Shown: one piece after another, positions 1 through 64,000 of the stretch
Layout: each line of letters begins with the position of its first letter
Position numbering within the stretch: position 1 is the stretch's first letter
Origin: Dasypus novemcinctus
Taxonomy: Eukaryota; Chordata; Mammalia; Cingulata; Dasypodidae
Direction of reading: 5' to 3'
Length of the DNA stretch: 64,000 nucleotides
Assembly: GCF_030445035.2 (NCBI RefSeq)
Contig: NC_080680.1
Location: 119,252,228-119,316,227 of the forward strand
Notes under the pieces: model-generated
The model's database searches: none
What the model saw: the letters and a program-made list of their open reading frames with translations, nothing else
Told to the model about the DNA's origin: nothing
Made by a program: the position numbers and the translations under genes

Positions 1-70
1 ATTTTTTAATGCAACATTTTTTATGATCTATGTATCTTTAAAAAAAAGACAAAAATTTAAAAAAATTTTA
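1..70 (+). mobile_element. LINE-1 3' end, cut by window start
   Basis: The first bases match the terminal 3' UTR motif of the other L1 copies here (T-run, 'aatgcaacattttt', 'ctatgtatcttt', then A-rich tail), for example near 8700-8760. Only the tail is inside the window, so family and TSD cannot be judged. Confidence 0.6.
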
Positions 71-2000
71 AAAAGACAAAATCTAAAAAGAAAAATGTTT
101 GGGACAATGCAAAATGTCCTTGAGAAGTTAAAATCTAGAAGTAGGGCACATGCACACATTTTCTAAACACTTAAAAAATTGTGGGTAACAATTATGATAG
201 CAGAGATGAAAACTAAATACAATACAGGAAGTGATTGATTCTAGAGAGGAAGAGGAGGCAAGGTTTCATAGTCAAATGGCTAATATCTCAACATTTCATA
301 ATGGGAAGGAGGATATTTGAAGCATCAGGAGATGTGTAAGTGATGGATAGAGGGGGCAGTATCATGAAAAGCAAGTAATCCATTATGGTTATATAACATT
401 ATGTTATAGCAGAAATCTCTGTTAATTAAAACTAGGAAAATAAGTAGCACCTGGGTTAAGGGCGGCTCAAATGTCAGGATAAGATGGAGTATTATTTTCT
501 TATCATTATAAATCTATAAAATGGTTTGGAGCAAGGAATAGACATATTAAAAAAATATCTGTTTTTTAAAAAAAAATGGGCCTTGGAGAGATTTCTGTTG
601 TATTATTTAAAACTTAGCTGAAGGAAGTCAGGGTATGACAGCAGAAAGACCTGATATAAAAAAGCTATTGCAGTACTAAAAGAAAGAAGATTAGGTCTTG
701 AATGAGGGCTGTATCAGTGGAAAAGGAAGGAGTGGACACACCTGAAAGACATTGAGGTGAGGAAATCATTCATTTTCATTAATACTTCCCTTTACTGCAG
801 ACTTTATTTTCATAATCAGCTGGAAGATAATTCCAGTATGGCTTGTCAGTGATCCCAATCCATTTAAGATTTTAATCAGGCAGTTACTATCTGGTAATAA
901 AATGACGTTTAATGTTATAGTGATGGGCCTTTTAAAGAGCTCCCATCAGTAATTGAGTTGATACTCAGTAATGAGTTGATCTGTATTAAGCACACTGTGC
1001 TTAGTTTAATGAACTTAAATTTCATGTTTGCCGGAGCTAAGAGCTTTATATTAAAGCCATGCCATTTTGTGCTGTCTAGAAAAATTTTTAGTTCTATTTC
1101 ATAAATGTACATTGCATAACTATTCTTGGTTGGGCACTTGGAGAATAATTCTAACTTTTTTAAATGCGGTAGATTCCTTGTCTCTTTTAATTGTCGGCTT
1201 GTCACCAAATCAGTCACAAGACTTTATAACTAGAGGAGATAAATTGCATTGTTCCCAAATCTTCAAGTTCATTAAGGGTAACTCATGAAATGTAAGATAA
1301 AAGTTGAAATTGCAAAAATGTCTTTTCTCTAAATTATCTAAATATAGTAGTATTTTGCTAATTCAATTCAGTAGAAAAGAAAATTACACAACTCAAGCAG
1401 TTGAGCTTTTTGGAAAGTTGTTGCATCAAATTCATTCCCAGCTTTATCTATAGTTATCTATATATTTATATGTATATCTATATTTTAGCTATATATATAA
1501 TCTCTATGTTTATATATTTTTGTCAAATTAATATTTCAACAAGATCTTGCTTTACGTCAATGAAGTCATTGCTAAAACACACTTTCCAGGAAGCAAATAA
1601 TAAATAAGAGAGAAAGAACAATTTAAACATTCCTTTATGTGTTATTAATATCATTGGATGTAATAACAATTATAGTAATATTATAAAAACTCTACAAAAG
1701 GTAAGTCACTGAATTTTTATCAATGTACAAAATATTAGATTTAAAAGGATAACAAATTACATACATACATGTATATGTGTGTGAGCTATGGAATATTTAA
1801 TTACCATTAATAATTAACTAATTAATTAATTGCCATTCAAACTGTTTTCATTTGATCATGTTCCCTTTAAGATGTTGTCTACATGAAGACCATATAACAG
1901 TTAGTTATAACTTTCTTGTGACTACAATTTCAAATGACATTCTCCTTTTCTTTATGTTTTCATTCTTTAATTTTCCTGTGTTGATTTATTCACCTCTTTT
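71..2000. other. Unassigned AT-rich sequence
   Basis: No gene or recognisable repeat. Short open frames here (about 60-100 codons) are expected by chance. A TA-rich low-complexity patch lies at about 1445-1515. The 960-1250 segment is less simple in composition, but I can assign nothing to it. Confidence 0.5.
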
Positions 2001-2004
2001 TTTA

Positions 2005-2560
2005 TAACAAATCAATTTCATTGATACATATTAACAATTCATACAAAAAGTACAATCAATGGTATTTGGTATAGTCACATAATTGTACATTCATCACTTC
2101 AATCATTATTAGAATATTTTCATTATTTCAATAATAATAATAAATGAAACAATGGACAAGAAAATTCCTCACATCTCAATCTCTCTACGCTTTCCTTGCT
2201 GTATATAGCTGCTATTTCTAGCTATTCTTGCACAATTATTTATTGGTTGATTAAGCAGTTTTATTGAGATATATTCAGATACTATACAATCTATCCAAAC
2301 TTTATAATCAAGGGCTTTTAATACAATCACGATATTGTGCGTTCATCACCACAAAAAAATTTAGAACTATTTCATTACTCCGAAAATAAAAACTCACCCC
2401 CTAGCATTCCCCCCACCCAACATAACCACTAATCTAATTTCATCTTTATAAATTGATTTATATTTACATTTTACATAAATGGAATCATACACTTTGTGTC
2501 TAGTTTCTTTCACTTAGCATAATGGGTTTTCTGGTTTTTTTTTTTTGATATTAACATTTT
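2005..2560 (-). mobile_element. Old LINE-1 (L1M-type) 3' region, antisense
   Basis: Antisense L1 3' landmarks are visible: 'attgagatatattcagata' near 2266, the poly-C stretch near 2397-2420, and the phrase around 2470-2525 (sequence reading 'ggaatcatacactttgtg' then 'ctttcacttagcataatg') typical of L1M 3' ends. Two decayed pieces seem joined. L1-like sequence may continue to about 2990. Confidence 0.65.
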
Positions 2561-4567
2561 GTAGTATTAACATACATTTGTTCAACTTCAAAGCAAAATG
2601 GTCTTATATATGCATTCCTACCTATTCTTATTTAACATTCTTTTTAGTATATTCTGCTTTGCAACATTACCCTCATATATGAACATTTTGTTGACTATAC
2701 CATATTCCATTTGAGTAATTCTTTTTGTACTTAATTTTATCATCTTAGCACATATTATAGTGAAAATGTGGCCATCAGATACCCTGCAATAAAGATCTTT
2801 ATGCACAGAGATTCATCTGTACTTTGGAATGGTTTGAAATACTTTTTGAATCTTTTTAAATTTTAAAACAAGTGGCATGATACTTAATATATTAGTCTAA
2901 TATATTTGGTGTGGAAAATTTGAGCCTAGATATTGTTCCCATGTAGACATAGCTTTATACGCATATTTAATCGATTGTCTTCCAAATAATTTCAAAATCA
3001 TTAGCCTGTTCAAGAAAAGAATATCCACTCAGAGTTTGCAACAATTCTTGAAGAATTGCTGTATCTTAATGTGTGAGCTCACATTAACTGATCTTTTGGG
3101 TTAATTGTTCTAGGCCCATAGAGACCATTTTTATTGATTCAAGGACTTAAACACATCTGATTTGTCCAAGCAATGAAGAAGCATTTAATAAGGAGTCTAA
3201 AATAAAAATGTATTCTCATTTCTTTGGGCACTTGAGAACGAAAACGGTGGACTAGCTTAGAAATTTAACTATGAAAAATGGCTCCTGTGAAACAGCAACC
3301 ACTACTTTTCATGAAAATAATGTGACATTTTAAAAGCGACCCAGTATATAAGCCATAGAAAGAGGAGTTTTAATGGAAAAATTATAATTATCATGTAAAT
3401 TAAATATTTCCTAATGTAATTCAGTTATCCTCCTACTAATAAAAGTAGGAACTCCTTTAAAGTATGTCTACAGGTCATAAAATATAGCAGTATTAATCAG
3501 AGTCTTTGGGGTCCAATGAAATAAGGATATTTTGGTTTAAAGGAATTGTAACTCTGTCAACAAAACTTACATTGATGAGGTAAAGCTATTGAAATATTTT
3601 GCTTTATTTGACCATTATAGATAGCTTCTCAAGATCTCTCAGGCCTCAAAGAGGATGTCTGGTTCCAGTGATTGATTTTGCCTCTCTATCATCATAAATT
3701 CATGGAGTAATTTTCGATACTTTCCTTCACCTTATGCTAGAGAAATACATCCACATTCCAGATTTCTGCATAGCCCTTTTTTGAATTGGATTTCTGTTTT
3801 CAAAGCTATTGCATATGGACTTTTAACAGCTGTTAAGGTTACATCTACTGCTACCTCTGACGCTGCTGGCTGAGAGTCAACAGCTCCCATCAGCCTTGGT
3901 AGTTTGGCATGAGTGTGAAAGCTATTCACTGTTTAATTACAGAATTAAAACCTTTCTGTAAAAGCTCATCTATGGTAGCTAATAATCTCTGGTCCATTTA
4001 AGTAATGAGCTTGCTCTCCAAGGCCTCCTAAAATAAATGGCAGATTGATACAAGTATATATTTGGCATTGTGCAGGTCCCCTTTGGCTTAATAATGGACA
4101 GGAGGTCCATCATTTCTATATTTCCCAGTCAAGGTCCAGCCTCCTACTGCAAGTTGAGTAGGTAGGTTATCATCCAGAAAGGGGTTCTGCTTGACCTGTG
4201 AAAAAGTAACGCTGAACCCTCTCCATGATGTTATGGGTGGGAAAGAGGAAGAAGATGCTTTAATGTTTGGATTTCTACTTTTAATCCTGAAGAAGTCCTT
4301 GAGAATTTCACAGGCATGTTCCTTCATGTTTCTCCATCTGAGTCAGCTAACTCAGATCTCCAAAGGATGGATTTGTTTTGGTGAGTCCCTCACAAAAAGG
4401 AGGGAGTGAAATTAGGTTGAGGAGAAATGAGAGCAAAATAGAATCACTGCCCTATAGTTTGGAAACTAAACTCCTTCTCACATTTCTTGAATTTAATTGT
4501 TTTCCCAGCTCTTCTATTCTCTCTTTTTCTCTTTTAGATTGTTTTCTCGTAAAGCTTAAATGCTGAG
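2561..4567. other. Unassigned sequence
   Basis: Mostly AT-rich with no gene. Possible continuation of the antisense L1M to about 2990. The rest (3000-4567) shows nothing I can name; open frames near 3732-3929 and 4088-4409 lack any domain-like pattern. Confidence 0.5.
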
Positions 4568-4775
4568 ATTCTGGACCTTAATGCTTGGAATCACTGCTTT
4601 TTAGTTGTTTGACTTTGATCAATTTCATACCCCCTATGTATCTTAGTTTCTCCATAATGGAAAATGGGTATGATAAGTGTACTCTCCAATCAAGATTGTG
4701 GTGAGAACTAAATTACCTTATACATATAAATTCCCTCAGAACAATGTCTGTTATATAACGTACCCAATAAAAGTT
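4568..4775 (+). mobile_element. MIR SINE
   Basis: Ancient tRNA-derived MIR in sense orientation. The core and tail are readable as 'tagttgtttgactttgatca', then 'cttagtttctccataatgg', then 'aaaatgggtatgataa', followed by the GT-rich ending. Heavily decayed, as expected for a pan-mammalian SINE. Confidence 0.75.
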
Positions 4776-5169
4776 GCTATTTAATAATATTTAGAATTTT
4801 CAGTAGAGTTCCATTTGTGGCTTTCTTTTTATTTAACATTGGACAGCATATCTAATAATTTATCATGGAAGAATTTGCATGCTAGAAAGTTATCTAGTCT
4901 GAAATGCTGACAATGGAGGTAGTTTGGGAAGAAAAGTACATAGAAAGGGGTTTCCTTTTTAAAAATAAATTACAAATTTCTCAAATGGTTGAGTTGAAAA
5001 AACTCCAGAGGGAGTATTTCTATTGCTAACGAAAAAGCGGTTGGAGAAATTACTAATTTATTCTTACCAAAATAACCTAACTGTATGAGTATCACATTTA
5101 AAAGACTGTCAGTATTTATCTAGTGAAAGAGCAATAACTATATTACTTTTTAGAGTGCTTTTATATAAA

Positions 5170-5350
5170 TAACTTTGTGGAGTAACATATACACAACTCA
5201 AAGTTTTTCATTTCATTCTTCTTTTTCCCTATTAGAGATATTGTGGGTTTACAGAAAATTCATGCATAAATTACAGGATTCCCATATATCACCTTATTAT
5301 TAACATCTAGCATATCTGTTGTACCACAGACCTCTCAAAGATCACCCACC
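5170..5350 (-). mobile_element. Old LINE-1 3' UTR fragment, antisense
   Basis: The run from about 5215 ('tattagagatattgtgggtttacaga', split here only for description) to 5345 resembles the antisense L1 3' UTR also seen at 20340-20430 ('ttacagatattgtgaacttgc'). Short fragment; no TSD found. Confidence 0.5.
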
Positions 5351-5436
5351 AAATTTTGTCAATGTACAAAATATTAGAGAGGATAGAAGAAAAACAAATT
5401 ATATACATACAAATACATGTGTGAACATGTTTGTGT

Positions 5437-5620
5437 TATGGAACAGAAAACACACACATTAAATAACTGTCAGGCCCAGAGCTGAGCAGGGCATAATTTG
5501 CTGCTGGTATGATATGTGGGTACAAGGAAATGGTAAGACTGTTCCAAAAACCATGCTTTTTCTTATAGCAGACAAGACTGTTGTCTTGTAAATATATAAG
5601 GGTCATTAAGAGTTCCACTC
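5437..5620 (-). mobile_element. Possible LTR copy A of an unrecognised family (antisense)
   Basis: Read on the minus strand, this starts TGAGTGGAACTCTTAATG and ends in a GTGTGTTTTCTGTT-CCA stretch, so it has TG...CA ends. The same two ends border a longer copy at 5845-6196. The interiors differ in length (about 185 against 350 bp), so one copy has a deletion or the likeness is limited to the ends. Family not recognised. Confidence 0.35.
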
Positions 5621-5844
5621 AAACGTAATATGGTTTTAAAAGGCCACAGAGTTAGTAGTAAGTAAATGCAGATGTTTTTAAAGACAATATGAAGCACTGT
5701 TTTACTGCAGTTGTTATTGCCTGGCAATTATGCTGACTTGTTTATCACTGCTTTGAGTCCTTTTCTAAATCCCTTCAAGTATGTGGGCTAATGTTCCAGT
5801 GTTGAAGGAGTGCTGCCAACTAAAAAGGGCAGGAATCTCTGCTG

Positions 5845-6196
5845 TGACAGAAAACACACACACATAAACATAACGCACACATTAAACTTGGAGTGACAAG
5901 ACTCATCCTTCAACTGTAAAATGATCAACTCTGGGTCCTTGGAAAGGCATTAGATTTCTCAAGACTGAGGCACTGTGAACAGCAAAACAGGCTTAATACC
6001 TCTCAGATAGCGGGATGTTTGTGAAATAAAATAAACAAGACACTACATAGAAAAGAAATGTAAAAAGAAGATCCCAAAGATCCCAAAACAGAACTCTGTG
6101 GGAGTCGACTATAAAATAGATAATCATGGAGGAAGAAAGATTTATAGACTATGGATCTTGAATGGCAAAGGGCAGGCATCAAGAGTTCCACTCAAT
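5845..6196 (-). mobile_element. Possible LTR copy B of an unrecognised family (antisense)
   Basis: The minus strand begins TGAGTGGAACTCTTGATG and ends TGTGTGTTTTCTGTCACA. There is a TATA-like 'agtctataaatc' about 60 bases in. Only about 225 bp separate it from copy A, too short for a normal proviral interior. It may be a partly deleted provirus or two neighbouring relics. Confidence 0.35.
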
Positions 6197-6199
6197 TGT

Positions 6200-7140
6200 C
6201 AAAGTCAAAGCAAGTGAGTAGCAGCCGTGAAGCCAAGTATATGGCTAATGTGTCTCAGTTTTACCAAAAGCTGTCTGCCAACTATTTCAGCTAATGGGGT
6301 AGTACAGAGGCTGTGGCAACTGCAGGGGAAATTTCGTACCCTGCCTAAGTATCATGGCCCTACATCTCCTCTGGAGAAGTTTAAGCAATAGCATCAAAAA
6401 ACGGATGACCAAAAAGCAGTGTTGAGACCTGAATCCCCCGAAACGGAAAGAAATAAAATGACCATGTTGCGTAAGCATTTATGGCATAAATCAACTCTGG
6501 CTATACACAAGTACATATGAAAACAACCCTGAGAAGAAAAAAGTTATGTTGCTTCATTTTGACTTCCCTAATAGAAATGTTTGCACTTAACAAAGAAAAT
6601 ACTCTCTATAATACATAAGAGTAGAAATGTGAAACCTAGAGAAAGTAAAAGCAAAGCTAAAATGAGAAACTTTTAAAGTTTGTTTCCAGTCCCTTTCATT
6701 TTGTTACTCTTAACCCACCACAAATAGAGATGAAAAATTGATAAATTTTGAATTGTGACATTTTTATGAAAGAGGTCTTATTTGATTGGGTATTCAGGAT
6801 CACAAAATAGTCTTTATTTCTTTAAGAATGTTTTTAGAAATAGTTCAGTCAGAATATTTTATGGGTAAAATGATTTGTCTTCATTATTATACCTAATTTG
6901 GAAAATATCTGTCAGAAATTTCAAATTAATTGGTTATCTAAAGTAAACAATCTAAGTGAGGATACAAGTAGACTTCTAAAATTTACAGAAAATTATAGAT
7001 ACAAATGGGATGTTTAATTACCATTTGTCAATTCATATTCATGCTAGCCAACACTCAAAGATAGAAATGTAAAGGCATTTAGAATGACTAATTCATTAGA
7101 ATGAATTGCCACATTAACTACTTTAAAAAGCATTTATTGT
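6200..7140. other. Unassigned sequence
   Basis: No gene or confident repeat. Segment 6200-6480 is less AT-rich, with a few CpGs, and could be decayed internal retroelement sequence beside LTR-like copy B, but I cannot show that. Confidence 0.4.
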
Positions 7141-7602
7141 AAGCATTTTGGGGATGGCAGTGTAAGAACCACCAAAAATCCACTCCTCCAGCAATGGGAA
7201 CATTGGGAAAAAATGTCTAAATGAACATTTCATTACTCTGGAAATTAACTTATGACTTGGTCAATCCAAGGAAGGTTTATACAGAAAAATGTCTGAATCT
7301 CAGAAGAGCTAGCTTTGCAGTATTTTACCTTGTCCTATTCCCATTTTCCTCCACACAGGTCCCTGGTAGCCTTTAAAATCAGTAGTCCAACAACCAAAAT
7401 ACCTGTGAAAAACAGCAGCACAACTGCCACAGGAAGGGGCAAATAGTTTTCAAGTGTCCCAGAGACCCCATCTCTGGAGAACTGTTACTACTTGGTAAGT
7501 CTTATCTCCCTCAAAAAGCCCCATTCACAGGTCTTGTTATTAGACAGAACCTAGGGTTCATTCAATGATATAACCCCTATCCTTGAAGAGATTGGGAAAA
7601 AA
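7140..7602 (+). mobile_element. Possible old LINE-1 5' UTR/ORF1-side sequence
   Basis: Phrases such as 'aaatccactcctccagcaa' and 'gggaaaaaatgtctaaatga' resemble L1M 5' UTR sequence in sense orientation. It fits the sense L1M/HAL1-like material further right (9432-13130), from which it is separated by younger L1 insertions. Weak call. Confidence 0.35.
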
Positions 7603-7617
7603 GTCAATAGCGATTTT

Positions 7618-8769
7618 ATTTCCCAATCCTGAGGATTCTGAGGGATGGTGATGCCTGCTCCACCTCTAAATGAGAGGGGGCTTCTATCCTACATGGCTGA
7701 TGAATGGGACTTTCTTGCTTGCAGTTATAGACTCTCTCAGTTCCTTGTTGTGGTGGTTGTCTATCCTCACCTTATTAGCTGTCCTGGGTGAGTCCAATGA
7801 ACTGGAGAGTAGGTGTTGCAACTCTGCTGAGGCTCAGGGTCCAGCTGGCACATGGACAGCCTAGAAATTCAAGTCTCTTGCACATACACCTACCAACTCC
7901 AGTGCCAACTATAGGTTCAATAAAAGGAACAGAAGAGGCATGTGTAGAGAAGTCACAACTGAGCCCAACTCTGTGGCACTAAGGAGCACAAACTCCAAAG
8001 TAGGGCCCACTGGCAAGGCACCAAACTCTGGAGCCATCTGCCATGACCATAGAAACTGGGTGTCTCCATAGCCCTCAGGATTTCAGGTAGTATCTACTTC
8101 AGCTGTCTATGAGATACTGTGAGATGTGCATAAGTGCTCTCTCTGATAAAATCCCAACCCATTTTGAAGTTTTTTAGCCATATAAACTCATTTGTCTTTA
8201 CCATTTCCCCCTGTTATTCAAGGTTTTATTCTAGGTGCATCATTAACCAGTGCTTGGTAGCAATCCCTTGGTGCAAGGGAGGCTCATGCTTGGGAATCAT
8301 GTCCCATGCTGGGGGGAAGGTAATGCATTTATATACTGAGTTTGGTTTACAGAATTGTGATTCTACCAATGGAAGAAATTAGAGACAGTGGAGACAGTGG
8401 CCAATGGAGTTGCTGAAGGCAGGGAGAGGGAAAAAGGTGTAATATGGGGGCTTTTTCAGGACTTGGAATTGTCCTGAATGACAGTGCAAAGACAAACACA
8501 GGACATTATATATCCTCCCATAACCTATCAAATGAAGTGGGAGAGAGTGCAAACTATAATATAAACTATAATCCATGCTGTGTGGCAATGCTCCAAAATG
8601 TGTTCATCAATTCCAATGAATGAACCACACTAATGAAAGAGGTGGTTAATGTTGGAAAAATGGGAGGTATGGGGAGTGGGCCATATGGGAATCCCCTTAT
8701 TTTTTTTAATATAACATTTTGTGTAATCTATGTATCTCTTAAAAATAAATAAAAATGTATTTTTAAAAG
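7618..8769. mobile_element. LINE-1 insertion with 5' inversion (twin priming)
   Basis: Two parts of one L1 3' UTR in opposite directions. 7618-8350 matches the antisense 3' UTR seen at about 40045-40680 and 60000-60715. 8351-8769 is the sense 3' end with A-rich tail ('aaaaataaataaaaatg'). On the L1 map the two parts abut with only about 40 bases missing. Degenerate flanking duplication: gtcaatagcgatttt (7603-7617) and gtcattagcaattgt (8770-8784), 12 of 15 matching. This is the classic outcome of twin-primed reverse transcription. No coding content. Confidence 0.85.
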
Positions 8770-8804
8770 GTCATTAGCAATTGTTTACAATGTAGATGCT
8801 TGAG

Positions 8805-9420
8805 GGTTTTTTTTAATTAATTATTTATTTTTTAAAAATTACATTAAAAAAATATGAGGTCCCATTCAACCCCCCCGCCCCCACCCCCCACTCCCCCACA
8901 GCAACACTCGCTCCCATCATCGTGACACATCCATTGCACCTGGTGTAAGTACATCTCTGAGCATCACTGCACCCCTAGTCAATGGTCCACATCATAGTCC
9001 ACACTCTCCCATGTTCCATCCAGTGGGCCCTGGGGGGATCTACAATGTCCCGTAATTGTCCATCAAGCACCACCCAGGACATCTCCTCGTCCCGAAAACG
9101 CCTCCACATCTCATCTCTTCCTCCCATTCCCCAAACCCAGCAGCCACCATGGCTACCCTTCCCACACCCATTCCACATTTTCTCTGTGGACATTGGATTG
9201 GTTGTGTCCATTGCACATCTATGTCAAGTGGGGGCTTAGATTCCACATGGATACTGGATGCACTCCTCCTGCTTTCAGTTGTAGACACTCTAGGCTCCAT
9301 GGTGTGGTGGTTGACCTTCTTCAACTCGATGTTAGCTGAGTGGGGTAAGTCCAATAAATCAAAGTGTAGGAGCTGAAGTCTGTTGAGGCTCTGGGCCTGG
9401 GTGTCATATTATCAGTCCAG
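8805..9420 (-). mobile_element. Truncated young LINE-1 3' UTR, antisense
   Basis: A T-rich tail at 8807-8850 is followed by the 'gaggtcccattcaacc' start and C-rich tract of the lineage-type L1 3' UTR. It closely resembles 58380-58960 and 59590-60150. Perfect 11-bp TSD agatgcttgag at 8794-8804 and 9421-9431. 5'-truncated, 616 bp. It lies 35 bp from the inverted L1 to its left. Confidence 0.92.
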
Positions 9421-9431
9421 AGATGCTTGAG

Positions 9432-11111
9432 ATTTGATACCAGCTGGATTGAAGAAGAAACTGGCTGAAACCTTAGAAGGCAAACCTAAGGAATGAGATG
9501 ACCACAGGAGACACTGAAAATCTTGAACATATATGGGAATCTAGGAGGCCACAACCTTATTCAGGTATGTTGATATGCACAAAAAACACTTAAGAATTTC
9601 CTGATCTCTTCCCTTATTGTTGACCTTGCAGTAATGAAGGCTATGACAGAGTTTCAAATTACTAGAGTATTAAAGACATGCTCCTAGGGAGCCTGTGTGG
9701 CTCAGTGGTTGAGCACTAGCTTCCCACATATGACGTCTCAATTCCCAGCTCTGATATCTCAAAAAAAAAAAAAAAAAAGGAAGAGAAAATGAAAAGACAT
9801 GCTCTAATATATATGCACAGACCTTTGGCAAATGGAATGAGACTTGTTTGTTCAAATCATTTAGGAATCTCTGTCCAATCAACTGAATGATGAGCTAACT
9901 AAGCAGAGAATTTAGTTACCACATATGAGAAAGAATACAAATATTAATCATCAATGCTGGAACATCACAAAACAAAAAAAACAACAAGAAATAGCAACAA
10001 TAGCAAGTCTTAAGGAGTTGGGGTTCTGATTTTGATAACTGACAAATTATATCCTTTAAAAAATACAGTTTCCAAAAAAAATTACAGGACAAAAATGAAA
10101 CAGGAAAGTGTGGGCCATACATAGGATAAAAAGCAGCCACTAGAAACTGGACGTAAAGAAGTCCAGATATTGGGATAATGAGACAAATACTTGAATGTCC
10201 CATAAAATAGAAAATATTTATAAATAGATAGAAAGTATAAAAATGAACCAAACAGAAAGCCTAAGCTTGAGAGTACAATTAATAAAATTTAAAGAAAAAT
10301 TCACTAGAAGGGCTCAACTGTAGACTTGATCTTACAGACGAATGAATCAGCAAATGTGAATATACCTATATTCATTTGGGATTATCTGGTATGAGGCTTA
10401 ACACACAAAAAAAGAGAATAGTAAAAATAGCTTCAAAGACCTGTTGGACACCATCAAATACACCTATATAATACTCACAATGGTAGAAATTGAGGGGGAA
10501 GAGAGAGTGAGAGGCAGAATAAATATCTGAAGAAATAATAGCCAAATAATCCCCAAATTTGATGAAAGTAATCTACATGTACAAGAAGCTCAGCAAACTC
10601 CATTAGGATAAATTTAAACAATCCACTTCTAGACATATAATAGCCAAACTGTTGAAAGACAAAGATAGAATATTGAAAGTTGTAAGAGAAAAATGACTCA
10701 TAACATGCAAGGGATCCTCAATATGATTAAAATCATATTTCTCATTAGAAACTATTTTGTCTACTCCAGTGGGATGAGAGATTCTAAGTGCAGAAAGAAA
10801 ATGTCTGTCAACCAAGAATACAATCTCCAGCAAAACTCTCCATCAAACTGAAGGAGAAATTAAGACATTCCCAGATTAAAATTATTTAAAAGGGGAAAAA
10901 AACCCTGAGAGATTGTGTTGTTAATTAATTTGCCCTTAAGAAACACTAAAGGAAATCTTTCAGGCAGACATAAAAGATCTCCAGTGAGTAAGTAAAATCA
11001 TGATAAAGAAATAAAGAGCACTGCTAAAGGGACTATATAGGTTACAACAACAATTAAAAAAAAGGGTAAATGTATTTTTGTCTGCAACATTTATCCTTTC
11101 CAATTTGATTT
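9432..11111 (+). mobile_element. Old L1M/HAL1-like 5' UTR-ORF1 region, sense
   Basis: From about 10240 to 11090 the text follows L1 ORF1-side sequence ('ccaagaatacaatctccagc', 'ctccatcaaactgaaggag', 'aaacactaaaggaaatc'). Many stops; no intact frame. The left part (9432-10240) is more decayed but fits. Interrupted by the SINE at 9684-9792 and on the right by the L1 at 11124-12054. It resumes at 12161. Confidence 0.6.
9684..9792 (+). mobile_element. DAS-type tRNA-derived SINE
   Basis: A-box-like 'tgtggctcagtggttgag' at about 9694, then 'ttcccacata', a decayed B-box ('tctcaattccc') and an A18 tail followed by an A-rich segment. Perfect 12-bp TSD aaagacatgctc at 9672-9683 and 9793-9804. This head is that of the DAS SINEs described from the nine-banded armadillo, and is the main reason for the xenarthran call. 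Confidence 0.88.
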
Positions 11112-11123
11112 AAAGACAACTGG

Positions 11124-12054
11124 TGGTTGACCGTCTTCAACTTCCTATTAGCTGGCCAGGGTAAGTCCAATAAACCAGACAGCAGGAGTTGAAAGTCTGC
11201 TGAGGCTCAGGTCCTGGCTATCACATGGACAATCCAGAGATTCAGGTTTCCTGAGTATACACCAACCCCAGCACCAACCACAGGTCCAATAAAAGTGACA
11301 GAAGAGGCATGTGTATAAAGGTCACATCTGAGTCCAACTCCATCACACTCAGGAACACAAACCCCAAAGTAAGGTCAACTGACATAGCACTGAACTCCAG
11401 AGCCATCTGCCATGACCATAGAACTATGGGTCTCTGTAGCCCTCAGGAGAACCAGTACCTGGGGTTGTATCTACTTTGGCTGTCTCTGGGACCCTGCTGA
11501 GGTGTGAAACAAGAGTGCCTACAACTGCAAGCAGGAGAATTGTATCCATCATCCATGTGGAATTTAAGCCCCCTCTCAATATAGAGGTGGAGTATATCCT
11601 CCACAGGATGGAGGACTAGAGTATGGATTAGAGTGGATTTACTGATATTCTACTATGGAACTATTGTGATCAGTAATGGAAGAAATTGTAGCACTGATGT
11701 GGAGAAAGTGGCCACTGTAGCTGCTGACGGCAGGGAGAGGGAAGTAGAGATATGATGTGGGGACATTTTCAGGACTTGGAGTTGTCCTGGGTGGTACTGC
11801 AGGGACAGATGCTGGACATTGTATGTCCTGCCATGGCCCACTAGGTGGACTGGGGTAGACTGTATACTACAATGTAAACCATTATCCATGTGGTGCAGCA
11901 GTGCTCCAAAATGTATTCACCAAATGCAATGAATGTCCCATGATGATGAAAGAGGTTGTTGATGTGGGAGGAGTGGCGTGAGGGTGAGGGGGGTGGGGGG
12001 TATAAGGGGACCTCTAATATTTTTTTAATGTAACATTTTTAAAAATAGAGAAAA
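11124..12054. mobile_element. LINE-1 insertion with 5' inversion (second case)
   Basis: 11124-11508 is antisense L1 3' UTR (compare 40181-40575). From 11509 the strand switches, and 11509-12054 is the sense 3' end ('tgtctacaactgcaagcagg'-like start through the A-rich tail). About 14 map bases are missing at the switch. Perfect 12-bp TSD aaagacaactgg at 11112-11123 and 12055-12066. Same L1 subfamily as 7618-8769 and 39556-40681. Confidence 0.9.
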
Positions 12055-12066
12055 AAAGACAACTGG

Positions 12067-12150
12067 GAGCAGCAGAAACCTCTTTTGGTGCTGCTCCTGC
12101 ATTAATGCAACTTTAGCTCAATAATATGGCTCTGTACCCCCCCCCAAAAA
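12067..12150 (+). mobile_element. Tiny unidentified retroposon with TSD
   Basis: About 85 bp counting the opening 'gg' shared with the left TSD. It has a hairpin-forming 5' part (gagcagca pairing with tgctgctc across an 18-base spacer), a 'ctttagctca' phrase, a C9 run and an A8 tail. Flanked by aaagacaact at 12055-12064 and 12151-12160. It could be a truncated retrocopy of a small RNA or a SINE fragment; I recognise neither. The L1 on its left inserted later, because the L1 TSD includes this element's first two bases. Confidence 0.55.
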
Positions 12151-12160
12151 AAAGACAACT

Positions 12161-12394
12161 GCATAAAATAATTAGAAACTTGTATGCATGGGTTTATGAA
12201 TCATAAAAATGGAATTTGTATGCCAGCAATAGCACAAATAAGGGTACTTAAGCTATATGGAAGCAAAGTTTTTGTATTGAAAATGATGGTACTGATATGA
12301 ACTAGATTGTTCAAAGTTAGGATGTTAATTGTAGCCCCCAAGGAATATCACGATGAAAACAACTAAAAAAACATTAAAAGATAAAACAATTAAA
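12161..12394 (+). mobile_element. Old LINE-1 3' region, sense (continuation)
   Basis: 'gttaggatgttaattgtagc' and the following 'aactaaaaaaac' match the 3' flank of L1M-type elements. It continues the element to the left and resumes at 13029-13130 after a retrocopy insertion. Confidence 0.55.
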
Positions 12395-13009
12395 TTGGCT
12401 GCAGAAGGGCAGGGGGAGGGGTATATGCAGATGTGTTCATATTTCCATTTGAAGCTAACAGTGTGTGAGCATCTCTTGGCTATACCATAGGAAAACATTG
12501 TTAATTCAATAGAAACATATGTTCTTGCTAATAATTCAATATAGATCTGATAATGAATTTTCTTAGAAGCATTATACTTATTGTACTCTTGCTTTTGTCT
12601 CACTTTAACTTGAGCATTATTAAGGGAGCACAGTTTTGTAATTCTGCCAGTATCTATAGAGGCCTGTTGATATTTTTGTCCCCAAGAAAGGAATACATTT
12701 TTTTCCCGCTGAGATGGTGTCATATATTCTTGGTCATCACAATATCTCATGGCTTTGGGGCTGTGAGTTGGTAAATATTCATGATGTGTGATAAAGCATG
12801 ATACATTCTGTGAGATCTTGACTAGATAAAAATGTATGCTCCGTTGTGTCTATACACACACAGGACCTAAAGGTTATGTCAAACTAAACTGCTTGTGATT
12901 CTGGATGACTTTTGTGTTCTTTGCTTCTTGTGCTTTTCAGTTTTCTATATTGCACAATTAAAAGTTTGAAAAAAAATAAATGTTACTTTAAAAACCTTCA
13001 AAAAAAAAA
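12395..13009 (+). pseudogene. Processed retrocopy (3' end of an unidentified mRNA)
   Basis: A 615-bp insertion ending in A13, with AATAAA at about 12975-12980, roughly 20 bases before the tail. Flanked by a perfect 19-bp TSD aaaagataaaacaattaaa (12376-12394 and 13010-13028), the hallmark of L1-driven mRNA retroposition. The body is T-rich with many stops and reads like a 3' UTR rather than coding sequence, including 'ttgtgcttttcagttttct' near 12930. I do not recognise the parent gene. The long intact TSD implies modest age. Confidence 0.85.
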
Positions 13010-13028
13010 AAAAGATAAAACAATTAAA

Positions 13029-13340
13029 ATGAAGGAAACATAATATATATATACATTTAAGAAAAGAAGAAAGTGATCAAGGAAGAGAGGCACAAAAAAG
13101 TCTTCTTTAAGGTGCTAATTAACTAAATTAGAAATTATTCCCAACCTGTCCACCAACAAAGGTAATTTAATAGAATCTACCTTTTTTTTAACATATAATT
13201 CTTACATTAATATTTTCAAGATGACTTGTTTCCTATCAATTCAATCTCTCAAGGTAAACATTTCATTTCAGCTGGGTGCTGCCTTTGCTCAATCCTTATA
13301 CATTTCCATTTTATTTGAAAAGAGAAATCACTCCAATTAC
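13029..13340. other. End of old L1M, then unassigned sequence
   Basis: 13029-13130 is probably the A-rich remainder of the L1M split by the retrocopy. 13130-13340 shows nothing identifiable. Confidence 0.45.
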
Positions 13341-13344
13341 CTGC

Positions 13345-13800
13345 ATTAGTTTTCCATTTGCTCACAATTCTGTGAGTCAGAAATCTGAATAGGATTGAGT
13401 TTTATGCTTAGGGCTCTGCAAGTCAAAAATCAAGATGGTCACCCAGCTGGACTCTTAACTGAGGGCACTGGGGAAGAATCCATCTTCAAACACAGGTTGT
13501 TTGCAGAATCCAGTTCTTTGCTGCTGTAGGTTTGAGGTCCCCATTTCCCTAGCAGCTCTTAGCCAGGGACCACTCCACGCTCATATGGATTACCCATATT
13601 CCTTAACACATTCCTTATCACATTGCTTCCTCTATCTTCAAACCAGCAGTGACTTGTTGGGTCCTTCTCATATTTCCCTGTCTTGGGCTTCTTCAGCTGT
13701 GAGAGTCAATTCTCTGCTTCTAAACTCAGCTCACATGATGAGATTTGGCCCACCCAGATAATCTTCCTTCCAAGGAATACAAAATCAATTGGGTAGTAAC
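13345..13800 (-). mobile_element. MLT1-like MaLR LTR, antisense
   Basis: Begins 'gcattagttttccatttgct', with 'cacaattctgtgagtcagaa' near 13360. It contains antisense LTR phrases ('gaagaatccatcttcaaa', 'tcacattgcttcctctatc', 'gagatttggcccac'). This pattern is typical of reverse-oriented MLT1/MST LTRs. Ends are not sharply defined; family level only. Confidence 0.55.
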
Positions 13801-13809
13801 CCAAATTAC

Positions 13810-14139
13810 TGTATGAGTCAGCCGAAAGGGGTGCTAATGCAAAATATCAAAAATCAGTTCGTTTTTATAAAGGGTACTTATTTGGGGTAGGAGCTTACAG
13901 TACCAGGCCATAAAGAACACATTACTTCCCTCACCAAAGTCTATTGCAACATGTTGGGGCAAGATGACTGCTGACGTTTGCCAAGAGTTCAGACCTAGTC
14001 AAAGCCTTAATCATTATTTAATCAAGTAAAAGTAAAACTTCTGAATCCAATATAATCTGATATGCCCTGGAGCAACAGACCAGTTTACAAACATAATCCA
14101 CTATTTATTTTTGAAATTCACAAATACCAACCTACCACA
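13810..14139 (-). mobile_element. Solo LTR of the local MaLR-like family, antisense, internally deleted
   Basis: Same LTR as 27266-27736, reversed: 'tgtatgagtcagcc' start, 'cttatttggggtaggagctt', 'ccaggccataaag', then 'accagtttacaaacataatc'. About 140 bp is missing inside. Flanks attac (13805-13809) and actac (14140-14144) match 4 of 5, consistent with a decayed 5-bp TSD. Confidence 0.8.
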
Positions 14140-15187
14140 ACTACTTTGGCAAAATTCCCTATTCTCCATCTAACAGTATAATTATGGATATCTCCTAATA
14201 GCCACAGACCTGGGGAAATGGCAGGAATTCTTGACTTTTTCATTAAATTTCCATAGACATCGGCATCCATGTACTATGTTATTAGTTTCTGCTTAATGGC
14301 ATTAGTCAATAAAAGCAAGAACACACAAACCATTGTTGGAGCCATACAACCTTGGTTTTATTACTTTAAACTGCCATATTAGGTAACAGAAATATGTTGA
14401 ATGCAAGGATGTGAGATGGATGTGAATTTTGATTTCCAAAAATGCACTTATGATCATAGATTCATTTTTTGTACTTTGTAAGACCAAAATTACTAAAATA
14501 AGTTAAGTCCATATAAAGAAATACCAAAGCTCTGAATGTATGGAAATATTTCAAGTTGCAAATTATTCCTGTGCCAGGTAGCAGGAAGTTGCTAGCTATT
14601 TAGTGCATGGATTTATAAAGCATTTTCTAATAAAGAAGTCTAGGAGTATAAGAACTTTTTGCTTTAAAAAAAGGGGGGGGGTGCTTTCAGTGTTTTAAAA
14701 GGGATATAAGAATATCTTTTGCTTGATTTTCATTTTTTATTTTTAGCACTATATATTTTTGCATATTTAGCATAATATCTTTATATGAAACCCACAAAAC
14801 TTTACATCTAAAGGTCAGGCTTAGCTGAGAACCTTTAAGACTGTCTCTCTCCTAACCACTCAGGGACAAATATCTCACTGTCCTTTAATAAATTAAAATG
14901 GCCCCAAAACTGCAATAATCTATTTGGAAAAAAAATTGAAATAAAAAATCAGAAAAGGATTTTTTAATATAGCCTGACAAACTTGGAGAACTCACTATAT
15001 ACAGTTTACAGTGGACTTAATTTTAGGCTATGCCTGAAAGTGACTTACCTACTCAAAAAGTAACACTTGGCAATTGCAAATGGAAGGAAATTCTCTGATT
15101 AGCAAAAATGCAGACAGGAAAGGAGTAGAACGGAGAGGGATGGGGTGTTGGTTCTTCGTTTTGTTTTTTTCATTATTTGGGTGTTTG
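14140..15187. other. Unassigned AT-rich sequence
   Basis: No gene or confident repeat. Contains an A6G9 run near 14665-14680. Confidence 0.5.
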
Positions 15188-15189
15188 CT

Positions 15190-15310
15190 TGTATTAGTTA
15201 TTTGACAAATAACAAATTACCACATAAGTCAGTGTCTTAAAACAAGAACACACTTTTATTGTTCTCCTTGTAGGGAAGGGGGATGCATTCAGGCTTTGCA
15301 GCCTCCACAG
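15190..15310 (-). mobile_element. MLT1-like LTR fragment, antisense
   Basis: 'gtattagttatttgacaaat' followed by 'aacaaattaccacataagtc' and 'tgtcttaaaacaagaacaca' is the typical end of a reverse-oriented MLT1 LTR. It fades at about 15310. Confidence 0.6.
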
Positions 15311-15419
15311 CACAGTCATGCCCATGTAAAGAATGTGCCCGAGGACTGCTTTTTTACCTCAAAGTGGAAAATGATGGCTCCTGGCTGGAGTTCACTGGGG
15401 TGGGGTGGGGGGCAATGAG

Positions 15420-18130
15420 GGTGAGAGGAAAGTAGAGGAGGCAGCCAGGGCGTCTTCAAAAAGCACGCATTTCAAGCACGCGATGGCTCCTGACGCCCCC
15501 GCACCTGCTGGGACTGCTCTGTGCCTCTGCTCCTGCCTGTATTATTTTCCATGTTAAGGAAGGCTGGAGCCAGGGAACCCAGGATTTTAGGAGCCATTTC
15601 CCCCGGGCCTGGGCTTGCCCTGGGGACTGGTCCTCTTTTACCTGGTTTCAGGTTTTCTCTCTGCTCCTTGATATTTCTCTTTTTCCAAAACCAACGAAAC
15701 ACCCTCCTTAGCATACCCCCTTTCCTGTTTGGGGAACAGTGGGGTTCTCTTCCAGGTGTGGGAACATCATGGAATGAAGGGTGTCAGGGAAATCTCCAGC
15801 CTGGGCAGAGGGCCTCTACCTTGGGTCTTGGGAGTACCTCAGCCATTTTCTAAGTAGACATATTCTAAGGTGGGATACAGATGGCCCTCCTCTTTGAGGA
15901 ATGTATGGATGTAGGTAGAATGTTGTCTTATTATAATATTTCCTTTGAAGGAGGTGCTGAGAGAACTCCAGCAGCCACAGCCTTTAGAGGCTTCCATCAG
16001 CTGAGAAGCTACCAGGTCTCACTGGTCCCCCTTAGGCAGTGAGAGGCCTGAGAAGCCAACTTACCTGATCTTAGGGTCAATTCAATCTCATAAGCTTGGG
16101 GCAGGGGCTTTAGAGTCAACGCAAGGTTTCTCTGGCTGAGAAGACACCAACCAGGAGGGGTGGATTTCTGTGGCTCTTGACGGAGGAGGAACTAGCTGCA
16201 CAGTGAGAACAGTGGCAGCTAGTTGTGGTGCAAAGATGGGTGGTGGTAGAAGGCGGAAGCCCAATGCACCCCTGGGGCTTCTGGCATGGGACATGATGGG
16301 AAGGGAGTTGATGTCCTGACTGAGGACATAGTCAGGAGAAGAGGTGGGGTCGACAGGGTGAGGCCAGGGAGGGGGAGGGGGTCCAGGATATGAAGCACTC
16401 TGGTGGAAGGGAGGAAATAAAAGCACACTGTGGGCATAGAGGTGGGCAGCGGGGAGGGTGAAAATAAGGAAAGGGAGGTGGTGGGCAGGTTCAAGGCACA
16501 AGCACTCGAGTGACAAAGAGCAACCCAGAATTGAGGGTGTGTAAAGAGAAAAATGGAGGAAGAGAGGATCAAATGGGCAAGAAGTCACCTATGGCAAAGA
16601 TGAATAAGCCAGGGGCAGGGGAAATAGAAAGACGAGAAAAAAAGATACGGGGCTAGGAGAACCCTAGCGGCAGTGGTGAGGAGGTTTTCAGGGTGAGCTG
16701 GATAAGTGGGGATGGGCATGTAGGAGCCAATGCTAGGGGGAGGACTTTTGTAGCCAAGGGTAAGGCCGGTGATGGAGGTGATGGCTGTGATAGCAGGGAA
16801 TGGCCAAAGAGTGATAAGGGGAGGAGGAAAAGGATGGAAATGTGGGAGAACAGGATGGAACTAGGATGGGACAAGGAGCTTCCCCAGGCATCATCAAACC
16901 CAGCAGTGCTGCAGGGGCTGCTCACTGAGGAGCAGATGTTTCGGCCCCCAGAGGTAAGAGTGAGACAGCAGAGGTGAGACGTACACAGAGAACTCAGCCA
17001 CAGATGTTTCTCACTGGTCACTCTGCAGGTGTGGAGGGAGCCTGAAGGCCAGACCCTGGGATGCAGGAGGGGTCACAGAGGGAGCAGCTTCCTGTCCTCC
17101 AGACAGTTCCCTTCTGGCAGATGGTCATTCCAGGTAGGCAGGCATGCCCATGAATGATAGGTTATCTTCAAAATATCTGGCCAGTCCAGGGTGCTTGCAC
17201 AGGGAGCTGCATGAGAAGTAGATGTGAGACAGCAAGCTCTGTTAGGCCTGGCTGGGTAGGGTTTCCTGGTGCACCATGGCCCAACCCATTCCCTGCATCA
17301 CTGGTTTTCCAGTAGATATTTAACCCTCACCCCATGGCTTTCTTAAACATTCATTCCCGATGTGGTCCTCTCCTCTATGCACCCTAGGTGGCTCTGTGAC
17401 CCTGGACTACCCTTGGCTATGCTAAAAAGGATGAACAAGAAAGAAGGGGAAGAGATGAATCACCTTATCCAAGGAGGACACACATCCAGCTCTTCCCTGG
17501 CAAGGTCTCCACACTGGAAAAAGAAAACTAGGTTACATGTGATGATGGCAGGAACAGTATGTCACAGTTCTTTATGGAGTCTCAGAGACCAGTAGCATAT
17601 GAACTCCAAGAATGACGACATGATGCCAAAGGGTCATCAGAAACAATGTACAGGCTCACACGTGTTTTGTGTTTTAGCATTGATCAACACACTAATTAAC
17701 TCCTGTGATCCCACAAATGCCCACTGAAGTAAGCCTGAACAAATATTATTTCTTAGGAGGAATCTCAGGAGTACAATGAAACTCCTTGCCCACAGCAGGT
17801 CCCTGAATCCCTGCCTCCCAAACAAACCAAAACTTATTCCATTGCATCTCACACATGCCCCAGTCCCAGCTCCTTTCTTTCATTCCAAGGGTGGGCAGAA
17901 CAGGGATGTGAGAGTGCCCCAAGGTTTGGGTGTCTTTCCTATTACCCAGTCCTTTGGAACCTTTGCCAACTGAGAGGTACTTACTCCAACAACTGGCATC
18001 CTCAGAGACGTGCAGGTGGCATTGGCAGTCAGGGATGGTGAAAGGCTGGTTCATCCTTGGAGCAGGTGTGCAGGAGAGCAGAAGCTCACCTCTCAATGCA
18101 CCATGTTTCTCCATTTTGTCTCTGCACTGA
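15420..18130. other. GC-rich, repeat-poor block of unknown nature
   Basis: About 2.7 kb with clearly higher GC and low-order structure unlike the flanks, and with several CpGs at 15450-15500. Strand bias is strong: purine-rich on + and pyrimidine-rich on - at 16200-16880. Long frames (for example minus 16088-16588, 166 codons) are rich in Pro/Ser/Leu, as expected from such bias, and I see no domain. Donor-like sites occur: + strand at 16954 (cagag then gtaagag) and minus strand at about 17980 (ttgga then gtaagt). These are suggestive, not evidence of a gene. Confidence 0.4.
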
Positions 18131-18993
18131 TGATAAAAAACAAAAATAAGGAAGCCATGGAACCCAATTCTTGAACTCTCTTTTTTAGGAGAATTTCATC
18201 CATGTATAATGTATCCTTTGTACTTTGCCTGTTTTACACTTTTAAGTGAGATGATTGGTTTGAATAATACAAATTTGTGTGTGTGTGTGGGGGGGTGGAT
18301 ACTCTATTGACTTTTAATCAAAGTCTTTTTTTTTTGAGAAGACCCTTCTTAGGACACAGAATCTCAACGCTACAGGAGCAAGTGTGGCCTTACAAAAGGA
18401 TGCTGCTCCCTGACATCACAGCTTGGACAAGAGCATCTCATTGAGCCTTCCAGAGGCTCTGCACTGCTCTCCACATCAGCCCTACCGCATGGAACAGAGA
18501 TACTTAATGTGGGAGATGGACAGTGAGCAAGGACTCTCTTTGGCTGAATATCCGAAATTTCCTAAATATTAAAATCCATAGCCACAAATAAATGTGTTTA
18601 TGAATTTATCCTCAAGCTCTCTGCCACATTCACATGGAGGGTCTGTGAGGTCTGGATTGAAACGACTGCGCACTTCAATATTACCATCCTCTATCTGCTT
18701 GCTACATGACAGTCTCTTCTCTCCTAGAATTTTGTACCAAGGTGTCCCTCTAGGCCAACATAATGGGTTTAGAAAAGTGAGAGGTGGGACAAGAGAAAAC
18801 AGTGACTCTCTACTGTGGGCTGGTCCCAGAGTCCCTTACCTCACTGATTAATCAGTTCCACAGTCCTTGAAAGTGTGAATGTTTCCTAGGAAATACTGCT
18901 AAACCTACTGATTTATACCTGGAAGCTCTTCTGCTCTTAACTTTTGCTTCCCTGAACAGTATAAATTTGTTGTTTTGGTTTTATTGTTAACCT
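18131..18993. other. Unassigned sequence with a GT/G simple repeat
   Basis: (TG)n then G7 at about 18276-18295. No gene or transposon recognised in the rest. Confidence 0.5.
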
Positions 18994-19218
18994 CAGCTTA
19001 GAACTCGTCAACATTGTCACTGTTGACATTTTTTTTAGGTCAGACATTTCATTTTGGTGCAGGGCTATTTTTTGGAATGTCATATGCTTAGTGTCATCCT
19101 TGGCCTCTACCCACTAAATGGCAGTAGCAGCACCTCCTGTTCCCCTCATTGCAACAACCAAGACTCTGTTGTCAAGTGTTCCTTGAGGGGGCAAAATCAC
19201 ACAATTTCAGAACCACTG
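18994..19218 (-). mobile_element. MER5-like hAT DNA transposon relic
   Basis: Reads as reverse-oriented MER5A: 'actgttgacatttttttt', 'ctggcctctacccac'-like text at 19090-19113 ('ttggcctctacccactaaat'), 'caacaaccaagactctgtt', 'gagggggcaaaatcacac', then 'tttcagaaccactg'. Non-autonomous hAT-Charlie derivative, old. No matching 8-bp duplication was found. Confidence 0.75.
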
Positions 19219-19993
19219 ACTTAGATAAAAACTGTTGAACCTCAATAACTTTAAAAACAAATGATATTATTTTTATTGATTTATGTAAATATGCCTTTCA
19301 ATGTTTATCTGTGCATAGTATCTCCCCATATGAGGCAGTGAGAAAGTATAAAATGCTGAAGTAAAGCACCATATCAATTCCTGACTTTATTTTCACTCAT
19401 GCCACTGCTAATTATAGTGTATTAACCTTGGCCCAAGAAGTTCAATTCTTTTCCATCCAAATGGTAAGAATTCAACTAGCACTGACTGCACCTACCTATG
19501 CTTGTTTGTCCTGCATCAGTAGTTTTCCCATTGTCTTTTATCCCACAGAACTTCAATTTTAAGCCATATTCTTCTATCTGTTCTCCCTTTACTTCAAGAA
19601 AATCTCTCTTCCCTCTAAAATTTTAGCTTAATATGTTTAATTGATTGAAGCCTTATGCTTTAATATGACATTTCAAAATACCAGTGATTCATAGCAAATA
19701 TTTAAAATAGTGGGACTAACAAATTCACTTACATAAATCTGGGGTAATTCAGAAAAAGTATTTATGAAGTCATAATATTGTAACTACATTACATAGATTT
19801 AACCAAAATTATGATACAATTATTTTAAATGAATATCTTAGGAAAATGTTCAAGCCAAGGCATTGCTATCCACAGTTAAAAGGTCAAATTAAATGTTAAA
19901 ATTAATAAATCATAACACTTTCTGCCTCAAAGAACATTATTAAGAAAGTGAAAAGACATTCTAACATATGGGAGAAAATGTTTGGAAACCATA
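19219..19993. other. Unassigned AT-rich sequence
   Basis: No gene or repeat recognised. Confidence 0.5.
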
Positions 19994-20940
19994 TGTATTA
20001 GTCAGCCAAAGGGATGCTGATACAAAATACCAGAAATTGGTTGTTTTTTAATTTGTTTTAAATTTTTTATTTTTTATTGAAGTATATCATTCATACATGA
20101 ACATGCATGAACTGCATGAACAATAAGTATGAATAAAGATGGTGAACTTACAAAATAAACATACATAACATCACACAGGGGTCTCATACATCACCCTTCC
20201 ACCAACTCTTTGCATTGTTGTGAAACATTTGTTACAAACTTGTTATACAAGAGCATTGTCAAAATATTACTACCAACTATAGTCCTTATCTTACATTTGG
20301 TGCATTTTTCTCCCAACCCATACTATTTTTCTAAAATATATTTTTGTTACAGATATTGTGAACTTGCAAAACAATCATACAGATGTGTAGATTTCCCATA
20401 CAACTCCACGCCCTGGTAGAACATTTGTTACAGATTTATTTGGGGTAGGAGCTTACAGATACCAGGCCATAAAGCAGAAGTTACTTTCCGCACTAAAGTC
20501 TATTTTCACGTGTTGGAGCAAGATGGCTGCCAATGTCTGCAAGGATTCAGGTTACCTGGGTTCCTCTCTTCCAGGGTCTTGCTTCTCTCTGGGTCGAAGA
20601 TACCTTTCTTCCCAGGGTTTACTTCCTCCAGGGCTCATAGTTCCTCTCTTCCTGGGGCTGGCTTCTCTCTCCTCTGTGAACTTACTTCCCAGGGCTCCAG
20701 CTTAAGGCTTTAGCATCAAACTCCAACATCAAAACTCTAACTTCAAAAACCCTCAACTTTTTCCTTTGCTATGCCTTTTATCTGTGAGTTCCCACCCACC
20801 AAGGGGTGGGGACCCAACATCCTAATGACCTGGCCCAATCAAAGCCCTAATCATAACTTAATCATACCCAGGTTTGGACCAGTTTACAAACATAATCCAA
20901 TATTTATTCTTGGAATTCATAACTATGTCAAACTGGTATA
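19994..20940 (-). mobile_element. Solo LTR of the local MaLR-like family, antisense, split by an L1
   Basis: LTR parts 19994-20044 and 20433-20940 match 27266-27736 in reverse: 'tgtattagtcagccaaaggg' at the start and 'accagtttacaaacataatc' near the end. Flanks ccata (19989-19993) and ccatg (20941-20945) match 4 of 5. The LTR carries the conserved 'caagatggctgccaa' stretch. Confidence 0.85.
20045..20432 (-). mobile_element. LINE-1 3' UTR fragment inserted in the LTR
   Basis: Antisense L1 3' UTR: T-rich start, 'attgaagtatatcattcata', 'ggtctcatacatcaccctt', 'acagatattgtgaacttgc'. It breaks the host LTR between 'ccagaaattggtt' and 'atttatttggggtagg'. I could not find a clean TSD. Confidence 0.7.
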
Positions 20941-20956
20941 CCATGTATGTGTTAAG

Positions 20957-22375
20957 GGTTTAATATTCAGAATATGAAAAGAATTTCTACCATTCAACAA
21001 CAACAAAAAGATAAACAATATAATAAATGGGCAAAGGACATGAATACAATTTTTTCCAAAGAAGATGTGGTCAAACAGCACATGAAAAGATGCTGAACCA
21101 TCAGGGAAATGCAAATCCAAACCACAATGAGATACCACCTCATGCTCTCTTGAAAAAAAAAAAGAAGTAAAACACGGTAAAATAACAAGTACTGACGAGA
21201 AAGCAAAATGCTACTGCTGCTATGGAAACCAGTTTGGCAGTTCCTCAAACAGTTAAACATAGTTCTAGCCTGTGACCTGGCAATAGCAATTCTAGCTATA
21301 TACTCAGAGAACTAAAAGCAGTGGCTTTCAATTGTTGTATATATACACCAATGTTCATAACAGCATTATTCACAACTGCCAAATGACAGGAGCAAACCAA
21401 GTGTCCATTAACTGATGAAGAGAAAAACAAAATGTGGCATACATATACAATGGAAGGTTACTTAGCCATAAAAGGAATCAAGTGCTGGGACATGTAGCAA
21501 CATGGATGAATCTTGAAGATACCATGTTGAGTGAAGTAAGACAGACACAAAAGGACAGATATTGAATGATTCCACTTATGTAACCAGAACATGCAGATTC
21601 AGAGAGACAGAAAGTAAACTAGAGGTACCAGGGGCAATAAGGAGGAGAAAATGGAGCATTAAGACATAATGGGGCAGGGTCTCTGGTTTGGATGATGGAT
21701 TTTTTTTTTAGGAGATACCAGGGATTGAACCCAGGATCTCATAAATTGGAAAAAGGCACTCAACCCCTTGAACTACACCTATTCCCCTGGATGATGCGAA
21801 GATTTTGATGATGGATGGAGGTGACGGCAACACAACAGTGTGAATGAGATTAATACCACTGAAGTGAATATTTAGGAGTGGTTGAGATGGGGAATTTTAA
21901 GTTGCATATAAAAAAAAAGAGACTGAAGAGTCAATGACTATTAAATGCAATGTAGGATCCTTGACTGGATCTAGTAATGGAGGAGAAGGTAAAAAGTTGT
22001 AATATATGTATATATATATCATATGCTTTCTATCAAGGGTAAATTTCCTGAACTTAATAACTGTACCTACTGTGGTTATATAAGTGAATAACCTTGATTT
22101 TAGGAAAGTATACATGTAAGTATTAAGTGGCAAAGGAGAATGAGGTATGCAACCTACTCTGAAATGTGTAGAAAATGGATTGATAGAAGGAAAGGAAGGA
22201 AGGGAGGGAGGAAGGGACAGAAGGAGGGAAAGAGGAAGGAAAATGTTAAAACTCAGTCACCCTGGATTTCTGGGTGGGAGATATACTGGAGTTCTCTGTA
22301 TTGTTTTTGTATTATTTTGGCACCTTTCCTGTCAGTTTGAAATTATTTCAAAGTGAAAAGTTTTTAAAGAGTAAC
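20957..22375 (+). mobile_element. LINE-1 ORF2 C-terminus and 3' UTR, sense, decayed
   Basis: 'aataaatgggcaaaggacatg', 'ccaaagaagatgtggtcaaa', 'gaaatgcaaatccaaaccac', 'aatgagataccacctcatg' and 'tacttagccataaaaggaat' are diagnostic ORF2 C-terminal phrases. Then comes an L1M-type 3' UTR ('tgagtgaagtaagacagaca', 'atgattccacttatgtaacc'). Frame broken throughout. Interrupted by a SINE at 21698-21787. A GGAA-rich purine patch lies at 22185-22240. Confidence 0.8.
21698..21787 (-). mobile_element. DAS-type SINE, antisense
   Basis: On the minus strand: ggggaataggtgtagttcaa, 'ggggttgagtgcc', 'gatcctgggttcaatccctg' (intact B-box GGTTCAATCC), 'gtatctcctaaaaa'. 9-bp TSD tggatgatg at 21689-21697 and 21788-21796, in the L1 3' UTR. 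Better preserved than the copy at 9684. Confidence 0.9.
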
Positions 22376-23564
22376 TCCAAAATTGAAGACATGATGCAAA
22401 TGGTCTTTTAAAATATGGAGGTCAATAAAGAATGCAAAAGCTAAAAGTTTGAAGAGGTTGCCTCTGGGAAACTGGGCTTAGGAAGTAACTTGGGACAAGA
22501 GATGCTGGGTTTTATTGTTTTACATTTATCAGTTTTATAGAAGTATTTGCTTTCTAAACAGATTGCTCTGAAAGAAATAATTAATGTAAAAATAACAGGT
22601 ATGGGTGTTTGATTGGGACTTTATTTTAAATGTTGTATGTTAGAATAATATAATTTTTTAAAAAAGAGTTCTACTTATGATTTAAATGCAATTTAAGGAG
22701 ACCAGATACTCTGTTATACCCTCACAATGGAAAACATCCCAAGGCTATTTTATTGAGAGTGAACCTAATTTGAAAAGCACTGCTGAGTTTTCAAGAAAGT
22801 AAAGCAAGTCCTCAATGAATAACAACCACCACCACAACAAAAACATCAGCAAACAAAATGGAAATAAGCTTACAACTGAAACTCAACTGAAAAGGCCACA
22901 CCAAAACCAGGGCTGCCCTGGAAGAGTGCCCAACCCATAATCCTAGAACTTTACTGGGTATGGACCCCACTGAGAAAGAGCCTTTCGACCTGATAAGCTG
23001 GGGGCTTAACCTGAGACCACCTCCAATTATGGAGTTATCTAAGAAAGACTTATCTTCAAATGCAGAAAGGGACTTAGAAAATCCTGCATGCTGCCCAAGT
23101 GAATCAAAGTAAAACCAATCAGTTTGTGTTGGAACTTGTGGGAAATTGATAATTAATATCAATAGTGCTCCCTAATGATTTGTATCTGTAATTCTGGCAT
23201 TTGAATTACACCATACTCTCAGAATAAGAACTCCAATGTAAGAAATATCATTTAAAATGGATCAAATTTGTAGTAGTCCTAGCACCTAGAAGAAACCAAG
23301 TCAAATCAACTCAATGCATGCTCCTGAGGAGGTCTAAAGTTACAAAGTTCAAACACATAGTTCAGAGTTATATTTAACAAACAGATGAAGAAACCGTTTA
23401 CCCCAAAGCAGCAGTCAAATGAATCTACAGAAAGCAAAAAATGTGCATAAAGCATAGATATTGGACATACAAGAAGTGGTATGCAAAATAATTATGTTTA
23501 AAGTGTTTTGAAGCAATGTTCAGTTTTAAGAAGCACAATGAATTAAAACCTCTATTTTAGGCAG
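22376..23564. other. Unassigned sequence
   Basis: No gene. Parts (22800-23560) may be old L1 5' sequence but lack clear landmarks. Confidence 0.4.
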
Positions 23565-23733
23565 ATGCTGGCAGCCATCTTGCTCCAACATGTGGCCAAA
23601 GACTTTGGTGAGGGAAGTAACTTATGCTTTACAGCCTGGTAATTGTAAGCTTCTACCCCAAATAAAAACCCTTTATAAAAGGTAACCAATTTCTGGTATT
23701 TTACATCAGCATCTCTTTGGCTGACTAATATAG
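23565..23733 (+). mobile_element. 3' part of a local MaLR-like LTR, sense
   Basis: From 'gcagatgctggcagccatct' to 'ggctgactaatata'. Matches the last 170 bases of the LTR at 27266-27736, including the AATAAA in 'ccccaaataaaaaccc'. 5' part missing. Confidence 0.85.
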
Positions 23734-24732
23734 TGGCAATGCTATTGAGCTTTAATTTTTAAGAATGAAATTTTCAAGCCACCTGGCAAAAAAACAACTT
23801 GCCTGACAGGGGAAATCAGAAATCCAGCCATCAACAGTTAACCCCAGAAGTCAATAGAGCCAGGTTTAAACCTTTCTGAGGAAAATGTATCCTAATACTA
23901 ACACTCTTAATCAAGTTTAATTCTAGTGTGAAGACAATGAACAAACATTTAGAAGCATTAAGACAAATTGACTAAGAACTATAAATCACATGTTCCCAGC
24001 TTTAAAAAAATACTGGAATATGAAAGTGTTCATTAAGTCAAATATCCCAGAAATAGAAATAGGAGAGGGGAAAAAATAGGAACGATTAAGGAACACTCAA
24101 TATTATGAAGATATTAGGCCTTAAACTCAGTCCCAGGGACGCTGCTCACAGGTATGTGTGTGTGTGTATGGGTGTATGTGTTTAATACTGAATGCTTCAT
24201 TTCAATCATAAATAAGAATCTTTTATAAAATAAATAATTTATTAATTCAATGAACTTCTTAGCTCACCATTTGAAAGACTCTTAGGGTCAGGTACTAGCA
24301 TCATTACTGATGTTATCATGAAGAATAAATGTGATCATAGACTTCAAGGGCAAATGTGTGTGTGTGTTAGAAGAAAGATTCCTTTGGCTTTTCAATTCAC
24401 AAGATCATGTCATGTGAAAGATAAATAGTTCTACAATTCCTGTTCAAACTAGATGCTCTTTTCACCTTTCTTTAAATGACCTGTCTATAATCTCTAGCAC
24501 AATGTTGAATAAACATGGTCAATGTTCTCAAGGGTAAATGAGTAGATAGCAGGATTCGAGCTTCAAATGCAAATACAAACTTTACAGAGCTGTATGTAAT
24601 AAAATAAGTTATAACAAAGTGATGCACAATATTCCATTAAGCTTCAGAAAGAAAATAAAAACCTTACAGATAAACTGATATTTTGACTGAGTTGTGATGT
24701 GTTGTTTGGATTTACAAAGTAGAGAAAAAACG
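23734..24732. other. Unassigned sequence
   Basis: No gene or transposon recognised. GT-rich simple repeats at about 24153-24180 and 24354-24368. Confidence 0.5.
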
Positions 24733-25237
24733 TGTAGCAGCTTGATATACTTATGTATTCCAAAAATAGATACTGGATTATGTTTGAAAACTGGTCTGGA
24801 TTTGGTAGTGATTAAATTACGATTAGGGCTTTAACATCAGTAGGGTGTTGAGTCCCCGCCCCTTGGTGGGTGCGCATTCACAGGTAAGAGACACGGCAAA
24901 GGACAGAATTGGAGTTTTGATGTTAGAGTTTTGATGCTGGAGTCTTGAACTGGAGCCCCAGGAAGTAAGCACACAAAAGAGCTTGATTGTGAAAAAAGAG
25001 AAGTAAGCCCTGGGAAGACAGGAACCCTGAGCCTGGAGAGACGCAAACACTGGGGAAAGAATAACCCAGGAAGCCTGAACCCTGGCAGATGTCAGCAGCC
25101 ATCTTGCTCCAACATGTGGCAAAAGACTTTGGTAAGGAAAATAACTTATGCTTTATGGCCTGGTAAATGTAAGCTTTTACCCCAAATAAATACCTTTTAT
25201 GAAAACCAACCAATCTCTGGTATTTTCCATCAGTACC

Positions 25238-25700
25238 TGTGGTGGTTAGGCTAAAGTGTCAACTCAGCCAGGTAATTGTGCCCAGTTGTTTGGTCAAGCA
25301 AGCACTGGGCTAACTGTAATACAAGGACATTTATGGACTTTAGTCACCATTGACTTTCCTGCAGTGGAAAATCATAGACAGCTGATTACAATTACATCAG
25401 TCAGGGAAAATGCCATCAGCAATGAGTGATGATGCTTTATCCAATCAATTGAATGCCTTAAAAGGAGAAGTGATTCCAGAATTGAATGAGAATTTCTCAG
25501 CTCATCTTTGGACAGCCAACATCTCCCAGAACTCATCAAGGACCTTCACTGGACTTTCATTGGAGCCTCTGGTTACAGCCTGCCTGAGGAACCTGGACTT
25601 GTGCATTCCCATGGTCATGTGAGAGGCTCTGATAAAATCTCTTACTATTGACAGATATCTCTTACTGATTCTGTTTTCCTAGAGAACCCTGACTAATATA
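25238..25700 (+). mobile_element. Solo LTR, MLT2-like (ERVL), nested in the 5' LTR
   Basis: Begins 'tgtggtggttaggctaaagt' with 'gtcaactcagccaggtaat', has 'ggtcaagcaagcactgggct', and ends 'cctagagaaccctgactaata'. These are MLT2-type ERVL LTR landmarks. The flanks are gtacc (25233-25237) and gcacc (25701-25705), a 5-bp TSD with one change. Sequence on both sides rejoins to the uninterrupted LTR seen at 27266-27736. Confidence 0.85.
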
Positions 25701-25812
25701 GCACCCCTTTGGCTGACTCATACAGAATTTGCTGGGGTCGTGCTTTTGAATTACCAAAAGGCTGGAAGAGTTTTATAAACCGGTAAGGGGTATTTTTTCA
25801 GAGGATTGTGAA

Positions 25813-26157
25813 ATGCTTGATGGAAATCACTTTGAAGAGACTGTTGATAGCAATATGGATGCTAAAGTTACTTTTTATGATGCCTTAGAAGTAAATGATG
25901 AAACTATTATTGGAAACTGGAGGAAAGGCGATCCATGTTTTAATGTTGCAGAGAATTTAGCCAGATTAACTCTTGGTGTTTTATGGAAGGAAGAATTTCA
26001 AAATGGTGAGTCTGGGCATTTAGCTGAAGAACTTTCCAAAGTAAATCTGGAGAATGTAGCTTGGTTACTCCTTGCAGGTTATAGCAAAATGCTAGACAAG
26101 AGAAATACTCTGAGGACTGAACTGTTAGGCAGAAAGAAAACAGAAACTGATTCTTGA
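25813..26157 (+). pseudogene. Gag-like remnant of the MaLR-like element, N-terminal part
   Basis: Open for 114 codons from ATG 25813 to TGA 26155-26157, beginning about 90 bp after the 5' LTR. The translation has an acidic start, then a GNWRKGDP motif and a GHLAEELSKVNLENVAW stretch. Their spacing resembles the small gag-like frame of primate MaLR interiors. That is family knowledge from memory and needs a search. The same frame resumes at 26242-26730 after stops between 26155 and 26240, so one frame of about 306 codons is likely to have been broken. No protease, RT or integrase motif follows. Function, if any, would be capsid-type packaging. Confidence 0.6.
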
Positions 26158-26241
26158 AATTCCAAGCCTCTGGAAATCAAGCTCCCAGAAGGTAGTGCCC
26201 CATTTAAGGACTTAACTAAACTTGGAACATGCAAATCAGGA

Positions 26242-26730
26242 TTGAAGATGCAGTTATCTCAGAAAGCCTTGTGGAAAGTCTTACTGTGTGATGGCTTGGA
26301 CCCCTTCTTCTTGCATGCTAACTCATCAAGAGTTTTGAGAGAGCTGTATGAACCAAACCACTGTCAGTTTGGATTAAAAGGGACATGGAAAGAAGAGACT
26401 GAAGGAGAAACTGCTTTCAGAGGAAAACCATTGAAGCTGAAAGCTGGAATTAAGATATCACCTTGGGCCAAGAGAGGAACTCCACCCATGTGCACAGAGA
26501 GGGTGAGTTTGCCCAAGCAGTTGAAGAGGGTGGATGTTCCCTCCCGATGTTCTGGGAGAGTTTTGCCACCCCAGGTTACAGAGAGGGCAGAGCACATTCC
26601 TCAAGGATTAGAGAGGTTGAGGTCAATGCCCCATAGGTCTGAGAGGGTCAGGACTGTCCCCCATGGATTAGGGAAGGTCAGGTGGTCAATGCATTGCTCT
26701 GAGAGGGTTGAGCCTGTGTGTCAAAGGTAG
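26242..26730 (+). pseudogene. Gag-like remnant, second part, with 10-residue repeats
   Basis: 162 codons in the same phase as 25813-26157. Residues 1-80 are non-repetitive. From about residue 85 to 162 the protein repeats every 10 residues with the pattern ERV-x-x-x-P: Pro at residues 100, 110, 120, 130 and 140, and E/G-R/K at 104-105, 114-115, 124-125, 134-135, 144-145 and 154-155. Arg-rich and Pro-rich, so strongly basic. It ends at TAG 26728-26730, but the DNA periodicity continues beyond the stop. No known domain recognised. Confidence 0.55.
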
Positions 26731-26850
26731 GGAGGATGTTGTCTTCACCTTACTGTATTAGGAGGTTAAGTCTCTAAACCAAAGATTGGGTAAAGTGTGG
26801 CAGTCACCCCAACCCTCTTAGAGGGTGAGGTCTGGAGATTGGTCGACACC
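26494..26850 (+). repeat. 30-bp degenerate tandem array inside the retroelement
   Basis: Units of 30 bp built around 'gagagggt' (examples at 26579, 26639, 26699 and 26819). About eight units are clear in 26494-26727, and further decayed units run to about 26850. The unit length is a multiple of three, so copy-number change would have kept the gag-like frame. Confidence 0.7.
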
Positions 26851-27736
26851 CAGATGATTGAGGAGGGTGAAACCATGAAAATGGTCATTGGGCAACATGT
26901 GGAAAGGGTGGGTCCCCATAAGAAGGACAAAGGAAAAGAAACCATCCTCCTAAGAATAACTCTCAGACTTTGAAATTGAACAGAGGACACCCTGCAGGTC
27001 TACTGAACTTTAGAGAAACTGTGACTCACATTTCCTTCCCAATTTGTCCTTATTGTAATGAGAATGTTTGTCCTTTGTCCATTGTATTGGAAGCAGATGA
27101 ATTGTTTTTTAAGTTTGAGAGGCCTAAAGCAGATAAGACTTTACCCCAAGACAAACTGTATTTCTCTAAATTGATTGTGATGTAATTTATTACTTGCATT
27201 GTTACTGATTTAAGGTTGTTTTTTTTTTAATATTGTTATGTCTTTTTGGAATTCAGAGGGTGAAGTGTAGCAGTTTGATATAGTTATGAATTACAAAAAT
27301 AGATATTGGATTATGTTTGCAAACTGGTCTGTACCTGGGCATGATTAAATTATGACTAGGGCTTTAATTGGGCCACATCAGTAGGGGGTTGAGTCCCTCC
27401 CCTTGGTGAGTGGGGACTCACAGATAAAAGATATGGCAAAGCACAGAATTGGAGTTTTGATGCTGGAGTCTTGAACTGGAGCCCCAGGAAGTAAGCACAC
27501 AGAGGAACTTGGTTGTGAGAAAAGCAAACCCTGGGAAGAGAGGAACCCAGGAAGCCTGAACCCTGGCAGACGCTGGCAGCCATCTTGCTCCAACATGTGA
27601 CAAAAGATGTTGGTGAGGGAAGTAACTTATGCTTTATGGCTGGTAATTGAAAGCTTCCACTCCAAATAGATACCCTTTATAAAAAACAACCAATTTCTGG
27701 TATTTTGCATCAGCATCCCTATCGCTGACTAATGCA

Positions 27737-27835
27737 GAATGCAATACTTTATTATTAATTGATATCAATATTTGAGCATCTTTTGTGAATCCAAAATTAT
27801 CCTACACAGTTTACATACTATATCATCTATCTATC

Positions 27836-27892
<57 letters not shown>

Positions 27893-28430
27893 CATCTGTC
27901 TACCTATCGATTTATCATTCTCCTTATATCAAAACCTATAGGAAATTATTTGTCCTTTTTTTTAAACTAGAATGAAGGAAAACAAGATCCCCCAAAAGTA
28001 ACTGCAACAATTGTATATAGTTAATAAAGAACTATAACTCAAATCCAGACTTGCCTTTCTCCAAACTCACATATCTAGAAATATTGCACATTGCATATGA
28101 AAAAAGAGTCTAAGAAGAGGGGGTGTTTCAGATATAATTATAGACTTTCCAGTACTAATATCACACATGGTCAATTACCTATAAGAAGATGATAAGGCTA
28201 AGGGACATAAAAGTTTAAATTCTCAGAATTTGGGAATAAGGGCCAGAGGTGATATTTCTCTATTTTTCTCTCTCCTGACACTGACTTCAGTGATCATTAT
28301 TCATAATACTAGTAGATAAATTTGGAGGAGATAGTGAAATATGGAGGAAAAAGTGAACCATATAGTCTTTGTATAGCCTGCTCCCAGTGATCATCATAAA
28401 TTCATTAGCATATCTGAATATTCTGAAATT
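27737..28430. other. Unassigned sequence with a tetranucleotide microsatellite
   Basis: No gene. (ATCT)n at 27822-27891, nearly perfect in its last 14 units. The remaining sequence is unassigned. Confidence 0.6.
27822..27891. repeat. (ATCT)n microsatellite
   Basis: About 17 tetranucleotide units with one imperfection near 27835. Likely polymorphic in length. Confidence 0.95.
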
Positions 28431-28779
28431 CAATGAGTTCTGTCTTCATATATTGCCATGGGTACCACAGATGGACTGGGGGATTTCCTAAAACAGTCAA
28501 AGTTCCATGGAGTGACATTAACAATATGAACCATGTATCAAGGATTCTTTTTATCACTATCTCATATCTTACCTTGTATTGGACATTCCCAAGACCACCC
28601 CTACATAACAGGACTTATGTGATTCAATGTAATGGACTCAAACTCATGGCTAAGATTTATTATAGCAAAGTAGAGAAAATACATGGCCATGTTGTAAGGG
28701 GAAACAACACTGGCAACGAGTGCAAGAATCCCTTTGCAGACCTTTAAAAAGATTTCTCTCTCCCATGAGAGGTCAAGGG

Positions 28780-29010
28780 GAATGTATGCTTCTCCTCAGC
28801 AACAAAAACACAGCAATACTAATGAAAGCTATGGACTATGGTTAGTAGTACTATTTGGATGATCTTTAATCAGTTGGAACAAATGTCCCACAAAAAAGCA
28901 AGGTGTTGGTGGTGGAGTGGTAAATGGGAATCCTGTATGGTATACACGATTATTTTGTAAACTCACAACATCTTTAATTAAAAAACAACAACACATTAGA
29001 ACAACGTATA
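28780..29010 (+). mobile_element. LINE-1 3' UTR end, sense
   Basis: 'gctatggactatggttagta', 'atcagttggaacaaatgtcc', 'gcaaggtgttggtggtgg', 'gtaaactcacaacatcttt' then an A-rich tail. This is the terminal part of an L1 3' UTR. The 28430-28780 segment to its left looks like another old repeat that I cannot name. Confidence 0.65.
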
Positions 29011-31532
29011 TAGAAATTTTTTTAAAAAGTTATTTCTCAGAAGAGCTGTTAGTAAATTAAAATTTCCATTTTTAAGCACAAATAAATATGATTTTATTCT
29101 TAAAAAAATACAGCAATATGTATAGGATATTTTTGCCCCAGGAAGTCCACTGAAGACTCAATGCCTAAGGCCTGTGTAAGAAGCTAGTCCCGTGGGTACC
29201 TTCTGCTTATCATGTACGAAAATCCCAGACTCTTGGAAAGGAAAGCAGCTTTTTAGCCTAAACCACACTATTTGTACAAGCAGTTTAGGCACAGTGAACC
29301 ACCCTCGTCAGTTAGGAAAAGTTGCATAACATCGAGCATCCAGAACTGTTTACAAATGAAGTAGCCAGAAGCTAATTCTTTGGCACAAGTCTCAGTTCTT
29401 ATCTCAGTCCCTTTGATCAGGTGTTCTTAGGATTCTTCAAGTGTCTCATATGGTTTTAAAATGTTCAGTGGGGTGTAGAGCCATTATTTAAGCATTCTAG
29501 CTTTTTAAACAAGTTCATCCACTTCCCCTTTTTACAGTACCCAACAAACAATTCAAAATTAGCATCTGAAAAGGTTAAAGAAATGGAAAACTCTAAATAT
29601 CTTCAAAGAAGTGATGAAAAGTATTCATCAACCTACAATTTCATGCTTGGCTAAGCTTCTTGCGTGAGTATGGGTGAAATAAAAAGATATTTCTGGCTGA
29701 AATAGTTTACTATTCTACTGATGGTACATCAGGATAGTTAATCAAGAGAAAAGTTGGATGCAAAAATCAATAACAACAACAAATGAATAGAGATATCTGT
29801 ATATTTGTACTAACTCAATAAATAATGGGATATAAAGTAAATTAAAATAGTGACTAATTTTTAAAAATAAGTAAAATGCTAGATAAAAATTGAATAGAAA
29901 ATTGACTAGTTAAACCATTCTAGGACCATTTCATCTTAAGAAAAAAGAATAGAAAAATCGATTAGCTTTTTTTTTTGGAAAGTTATTTAATTTTAAAAAA
30001 GCAAAATGAAGCAAAATAAAATAATAAAAAGTCCTTTATGATATTCACTAGACAAATAGTCATGAATGCATAGCTTCCAAACCAGAAGCATGCAAGAGAT
30101 AATAAATAAAATTTAATCAAATTCAACAAAGATACTATAAAATGTTTGGAATGATTTCCTCCCAGGATAGCAGGGTCTTGTTATTCAAAGAATTGATGAT
30201 GGGCAGGCAATAAGAGTAAGTGGCTATTATTTATATCCTCTAAATCTTCTTTCTTGTACATAAAAATACTTAAAATTTCCCAAAACTACTTAATGCAGCT
30301 ATCCCAAATACAGCCACAAATACACTCTGCCCTTCTCAAACTAGGTGACTTAAATATCATCCATTTATTGCACCAGCTTCAAGTTCTGGAACTCGAATTG
30401 TATACTTGTCTATTTCTAATTATGTTTCTCCTAATTAGTTTTAGGTGCTAGCCCCTTAGGATCCAAGAACCTATGCTGATATGATAAGATATACATGGAA
30501 GTTTAAAATTCATGAATCTGTATTAACAAATAGCATTGCTTTGAATTCTATAAAGGAAAATACCTTAGCAGCAAACATGTATAATTTGGCCAATACTGAA
30601 TATCTATAGGAATTTCTAATACATTCCCTTCTTTGGAGGATAAAATAGGCAAAAGAAATATTAGGGATATAAACTACATAATATATACATAAATTATATA
30701 ATTTATATATACATATATATAAAGTCATTTTAAGACCATATGTACTAAATTATGAACATTGACAATGCAATGTGTTCCAGAAATTGACCACACATTACAA
30801 CAGCAACTGTGTCCAAATATTGATTCTCTCAGCCCTCTGGGAAGGTAAATGAACAGACTCATCTCTTTTTATCTTGGTGTGGCATACAATCATTATAATT
30901 TACTATCTATGCCACACTGTGAAAATTATTGGGAAATAATACAGAGTGAACTTCAGAATAATCAGAGCAAACAAAAGAGTAATTTTGGGGTAGCATTATC
31001 TAACTGAAGTATAATAATGAAATACTTATATTTTCTTACTCCTAAACTTTACTTTCACAATTTAAAATTTCTGAAATTCAGTTGAGTCTTGCAATCATTT
31101 AAACATAGTTGTAACTATCACATAGAGTAGCAAGTTATAATGCTGTGGTTGATTCCAGTGTGTCTGTGCATTAGAAATAGTTTCAGTAACTCTTAACTGC
31201 CCCTTCAGTTTAGAATTTCTAGTAGTAATAAACAGGATGTTAAAATAAAAAGTAACTCTTTCCATATCAGTTTCAATTGTGTTTCCAAGAAAAACATGTT
31301 CCAACTTGTCCCAAATTCCCAAGAGAAATGCGTGCCTGTCAAAGCAGAAGTTGACACAGAAGATTCTGAAAACTTTTTTTGTGAGTCTTAGCTAACCACT
31401 GATACCCAGTTAATGGAAGACACAAAGACTGAGAGAGGGATTTTTAAAGGAATGTCAGGGTGCATAGACTGCCCCCTGGGCTTTTTAGGGAATGCATTTT
31501 TTCTTGCCTTCAATTCAGAGAGATCAGTTTAG
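29011..31532. other. Unassigned, mostly AT-rich sequence
   Basis: No gene. 29120-29530 has non-simple, moderately GC sequence and may be an old repeat or a conserved segment. 29560-29760 has weak L1 ORF1-like phrases. TA-rich patch near 30680-30720. Nothing else identified. Confidence 0.4.
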
Positions 31533-32435
31533 GAACTTTGAGGATGGTGGGAAGATGGCAACAGACTGACAGGCAGAGCTGAATGCTCTCACAAAAAACA
31601 ATGGAAAAAAGTCAAAATCTGTCCAAGGGACCTGCTTTGGGGGTCAGCAGACCATGACGGTGCTACACAAACCCCAGAAGGGCAAGGGACAGAGAGATCA
31701 AGAAACGGAGAAGACAAACATGAGTTACCAAGTCCAGGTGCAGCTGGGAAGGGCTCCCCTCTCCCACCCCCAAGATAAGAATCTGGGATAAAAACCTGTC
31801 TCACTGTAGCTGACTGAAAGGGGAACAGACATCTTCTTCCCTGTCAATTGTTTCAAGGGAAAAGGAAGGGGAGGTCAGGGTGCTTTTCTTCAATGAATTC
31901 GGCCAGCAGAGCTGGTGTTAAATCTCTGATCTCCAGAGTCAACACAGGAACACCAGAAAGCCAAGACTGAAACACCGCTATGGAAAGAGGTGCTTACTCA
32001 CTCCATCTGCTGGTCAGTCTGGGAACTGCATGAATAAAAACTGCTCTCACTCTCTGTATCCAACCCTTGAGAGAAAATCTGCATCCCACTAGTGAGTCCC
32101 TGGTTCGATTTTGAAAACTTAAGCAGGGTATTTTCTAAAGACTGAGAATAAGTTGAACCAAGTATCAAAAAAGAACTGTGACGGGGGTGGGAGGGGTGGG
32201 GCGACCCACAAAAAACAATAGGTAAGAGAGAGAAATTAGCCATAAGAGTAAATACACCAAGATATACAGTTGCCTAGACATCAGCAAAAAAATTACAAGC
32301 CATACTAGGAAACAGGAAGAGATGTTCCAGCCAAAAGAATAAACCAAATATCCTAAAGAGATACAGAATTTAATAAAATTAATCAGTGATGATCATACAG
32401 CTCTCCTAAATTACTTCAAATAATTTAAATAAAAT

Positions 32436-32702
32436 ATGGCTAAAGAAATAAAAGCTATTAAGAAGACACTGGGAAAGCATAAAGAAATACTTGAAAGTCT
32501 GCAAAGAAAAGTTACGGACCTTATGGGAATGAAAGACACAATGGATAAGATCAAAAATACGTTAAAGGCACATAAGAGAAGATTTGAATTGCTTGAAGAT
32601 AAAATTAATGATTTTGAAAACAGAACTGAAACTGGAGAAGAAAAGAGAACAGAAAGAGAAGAGAATGGAAAAAATGGAACAGAGTCTCAGGGAATTGAAT
32701 AA
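32436..32702 (+). pseudogene. LINE-1 ORF1 remnant, N-terminal coiled-coil part
   Basis: ORF1 proteins are RNA-binding trimers that package L1 RNA. From ATG 32436 the frame runs 88 codons to TAA 32700-32702. It is rich in Lys/Glu with heptad-like leucines (KHKEILESLQRKVTDL-type spacing), as in the ORF1 coiled coil. ORF1-like nucleotide sequence continues to at least 33100 ('gaagaaagtggtatggtgta', 'ccaagaattttgtatttgg') with frame breaks, so this is dead. The start follows directly after a typical 5' UTR. Confidence 0.65.
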
Positions 32703-33102
32703 CAATGCAAAATGCACATTCACATTATTGGTGTCCTAAAAGAAGAGAATGGAAAAGGGGCAGAAAGATTATGAGGAAATAATATCTGAGAACTTCCCAA
32801 CCCTTATGAGAGACATAAATATCACTATCCAAGAAGGACAATGCACCCCAAACAGAATGGACCTACCCCAAGACACTTACTATTCAGAATGACAAATATC
32901 AGAGATAGAGGATTTTTAAAACAGCCAGAAAAAAGCAAAGCATCACATACAAGGGACACCTGATAAGACTAAATGCCAAATTCTCATCAAAAACCATGGA
33001 GAAGAGAAGAAAGTGGTATGGTGTATATAAGGTACCAAAAGAGAAAAACTGCCAGCCAAGAATTTTGTATTTGGCAAAGCTGTCCTTCAAAAACGAGGGT
33101 GA

Positions 33103-33536
33103 TGCATGGTGAGCAGAGTGCCCAAGTAAGTGCCTGCATGTTGAGCTGAGTGATCATGTGAGTGCCCATGCTGCCAGCCAGTGCCTGTGCAGCAAGCCGA
33201 GTGCCCATGCGATGAGCCAGTGCCCACACAAGTGAGTCACGCAGCAAGATGATGACACAACAAAAGAGAGACAAAGGGGAGAGTCAAGGTGAAGAACAGC
33301 AGAGACCAGGAACTGAGGTGAGGCAACAGACAGGGAACCTCTTTCTGTATCAGAGGTCCCTAGGTTCAAACCACAGTGAACCCTAAAGGAGAAAGGTGAG
33401 GAGACAAAAAGAGAAATAAATACAGAAGATCACACAGGGAATTGACATAGACAGCAAAAACAGCGGGGGGGAGGGGGGGAAGGGGAATGAATGAATGAAT
33501 AAATAAATAAATAAGTAAATAAATAAATAAATAAAT
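33103..33536 (+). mobile_element. Long composite SINE with tandem-repeat head
   Basis: Flanked by an 11 of 12 match TSD: aaacgagggtga (33091-33102) and aaatgagggtga (33537-33548). Structure: a GC-richer head (33103-33245) of degenerate units around 'gagtgcccatg', a middle part, a tRNA-like segment (about 33313-33385, A-box-like 'gtgaggcaacagac' and B-box 'ggttcaaaccac'), then a purine-rich body and (AAAT)n tail from 33487. About 434 bp, much longer than the DAS copies elsewhere here. Probably a DAS-related long variant. Confidence 0.7.
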
Positions 33537-33540
33537 AAAA
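33487..33540. repeat. (GAAT)n/(AAAT)n tail
   Basis: Tetranucleotide repeat forming the 3' tail of the SINE; it grades from GAAT to AAAT units. Confidence 0.9.
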
Positions 33541-33771
33541 TGAGGGTGAGGTCAAAGTCTTCACAGACAAACAGAAACTAATAGAATATGTTATCAAAAG
33601 TCCATATTTGCAAGAGATACTAAAGGGGGTGCTGCAGCCTGAAAGGAAAAAACAAGGGTGAGAGATTTGGAGAAGAGTTTAGAAATGAAGATTACTAGGA
33701 AGGGTAAACTAAAGGATAAGAAGACAGACAATAGAACAATATGACAACAGAGACAAGGACAAAATGGATGA

Positions 33772-34923
33772 AGCAATTTGAAGTTTTCAAGTAGCCCTTC
33801 ACATCTATCTAATGAGCACTGAAATATGGAAAGAAGACCTTTCTTGAGCAAGAACACTCCAGGAACAGCAGAAAGTGGCACAGAGGATTAAAAAGAGTGA
33901 ATCATCAGCAGAATTAACAGATTTCTGACTATGACTTTGAAAGTGCTGAGATTGTTGCTGTTTGTGCAGCTATTGCTGAGAAACAGAAGACAGTTTCAAC
34001 AAATAAAGCAATGGTTATTGTGTCTGCTTCTGGGACTACAGAGGTTGTAACTAAGAAGGAAGACAGTGCTCCACACCAGATGGCTCTGTTTTTATCAAAG
34101 CCCATTGAAGGAAAATGCATAACATGAATTATTGGAATTTGTTTTTTTTGATTATCATTTAAAGTTTTAGACACAGGGACATTTATTCTGTAGAAACAGG
34201 GCAAAACTCCTGTTTATAAGAAAAGTCTTTCAGATGAAGAATATAAATCTAAATGGTAGCATTATTGTATAGTAGTTGGAGTATGCTTTGATAAGTTATG
34301 GTTTATACTTAAGATTAGAATTCTGAGCAAAATATTTTTGATATATAAATTTAATTTAATCCAAATATATGGATGGATACATTTTAAAGACACAACGTGA
34401 AAGCAAATTCTTGAATAGTAAATAACTTGATCAGTGTTTTTAAAGTGTTGATTCATTGACTTTTGCTTTATGATAAAGGAAATAAATGATTGTTTTCTCT
34501 CCTACAAATATACTGCTATTACTATTCACTCTTTTTTCCTTTCTTCTACAGAGCAAGTTTGTCACAAGGCTTAAATGTTTATAATCATTTTGATTCAAAG
34601 ATGTGGTTTTCTTATATGTGGAATCTTTGAAAGTTCAGCCAAAAATGCATGCAAAGGTGAACATTCTGAAATTTCTCTTAATTCTGATTTGTGCTGAAAT
34701 TTTTGGCTTTAACAAAGTTATAACAGTGGTAGTTGCCTCCTTCAGTATTTGTTCAGATGTGTGAAGTACTGATAAAAGTGATAATGATGGTTTTATTTTT
34801 TAGATTATTACTGTAGGTAGGTTAGTTCTTACAAGTGAGTTATTTTTTAAAATGTGCATTTTTTTAATAAGTGGCTTTTAAAAATACATCATAATAAATT
34901 TTACTGCTATATTTTAAAAAATA
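33772..34923 (+). pseudogene. Probable processed retrocopy, 5'-truncated, parent unknown
   Basis: A coding-like stretch in two adjoining frames: an 'RIKKSESSAELTD' phrase at about 33880-33922, then after a one-base shift an open frame at 33918-34126 containing ESAEIVAVCAAIAEKQKT. About 800 bp of AT-rich 3' UTR-like sequence follows, with AATAAA at 34895-34900 and a short A run at 34918-34923. It sits inside the HAL1-like unit. The possible TSD is poor (aaaatggatga near 33762 against aaataggggatga at 34921). I do not recognise the parent gene. It could instead be part of the host element's own 3' region. Confidence 0.5.
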
Positions 34924-35040
34924 GGGGATGATGTGGGAGAAGGAAGGGAATACATGAGAATCCCTCAAACTTTCGTTGTAACTTTTCTGCAATCTAAAAT
35001 GTCTTTAAAAATAAAGTTTATTATATTTAAGAAAAAAAAA

Positions 35041-35384
35041 GAACTTACAATGTTTCCCTGTGGAGCTTGGTGTAAAAGTGTCATAAAAAGCTGATTTCTG
35101 ACTCAAGTCAGAAATCGAAAGAGCTAGAGACTGTGTCTGGGGCACTGTTTTGATAATAGAGCAAGAAGATGGTTATTTCTGAATTGGGAGAAGCTTGAGG
35201 GTCAAGAGTTCATTGGGGCAAAGGATACATGAGTTTCTTCAGCCACATCTGAGCCATTTAAGAATCAGCCTGCAATTGTCTTAGATATTATTCAGTGGAA
35301 CTTCTTGGAGGGATGAGGCTGCCTTAACAGAAAGAAGCTGGAAGTGAACTGCCAATGCCGAGGGGCTGAGAATTTAATCAAGTC
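35041..35384. other. Unassigned sequence
   Basis: No gene or repeat recognised. Confidence 0.5.
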
Positions 35385-35794
35385 CACACAAGAGTATGCT
35401 CAAGTCCTCCCCTCCCCATCCCCCATGCTATGGGTATGAAACCATTTATAAACAGGGCCTTTAAGGATGTTAATTGTTAAGATGAGGCAAAATTGAATGA
35501 GGGCAAGCCTTTTTCCAACATTACTGAAGCAAATCATAAGCAGAGGGAATTGAACAAGGAGAAAGAAGCCAGAGAATGTGTCAGATGGCCATGTGACAGA
35601 GGCAGAGAGGCAAGCTAAAGAAGCCCAAGAATCAATCATGGCCAGAACAATACAAATTCCAGGAGGAAGCATGGCTGCTGAGACATTCATTTTGGACTGT
35701 TAGCTTCCAACCCCGTGCAACAGGACATTCCTATAGTTTAAGCAAACCAGTACATGTGAGTTTTTCCTCCTAGCAGCCCGGGCAAACTATGACA
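35385..35794 (+). mobile_element. MaLR-type solo LTR, sense
   Basis: 'gggtatgaaaccatttataa', 'gggcctttaaggatgttaat', 'gatggccatgtgacagagg', 'agcagcccgggcaaactatg' and terminal 'gaca'. This follows the MLT1-type LTR layout also seen at 45430-45846 and 50347-50816. Left end approximate. Confidence 0.6.
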
Positions 35795-35852
35795 AGATGC
35801 ATTCACCTCACAGTGAGTGGAGGGGAGACAGGTGCTAAGGAACTTATCTAGA

Positions 35853-35938
35853 CATAGACAGTGCTAACCTGAAACACCTGTCATAGACAGTGCTAGCTTG
35901 AACACCCGCCACGGACAGTGCTAATTTGAAACACCTGC
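35853..35938 (+). repeat. Three-copy 29-bp minisatellite
   Basis: Units at 35853-35881, 35882-35909 and 35910-35938 (29, 28 and 29 bp). Each contains gacagtgcta followed by gaaca-c-acct/ccg. Identity between units is roughly 80 to 90 percent by eye. Confidence 0.85.
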
Positions 35939-36600
35939 CAAACCTAGAGTGGCCGATGACACAGAGACTACCTCAAAATCCAGCAAGGTAAGACCCTACC
36001 TGCCATTGCCTGGGCTCTCTGTCCAGTTTCAACCCTTTTAAGGAATCACTAAAAGACAAGTACATGGAGGACATGGAAAAAAGCTTGCTATCCACACTTT
36101 TCATCCCAAGGGGCCTGCTTTGAAGTAGAACGGAGGCAGGGGAGGAGAGAAATTCTAAATGAATTTTAAATTTGTACTATAAAATGGAGTGGGTATTTTT
36201 CTGAACGGAGACTTTTTGTAATTATGCTTATCACCTAACAGTATTTATAAAAGTCAGGCTTGCCCTAGATCCCCTCCAAAAGGCAGATTACAGTTAGGCC
36301 CAGGGAAGAGTCAGCAGTGAGGGCCGGGGGTGGGCATGGAGGAGGGGAGCAGAGAATGGTAAGAAGGTCTGGCTCTTGCAATGCAGTAGTTACATTTGTC
36401 ATGTTAAATTAGTAACTCGCACATGGACTTAGCCCCAAATTTTGACACCTACTTTTCACATTAAAATGTCTTTTAAAATATTTTCTAATAGAGATTGAAA
36501 TGATGGGGGGAAAAAACTTATACAAAGAAGTTCACCTGTCCAACATCTTGACTTAAGGGAGTTACTGTGCTAATGAAATAATGTATTAATAATTCTCATA
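35939..36600. other. Unassigned sequence
   Basis: No gene or repeat recognised; purine-rich patch near 36310-36360. Confidence 0.5.
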
Positions 36601-37175
36601 AAAAAGTTAAATGTATACCTAACATGTGACGGAGCATTCTACTCTTAATATTCATCTGGGAGAAATGAAAGCATATGTCCACATGAAGATTTACTCATGA
36701 AAGCTCATTACAGCTTATTGTAACAGCCAAAAAACTTTATATAAAAGCAGTAATTTCCTCAATAAATGAAGAAACAAACACATTGTAGGTGTCTATACAA
36801 TGCAATACTACTATTTGGCAATAAAAAACAATGAAATATGGACAAGAGCATGGCAAATCTCAAATATTTATGTTGTGTGAAAAAAACTAGACAAGAAAGG
36901 AGTCCATGATGTAGGATCCCATTATGTAAAATTCTAGAAAATGCAAGTTAATCTATAGTGAGAGAAAATCCATGGTTGCATGAAGAAGAGAGGTAGAGGA
37001 GGAAGGGTAGGATTGCAAAGGGGCAAGATGAAACTTTTGGGGGAAAGTGGATATATGTTACCTTAACTGTGGTAATGATAACACAAGTGTATAGCTAGGT
37101 CAAAACTCAGACTCTGCACTTTATATATGTGGAGTTTATTTCTTATTGAATATACCTCATTAAGATGGTTAAAAA
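36600..37175 (+). mobile_element. Old LINE-1 3' end, sense
   Basis: 'ggagaaatgaaagcatatgt', 'catgaagatttactcatga', 'tatacaatgcaatactacta' and 'gtgtgaaaaaaactagacaa' follow the ORF2 C-terminus and 3' UTR of L1M elements. No open frame. Confidence 0.7.
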
Positions 37176-37239
37176 ATCAATTACTTAAAATTTCTAAAAA
37201 TAAATAATTTCATTCCTATATAAACTAAAGGATAGACAA

Positions 37240-37720
37240 CTCCATTATTGGATAGTTCCATTAGTCATTTTATAAAACTATATAACCTTATTCCCCAAAT
37301 ATATATCATTATAAAATATAAGCTCATTTTACTTATGAATATAGATGCAAAAATCCAAAATAGAGTACTAACAATCAGTTATTAAGAATAATAAATGTAT
37401 TATAATCTAGTAGACTTTATTTCAGGAATACAAGAATGACTCAGTATAGCAATAGTTTAACAGAAAAAAAGTAAATGGGAATATTGATAGATGCTGAGGA
37501 CAAATTTGAAAAAATAAATTTCTCAGGAAATTCTGAGAATATTTTCTTAAGGAATATAAATTCCAATTTCAAATTAATGTTCCAGCAATAATTTAAAGCA
37601 AAATACTATAGCCATTTACTTTAAAATCCAGAATAGTACCAAGATATCAATTCTTTCATTGAATCCGCAGATTTACTGATGATGCAATATTTTTTAAATT
37701 TTACTATGTTTAACTCTTAA
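37240..37720 (+). mobile_element. LINE-1 ORF2 reverse-transcriptase region fragment, sense
   Basis: 'atgaatatagatgcaaaaat', then 'gtagactttatttcaggaat', 'gatagatgctgaggacaaa' and 'ctttcattgaatccgcagat' follow the nucleotide order of the L1 RT domain, heavily decayed with many stops. A separate fragment from the 3' end just to its left. Confidence 0.6.
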
Positions 37721-37739
37721 GGGAAAAAGAAAATGTAAT

Positions 37740-39545
37740 ATTGTTGTTATTTTGAAATGACAACTATTTACTTTAAAAAGCAAGTTAATCCAGTTTTAAA
37801 AATGAATCACTTATTTTATTTGGAGGTAATAAGGAAATTTAATGCTGTAGTTGTACACAAGTTGCAAATCGAGTGTTTAAATATTAAGAGCTATAGTCTT
37901 TTGCTTCTTGTCATGAGACAAGCCCTCTCACCATAAAGAACTAGAATACTGGAGAAATATATATGAAACATTTGTTTTCAGACATTGGATGGCAGAGGTG
38001 GCAGAGGGTTGTGATGCCTAGGAAAAGGAACAAACAAAGGAGCCTTAGGATCATGCAGACTTTGTACTTAGAACACTTTCTAGTTATCGGCATAGTGAGG
38101 AAAAAGATTTGCCAGCTTGCTGAGCTGAAGAGAGCAAGACAATAGCATTTGTGAAGAGGGGTTGAGAATGCTAGAATTCCTGGGGAAAGTACCAGAAAAG
38201 GTTAACCTTTGAAGAGAAAAGCTCCTGAAATCTGCAAGGGATTCCCTTGACAATTTATTCATCTGAATAATAAACCTCAGTTGCACAGTGTGAGATTCCA
38301 CAAGGCTAGACATGAAACAACTATACAAAAAAAAAAAAAATTGCCTTGCAGTATGAGCTGAAAAACTACAGGTTTGGGAGACATAGGGTTGTGGTGAGGC
38401 ATACTGGAAAGAGGTCATTAAACAACTAAGGTGTTCAATGGAAAAGCCACACATTAGGACAATGGTTAAGTTATCCCTGGAGTCAAGTCTACTCTAGGCA
38501 TGCCAAACTAAACTTTTTTTTTTGTAAGGCATGATTAGATTTAATATAATCAATTATAAAAATAGAGAGCATAGCAACAAACATAAATAATATTTCAAAT
38601 ATAATAAAAATTAATTTTAACATAATTCTAATTTTTATATTACAACTCTGACTATTGGACATAATCTCTAAGAATGCAATATCAAACTAAACTTTTTACA
38701 AATTCTCAAAAAGATCAAAACAAGCCTCAAAAAGGTCAAGTTGATCATCTTACCCAAACAAAACACTTTCTTTAAAATAAGATATATCCAGACAGGGAAC
38801 ATCGTACTGTTCAAAATTTCCAGTACCCAATAATAATATATCAGACACATGAAGGAGCAGAAAATGATGACTCAATAATGGGAGAAGAATAAATCAATAG
38901 AAAAATACCCAGAAATGACAGAGACAATGGAACTAGATGCAATGATTTTGAGCAGATATTACAAATATGCATAAAGACTTAAAGGACAATATTAAAATAA
39001 AGAGGAAAGAACTGGAAGCTGAAAATGTAGAATAAAATTAAACTTTTAGCACTCAAACATATTCACTTAATTGTTTCAGAGTAGCAGGAACAGTTCAGAA
39101 GCAAAGAAACGTTCTAAATTGATGCATAAACACTGAAAAAATTAACATCAACTCATTGACCTATGGTACAGTATCAACACGATTAAAAGGCTTAATTGGA
39201 GTCTCAGAAATAAGAGGATGAAGAATATATTTGAAAAAAATTGCTAAGATTTTGAAAATTTAATAGTTTTCTAAATCCACAGATCCAAAAAGCACAATTA
39301 ACCCTAAGCAGAGAAGAAAAACTCACCAAGGTACATCACAACTAAATTGCTGCAAACCATTGATGAAGAAATAACTACTACAAGCATCATAGGAGGAAAA
39401 ATACTACATAGAGAGAAAAAATAAATTATTTCTGACTTCTTGTAAGAAACAATGCACGTCAGAACACAATGTAATGAAATATTCATAGTGCAGAAAAAAT
39501 TAAAAACTCAGCCGAGAATTTTATATGCAATAAGAACAATCTCTG
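37740..39545 (+). mobile_element. Old L1M 5' UTR/ORF1-side sequence, sense
   Basis: Decayed L1M/HAL1-type text, clearest at 38860-39545 ('ccacagatccaaaaagcac', 'acatcacaactaaattgctg', 'cagaacacaatgtaatgaa', 'agccgagaattttatatgca'). It is interrupted by the antisense L1 at 39556-40681 and resumes at 40692. Confidence 0.55.
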
Positions 39546-39555
39546 AAAGTGCCAT

Positions 39556-40681
39556 CTTTTATTTATTTATATTTTTATTTTTTTAAATTTGTATTTGTCT
39601 TTTTTTTTAAGATACATAGATCACAAAAAAATGTTACATTAAAAAATATAAGAGGTTCCCATATACCCCACTCCCCACACCCCCTACTCCTCCCACATCA
39701 ACAACCTCTTTCATCTGTGTGGCACATTCTTTGCATTTGATGAACACATTTTGGAGCACTGCTATACCGCATGGATTATAGTTTACATTGCAGTTTACCC
39801 TCTCCCCCAGTCCATTCAGTGGGTTATGGAAGGATATATAATGTCCTGCATCTGTCCCTGCAGTATCATTCAAGACAACTCCAAGTCCCAAAAATGCCTC
39901 CACATCATACCTCTTCTTCCCTCTCCCTGTCCTCAGTAACTCCCATGGCCACTGTCTCCACATCAGTGATACAATTTCTGCCATTGCTAGATTCACAATA
40001 GTTCTATAGTAGAATACCAGTAAGTTCACTCTAATCCATAGTTTATTCCTCCATCCTGTGGACCCTGGGATGGTGATGTCCACTCCACCTCTAAATCAAG
40101 AGGGGACTTAGATTCCACATGGATGATGGATGCGATTCTCCTGCTTGCAGTTGTAGACACTCTTGATTCCCTGGTGTGGTGGTTGACCATCTTCACCTCC
40201 CTGTTAGCTGACTTGGGTAAGTCCAACAAATCGGAGAGTAGGTGTTGCAAACTCTGCTGAGGCTCAGGACCCAGCTGGGATATGGCCAGTCTAGAGATTC
40301 AAGTTTCCCAAGTATACACCAACCCTAGTGCTAACCACAGGTTCAGTAAAAGTGACTGAAGAAGCATGCATAGAAAGGTCACATCTGAGTTCAAGTCCAT
40401 CACACTCAGGAGCACAAATTCCAAAGTAGGGCCCACTGACAAGGCACTGAACTCCAAGAGTCATTTGCCATGACTATAGAATCTGTCTGTTTCTGTAGCC
40501 CTTAGGAGCACAAGAACCTGGGGTTGTTGTATCTACTTTGGCTGTTTCTGGGATCCTGCTGAGACATGTGTAAGCGTGACCTCTCTGATAACCTCCTGAC
40601 TCATTTTGAAGTCTCTTAGCCATATAAACTCATTTGTCTTTACCATTTCCTCCTTTTATTCAAGGTCTTTTTCTAGTGGCA
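39556..40681 (-). mobile_element. Truncated LINE-1 3' UTR, antisense (older lineage-type subfamily)
   Basis: T-rich tail, then 'gatacatagatcacaaaaaa', 'tgttacattaaaaaatata' and the 3' UTR sequence homologous to 59590-60600. 10-bp TSD aaagtgccat at 39546-39555 and 40682-40691. 5'-truncated, 1126 bp. It is the uninverted counterpart of the insertions at 7618 and 11124. Confidence 0.9.
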
Positions 40682-40691
40682 AAAGTGCCAT

Positions 40692-42590
40692 TTTTAAGCA
40701 AACAAAAACAATTTGTTGCCAGCAAAACAACACCTTAAGAAACATTAAAGAAACATCGTTAGGATGAAGGGAAATGATGCCAGAGAGAAACTCAGATGAA
40801 CACAGAAGAATAGAGTGTCAAAATTTTAAAAATATGTAAATTTTTACATGTTTTAAAAACTAAATGGAAATAAGAAACAATAGCATCAATAATAAGCTAC
40901 CTAGGAATGAATTTAACAAAATATGCCTAAGTCCTGTACAGTAAAAAGTATAAATCATTGCTAAAAAACAAGATAAATAAATTGATAAATGTCCTATACA
41001 AATGGATTGGTTAACTCAATATTGTTAAAATGTCAGTTCTCAACAAAGGTAGATATAGATTCAACATGCTGTCATTCAAAATCTCATCAGACTTTTTAAA
41101 AATGGAAACTGAGAAATTGTTTCTAAAATGTTTATAGAAATGCACAAGGCCTAGAATTTCAAAAGACTTAGAGAAGCAAACATAGAGAACATACAGTGTC
41201 TGATTTCAAGACTTTCTATTAAGCCATATTAAACAGCATGATATTGTAATAAGGACAGACATATAGGTTAATGAAGCAGAATAAAGTATCTAGAAATAGA
41301 TTCATAAATTAGATTTTCAATAAAGATATCAGGGGAATTCAGTTGGGGGGAAAGGATAGTCTTTTCACCAAATAATGTCAAAACAACTGGAAATCTATAT
41401 GGAAAAAAAGGAGAATAAAGAATCTTAATCCTTCCATACCAAACACACACAAAAAAATCCCAAATTATTAAGGATCTAAAAGGAAATGTAAAACTATAAA
41501 ACTTCTGAAAGAAAAGTTAGGAGAAAATTTTCATGACCATTAGATAGACAATGATATTTTTGGACACAAAAAGCAGTAATAATAAAATGAAAAATAAGGC
41601 TTCTTCAAAATTAGAACTGTCTGCTCTTTAAAGTATATGATTAAGTGAAGGAAAAGGCAAGACATATTGTGAGAAATATTTACAAGATATATATCTGATC
41701 AATGACATATCCTGAATACTAAAAAATCTGAATTATAAGGCAAACAATACACTTTAAAAATCAGTAATAGATTTGAACATATACTCCACAAGGAGGTACA
41801 CAAATGGCTAACAAGTCCATGGCCAGATGATCATCATCTGTGGACATCAGGGAGAAATGCAAATTAAAACCAAAATATGATGCATTTTCATACCTATAAG
41901 AATGGTAACAAATTATAAAGGCAATTCCTAGTATTGAGAAGGATGTAAAACAACCAGAACACCAATACATGTCTGAATTCAGTATGAAATTGTTACCAAT
42001 TTTGGAAAATGTTTTGGCATTATTTTATAATGTTCAATATAGATTTAGCATATAATCCACATTTGCCCTCAGCTATTTAACGAAGAAAATTGAAAATATT
42101 TTTGCACAAAGACTCAACTGTGAATGTCCATAGAAGCTTTACTTACAATAGCCTCGACTGGAAACATGCCAAATTTCCATTACAAAGCGAATGGATGGAT
42201 AGTTTGTGGTATATCCCACACAGTACAATACTGCTTAGGAATAAAATGGAACCAACTATTAATAAATGCAATAGGGATCATTCTAAAAATAAATAGACTG
42301 GGTGAAAGAAATAGACACAAACAATATATACTGAATCATTCCATTAATATGAAATTCCCAAACGGAAAAAAGCTAACTTAAATTGACAGAAATTAGATCA
42401 GTGATTTCCTGGAATGTAAGGAGGGAAAATGAACTGTAAAGAGGCATAATGAACCATTTTGGAGCGATATTTTCTATACATTGTTTGTGGTTGTAGCTAT
42501 ATTTGCTCAACTCATCCAACATTTAGCTCACAATGAATACATTTTATTGAAGATCAATTATAACCCAATAAAGATGATTTTTAAAATTTT
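40692..42590 (+). mobile_element. Old L1M ORF2/3' UTR, sense
   Basis: 'aataataagctacctaggaa', 'atttaacaaaatatgcctaa', 'ggacatcagggagaaatgc' and 'aaattaaaaccaaaatatga' are ORF2 landmarks. A 3' UTR-like end follows to about 42590. Many stops; not coding. Confidence 0.7.
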
Positions 42591-44425
42591 AATCTTTCTT
42601 ATAAACCAACCTCTTATAAACCATAATCTTTTAGAATATCTGATGTATAATGGATAAACTAAAACAAAAAAAATCAAAATTCTAAGAATTACTTCTAGAT
42701 GAATAATAGAGGATCTCTTTGAAGAAATATAGCAAACATTTCTGTAGGATATAAAAGATGATGTGAGTAAATGAAATGAATACATACACTGTGTTTTGCT
42801 TTATTGTTAATTCAATGTGTGTAACAAATAGACCTGATAGCAAAATGTAATATTTTGTTCCACTTTAAATAAGAACGGATTTCTTACATGAAAGAAGTCT
42901 TTGTTTCCAAGTTGTCTTACATATTGATGTTAACCAATATCTGCTAAGGCAGATTAACTTTATAAAATATATCTTCAAAATGCATCTTTGCATGGATGAT
43001 ATCAGAATAGGTTAAAGTACACTAACTGATCATTAAACTAGAAACCAAAATGAAATTGATAGGGCTAAGGTTTATAATCGCAAAAATTTTGACAGTTCAT
43101 GGAAATACTGAGCATATGATCTCATCATATATTAATCATTGTGTACCTAATAAATTATTTTATTCTAACATTTAGTAAAAAACCCAAAACTATTTTGGAA
43201 CATAAATTGAGAGACAGCAAGCAAACTCTACAAGTGCTGCCATTTCCCCACCCCACTTCTTTATGTGACATCAGTGTCTTGCCTTAAATTCAGGGAAGTC
43301 TGTTGTGTGAGCCTCTCACAAATATCTACATTTTAAAATTCATCAATCCAATAATAGCAGTCAACCTTGTAAAATAGCTCTAGCTTCATAGCTCAAATAT
43401 GTTTCTAATTTGCAACTTTAAGCAGAGAACAGAAATAATTTATAAATCTCTGGTCACATGAAGGTACTTAGCAGCTAATAATAAGACTTGCATTGCAAGA
43501 AATAGCCTTAATATTTAATTGAATTCAAAGTCAAGCAAAAACCATCTATTACAATTTTGGTGCATCATAGGTATCCTTCTTTATCACTACCAAGATAGGA
43601 TCTATATAAGCTGTCAGCACAAAAATAGGGCAGTTGAACTGCTTCCTAAAGGAGACTGGCAGAGTGCTAAGATCTGGTAAATGAGGCAGAGATGAGGTCT
43701 GTGATGAGACATAAGGAGACTTCAACTCCTATCAAGGATACATAAAAGCACAAAAGAACAAAGAGACTGGTACTACATAAATGGACTTAGTTGAGAAAAA
43801 AAAAATCTAATCATGTCATTATATGGCTTTTTAGAGGACTCAAAGCATCTTTCTTTAAATAATTCTGCTATTATATAAATATGCTATCCTCTGAACACAG
43901 AATTTAACAGGCAGATAACTTAGTTATATGTCTGAATCCCTGTCCTATTGGTGTAACGCTAAACCTGAGATAGTAAAGAAAGAAGAGAAACTTTCTAACT
44001 CAGAGAGATCAATTCCAATATTTCATCCACATTGACTTTTTAAAAAGAGTGTAGGCATTGGTGAGATGATCAGATACAGGAAAATCCAGAATGGGAACAT
44101 AATAGTCTTCATAAGTGACCACAGAAAATCCCACACTTGGCCCCTAGTAATTCTGAAATTAAATTCATATGCATAGAAGCTTTAGTTTATAGCTATATTT
44201 GGGAAGATATACTTTCAGTGGGAGAATTCACCTGTAGAAAAGAAATGAAGATGATATAGAAAGTGACATGGCATTTATTTTCATTCCTGCCATCCGGACT
44301 TTGTTCAAGGCCTATTGGTTGAGGGTCAAAAATTATTAGTACTATTCAAAAGAGACCTTGTGAGATTAGAGCTACAGTTATTCCTAACACAATACTCAAG
44401 ATTAAATTTGACACAATTGTCCAGT
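42591..44425. other. Unassigned AT-rich sequence
   Basis: About 1.8 kb with no gene and no repeat I can name. Confidence 0.5.
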
Positions 44426-44430
44426 AGGCC

Positions 44431-44860
44431 TGTGATGGTTAATTTCATGTGTCACCTTGGCTGTATTATGGTAACTAGTTGTGTGTCCAAGCAAGCACTG
44501 GCCTGATGGTTACTGTGAAGGAGTTCACTGACAGATTCAAATCATTAGTCAGTTGATTACTTCTATGGCTAATTACATGTGTAATCAACAAAGGAGACTG
44601 CCTTCCCCAATGAGAAAAGTCTCCTTATTCAATCAGTCGAAAGCCTTAAAGGAAGAATTGATGATTTCAGCAGTCAGAAAGAAGAATTTCTACCTCTACT
44701 TCAGCCAACAAGCTTCTCCTGGGGAATTCATTGTCACTATCAAGTTGCCAATTGGTGTCTGCCTCATAGAATTTAGACTTGTTCTCAAGGATTTCATGAG
44801 ACAGGTTTCTAGTAAATACATATATTATTTTTGTTTTCCTGAAGAACCCTAACTAATACA
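44431..44860 (+). mobile_element. Solo LTR, MLT2-like (ERVL)
   Basis: Begins 'tgtgatggttaatttcatgt' and 'gtgtcaccttggctgta', has 'caatcagtcgaaagccttaa', and ends 'gaagaaccctaactaataca'. Perfect 5-bp TSD aggcc at 44426-44430 and 44861-44865. 430 bp. Same family type as the nested copy at 25238-25700. Confidence 0.92.
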
Positions 44861-44865
44861 AGGCC

Positions 44866-45429
44866 CTGCTCTCTACCTCTCTGGAAGCCCAGTTTGGGTA
44901 CCAGGAAGAAAGGTAGCTTTTTTTTTTTTAGAAGCATGTAGAGCAAAAGCAAGAACCATTGATGATAAAGGAGAATGACAAGGCTTCCTTGAATGGCCTT
45001 CCAGGCAGAAGATCTAAGGAAACAGAATCACAAGCAAGAAAGAAATATTTTTTTTCTGAGGTAGAAAATGCATCAAAGAACTGAAAGAACCAATGTGCTT
45101 GGAGCAGGCTGAGGATAGGAACTCCACAAAATGAGACTTCAGAAGAGGGCAGGAGTCAGATTATACAGGGCCATGTTGACTGTATTAGGAGTACGTGAAA
45201 TGGGCAGTCATGAAAGAAGGAGACTGGTTTGATCCAAGCTGTTTTTCCCACCATTTATCTTGAATTCAAAATTCACTATTTTTATTTAAAAAATTAAAGA
45301 AAGAAAAGGTATCTAGTGGTAAAGTCCATAGTCTAAATGATACAGCTAATAATCACTCTTTAGTCTTTCCTTATATAATAATGAATGTTTTGCAATACAA
45401 GGAAACATCAACAATAAATATTTTTCTGT
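44866..45429. other. Unassigned sequence
   Basis: No gene or repeat recognised. Confidence 0.5.
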
Positions 45430-45846
45430 TTGTTGAGAGTTGCTGGAAATGCCCCACCCAAAAGTCACATTCAGGTCCCCACCCCAGTCCTGTGGGTATG
45501 AACCCATTTGTAAGAAGGACCTTTGAAGATGTTTGGCTAAGTTGTATCACACTGAACAAGGGTGGACCCTACTCCCTTCAGTATGACTGAAGTCCTTACA
45601 AGCCAAGGAAATTGGACACAAGAGTAAGCCATGGAGATTAGCCAGAAGCAGAAGTCAACAGAATCCAGAAGAGAAAAGAGGAGATGCCACCATATGATGG
45701 AAAAGCCAAAGAACTCCAAAGAATGCCAATCAGCCAGAAGATACCAATCCCAGGAGGATGCAAACCTTCTAGACTCTGAAACCATGAGCCAACAAATTCC
45801 TGTTATGAGACCAGGAATTTCTTTTAGCAGCTGGGAATCTAAAACA
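45430..45846 (+). mobile_element. MLT1-type MaLR LTR, sense
   Basis: 'gtgggtatgaacccatttgt', 'agaaggacctttgaagatg', 'agactctgaaaccatgagcc' and 'ggaatctaaaaca' at the end. Left boundary uncertain by a few bases; no clean TSD. Confidence 0.7.
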
Positions 45847-46774
45847 AGGGTGTATGATAAGTGCTTATAGAGCTAGAAATCTTAAATTTTGTTCTATAAG
45901 AGGAAAATTGGGTGCTGAAAATATCTTGTTACAAGATCCATTGTGTCCAGAGGATGGTAAGAAAGGGTCTAGTATCTTGAAGCAGAGATTCTGGGTTATA
46001 GATAATGTGACCATACTTTATCATCATCCATTTGAAACTGAAAGAGGGCATTATTCTTAACTACACCAGAGAAAAGGAATAAACGGATATAAACTAACAT
46101 GAAATACAGACACCTTAGTAGAATTCCTCTTACTGCTGCAATAAGCTTGGGGAGATTACCTTCTTTTAAAACTTAAAGAAGTTCAAGAAACTAAGACTAC
46201 TGTCTATGGCACTATATAAGGCACTCCACAAGGGTAGCATACCCCACTTCTACCCAGTCCCTAAATGGAGATTAAAAGTCTTACTGGGGAAGAGGGGGCA
46301 GAAGCAGATAGGAGGAAACTTTGAACATGATGAGGGCCCATGGGAAAGCCTTAGGGTTGGGACAAATTGGCAGGTTCCTTCCAAAGCCAAACATTCCCTT
46401 CTCGAAGAATGTGACTCTGCAAAGCTGGATCATACAATTCATGGGATGACTTCTTAAAAGGTAGTCCATGATCTTGCTTCAACCATGCAGCTCAAAAGGA
46501 TGCCCAAGACCACCACAGGCTTTGTGGCAGTTACACCCCTTGATATTAGAATTTTATTCGAACTAAAAGTATTTCCTCTGCAACAAAGGAAGATGTCACT
46601 GTATATGCAAGACTCAGTGCCTTTCTTAAGTCTTCATCCTAATCTTTCCTGGAAGCATATTTCCTCCCAATTCAATCCACAGTGTGTATTAAATTATCAT
46701 TGATCTATGGTATAACTTAGCTATAGCATACACAAAAGCCCCAAAGCAAGGGCCTGGAAAACCAGTGGGGGAAT
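45847..46774. other. Unassigned sequence between LTRs
   Basis: No gene. It lies between a sense LTR and an antisense LTR. I see no convincing retroviral interior; an 83-codon frame at 46206-46457 has no recognisable motif. Confidence 0.4.
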
Positions 46775-47330
46775 GTCTTAGTTTGCCAGAGCTGCTATGA
46801 CAAAAACCATATACCAGTTGGAATACTTAATGGGAATTTACTATCTCACCATTTTGAAGGCTAGAATTACACAATCAAAGTCTTGCCAGGCCATCCTCTC
46901 TTCTAGAGTCTTCTAGTGTCCTGGCACTCATTCTGGTTTGCTGCAATCCTTGGAGAGCCTTGGCTTGTGTCTCTGACTCCATAACATGGCACTCTGTCTC
47001 CTTGGTCTCGTCCTATGGCTTTCTCTGACTTTTGATTTTTACTGACTGATGTATCCAAATTTCCTCTGCCTTATAAGGACTCCTGTCATATGGATTAAAA
47101 ACATATGTTTCAACTTAGCCTTTTCTAATTAGGATCTTCAAATAGTCTATTGACAAATGGGTTCACACTCTTAGGAACACAGATAAGATTTGTATTTGTC
47201 TTTTGTGGGTACATGATTCCATCCTCAGCAAGGGAGAAAAGTCTGTCAGGCACATCATTTTCCTAGGGCAAAGAGGCAAGATTTCACAGGGGACAATGCA
47301 AGCCAACACTTATTATTGATCATATGGCCA
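46775..47330 (-). mobile_element. MLT1-like MaLR LTR, antisense
   Basis: 'tgtcttagtttgccagagct', 'gctgctatgacaaaaacca', 'tgctgcaatccttggagagc', 'cttataaggactcctgtcat' are the usual reverse MLT1 landmarks in order. Right end approximate. Confidence 0.75.
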
Positions 47331-47393
47331 CAAGACAGAGATTCAACACAAGCCAATTTGCAAATTACAATGTCTTGTATTCTTGATAAGCTT

Positions 47394-47932
47394 TGCTTTA
47401 GTCTTCTAGGCTGCTGAAAGCAATATACAAATATACCAGAAATGAGTTGGCTTTAACAATGAGGATTTATTAGCTTACAAGCTTACAGTTCTGAGGCTAT
47501 AAAAATGTCCAAATTTAGGCATCATTAAGACATGCTGTTTGACCAAGTTGCAGCTGTAGATGATCAGGCATCATCAGGTGACACTTTCACCCTGAAGACC
47601 AGCTGCTGGTGATCCTGAACTCCTCTGTCACATGGAAAATTATTTGGTGGCATCTGCTGGGCTTTCCCTTCTATTCTGGGTTTCCTTGCCTCCAGCTTCC
47701 AACTTCTATGGCTTTCTGTCTCTTACTCTGAATTTTGTTCCCTTATAAAGGACTCCAGGAAGAGTGTTAAGACCCATCCTGGGCCACTCCTTATGGAAGC
47801 AACCTAATCAAAAAGGCCCTTAACTGAAGTTGCTAGTCTAAAGGTCCCACCTAATGGGTTCACACCAGGAAGAATGGATTAGCTGTAAGAATATGATTTT
47901 TTCTAGCGTCCATCAAGCTTCAACCTGTCACA
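47394..47932 (-). mobile_element. MaLR-type LTR, antisense (same family as 50347-50816)
   Basis: 'tgctttagtcttctaggctg', 'cttataaaggactccagga', 'ctaatgggttcacaccagga', ending 'aacctgtcaca'. The landmarks are the reverse of those at 50347-50816. Flanking 5-mers agctt and ctctt match only 3 of 5. Confidence 0.7.
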
Positions 47933-48639
47933 CTCTTCAATTGGCACATTTGAGAGCAAAAAGCGGTCATTTTCTATATGCCCCTCTTGTTAGGCACTTG
48001 GGAGGGGCTGAGTAAATACCTGGCTGTCTGGTCCTCAGTAATCAAAATGGTCTAAGTACAGCATTCCTAACATACCAATATTCCTACAGCTTTTGCAGCT
48101 GAGAAGCTCAACACAAAGACAGAATCTATCAGTGAGTCAACTCACTGTTTCTTTCTAAACTTAATGTAGCTCTTGGAAACCTGATATGGGCTCCAAAGAT
48201 TCCCCGGTAGGTTAGCAGAACTAGAAGTGCTAGCGACCAACTCTTCCCCTGTCACAACTCTGCAGCAATGTATATTCAACCAAAAGACAAAAAGAAGTGA
48301 AGGTTTGTTCTCTAGTTTGAGGAAAATCTGACAGTAATAAAGCCCCAATTGTCTTGTGATTTAAAGGCATGACAAGCTTTATGCTTTATCATACGATAAG
48401 AAAGTCATCACAGGATGGTAAGCAGGGGTGAGATAAAAGGGACAAAGGCCTCTTTTGACTGTCTATTGGACTAGCATTTGGGTTGTGATTTATTACCTAC
48501 TACCTAGCACAACTATTCTCAGAAAAGTTAACATAGGTGAGTAATGGAGGTCAGGGGAGGAGAAACCTGAATTCGGGGGCGGCTAACCTGACTTACTGGA
48601 AGGTTCAAGTAGGCTTCATTACTAAAGATAGAGTTGAAG
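47933..48639. other. Unassigned sequence
   Basis: No gene or repeat recognised. Confidence 0.5.
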
Positions 48640-48800
48640 ATATGGACTTTGGGGTCACAACCCTCCTGTACTTGGATTCCATCTTTGTCACTAAATGGAT
48701 GAGAACAGGCACGAAATGTCAAGTGTCTGAACCTCAGTTTCCTCCTCTACACAATGGGGTTAATAACCAACCTCACAGGGTGGTTGTGCAAATTAAAAGT
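48640..48800 (+). mobile_element. MIR SINE
   Basis: 'atggactttggggtcacaac', then 'ctgaacctcagtttcctcct', 'ctacacaatggggttaata' and 'cacagggtggttgtgcaaat' follow the MIR consensus in order. Decayed, sense. Confidence 0.88.
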
Positions 48801-50341
48801 TATACTGTCTGATGTGTCATTTATCACAGAGCTAGGAAGTCCTCCAAAAGCTCCATTAGTTGCTGGTCTAAACTTAAATCCATACACAAGAAAAGTTAGG
48901 ATGTGCAATTTCCAAGTTATATTAAGATCACATTTGTTGCTGATTAAATAATGGAGGGCAGTTAACACCTATGAGACATATAAGAGATACTTAAGGCTTG
49001 TGTGTGGGGGGAGTAGCAGTATATTTGGAAAGAAGTGAACAGATTATAGATATGGTGACAATCATAGCATCAATAGGATGAATTAGAACTGGGAGGAGGC
49101 ATGAGAAAAGAGAGGAGTCAAAGCACATAGATTCCTTTTTCAGAAGTTAGGAAATCTAAGGTTTATAGACACAAGCCAAAAAAGTACTTTTTTCCTTTAT
49201 ATCTCTTGCACTACATACATACAGACACACATATGTGTGTGTGTGTATACCCACACAAAATGGAAACCTCATTCAGCTGTGTTAATCATTTCTTTGTTGT
49301 CCTAAAGGATATCACAATGGTGTAGAACTTAATTGACCTTATTTTATTTACCTTATTTTAGATACTGCATAAAGTATGTATAGGATATTCAAAATTCTCA
49401 ATGCAGGTATAATTTTAATGAACTTGAAATACCAAAATTATATCTGTCAATGTAACCTCCCTCAAATCAGAACACACTCCTTGTATTAATTCAAATTCCA
49501 AAGACTCTTTTGTGTTGTATGATTTAATAAGCCATTCTAAACTTTATATCCTAATTATACACTTCAGCTAACTCATCTGTGCACATACTACAAGTGTTCA
49601 TTCACTAGTCAATTATTTACTACAGTCTTGAATTTATATCCAAAGAGTTACAATTTAAGGAAAGCAGTTCCTTGCAGTGTATAATGTTAATGAAGCATGC
49701 AAAAGCTTACAGAGGGCTAAAATAAAATCCATTTCATATCAGCCCATTAAAAATGTTTCCTTGGTTAGAAATGGCAAATCAGCCAATACAAGAGAAAGAA
49801 TCAGAATAAGATTTGTTGAAACAATTGTTATCCTTTTAAAATAAATAACTTATGTGCTCTACAATATGATTTTTATTGACACACATTTTCTCTAGTATAT
49901 CACTAGCTATTTTAATGTTATGTATTTACTACAACTTTATTGCACCATTCCAAAATTATAGAATACCCGCAAAATGAATGTTTTAAGTGTAAGCATGTTT
50001 CTTAAACAGATAAATGCATTTACATACAGAGCATACCACTGCCAAGCACACATATACAGTAATACTTGTGAATCTAAAATTCAAAATTAAAATTTTTTGT
50101 TTAATTTTTCTAATTCTTAGAACAGTAGAAAATTAGGATTTGTAGTAACTTAATTATCTAATCCAACATTCATTATATAAATGAATAATTTATAATCCAT
50201 GGGAATTGAATAGACCAACATTACATATTAAACTATTGACCAATCCCATGCCAAAACAACCAGGGATTTTCCAGTCCATGTTTTTCTGTGTGCATCGCAT
50301 TCTTCCCCACCTTCTTTTCATTCTTCTTTACTCTTTATGCA
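48801..50341. other. Unassigned AT-rich sequence
   Basis: No gene. A CA/TG simple repeat at about 49219-49246. Nothing else identified. Confidence 0.5.
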
Positions 50342-50346
50342 GTGCA

Positions 50347-50816
50347 TGGTGGACTGGAGCTACGTACCACAGAAAAAAAATTCTTAAACTTAGTTCATTC
50401 CTCTGGGTATGAAACTGGTGTTAAGTAGGGGCTTTGAATGAGGTTACTTCAGTTAAGGTGTGTCCCACCTCAGTCAAGAGGATCTTAATCCTAATTCCTG
50501 GAGTTCTTTATAAGCAGAATGACATTCAGAGAGTGAGAGAAAGCCAGAGAGGGATCAGCCAGAAGCTGAAGCCCAACAGAACTGGAGAGGGACCAGAGTA
50601 TCCTGGAGACTCTGTCCACCATGTGTCAGAGGAGCCCAGGGCCAAGGATCACCAGCAGCCAGCCCTGGAACACTAGTTATCAGAAAGAAAGGGTCACCTT
50701 GATGATGCCTTGATATGGACTTCTATTAGCCTCAAAAATGAGAGCTAAAAAAATTCCCATTGTTTAGGTCAATCCATTGCATGGTAGTTGCTTGAGCAGC
50801 CAAGGAAACTAAAACA
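50347..50816 (+). mobile_element. MaLR-type solo LTR, sense (lineage-type family)
   Basis: 'ctctgggtatgaaactggtg', 'gaatgaggttacttcagtta', 'cctggagttctttataagca', 'gaagctgaagcccaacagaa', 'gcttgagcagccaaggaaac' and terminal 'taaaaca'. 470 bp. Flanks gtgca (50342-50346) and gtgta (50817-50821) match 4 of 5. Confidence 0.8.
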
Positions 50817-52484
50817 GTGTAATGTGTAGCAAAAGATAAGTATCTTAAGAGTCAAAAGGGATGCAATATTTCTTGCCTTAGTCAGTATATTTAAGACTTG
50901 GTTGTAGAAAGGAACACAGTGATAGCTCTATATCAACAAAACCTACAGATATTAATAATTTGAAATATGCAGAAATTTGTCCAGAAACAATATTATTCAT
51001 TTGCAAGATAAAAATTTAGGGTGAACTTATTAAAAGGCATTATTCTGAAGCTTAAAAGTAAACATGACAGACATGTTCACTCCAGGGCTTGCATTCTTTT
51101 GAAGGAGAGAAAATAAAAAAGTTAAAATTCACTTAAAATTTCTGTATGTGTAAGGAGTACTATTAAGGAAAAAATAAGGTTAATGGGTACTTATTTAGAA
51201 AATTCAGAACAATTCAGAAGGAATACCTTCTTTTAGGCTGCTCAGGAAAGACCTTACCTTGAAAGTGTCTTTTAATGCAAGGGCTGAGTAGAAATGAGGC
51301 ACATGAAGAATGAAGTCAAGAGCCAAATATGCAGAGGGAAGGGCCTGAATTAAGGGCAGCAGGTGCGAAAGCAGTAGACATGTTTGATAACCTAATGGGA
51401 AGTCACAAAGGGTGGAGGACAGAACAGCCCTCAAAGAGGTGGAGGAGAGCCCTCCCATCAGTACACAACAGTTTCCTCAGAAGACCCAATTTTCTTTTCT
51501 CAGGCTTATGTTTTACCTAACTCTTTTACCTTCTTCAGAGAGACCAAAATTATAAACCACTATTGTATGGCTAGTCCTAACATGTATGTGACATTTGAAC
51601 AGTCATTTGCATTTTACAATATGTTAAAATAGTTGTCATTTTATATGGTCCTCATATCAGCCTACTGAGGTATCCAGGCCAGGACTTAGAAGTGGCATTT
51701 ACGCAAGGGTTAACTGAAGTCTATGGTGCATACTTTTATTTTTATGTATTTTGTTATCCACTTTTTATCACAGTTGTGTGTCTGGGTGTGTTATTTTCCC
51801 TTTCAAAATTAACTGCTTTACATTCTAGTGTGTAGAGATTTCTACCTTGAGGAGAATCCCTGGTATAATCATGTATTCTTTGGGGACAGTTTCCAACTGT
51901 TACATTTGCTTTTTATCAGCTGTTTTTTGTGACTCTTTCTGACTCTCCCATGAAAAGCCATTTTATCTTTGGTAAGTCCTACAGCTTCTAGAAAATTCCC
52001 TCAGATTTACTATGGGAAGAAAAATTATGAAATATTCAGTCATATTCTTCGCTGTTCTCTCAGACTCTTTAGAGCATACGACCAGAGCGACTCCCCCAGA
52101 ACAGAGGTTCGCTCTGGACCACTGGAACATAAAGCCCCGGATGCCAGCCTACCACTGTGTAGGCAATTCTTATCTAACAGGATTCTTTTTTGTTAATAAG
52201 CTCCACAAGATGACACAAAGACGCCAACTCGAGAAACACCCCTGCTATCTTATAAGTCCTTATATTAACATGAAAATTCAAAAGATGATAACAGTAGAAT
52301 CGCATAAAAACACAAGAACCTTCTGACCTCTCCCAGGTTGTTATAGACATAGATTTGCACCGTAAGAGGAGGTTATTCTCCTCTATGCTTTTATTCTTAG
52401 AATTCTAATATTTTCCATTAGGTAGAGGTGGAACCCTGGAATACAAACATTTGTTTTTCTAGATAAGACCAGTTTACAAACAAT
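50817..52484. other. Unassigned sequence, possible L2-like patch
   Basis: 51070-51410 ('gctgctcaggaaagacctta', 'ccaaatatgcagagggaagg', 'ggcagcaggtgcgaaagcag') resembles an ancient L2-type repeat. 52060-52260 keeps several CpGs and is unidentified. The rest shows nothing. Confidence 0.4.
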
Positions 52485-52640
52485 CATTTATTAATTGAAA
52501 CTTTTTGAGCACCTAATACTCTAAGTACTATGCTAAGTGTTGGGATTACAAAGGAAGATTATAAAGAAGAAACACACACACACATTCCTCTAGATGCTAG
52601 AGGATGGGACAGATGATTAAAATGTATGAGAGAGCCAAAT
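52485..52640 (-). mobile_element. Possible MIR-type SINE relic
   Basis: 'tttgagcacctaatactcta' and 'agtactatgctaagtgttgg' resemble the reversed MIR 3' part, followed by 'attacaaaggaagattataa'. Weak. Confidence 0.4.
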
Positions 52641-53639
52641 AAGAGACACTTACATTACAATATGATAAATGCTATGATAGCAATATGCACAGGATAATTT
52701 CAGATTTCAACTTAAACTTGCTAAATATGGCTTTGAAGGCAAAACCCAGAAAATTGTTTCTCTGCTCCAAAGCTTGCTCAAAGCCCAAATACCCTCTCAA
52801 GAGTGTCTTCTCTCACCCAATAAATCTTTCTCTGTGCTATATCCTTGTTATTCTTTGTTCCTTCCATTGATTAAAAAGTCAGATAACTGGTAACACATTA
52901 AGATTTCATCCATTTCCACAATCATGTCCTTCCATTTTTGTGATTGTTGAATATTTATTTTCTCTTGATATAATTGCCCCATGGTTTCCCTGCCTTCCAA
53001 TAATGTTCTAAGTTCTGCTTAAAATTTTATAGTAACTGCTTGGTCTGGTAAATTCTTAAGTTACTAGAAGCTTCAGTTTTAAAAATAAAAATTTAAAAAT
53101 AATTTGAACTGAAGAAAATGGGAAATACATGTGTAGAATAATATTTTCAATCAAAACTCATTGAAATATCCCCAAATTTATGAAACAGTGTATTCTTCAA
53201 CAATTACAATTTTAAAAACATTTCCAAATGGCTATTCTGGTTTCTACTAGTGTAACAGAAGTCCCTCCTATTGATTTCTTACGTAAAACTCTCTGAAAAG
53301 TATTAGTGTCAGTTAAATTTGTTGGATAATGTAAATTGATCTTTGAAGCCCAGTGGTGAGCTTTTATTTGTAGAAATACAATGAGTAACACATGAGGTAC
53401 ATCTGAAAGCAATATAATCGGCTTCACATTGCAAAATTAGAAGACAATGAGCTTTCTTTGAAGAGGAACAAAGGAAAGTCAGAAGCCAAATAGGAACAAG
53501 TTTTATTTGTTTGATGAAGACTTTAACAGATAAGGGACATTTGGACAATTGACAATTCCTTTTCAAGTATTTTATATATTTAGTCAAATTTTTTTGGCAA
53601 ACAGACAAAATGATGACTGCCGTGTACTTCCCTTAATAA
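52641..53639. other. Unassigned AT-rich sequence
   Basis: No gene or repeat recognised. Confidence 0.5.
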
Positions 53640-53830
53640 AATCAGTAAGAAAAATAACACTAATTAAGCAATAACTATACAACAGGTACCCTGTTGCTTT
53701 ACATATTGTATATGCTTTACATATACAATAAATGTATAAGACAAGTTCTTTTACTATCCCAGGAAAGAGAAATAAATCACTTAGCCAAGATCACAAGGAT
53801 AGTAAGTGGAAGAGTTAAGTACTCCCAAGT
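53640..53830 (-). mobile_element. MIR SINE, antisense
   Basis: 'gtaccctgttgctttacata', 'cacttagccaagatcacaag' and 'gatagtaagtggaagagtt' follow the reversed MIR consensus in order. Confidence 0.7.
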
Positions 53831-54779
53831 ACCAAGTAACACTGTCTTTAAATACGGTATATAGTTCATACTGATTCCTAACTTGATCCATGAACAAACA
53901 TGTGTACATTGTCAACAATTTCATCTTCATGCCAAAATTTCATTTTCACTCTTTCATATCCTTGATTGATCACCACTTAGCAAGAACTTTCAACATTTAA
54001 TTTCTCTAACTTCCAGCACTTTAGTCGGTATGAAACTATAGAAATACTAGCTAGCATTATTATTGAAATAGGCACTAAGTGGATCTTGTTTTGTATTAAA
54101 GAAGAATCAATTTTAAAATAGAATCCAAATCACTGAATCTGGGCACAGCACCAGAGGGCACCATTCACACAGACTAAAAGGTGTACAACCTTGTCAGCTG
54201 TAAGTGGTGACCCTGGAACAGACCTTAGAAGTGATATAGCCACTTTTATACATACAGCTAAGATAATATAGATGTAAAAACTGTTGTTAAAGGTAATTAG
54301 CAAGCTTTAATATACTTGAGACACAAATGGTCTAATTTTGTTTTGTTTTGTTTTGTTTTGCTTTTGTTTGATAAAGGTCAGTTCTTTCACATTAAAACAA
54401 GCTTAAAAGGGAGAAAATTTAAGTTTCATAAAGTTAAAAATGTTTTGATGCTTTGAAAGTATATTGAAAGACCTTATCAAGCACCATGCTTATGATAATA
54501 ATGAATTTGCTTTAAATAAATGATTAATGCATTTGTGCAATGAATTTGTACAATTTTGAAATTAATATTCTTTAATTTCTGTGACTAATTTTTTTTAAGT
54601 TTCAGAATCAGAAAATAATATGATTAACTTTGTGAAATAAAATAAGTTCAATACACAGCTTTTCTTTTGTATAGTATAAATATGTTAATTTCATGTATAT
54701 TAATGCTTTCATATTGAATAATGATGTTTCTATTTTTATCACAGGAAATTTTTAAAACATAAAAAGAATAAAGAAATTT
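53831..54779. other. Unassigned AT-rich sequence with (TTTTG)n
   Basis: No gene. (TTTTG)n at about 54337-54372. Confidence 0.5.
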
Positions 54780-55450
54780 AAAACAAATATGTCATTAAGT
54801 TTACCCATCAAAGATAGCCATGCCATTATTTTGATTAATTTCCTCTTGTCTATTGCATTTAAGTATTTATATGTATATATTCATTGTTTTGCTGCCTACC
54901 TTTTGACTTAAATTGTTTTTCATGACCAGTCTTTCATATCATTAAAACATAACTTACAATTTCTGTATAGTCTTTACTTATAAAATGCCTTATTTAAGCA
55001 ATCAATTATTGACAAGATAATTGGATTTTCTTCCTTCACTTTTATAAATACTACTCTGAATGACATCCTATACAATATCTGAGTAAATTTTGAAATTCCT
55101 AAGAGAACATTTTGAAATGCGATTACTGAGTCAAAAGGCATGAACATTTTCTAAGGTTTAATGCATTGATAAATTGCCCTCCAGAGAGAATGAAAAAATT
55201 CTATATCAGCAATCAATATATGAGGATATTTAATTATATGAAGATATCCATTTCCCTTTGAATTCTCACTCAAATGTCAACTTCAATTTATTTTTAGTTT
55301 TTACCAATTTGATGGGTAAAAAATTATTATTTAATTTTGTTTCTTTGAATTGAAATTTTCTCATATCTGAATGATGAATTCATATTTTTAGGTGAAACGC
55401 TATTGAAATATTTTCTACTGAGATTGTCAACCATTTACTCATTCGTAAGT
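54780..55450 (-). mobile_element. Old L1M (L1M4-like) 3' region, antisense
   Basis: 'gcgattactgagtcaaaagg', 'catgaacattttctaaggtt' and 'gataaattgccctccagaga' (55118-55187) are typical of reversed ancient L1M 3' sequence. Confidence 0.65.
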
Positions 55451-56160
55451 AAGAAATTTTTACAGGTTGCATTTTTCAAAGACATTAGAATGTGTTAAGC
55501 TATAAGGAACAGAAAACCCAAATTAAACTGGGTTAAGTAATATGGAGGAGCTGAGGAATCATGTAATCAGAAAAGGGCAGCAGTGCAGTGGGGCTTGTCT
55601 TGGATCAGTCAAGTCCCTGGTCCTGATTCCTTAAGATTCTAAGTATCTGCCTTTCTTTTCATGTTCCAGTTTCTTTATCAAGCTAGTGGAGGTTCTAAAC
55701 CTTCTCTACATTCACAATTGTCATTTGCCGGTCTTTTTAAAAGAACTTATCTATATTTATCCATTTATTAATTTTCTACTAGAGTCTTATTAATTCTTAA
55801 ATTTTCCTTAAAGTTTAAAAAAAAAGTCCATCAAGTTATATGTAGGGCTTGAGACTGATTTAATAATTTGTGTGGGACTTAGTGAAACTGTTGAATTAGA
55901 AGTTCCTTCATTTCAGGAAAATTTCTCTCCATTATAACTTCTCCAAGTGCTTCTGCTACATTCAGTTTTATCATTATATAAAACACCAAAATATTTGTAT
56001 GATGGCCCTCCAATATGTTTTTCTGTACAGAATTGTCTAACATAATTTTACTTCCTCTGTTTTCCACTGAGTAATTCAATTTTCTGTAATATATATTTCC
56101 TTTTCTTTCTAAAGCATCTTTAAGATTCTTCAATTGCATGATTTTTTTTTCTCTTATCTT
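55451..56160. other. Unassigned sequence between two old L1 pieces
   Basis: Contains 'ggaacagaaaacccaaatta' near 55508, probably an old repeat I cannot name. No gene. Confidence 0.4.
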
Positions 56161-57735
56161 TTTATTTGGTGTTCTTAGCCAATACCCATTTAATCTAAGA
56201 ATATTTTAACTGCAGCTGTTTCAACAGAGGTCATGGTTTCTTAACATTTGGTAGTTAACACAATGCAAAGTTTTATTTCTAAAAATTTGCATGGTATCAT
56301 CCCTTTTGAAGGCCATGTTCTCTTTTATTATGAAGGCACTATTTTTAAGCTATTTATTATGGAAATTCTCAAACATAATGAAACCCCGTTTTTTGCTATC
56401 AAGATTCAGCAGTTATTAACATTCTATCATTCTTATTTTGTCTGACACCACCCACAACACTGTTTTTATTATTACCATTCAGTTTAAGGTGTAATTTGCA
56501 TGCATCATGAATCTTAGCTTTCTAATTTTGACAGATGGATACAATTGTGCAGCCCACATCCATATCATGACGTAGTATTTTGTTTCATCTCCCCAGAATG
56601 ATGCCTCCTATTCCTTAGCCTCTTCTACCAAAAAGACAGTTCTCTGATTTTTTTTTCACCATAGGGTATTTTTACCTCTTCTAGAATTTCACATAAATAG
56701 AATAATATGGCACCTTTTTGTATGCACTGCTTTCACTCAGAATTCTACCTGTGAGGAGATGCATCCGTGTTGCGGCGCACTGCCAGGGCTTCCTTTGTTC
56801 TATTGCTGAACAGCCTGTCTCAGTATGATTACACCACGCTTCTTCAATCAGTCCTACTTTTGGTGAACACGTGGGTTGCTTCCAGTTTGGGACTGTTGTG
56901 AATAAGATTGTTGTGAATTTTCTTGCATGTCTTTTTATAAACATATGTTTTTATTTCTCTTAGACAAAAACCTAGGAGACGAATTGCTGGATCAAAGTTA
57001 AGGGTCTATTTAACCTTATTTTTAAAATAGCCAAACTCTTTTCCAAAGAGGTTATATCATTTCATATTCCCACCAGCAGCACATGGCAGTGCAAGTCATT
57101 CTAATTCTTTGTCAGTGCGTGGTGGGATCAGTTATTTGACTTTAGGCCATCATAGTGCATACATAGCAATATCTCATTTTAATTTTAATTAGAATTTTCC
57201 ATATGACTCATGAAGTGGAGACACTTTTTCATGTTCTTATTTCTGTATTTTACTTTGATAAGTGTCTTTCAAGTATTTTAGCCAATTTTAAAAACTGAGT
57301 TGTTTGAATTTTTTATTGTAGAGTTTTAGGATAAAAGTCCTTGTTAGATACAGGTTTTGCAAATATTTTCTCCCCTCCTGTGCTTTCTCATTTTTTAGTA
57401 GAGTATTTTTGTTGAAAGAGGTTTGTAGTATTTTAAGTCTTTTTTTTTATTTTATGGTTATGCTTTCTGTGTCTTCTCAAAAAAAAGTCTTTGCCTACCT
57501 TCAAAATTATTCAACTTTGCTTCCTTCTAAATACTTTATATTTTTAACATTTAGGCTTACATCTTATGATCTATCTCAAATAAATGTTTGCACATTGAGT
57601 GAGACAGGGGATAAAGCTCATCTTATTTTTCTATATAGATGTCAGTTGTTTGAGTACTAGCTGTGGAAAAGACTTTCTTTTCTTCAGGAAATTGCTTTTG
57701 TGCATCTTGAAAACTATTTTACTGTATAGCTATGT
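56161..57735 (-). mobile_element. Old L1M ORF2/3' UTR, antisense
   Basis: 'cacataaatagaataatatg', 'gtttgggactgttgtgaata', 'gaattgctggatcaaagtta', 'ttcatattcccaccagcagc' and 'tttgcaaatattttctcccc' (spanning about 57356) are reversed ORF2 landmarks in the expected order. No intact frame. Confidence 0.8.
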
Positions 57736-57738
57736 CTC

Positions 57739-58200
57739 TGTATTAGTTAGGGTTCTCCAGAGAAACAGAACCAACTGGATATATAACGATATAAAGAGAT
57801 TTAGTAGAAGGAATTGGCTCATGTGACTGGGAAGGCTGACAAGTTTGAACTCTGTAGGGTAGGCCACAAGGTCACTGAATCCAATAAAGGTGATGCTGAA
57901 GGCCTCAGTCCAAATTTCATAAAGAAATTTAGCTGGCTGAAAATTCCAGTAAGAGCCAATGCTGAAGTTGAGGCACAAATTCTTCTACAGACCCTGAAAT
58001 CCTCAGTTCTGACTTTTAAGTCTTCCAACTGAGTGTGTGAGAAGACTCCCCATATTGCAGAAGGCAATCTCCTTTGATTATAGATGTAACCCACTAAATA
58101 TAGGTGCAAATTCCATCTACAAAATGCCCTCATAGTAACCAGCAGAGTAGTGCATGACCAAACCACTGGACACTATAGCCTAGCAAGCTGACACATTTTG
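57739..58200 (-). mobile_element. MLT2-like ERVL LTR, antisense
   Basis: Starts 'tgtattagttagggttctcc' and 'agagaaacagaaccaact', the reverse of the usual MLT2-type end. It has 'aaggaattggctcatgtgac' and ends near 'agcaagctgacacat'. Inner parts are diverged; the right end is not sharp. Confidence 0.65.
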
Positions 58201-58307
58201 TTGATATATTTGGCAGTCCATGTCAAGGAACTGACTATCTTGATTGCATAAGCTTTGCAGTAAATCTTGAGTTAAGTAGTGCACATCTCTACCTATATTC
58301 ACTTTCT

Positions 58308-59361
58308 TTTTTTTTTTTTTTTTTTACTGTGTTGTATGGTAGGTGTAGGTTTTTGTTTTGTTTTGTTTTGTTTTATTTTATTTTTTTAAAAAAATATGAG
58401 GTCCCATTCAACCCCACCGCCCCCACCCCACCACTCCCCCCACAGCAACACTCTCTCCCATCATCAGGACACATCCATTGCACCTGGTAAATACATCTCT
58501 GAGTATCACTGCACCCCATAGTCAATGGTCTACTTCATAGCCCACACTCTCCCACATTCCATCCAGTGGGCCCTGGGGGGATCTACAATGTCCCATAGTT
58601 GTCCATGAAGCACCACCCAGGACAACTCCAAGTCCCGAAAACGCCTCCCTATCTCATCTCTTCCTCCCATTCCCCGCACCCAGCAGCCACCATGGCCACC
58701 CTTCCCACACCAATGCCACATTTTCTCTCTGGACATTGGATTGGTTGTGTCCATTGCACATCTATGTCAAGTGGGGGCTTATATTCCACATGGATACTGG
58801 ATGCACTCCTCCTGCTTTCAGTTGTAGACACTCTAGGCTCCGTGGTGTGGTGGTTGACCTTCTTCAACTTGATGTTAGCTGAGTGGGGTAAGTCCAATAA
58901 ATCAGAGTGTAGGAGCTGAAGTCTGTTGAGGCTCAGGGCCTGGCTATCATATTGTCAGTCCAGAGATTCAAATCCCCTAAATATATCTTAAACCCCAGCA
59001 CCAACTACAATTCCAGTAAAGTAGCATGAAAGTCTTGTGAAAAGATATCCAGTTCCATCACGCAGAAACACCAGATCCAAAGAAGGGCCATCTGATATGG
59101 CAGTGAACCCCATCTGCCATGACCATAGAACCCGTGGGTCTCTTTATCCCTCAAAAGAACCAATACCTGGGGTTGTATCTACTTTATCTGTCTCTGAGAC
59201 TCTGCTCAGTTGTGCATAAGGGCAATCTTTCTGACAACCTCCAGACTTTTTTAGAGACTCGTAGCCATATAAACTCATTTCTGCTTTCCATTTCCCCCTT
59301 ACATTAGGTCAAACAGCATTTTGAAGTCATGTTATTATATGTAGACAGGGATATTCTGCTG
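58308..59361 (-). mobile_element. Truncated young LINE-1 3' UTR, antisense, 13-bp TSD
   Basis: T-rich tail with (TTTTG)n, C-rich tract at 58412-58442, then 3' UTR collinear with 59590-60567. Perfect 13-bp TSD atattcactttct at 58295-58307 and 59362-59374. 1054 bp. The 3' UTR portion is close in sequence to 8805-9420, so same subfamily. Confidence 0.95.
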
Positions 59362-59374
59362 ATATTCACTTTCT

Positions 59375-59531
59375 ACTCTGGCTATTTTTGCTTACTTGTG
59401 TTTCCTTTGTATAGGTATACTTTAAAATCAGTATGAAAATTACATGTTAAAATAGTGAGAATGTGATTAGAATTACCCAGAACCAATAAATAATGGGAAG
59501 TGACATCTTAAGAATATTTTTTTTTCATAGT
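59375..59531. other. Short spacer between two L1 copies
   Basis: Pre-insertion host sequence, 157 bp, AT-rich, nothing identified. Confidence 0.6.
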
Positions 59532-62333
59532 ATTTCTTTTTTTTTTTTTTTTATTGACTTTGTAATAATATTACATTAAAAATATATATGTGAGGTCCCA
59601 TTCAACCCCACCCCCCCACCCCCCCTCTCCCCCCCCAACAACACTCGTTCCCATCATCATGACACATCCATTGGATTTGGTAAGTACATCTTTGGGCAGC
59701 TCTGCACCTCATATACAATGGTCCACATCATGGCCCATACTCTCCTCCATTCCATCCAGTGGGCCCTGTGAGGATCCACGATGTCCGGTGATTACCCCTG
59801 AGGCGCCATCCAGGGCAGCTCCACGTCCCAAATACACCCCCACCTCTCATCTCTTCCTGCCCTTCCCCATACCCATCGTCCACCATGTCCACTTTTCCCA
59901 ATCCAATGCCACCTCTTCTATGTGGACATTGGATTGGTTGTGTCCATTGCACCTCTATGTCAAGAGGAGGCTCAGATTCCACATGGATGCTGGCTGCCAT
60001 CCTCCCATTTTCAGTTGTAATCACTCTAGGCTCCATGGTGTGGTGATTGTCCTTCTTCAACTCCATCTTAGCTGAGTGTGGTAAGTCCAATAAATCAGAT
60101 TGTAGGTGGTGGAGTCTGTTGAGGCTCAGGACCTGGCTATCACTTTATCAGTCCAGAGATTCAAATCCCCTAACTATATCTTAAACCCCAACGTTAACTG
60201 CACCTCCAGCAGATTAGTATGAAAGTCTTATGAAGGGAGATCCCATCTGAGTCCAGATTCATCACACATAAACACCATTTCCAGAGAGGGGCCATCTGCC
60301 CTGGTAGTAAACCCCATCGGCCATGACCATAACTCTCATGGGTCTCTTTAGCCTTCATAGGAACCAATATCTGGGGGTTGTATCTGCTTTATCTGTCTCT
60401 CTGACTCTGCTCAGTTGTGCATGAGGGCAATCCTTCTGCCAGCCTCCAGACTCTTTTTTAGAAACTCGTAGCCATATAAACTCATTTCTCCTTTCCATTT
60501 CCCCCTTACTTTAGGTCAAACAGCATTTTAAAGTCATGTTGTTTTATGTAGACATGGATATTCTGCTGATCCGCATTGAACCTTCCATATAAGGTCCTTT
60601 TCCAGTTGCATCATCAGTTGGTATTTGATAGTGGTCCCTCGTTGCCAGGGAGGCTCATCCCCGGGTGTCATGTCCCACGCTGGAGGGAAGGCATTGCATT
60701 TACATGCTGAGTTTGGCTTCGAGCCTGGCCACATTTGAGTAACATGAAGGCTGACAGGAGGAAATTCCCAGGCACAATGTTGCTCTAGGCCTTGTTCTTA
60801 TTTTAGGTTTATCAGCTCACAAGCATAGTCATTAGCATCAGGGGCTCACTGTTGAACCCTCACTCCCTCCCGGTCCCCGCCGCTGTACCTGGGAGACTAT
60901 CGCTGCTCCCCTAGGGACCACGACAGAGCACCACTGGCCAGGGACCCAGTACCCCCCCTGCTGGGTTTTTAATTGTTGCCACTATGAGTATATCCAATCA
61001 TTACCATGCACCCTGGACATATGTTCTGTACAGCTCCCTGTCAGCCATATATCACCTGTCATTGGTATCCCATACCAGTATCCCTCCATTGCCATTGTTG
61101 AAACACTCTGTGATCCAGAACTCCCCGAAATTTGAAGCCCAATATAATGTCATGGTCCCTTACTAGGGAATGGCATATAGCGATGGGTTTAAAGGATAGA
61201 TAAAGAACTTGGATAAAGTTAGATAAAGAACTTAGATAAAGAATGTTGACTTGAAAAAATTCCACATCCTATCCTTTTCCCCCCCCCCCCCTAATTATTC
61301 AGCGTTTCTTCGTAGGAGTCCTAGACCACAGCAATGCATATATATAATATACAGCACTCCCATACATCCACCACAACACCTTTTTCCTTCCACAGCAATA
61401 CTCTTACACCCTATTCACATCATATTTACTTAAGGTGATGTACAGAGTCTGAGATATTAGCTTTCTAACATGGTAATATCCGTGCTTACATTATGGTGCA
61501 TACTTTAGGATACACAGTTTTTTACTTTTTTAGTTCTCCTATGTTTTACATTATGGTTTACATTATCAGTCTGTCGTCTCCTATATGTTATGGTGTAATA
61601 TTACATGTTTTATATCCATCCTTGTGTACTCTCAAGAAACTCCTCCCTTGCCCCCCATTTACTTTGGTTCCACACATTTAACGTCCATTTTCCCTTCCAC
61701 CTTGGTGCCCACAGTGACAGTCAACCTCTGTTTCCTGAGGAGCCACTTCCAGAGATAGATGGAATAGTGTTCAGGGCCTAACTTGCTCATCTGCCCCAAT
61801 GCCCTGGGAGCCACCCTTTCTCTCGAGGGATAGAGTTCCCTCTATTTGGTGGCATTAGTCCTCCCCAGGATGTGGGTCCACCCCCACTCTCACTACTTGG
61901 GATTCTACCCCATGGTGTCACCCACTCTGGCAGAATGAGCATTTAGACATTCCCCAGGAGCCCGTCCTGCATCAGACCCTCCCCTCCGAGCATTCTAAAC
62001 AGCTAACCCTCTTTATTATATTTTGATATTATTTTCTCGGCATTTTACTCTCCACCACCTCCTAACCCTCTCCTGTGTTCATATGCTACCCCTCCCTCCC
62101 CCCACTTTTGGGCAACATTACCCAACCGTCCCTCCCCAGCCACCCTCAAACCCGTAAAGCCCCAACCAAAGGCAACCCCTTGCCCCCATTTTATCTCTTC
62201 TTTGTGTTCATACTTACCACCATCTCGTCTTAAGTTCCACCCCTGCAGACATCGGCTCATATCCTTCCTCCACCCTCCGATTTCCTGTAAGCCTATCGTT
62301 CAGTCTCTTGCTATCTAGGGCAGCTTGTTTATT
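59532..62333 (-). mobile_element. Very long 3' UTR of a young LINE-1, antisense
   Basis: Starts at a T18 tract (the poly(A) tail on the L1 strand) and runs unbroken to the ORF2 stop at 62334-62336, about 2.8 kb. On the L1 sense strand it is G-rich, with G-runs at 59605-59636 and a 13-base G run at 61279-61291. It is the source-type sequence for the truncated copies at 8805, 58308 and, more distantly, 7618, 11124 and 39556. L1 3' UTRs are usually several hundred bases, so this length is notable. Confidence 0.8.
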
Positions 62334-64000
62334 TCATATCATTGAGGTCATGTAGTATTTGTCCTTCAATGTCTGGGTTGCTTCACTCAACATAAGGTTC
62401 TCAAGATTCATCCATGTTATCACATGTGTTTGTAGTGTGTTTGTTCTTACAGCCGAGTAGTATTCCATTGTGTGTATATACCACATTTTATTGATCCACT
62501 CATCTGTTGATGGGCATTTGGGTTGATTCCAACTTTTGGCAATAGTGAACAATGCTGCTATGAACATTGGTGTACATATATCGGTTTGTGTCCTTGTTTT
62601 CAGTTCTGCTGGGTATATACCCAGCAGTGGTATTGCTGGGTCATATGGTAAATCTATGGCTAGTTTTTTGAGAAACCGCCATACTGTCCTCCAGAATGGT
62701 TGGATCCTTCTGCATTCCCACCAGCAGTGGATGAGTGTTCCCCTTCCTTCACATCCTCTCCAGCACTTGTATTCTTCTGTTTTTTTCATAGCTGCCAATC
62801 TTATGGGTGTAAGATGGTATCTCATTGTAGTTTTGATTTGCATTTCCCTGATAGCTAGAGATTTGGAACATTTTTTCATGTGCTTTCTTGCCATTTGTAT
62901 TTCTTCTTCGGAGAAGTGTCTGTTTAAGTCTTTTTCCCATTTTTTAAATGGGTTGTTTATCTTTTTATTTTCAAGATATAGGAGTTCTTTATATATGCAA
63001 GTTATAAGTTTCTTATCAGATATATGATTGCCAAGTATTTTCTCCCACTGTGTGGGCTCCCTTTTTACTTTCTTGACAAACTCCTTTGAGGTGCAGAAGG
63101 CTTTAATTTTGAGGAAGTCCCATTTATCTATTAGTTCTTTTGCTGCTTGTACTTTTGGTGAGATATTCATAAATCCATTTCCTATTACAAGGTCCTGTAG
63201 ATGTTTCCCTACACTGCTTTCTAAGGTTTTTATGGTCTTGGCTCTTATATTTAGGTCTTTGATCCATCTTGAGTTGATCTTTGTATAAGGTGTGAGATGG
63301 TAATCCTCTTTCATTTTTCTACATATGGCTATCCAGTTCTCCAGACACCATTTGTTGAATAGGCCACTGTCTCCCAATTGAGAGGGTTTGGTGGCTTTAT
63401 CAAATATTATGTGGCTATATATGTGAGGTTCTATATCAGAGCTTTCAATTCGATTCCATTGGTCTATGTGTCTTTCCTTATGCCAATACCATGCTGTTTT
63501 CACCACCGTAGCTTTATAGTATGTTTTGAAGTCAGGTAGTGTGATTCCTCCAATTTCGTTTTTCTTTTTCAGTATGTCTTTGGCTATTCGGGGTCTCTTT
63601 CCTTTCCAAATAAATTTCATAGTTAGTTTTTCTAGTTCCTTAAAGAAGGCTGCGTTGATTTTTATTGGGATTGCATTGAATGTGTAGATCAATTTTGGTA
63701 GGATAGACATCTTAATAATGTTCAGTCTTCCTATCCATGAACAAGGAATAGTCTTCCATTTATTTAGGTCTTCTTTGATTTCCTTGAACAATCTTGTATA
63801 ATTCTCGTTGTATAAGTTCTTTACCTCTTTAGTTAAGTTTATTCCTAAGTATTTGATTTTTTTATTTACTATTGTGAATGGTATTTGTTTCTTGATTTCC
63901 TCCTGATCTTGCTCATTATTGGTGTACAGAAATGCTACTGATTTTTGCACATTGATCTTATAACCTGCGACTTTACTAAACTCATTTATGTGTTCTAGAA
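62334..64000 (-). CDS. LINE-1 ORF2 protein, C-terminal part (runs off window)
   Basis: ORF2p is the endonuclease/reverse transcriptase that performs target-primed reverse transcription. Only the last 554 or so codons are here, in one frame with no stop or frameshift from the window edge (64000) to TGA at 62334-62336. The edge lies near the end of the RT domain: [19 protein letters not shown] is encoded at about 63935-64000, the usual post-catalytic RT segment. The catalytic YxDD lies outside the window. The C-terminal zinc-knuckle-like C-x3-C-x7-H-x4-C is intact (CWRGC...H....C at about 62739-62799), followed by the conserved IQPFWRTVW stretch and a [25 protein letters not shown] tail. There is no in-window start; the first Met (63948-63950) is internal. 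An open frame in a region full of dead L1s marks a recent insertion. Whether the 5' half is intact cannot be seen. Confidence 0.95.

What the first reader, a model, noticed from the sequence alone, without database searches (positions are those of the whole stretch)
26494..26850. In-frame 30-bp (10-codon) tandem array in the gag-like frame of a MaLR-like retroelement
The translation at 26494-26727 repeats every 10 residues (ERV-x-x-x-P pattern; Pro at residues 100, 110, 120, 130 and 140 of the 26242 frame). The DNA periodicity continues beyond the stop. The unit length keeps the frame, so the array could have grown while the element was active. I know of no such basic, Pro-spaced repeat in described MaLR interiors; that absence is from memory. 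It may mark a lineage-specific protein with a repeated RNA-binding or assembly segment.
Basis: partly seen in the sequence, partly recalled or inferred. Interest (0 to 1): 0.75.

Follow-up and report, generated by a model that had tools for sequence, protein, structure and literature searches.

The report
In-frame repeat array in retrotransposon Gag
An old mammalian jumping element carries, inside its only long gene, a run of 30-letter repeats that stays in reading frame and differs in length between copies, so part of this protein seems to have grown in blocks while the element was spreading.

Summary
The array is real: 12 units at 26494-26845, inside an element bounded by LTRs (24733-25724, 27266-27736). 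Its best lag (60) beat 500 of 500 shuffles; lag 30 has z 5.3.

The host genome is held, unnamed, 3.61 Gb. Of 39 other copies chosen by upstream flank alone, all keep the array in whole or part; 11 carry one extra block of 60 bp (58-64), 1 carries two. A 16-unit query matched 36 of 39 other scored loci at nearly full length; one locus has about 18 units.

Read by alignment column, the array frame has no stop shared by most copies (0 of 118 codons; 0 of 158 in 16-unit copies); other forward frames have 6-10. The break before the window's stop at 26728 is private to this copy.

Old units are 48-53% alike against 87% for the LTRs, so they predate insertion. Added blocks are about as alike as copies are, so they arose near the time of spread.

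Best reading: a basic, repeat-built C-terminal segment of a MaLR-like Gag. Purifying selection, MaLR homology and RNA binding are not shown.

The parts
24733..25724 (+). 5' LTR, interrupted by a nested repeat at about 25235-25697
   Evidence: Self-comparison with 27266-27736. The piece before the nested repeat aligns to the 3' LTR at 87.3% over 441 columns, K2P 0.141.
25235..25697 (+). nested repeat inserted in the 5' LTR, not part of the element (ends approximate)
   Evidence: About 60% like 44429-44879 (+) and 58197-57738 (-).
25725..25750 (+). primer-binding-site region, decayed here
   Evidence: Position after the LTR end. Of 25 copies with this place mapped, 11 read TTTGGTACC there by my count, and most of the others differ by a base or two. 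A leucine-tRNA match is recalled, not tested.
25750..26157 (+). first part of the gag-like frame, 135 codons, ended here by TGA
   Evidence: ORF list. No stop at those columns in 39 of 39 flank-chosen copies, gaps counted as no stop, nor in 35 of 35 array-chosen copies with letters there.
26158..26730 (+). second part of the same frame, 190 codons, holding array units 1-8, ended here by TAG
   Evidence: ORF list. The length change before the stop is shared by none of 39 other copies, by eye.
26494..26845 (+). tandem array of 12 units of 27-30 bp; units 7-8 (26668-26727) resemble the 60-bp block that is multiplied in other copies
   Evidence: Autocorrelation, profile scan, copies.
26922..27185 (+). 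open frame after the array, probably the C-terminal piece of the same gene, in a shifted frame in this copy; holds CPYCNENVCP
   Evidence: ORF list. In array-chosen copies the array frame shows no majority stop from 26158 to about 27098. Against: aligned on its own, this piece has 3-6 majority stops in every forward frame.
27266..27736 (+). 3' LTR
   Evidence: The end at 27736 is supported by 5-bp duplications in other copies, 22 of 31 with at least 4 of 5 bases equal.

Best explanation
This is a decayed copy of an abundant, MaLR-like LTR retrotransposon family whose interior (mostly 1.5-1.7 kb) encoded one gag-like protein. The array was a translated segment in the C-terminal part of that protein, made of 9-10-residue units of the type (S/L/T)-E-R-V-x-x-x-P-x-x. 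It has two ages: an old, diverged array of single units, and a young zone where the 60-bp block of units 7-8 was duplicated in the propagating elements, giving 12-, 14-, 16- and about 18-unit forms. Each block adds 20 residues and about two positive charges and keeps the frame. Shown: the array in every copy examined, a frame without majority stops, block-wise length variation older than the insertions, and basic composition. Inferred: the segment stands where other Gag proteins carry a zinc-finger nucleocapsid and acts as a flexible arginine-bearing RNA-binding or assembly tail, as the GR-rich tail does in foamy viruses. Also inferred: slippage or unequal exchange of near-identical blocks, for instance template switching during reverse transcription, made the length forms.
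For: Presence: the array query gave 4379 first-look candidates in this genome; only 40 were scored, all spanning nearly the whole query. In 39 of 39 array-chosen copies the array is 350-362 bp, which fits 12 units (chosen by array, so biased). Flank-chosen sample of 39: +60 (58-64) in 11, +120 in 1 (letters). A 16-unit query matched 36 of 39 other scored loci at nearly full length. Frame, read by alignment column with gapped codons skipped: codons with a stop in more than half of copies are 0 of 118 against 8 and 6 in the other forward frames (array-chosen, n=38), 0 against 8 and 6 (flank-chosen, n=39), and 0 of 158 against 9 and 10 (16-unit copies, n=30). In the array-chosen set the frame has no majority stop from 26158 to about 27098. 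Timing: units 48-53% alike against LTR 87.3%; young blocks 84-86% alike within a copy against 85.7% between copies. Charge: units 1-8 have pI 11.0 and net +8; blocks average +1.6 to +2.2 and 16-unit arrays +14.3. No excess RNA structure, z -0.01. Literature: HERV-L and spumaviruses lack nucleocapsid zinc fingers (PMC1224870, passages); foamy Gag arginines bind RNA cooperatively (PMC5035957, passages).
Against: Six of the eight first units carry acidic residues, so the array is only moderately basic. Of 12 kinds of insertion or deletion seen in two or more flank-chosen copies only 2 are multiples of 3 (15 and 60 bp); ten are of 1-2 bp, and whether they recur by decay or are inherited is not known. 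Because a unit is 30 bp, block changes keep the frame without any selection. Third-position enrichment of shared variants appears in units 1-6 (6/4/13 of 55/53/54, P 0.016, one of six segments tested) but not in the others or the LTR control; the ORF1 test was set in the wrong phase, though its counts 18/20/22 show no bias in any phase. Earlier tests were not significant (P 0.20; P 0.31). In a star simulation the stop-free array of the window alone has P 0.22-0.27. Read copy by copy with private breaks, the array frame is not outstanding: median 57 codons to the first stop against 48 in another forward frame, and only 7 of 39 copies keep both length and openness over units 1-8. One codon of the array frame is a stop in more than a fifth of copies. 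The piece after the array, aligned alone, has 3-6 majority stops in every forward frame, and in the flank-chosen set the array frame meets a majority stop at 26971. No Pfam or PDB homology ties the frame to Gag; folds without an alignment are unusable.
Confidence: 0.58

Rival explanations
1. A non-coding minisatellite that happened to sit in the interior and to be open in one frame. Its changes in length were neutral slippage.
For: The unit length 30 makes every block change frame-neutral without selection. Codon-position tests are weak or null. Ten of 12 shared indel kinds are of 1-2 bp, and two copies share a 19-bp loss near 26791.
Against: By alignment column the same frame has no majority stop over 112 codons upstream (0 against 6 and 8) and over 118-158 codons of array (0 against 6-10). 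The columns that most copies fill add to 354, which fits ten units of 30 and two of 27, although only 17 of 39 copies have exactly that length.
Confidence: 0.25
2. The array expanded after this copy inserted, as a local minisatellite.
For: None found beyond the periodicity itself.
Against: The array is at the same place in all 78 other copies of the two samples, and its units are far less alike than the two LTRs.
Confidence: 0.01
3. The repeat works at the RNA or DNA level, for example as a packaging signal or protein-binding sites, and coding is incidental.
For: A position in the presumably transcribed interior, and the recurring GAGAGGGT-like core of the units.
Against: No folding excess in the window copy (z -0.01) and no Rfam match in the window at the gathering score. 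Such a signal would not need a frame free of majority stops.
Confidence: 0.1
4. An ordinary feature of MaLR interiors in general, shared by other families in other mammals and perhaps already known.
For: MaLR interiors are described as holding one gag ORF (PMC10735291, passages). I have a vague recollection of G-rich periodic stretches in other MaLR interiors, untested.
Against: Ten paper searches (capped listings) showed no paper that describes it in title or abstract start, and the passages read did not mention it. Much older literature is not held.
Confidence: 0.25

Closest known systems
ERVL-MaLR elements (MLT, MST, THE1)
   Same: Short interior with a single long frame, TG...CA LTRs, 5-bp target duplication, thousands of first-look candidates.
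   Different: Sequence homology to a named MaLR could not be tested. An in-frame, length-variable array is not mentioned in the passages I read.
ERV-L Gag (HERV-L, MuERV-L)
   Same: No CX2CX4HX4C zinc finger in the frame pieces read here, as reported for HERV-L and ERV-L (PMC1224870, PMC8278194, passages).
   Different: The ERV-L column of a table in PMC8278194 lists a GQR motif and a major homology region; neither was looked for here beyond Pfam, which gave nothing.
Foamy virus Gag GR-rich C-terminus
   Same: Arginine-bearing C-terminal segment without zinc fingers; disorder is presumed here, not tested.
   Different: Foamy GR boxes are glycine-arginine rich patches (PMC5035957, passages). 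Here most units carry E or D (6 of 8) and P (7 of 8), they form a tandem array, and their number varies.
LTR12B internal tandem repeat
   Same: A retroelement whose family sequence holds tandem copies that can expand later (PMC2588610, passages).
   Different: That repeat is in an LTR and has a unit of about 125 bp.

Membership tests
MaLR / ERV3-type LTR element | two LTRs with TG...CA ends around a short interior | tested here: met
   Window LTRs at 24733-25724 and 27266-27736. In 25 of 64 loci examined both LTRs were mapped in full; interiors 1530-2098 bp.
MaLR / ERV3-type LTR element | 5-bp target-site duplication | tested here: met
   At least 4 of 5 flanking bases equal in 22 of 31 copies; shuffled pairings mean 1.45, maximum 6. 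A first try with the LTR end set one base too far gave 1 of 25. In the window itself 3 of 5 (letters).
MaLR / ERV3-type LTR element | one gag-like ORF, no pol or env | tested here: inconclusive
   One long frame lacks majority stops, but three frame pieces give no Pfam match, so Gag identity is by anatomy only.
MaLR / ERV3-type LTR element | leucine-tRNA primer binding site | tested here: inconclusive
   11 of 25 copies read TTTGGTACC after the LTR (my count). The tRNA match rests on recall.
MaLR / ERV3-type LTR element | sequence similarity to named MaLR interiors | not testable with these tools
   No mammalian repeat library or second mammal is held. Protein and contig searches found no relative.
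Foamy-type zinc-finger-free nucleocapsid | no Cys-His box in the C-terminal Gag region | tested here: met
   By eye, no CX2CX4HX4C in the translated pieces of the window. The piece after the array has CPYCNENVC only.
Foamy-type zinc-finger-free nucleocapsid | arginine-dependent RNA binding | not testable with these tools
   Needs a binding assay.

The most novel reading that the evidence does not exclude
A mammalian LTR retrotransposon family carried a modular, length-evolving RNA-binding tail in its only protein. Blocks of 20 residues were added or lost in competing lineages, and the 12-, 14-, 16- and 18-unit forms mark steps in adapting Gag to its own RNA or to host restriction.
Probability: 0.2. 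Interest if true: 0.65.

Novelty: new variant of a known kind. Interest (0 to 1): 0.5.

Why it matters
[quoted passage not shown] I recall no work on how their single protein packages RNA. A coding array whose length differs between fossil copies would be a datable record of changes in one Gag segment, and would let one test whether unit number tracked the success of subfamilies. It is also a caution for annotation: Tandem Repeats Finder at minimum score 40 misses the array in this copy.

Tried and rejected
Local growth after insertion was rejected by unit against LTR divergence. RNA structure was rejected as a main cause. Protein homology was sought without success: Pfam 0 of 3 pieces; the protein collection no hit for 2 of 2 pieces; viral contigs none confirmed for 2 pieces and none for one LTR pattern; bacterial and archaeal contigs none for that pattern; PDB two weak matches of ORF1 to alkyl hydroperoxidases, E 0.03, taken as chance, and none for ORF2. 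Structure prediction from single sequences gave pLDDT 50.5 and 32.9 and was not used for fold search. Whether 14-unit copies form one clade is unresolved: the 9 of 39 labelled by net length are slightly clustered (P 0.037) but scattered on the tree. Codon-position tests were weak. In one search the link segment 26725-26990 is clean in another frame label than the array; I take this as an edge effect of cutting the pieces and use for continuity, but that is a judgement. A query with the downstream flank did not complete, nor one with the ORF1 region, so there is only one sample chosen without regard to the array.

Rows dropped: L001, L041 and L081 are self or a repeat of L060. L007 was dropped as a near copy of L006. 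Of 39 other loci, the 29 fetched plus L060 were measured. One search gave 40 scored loci by coordinates only; two show split matches that fit one extra block. In one search the count of 11 joins split gaps and includes L059 (which also lost 57), L063 (+64 and +17) and L075 (+61 with other losses).

Full report
What was claimed and what is there. The finding describes a 30-bp in-frame array at 26494-26850. The periodicity is real: for 26494-26727 the best lag, 60 (0.437), is reached by none of 500 shuffles, and lag 30 (0.422) has z 5.3. The prolines lie where stated. A profile scan puts 12 units at 26494-26845, with start spacings 27, 30, 27, four of 30, two of 29 and two of 30; four sites out of register pass the same cut, about two being expected. 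Lag 60 is as strong as lag 30, which hints at a two-unit block. Tandem Repeats Finder at minimum score 40 does not list it, presumably because units are only about half alike.

The element. Self-comparison shows two LTRs, 24733-25724 and 27266-27736, the first split by a nested repeat at about 25235-25697. The LTRs are 87.3% identical over 441 columns, K2P 0.141. In other copies the mean LTR distance is 0.148 (25 of 64 loci with both LTRs mapped). Flanking 5-bp duplications match at 4 or 5 of 5 in 22 of 31 copies, once the LTR end is set at 27736 (one base further gave 1 of 25). These are therefore true retroelement insertions. The interior is about 1.54 kb in the window. Its frame runs 25750-26157 and 26158-26730 with one stop between.

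The family. My guess that it is a xenarthran rests on recall. The array query met 4379 first-look candidates, of which 40 were scored; the 39 others are 85-88% identical over nearly the full query. In those 39 the array is 350-362 bp long, which fits 12 units, but that choice favours the window's length. I therefore took 39 copies chosen only by the 381 bases 26100-26480. All keep the array in whole or part. Lengths: 21 at 349-358, 8 at 411-415, one each at 392, 427 and 472, and 7 shorter, down to 263. Pairwise alignment shows a gain of 58-64 bp in 11 of 39 and of about 120 in one. By eye the inserted letters repeat units 7-8 of the window, and Tandem Repeats Finder gives period 60 in L047, L060, L082 and L111. 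A query with the 16-unit array matched 36 of 39 other scored loci at nearly full length. One further locus shows 4.1 copies of the 60-bp block and a span of about 18 units. Another 12-unit query gave two split matches among 40 loci that fit 14 units.

Timing. Units of the old array are 48-53% identical. If they had been equal when this copy inserted they should be about as alike as the LTRs, 87%. They had thus diverged before. In 30 copies with 16 units the young blocks are 84-86% identical to their neighbours within a copy, and copies are 85.7% identical to each other. The same block in different copies is 85.0-85.8% alike, different blocks in different copies 83.6-84.7%, and different blocks within a copy 83.8-85.1%. 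The blocks were therefore nearly identical when the copies dispersed, and duplication belongs to the active phase. Clustering of 14-unit copies is slight and does not settle whether there was one event or several.

Coding, for. Read by alignment column with gapped codons skipped, the array frame has no codon that is a stop in more than half of copies: 0 of 118 in array-chosen (n=38) and flank-chosen (n=39) copies and 0 of 158 in 16-unit copies (n=30). The other forward frames have 8 and 6, 8 and 6, and 9 and 10. The frame is equally clean upstream (0 of 112 against 6 and 8). In the array-chosen set it stays so to about 27098. The window's stop at 26728 follows a change in length that none of 39 other copies shares; stop letters stand at those columns in 37 of 39 copies, but out of the array frame. 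The stop at 26155 is seen in none of 39 copies. Three of 39 copies in each set run open for 139 codons or more from the array start.

Coding, against. Copy by copy the picture is less clear. The median run from the array start to the first stop is 57 codons in this frame and 48 in another forward frame, and only 7 of 39 copies keep both length and openness over units 1-8; in 12 of 39 the first stop is at codon 17. Of 12 indel kinds found in two or more flank-chosen copies only the 15- and 60-bp ones are multiples of 3; the other ten are of 1-2 bp. Codon-position bias of shared variants appears in units 1-6 only (6/4/13, P 0.016) and not in the other segments or the LTR control, ORF1 being tested in the wrong phase but flat in all phases. 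The piece after the array, aligned alone, has 3-6 majority stops in every forward frame, and the flank-chosen set has a majority stop at 26971. So the array frame is open in the family, while purifying selection and the exact end of the gene are not settled.

Function. Units 1-8 have pI 11.0 and net charge +8. Added blocks average +1.6 to +2.2 each, and 16-unit arrays +14.3. By eye there is no Cys-His box in the pieces read. HERV-L and spumaviruses lack such fingers (PMC1224870, passages read), and in foamy viruses arginines of the Gag C-terminus bind RNA together (PMC5035957, passages read). By position and composition the array could serve likewise. This is inference; acidic residues in 6 of 8 units argue for caution. 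RNA folding of the window array shows nothing unusual.

Known or new. A single gag ORF is the described content of MaLR interiors (PMC10735291, passages). Ten searches of the held papers (capped listings) showed no report of an in-frame array there, judged by titles, abstract starts and the passages read. Much older subscription literature is not held. I file it as a new variant of a known kind, with a real chance that the array is a general MaLR trait.

Noticed in passing
window 25235-25697, 44429-44879 (+), 57738-58197 (-): Three copies of another repeat of about 460 bp, roughly 60% alike, one of them nested in the 5' LTR; each ends in a GACTAATA- or AACTAATA-like motif, as the LTRs here do.
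   Followed up: partly
window 13809-14140 (-), 19994-20941 (-), 23560-23734 (+): Solo or partial LTRs of the same family; the copy at 19994-20941 is split by an insertion of about 0.4 kb.
   Followed up: partly
window 20560-20652; L047:325-430 and L047:2953-3055: A tandem repeat of about 40 bp (TRF) lies in the LTR of the window copy at 20434-20941 and probably in both LTRs of L047; LTR lengths range from 473 to 637 among mapped copies.
   Followed up: no
window 27045-27074: The frame after the array has CPYCNENVCP, a CX2CX4C spacing without the histidine of a retroviral zinc knuckle.
   Followed up: no
L052 and L069, window 26620; L054 and L055, window 26791: Pairs of copies share a 15-bp and a 19-bp loss inside the array, so smaller, perhaps inherited, changes exist, one of which breaks the frame.
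   Followed up: no
window 27821-27916: A TATC microsatellite lies about 90 bases beyond the 3' LTR.
   Followed up: no
L006 and L007: Nearly identical array copies on two contigs, one of only 157 kb, perhaps a recent duplication or an assembly duplicate.
   Followed up: no
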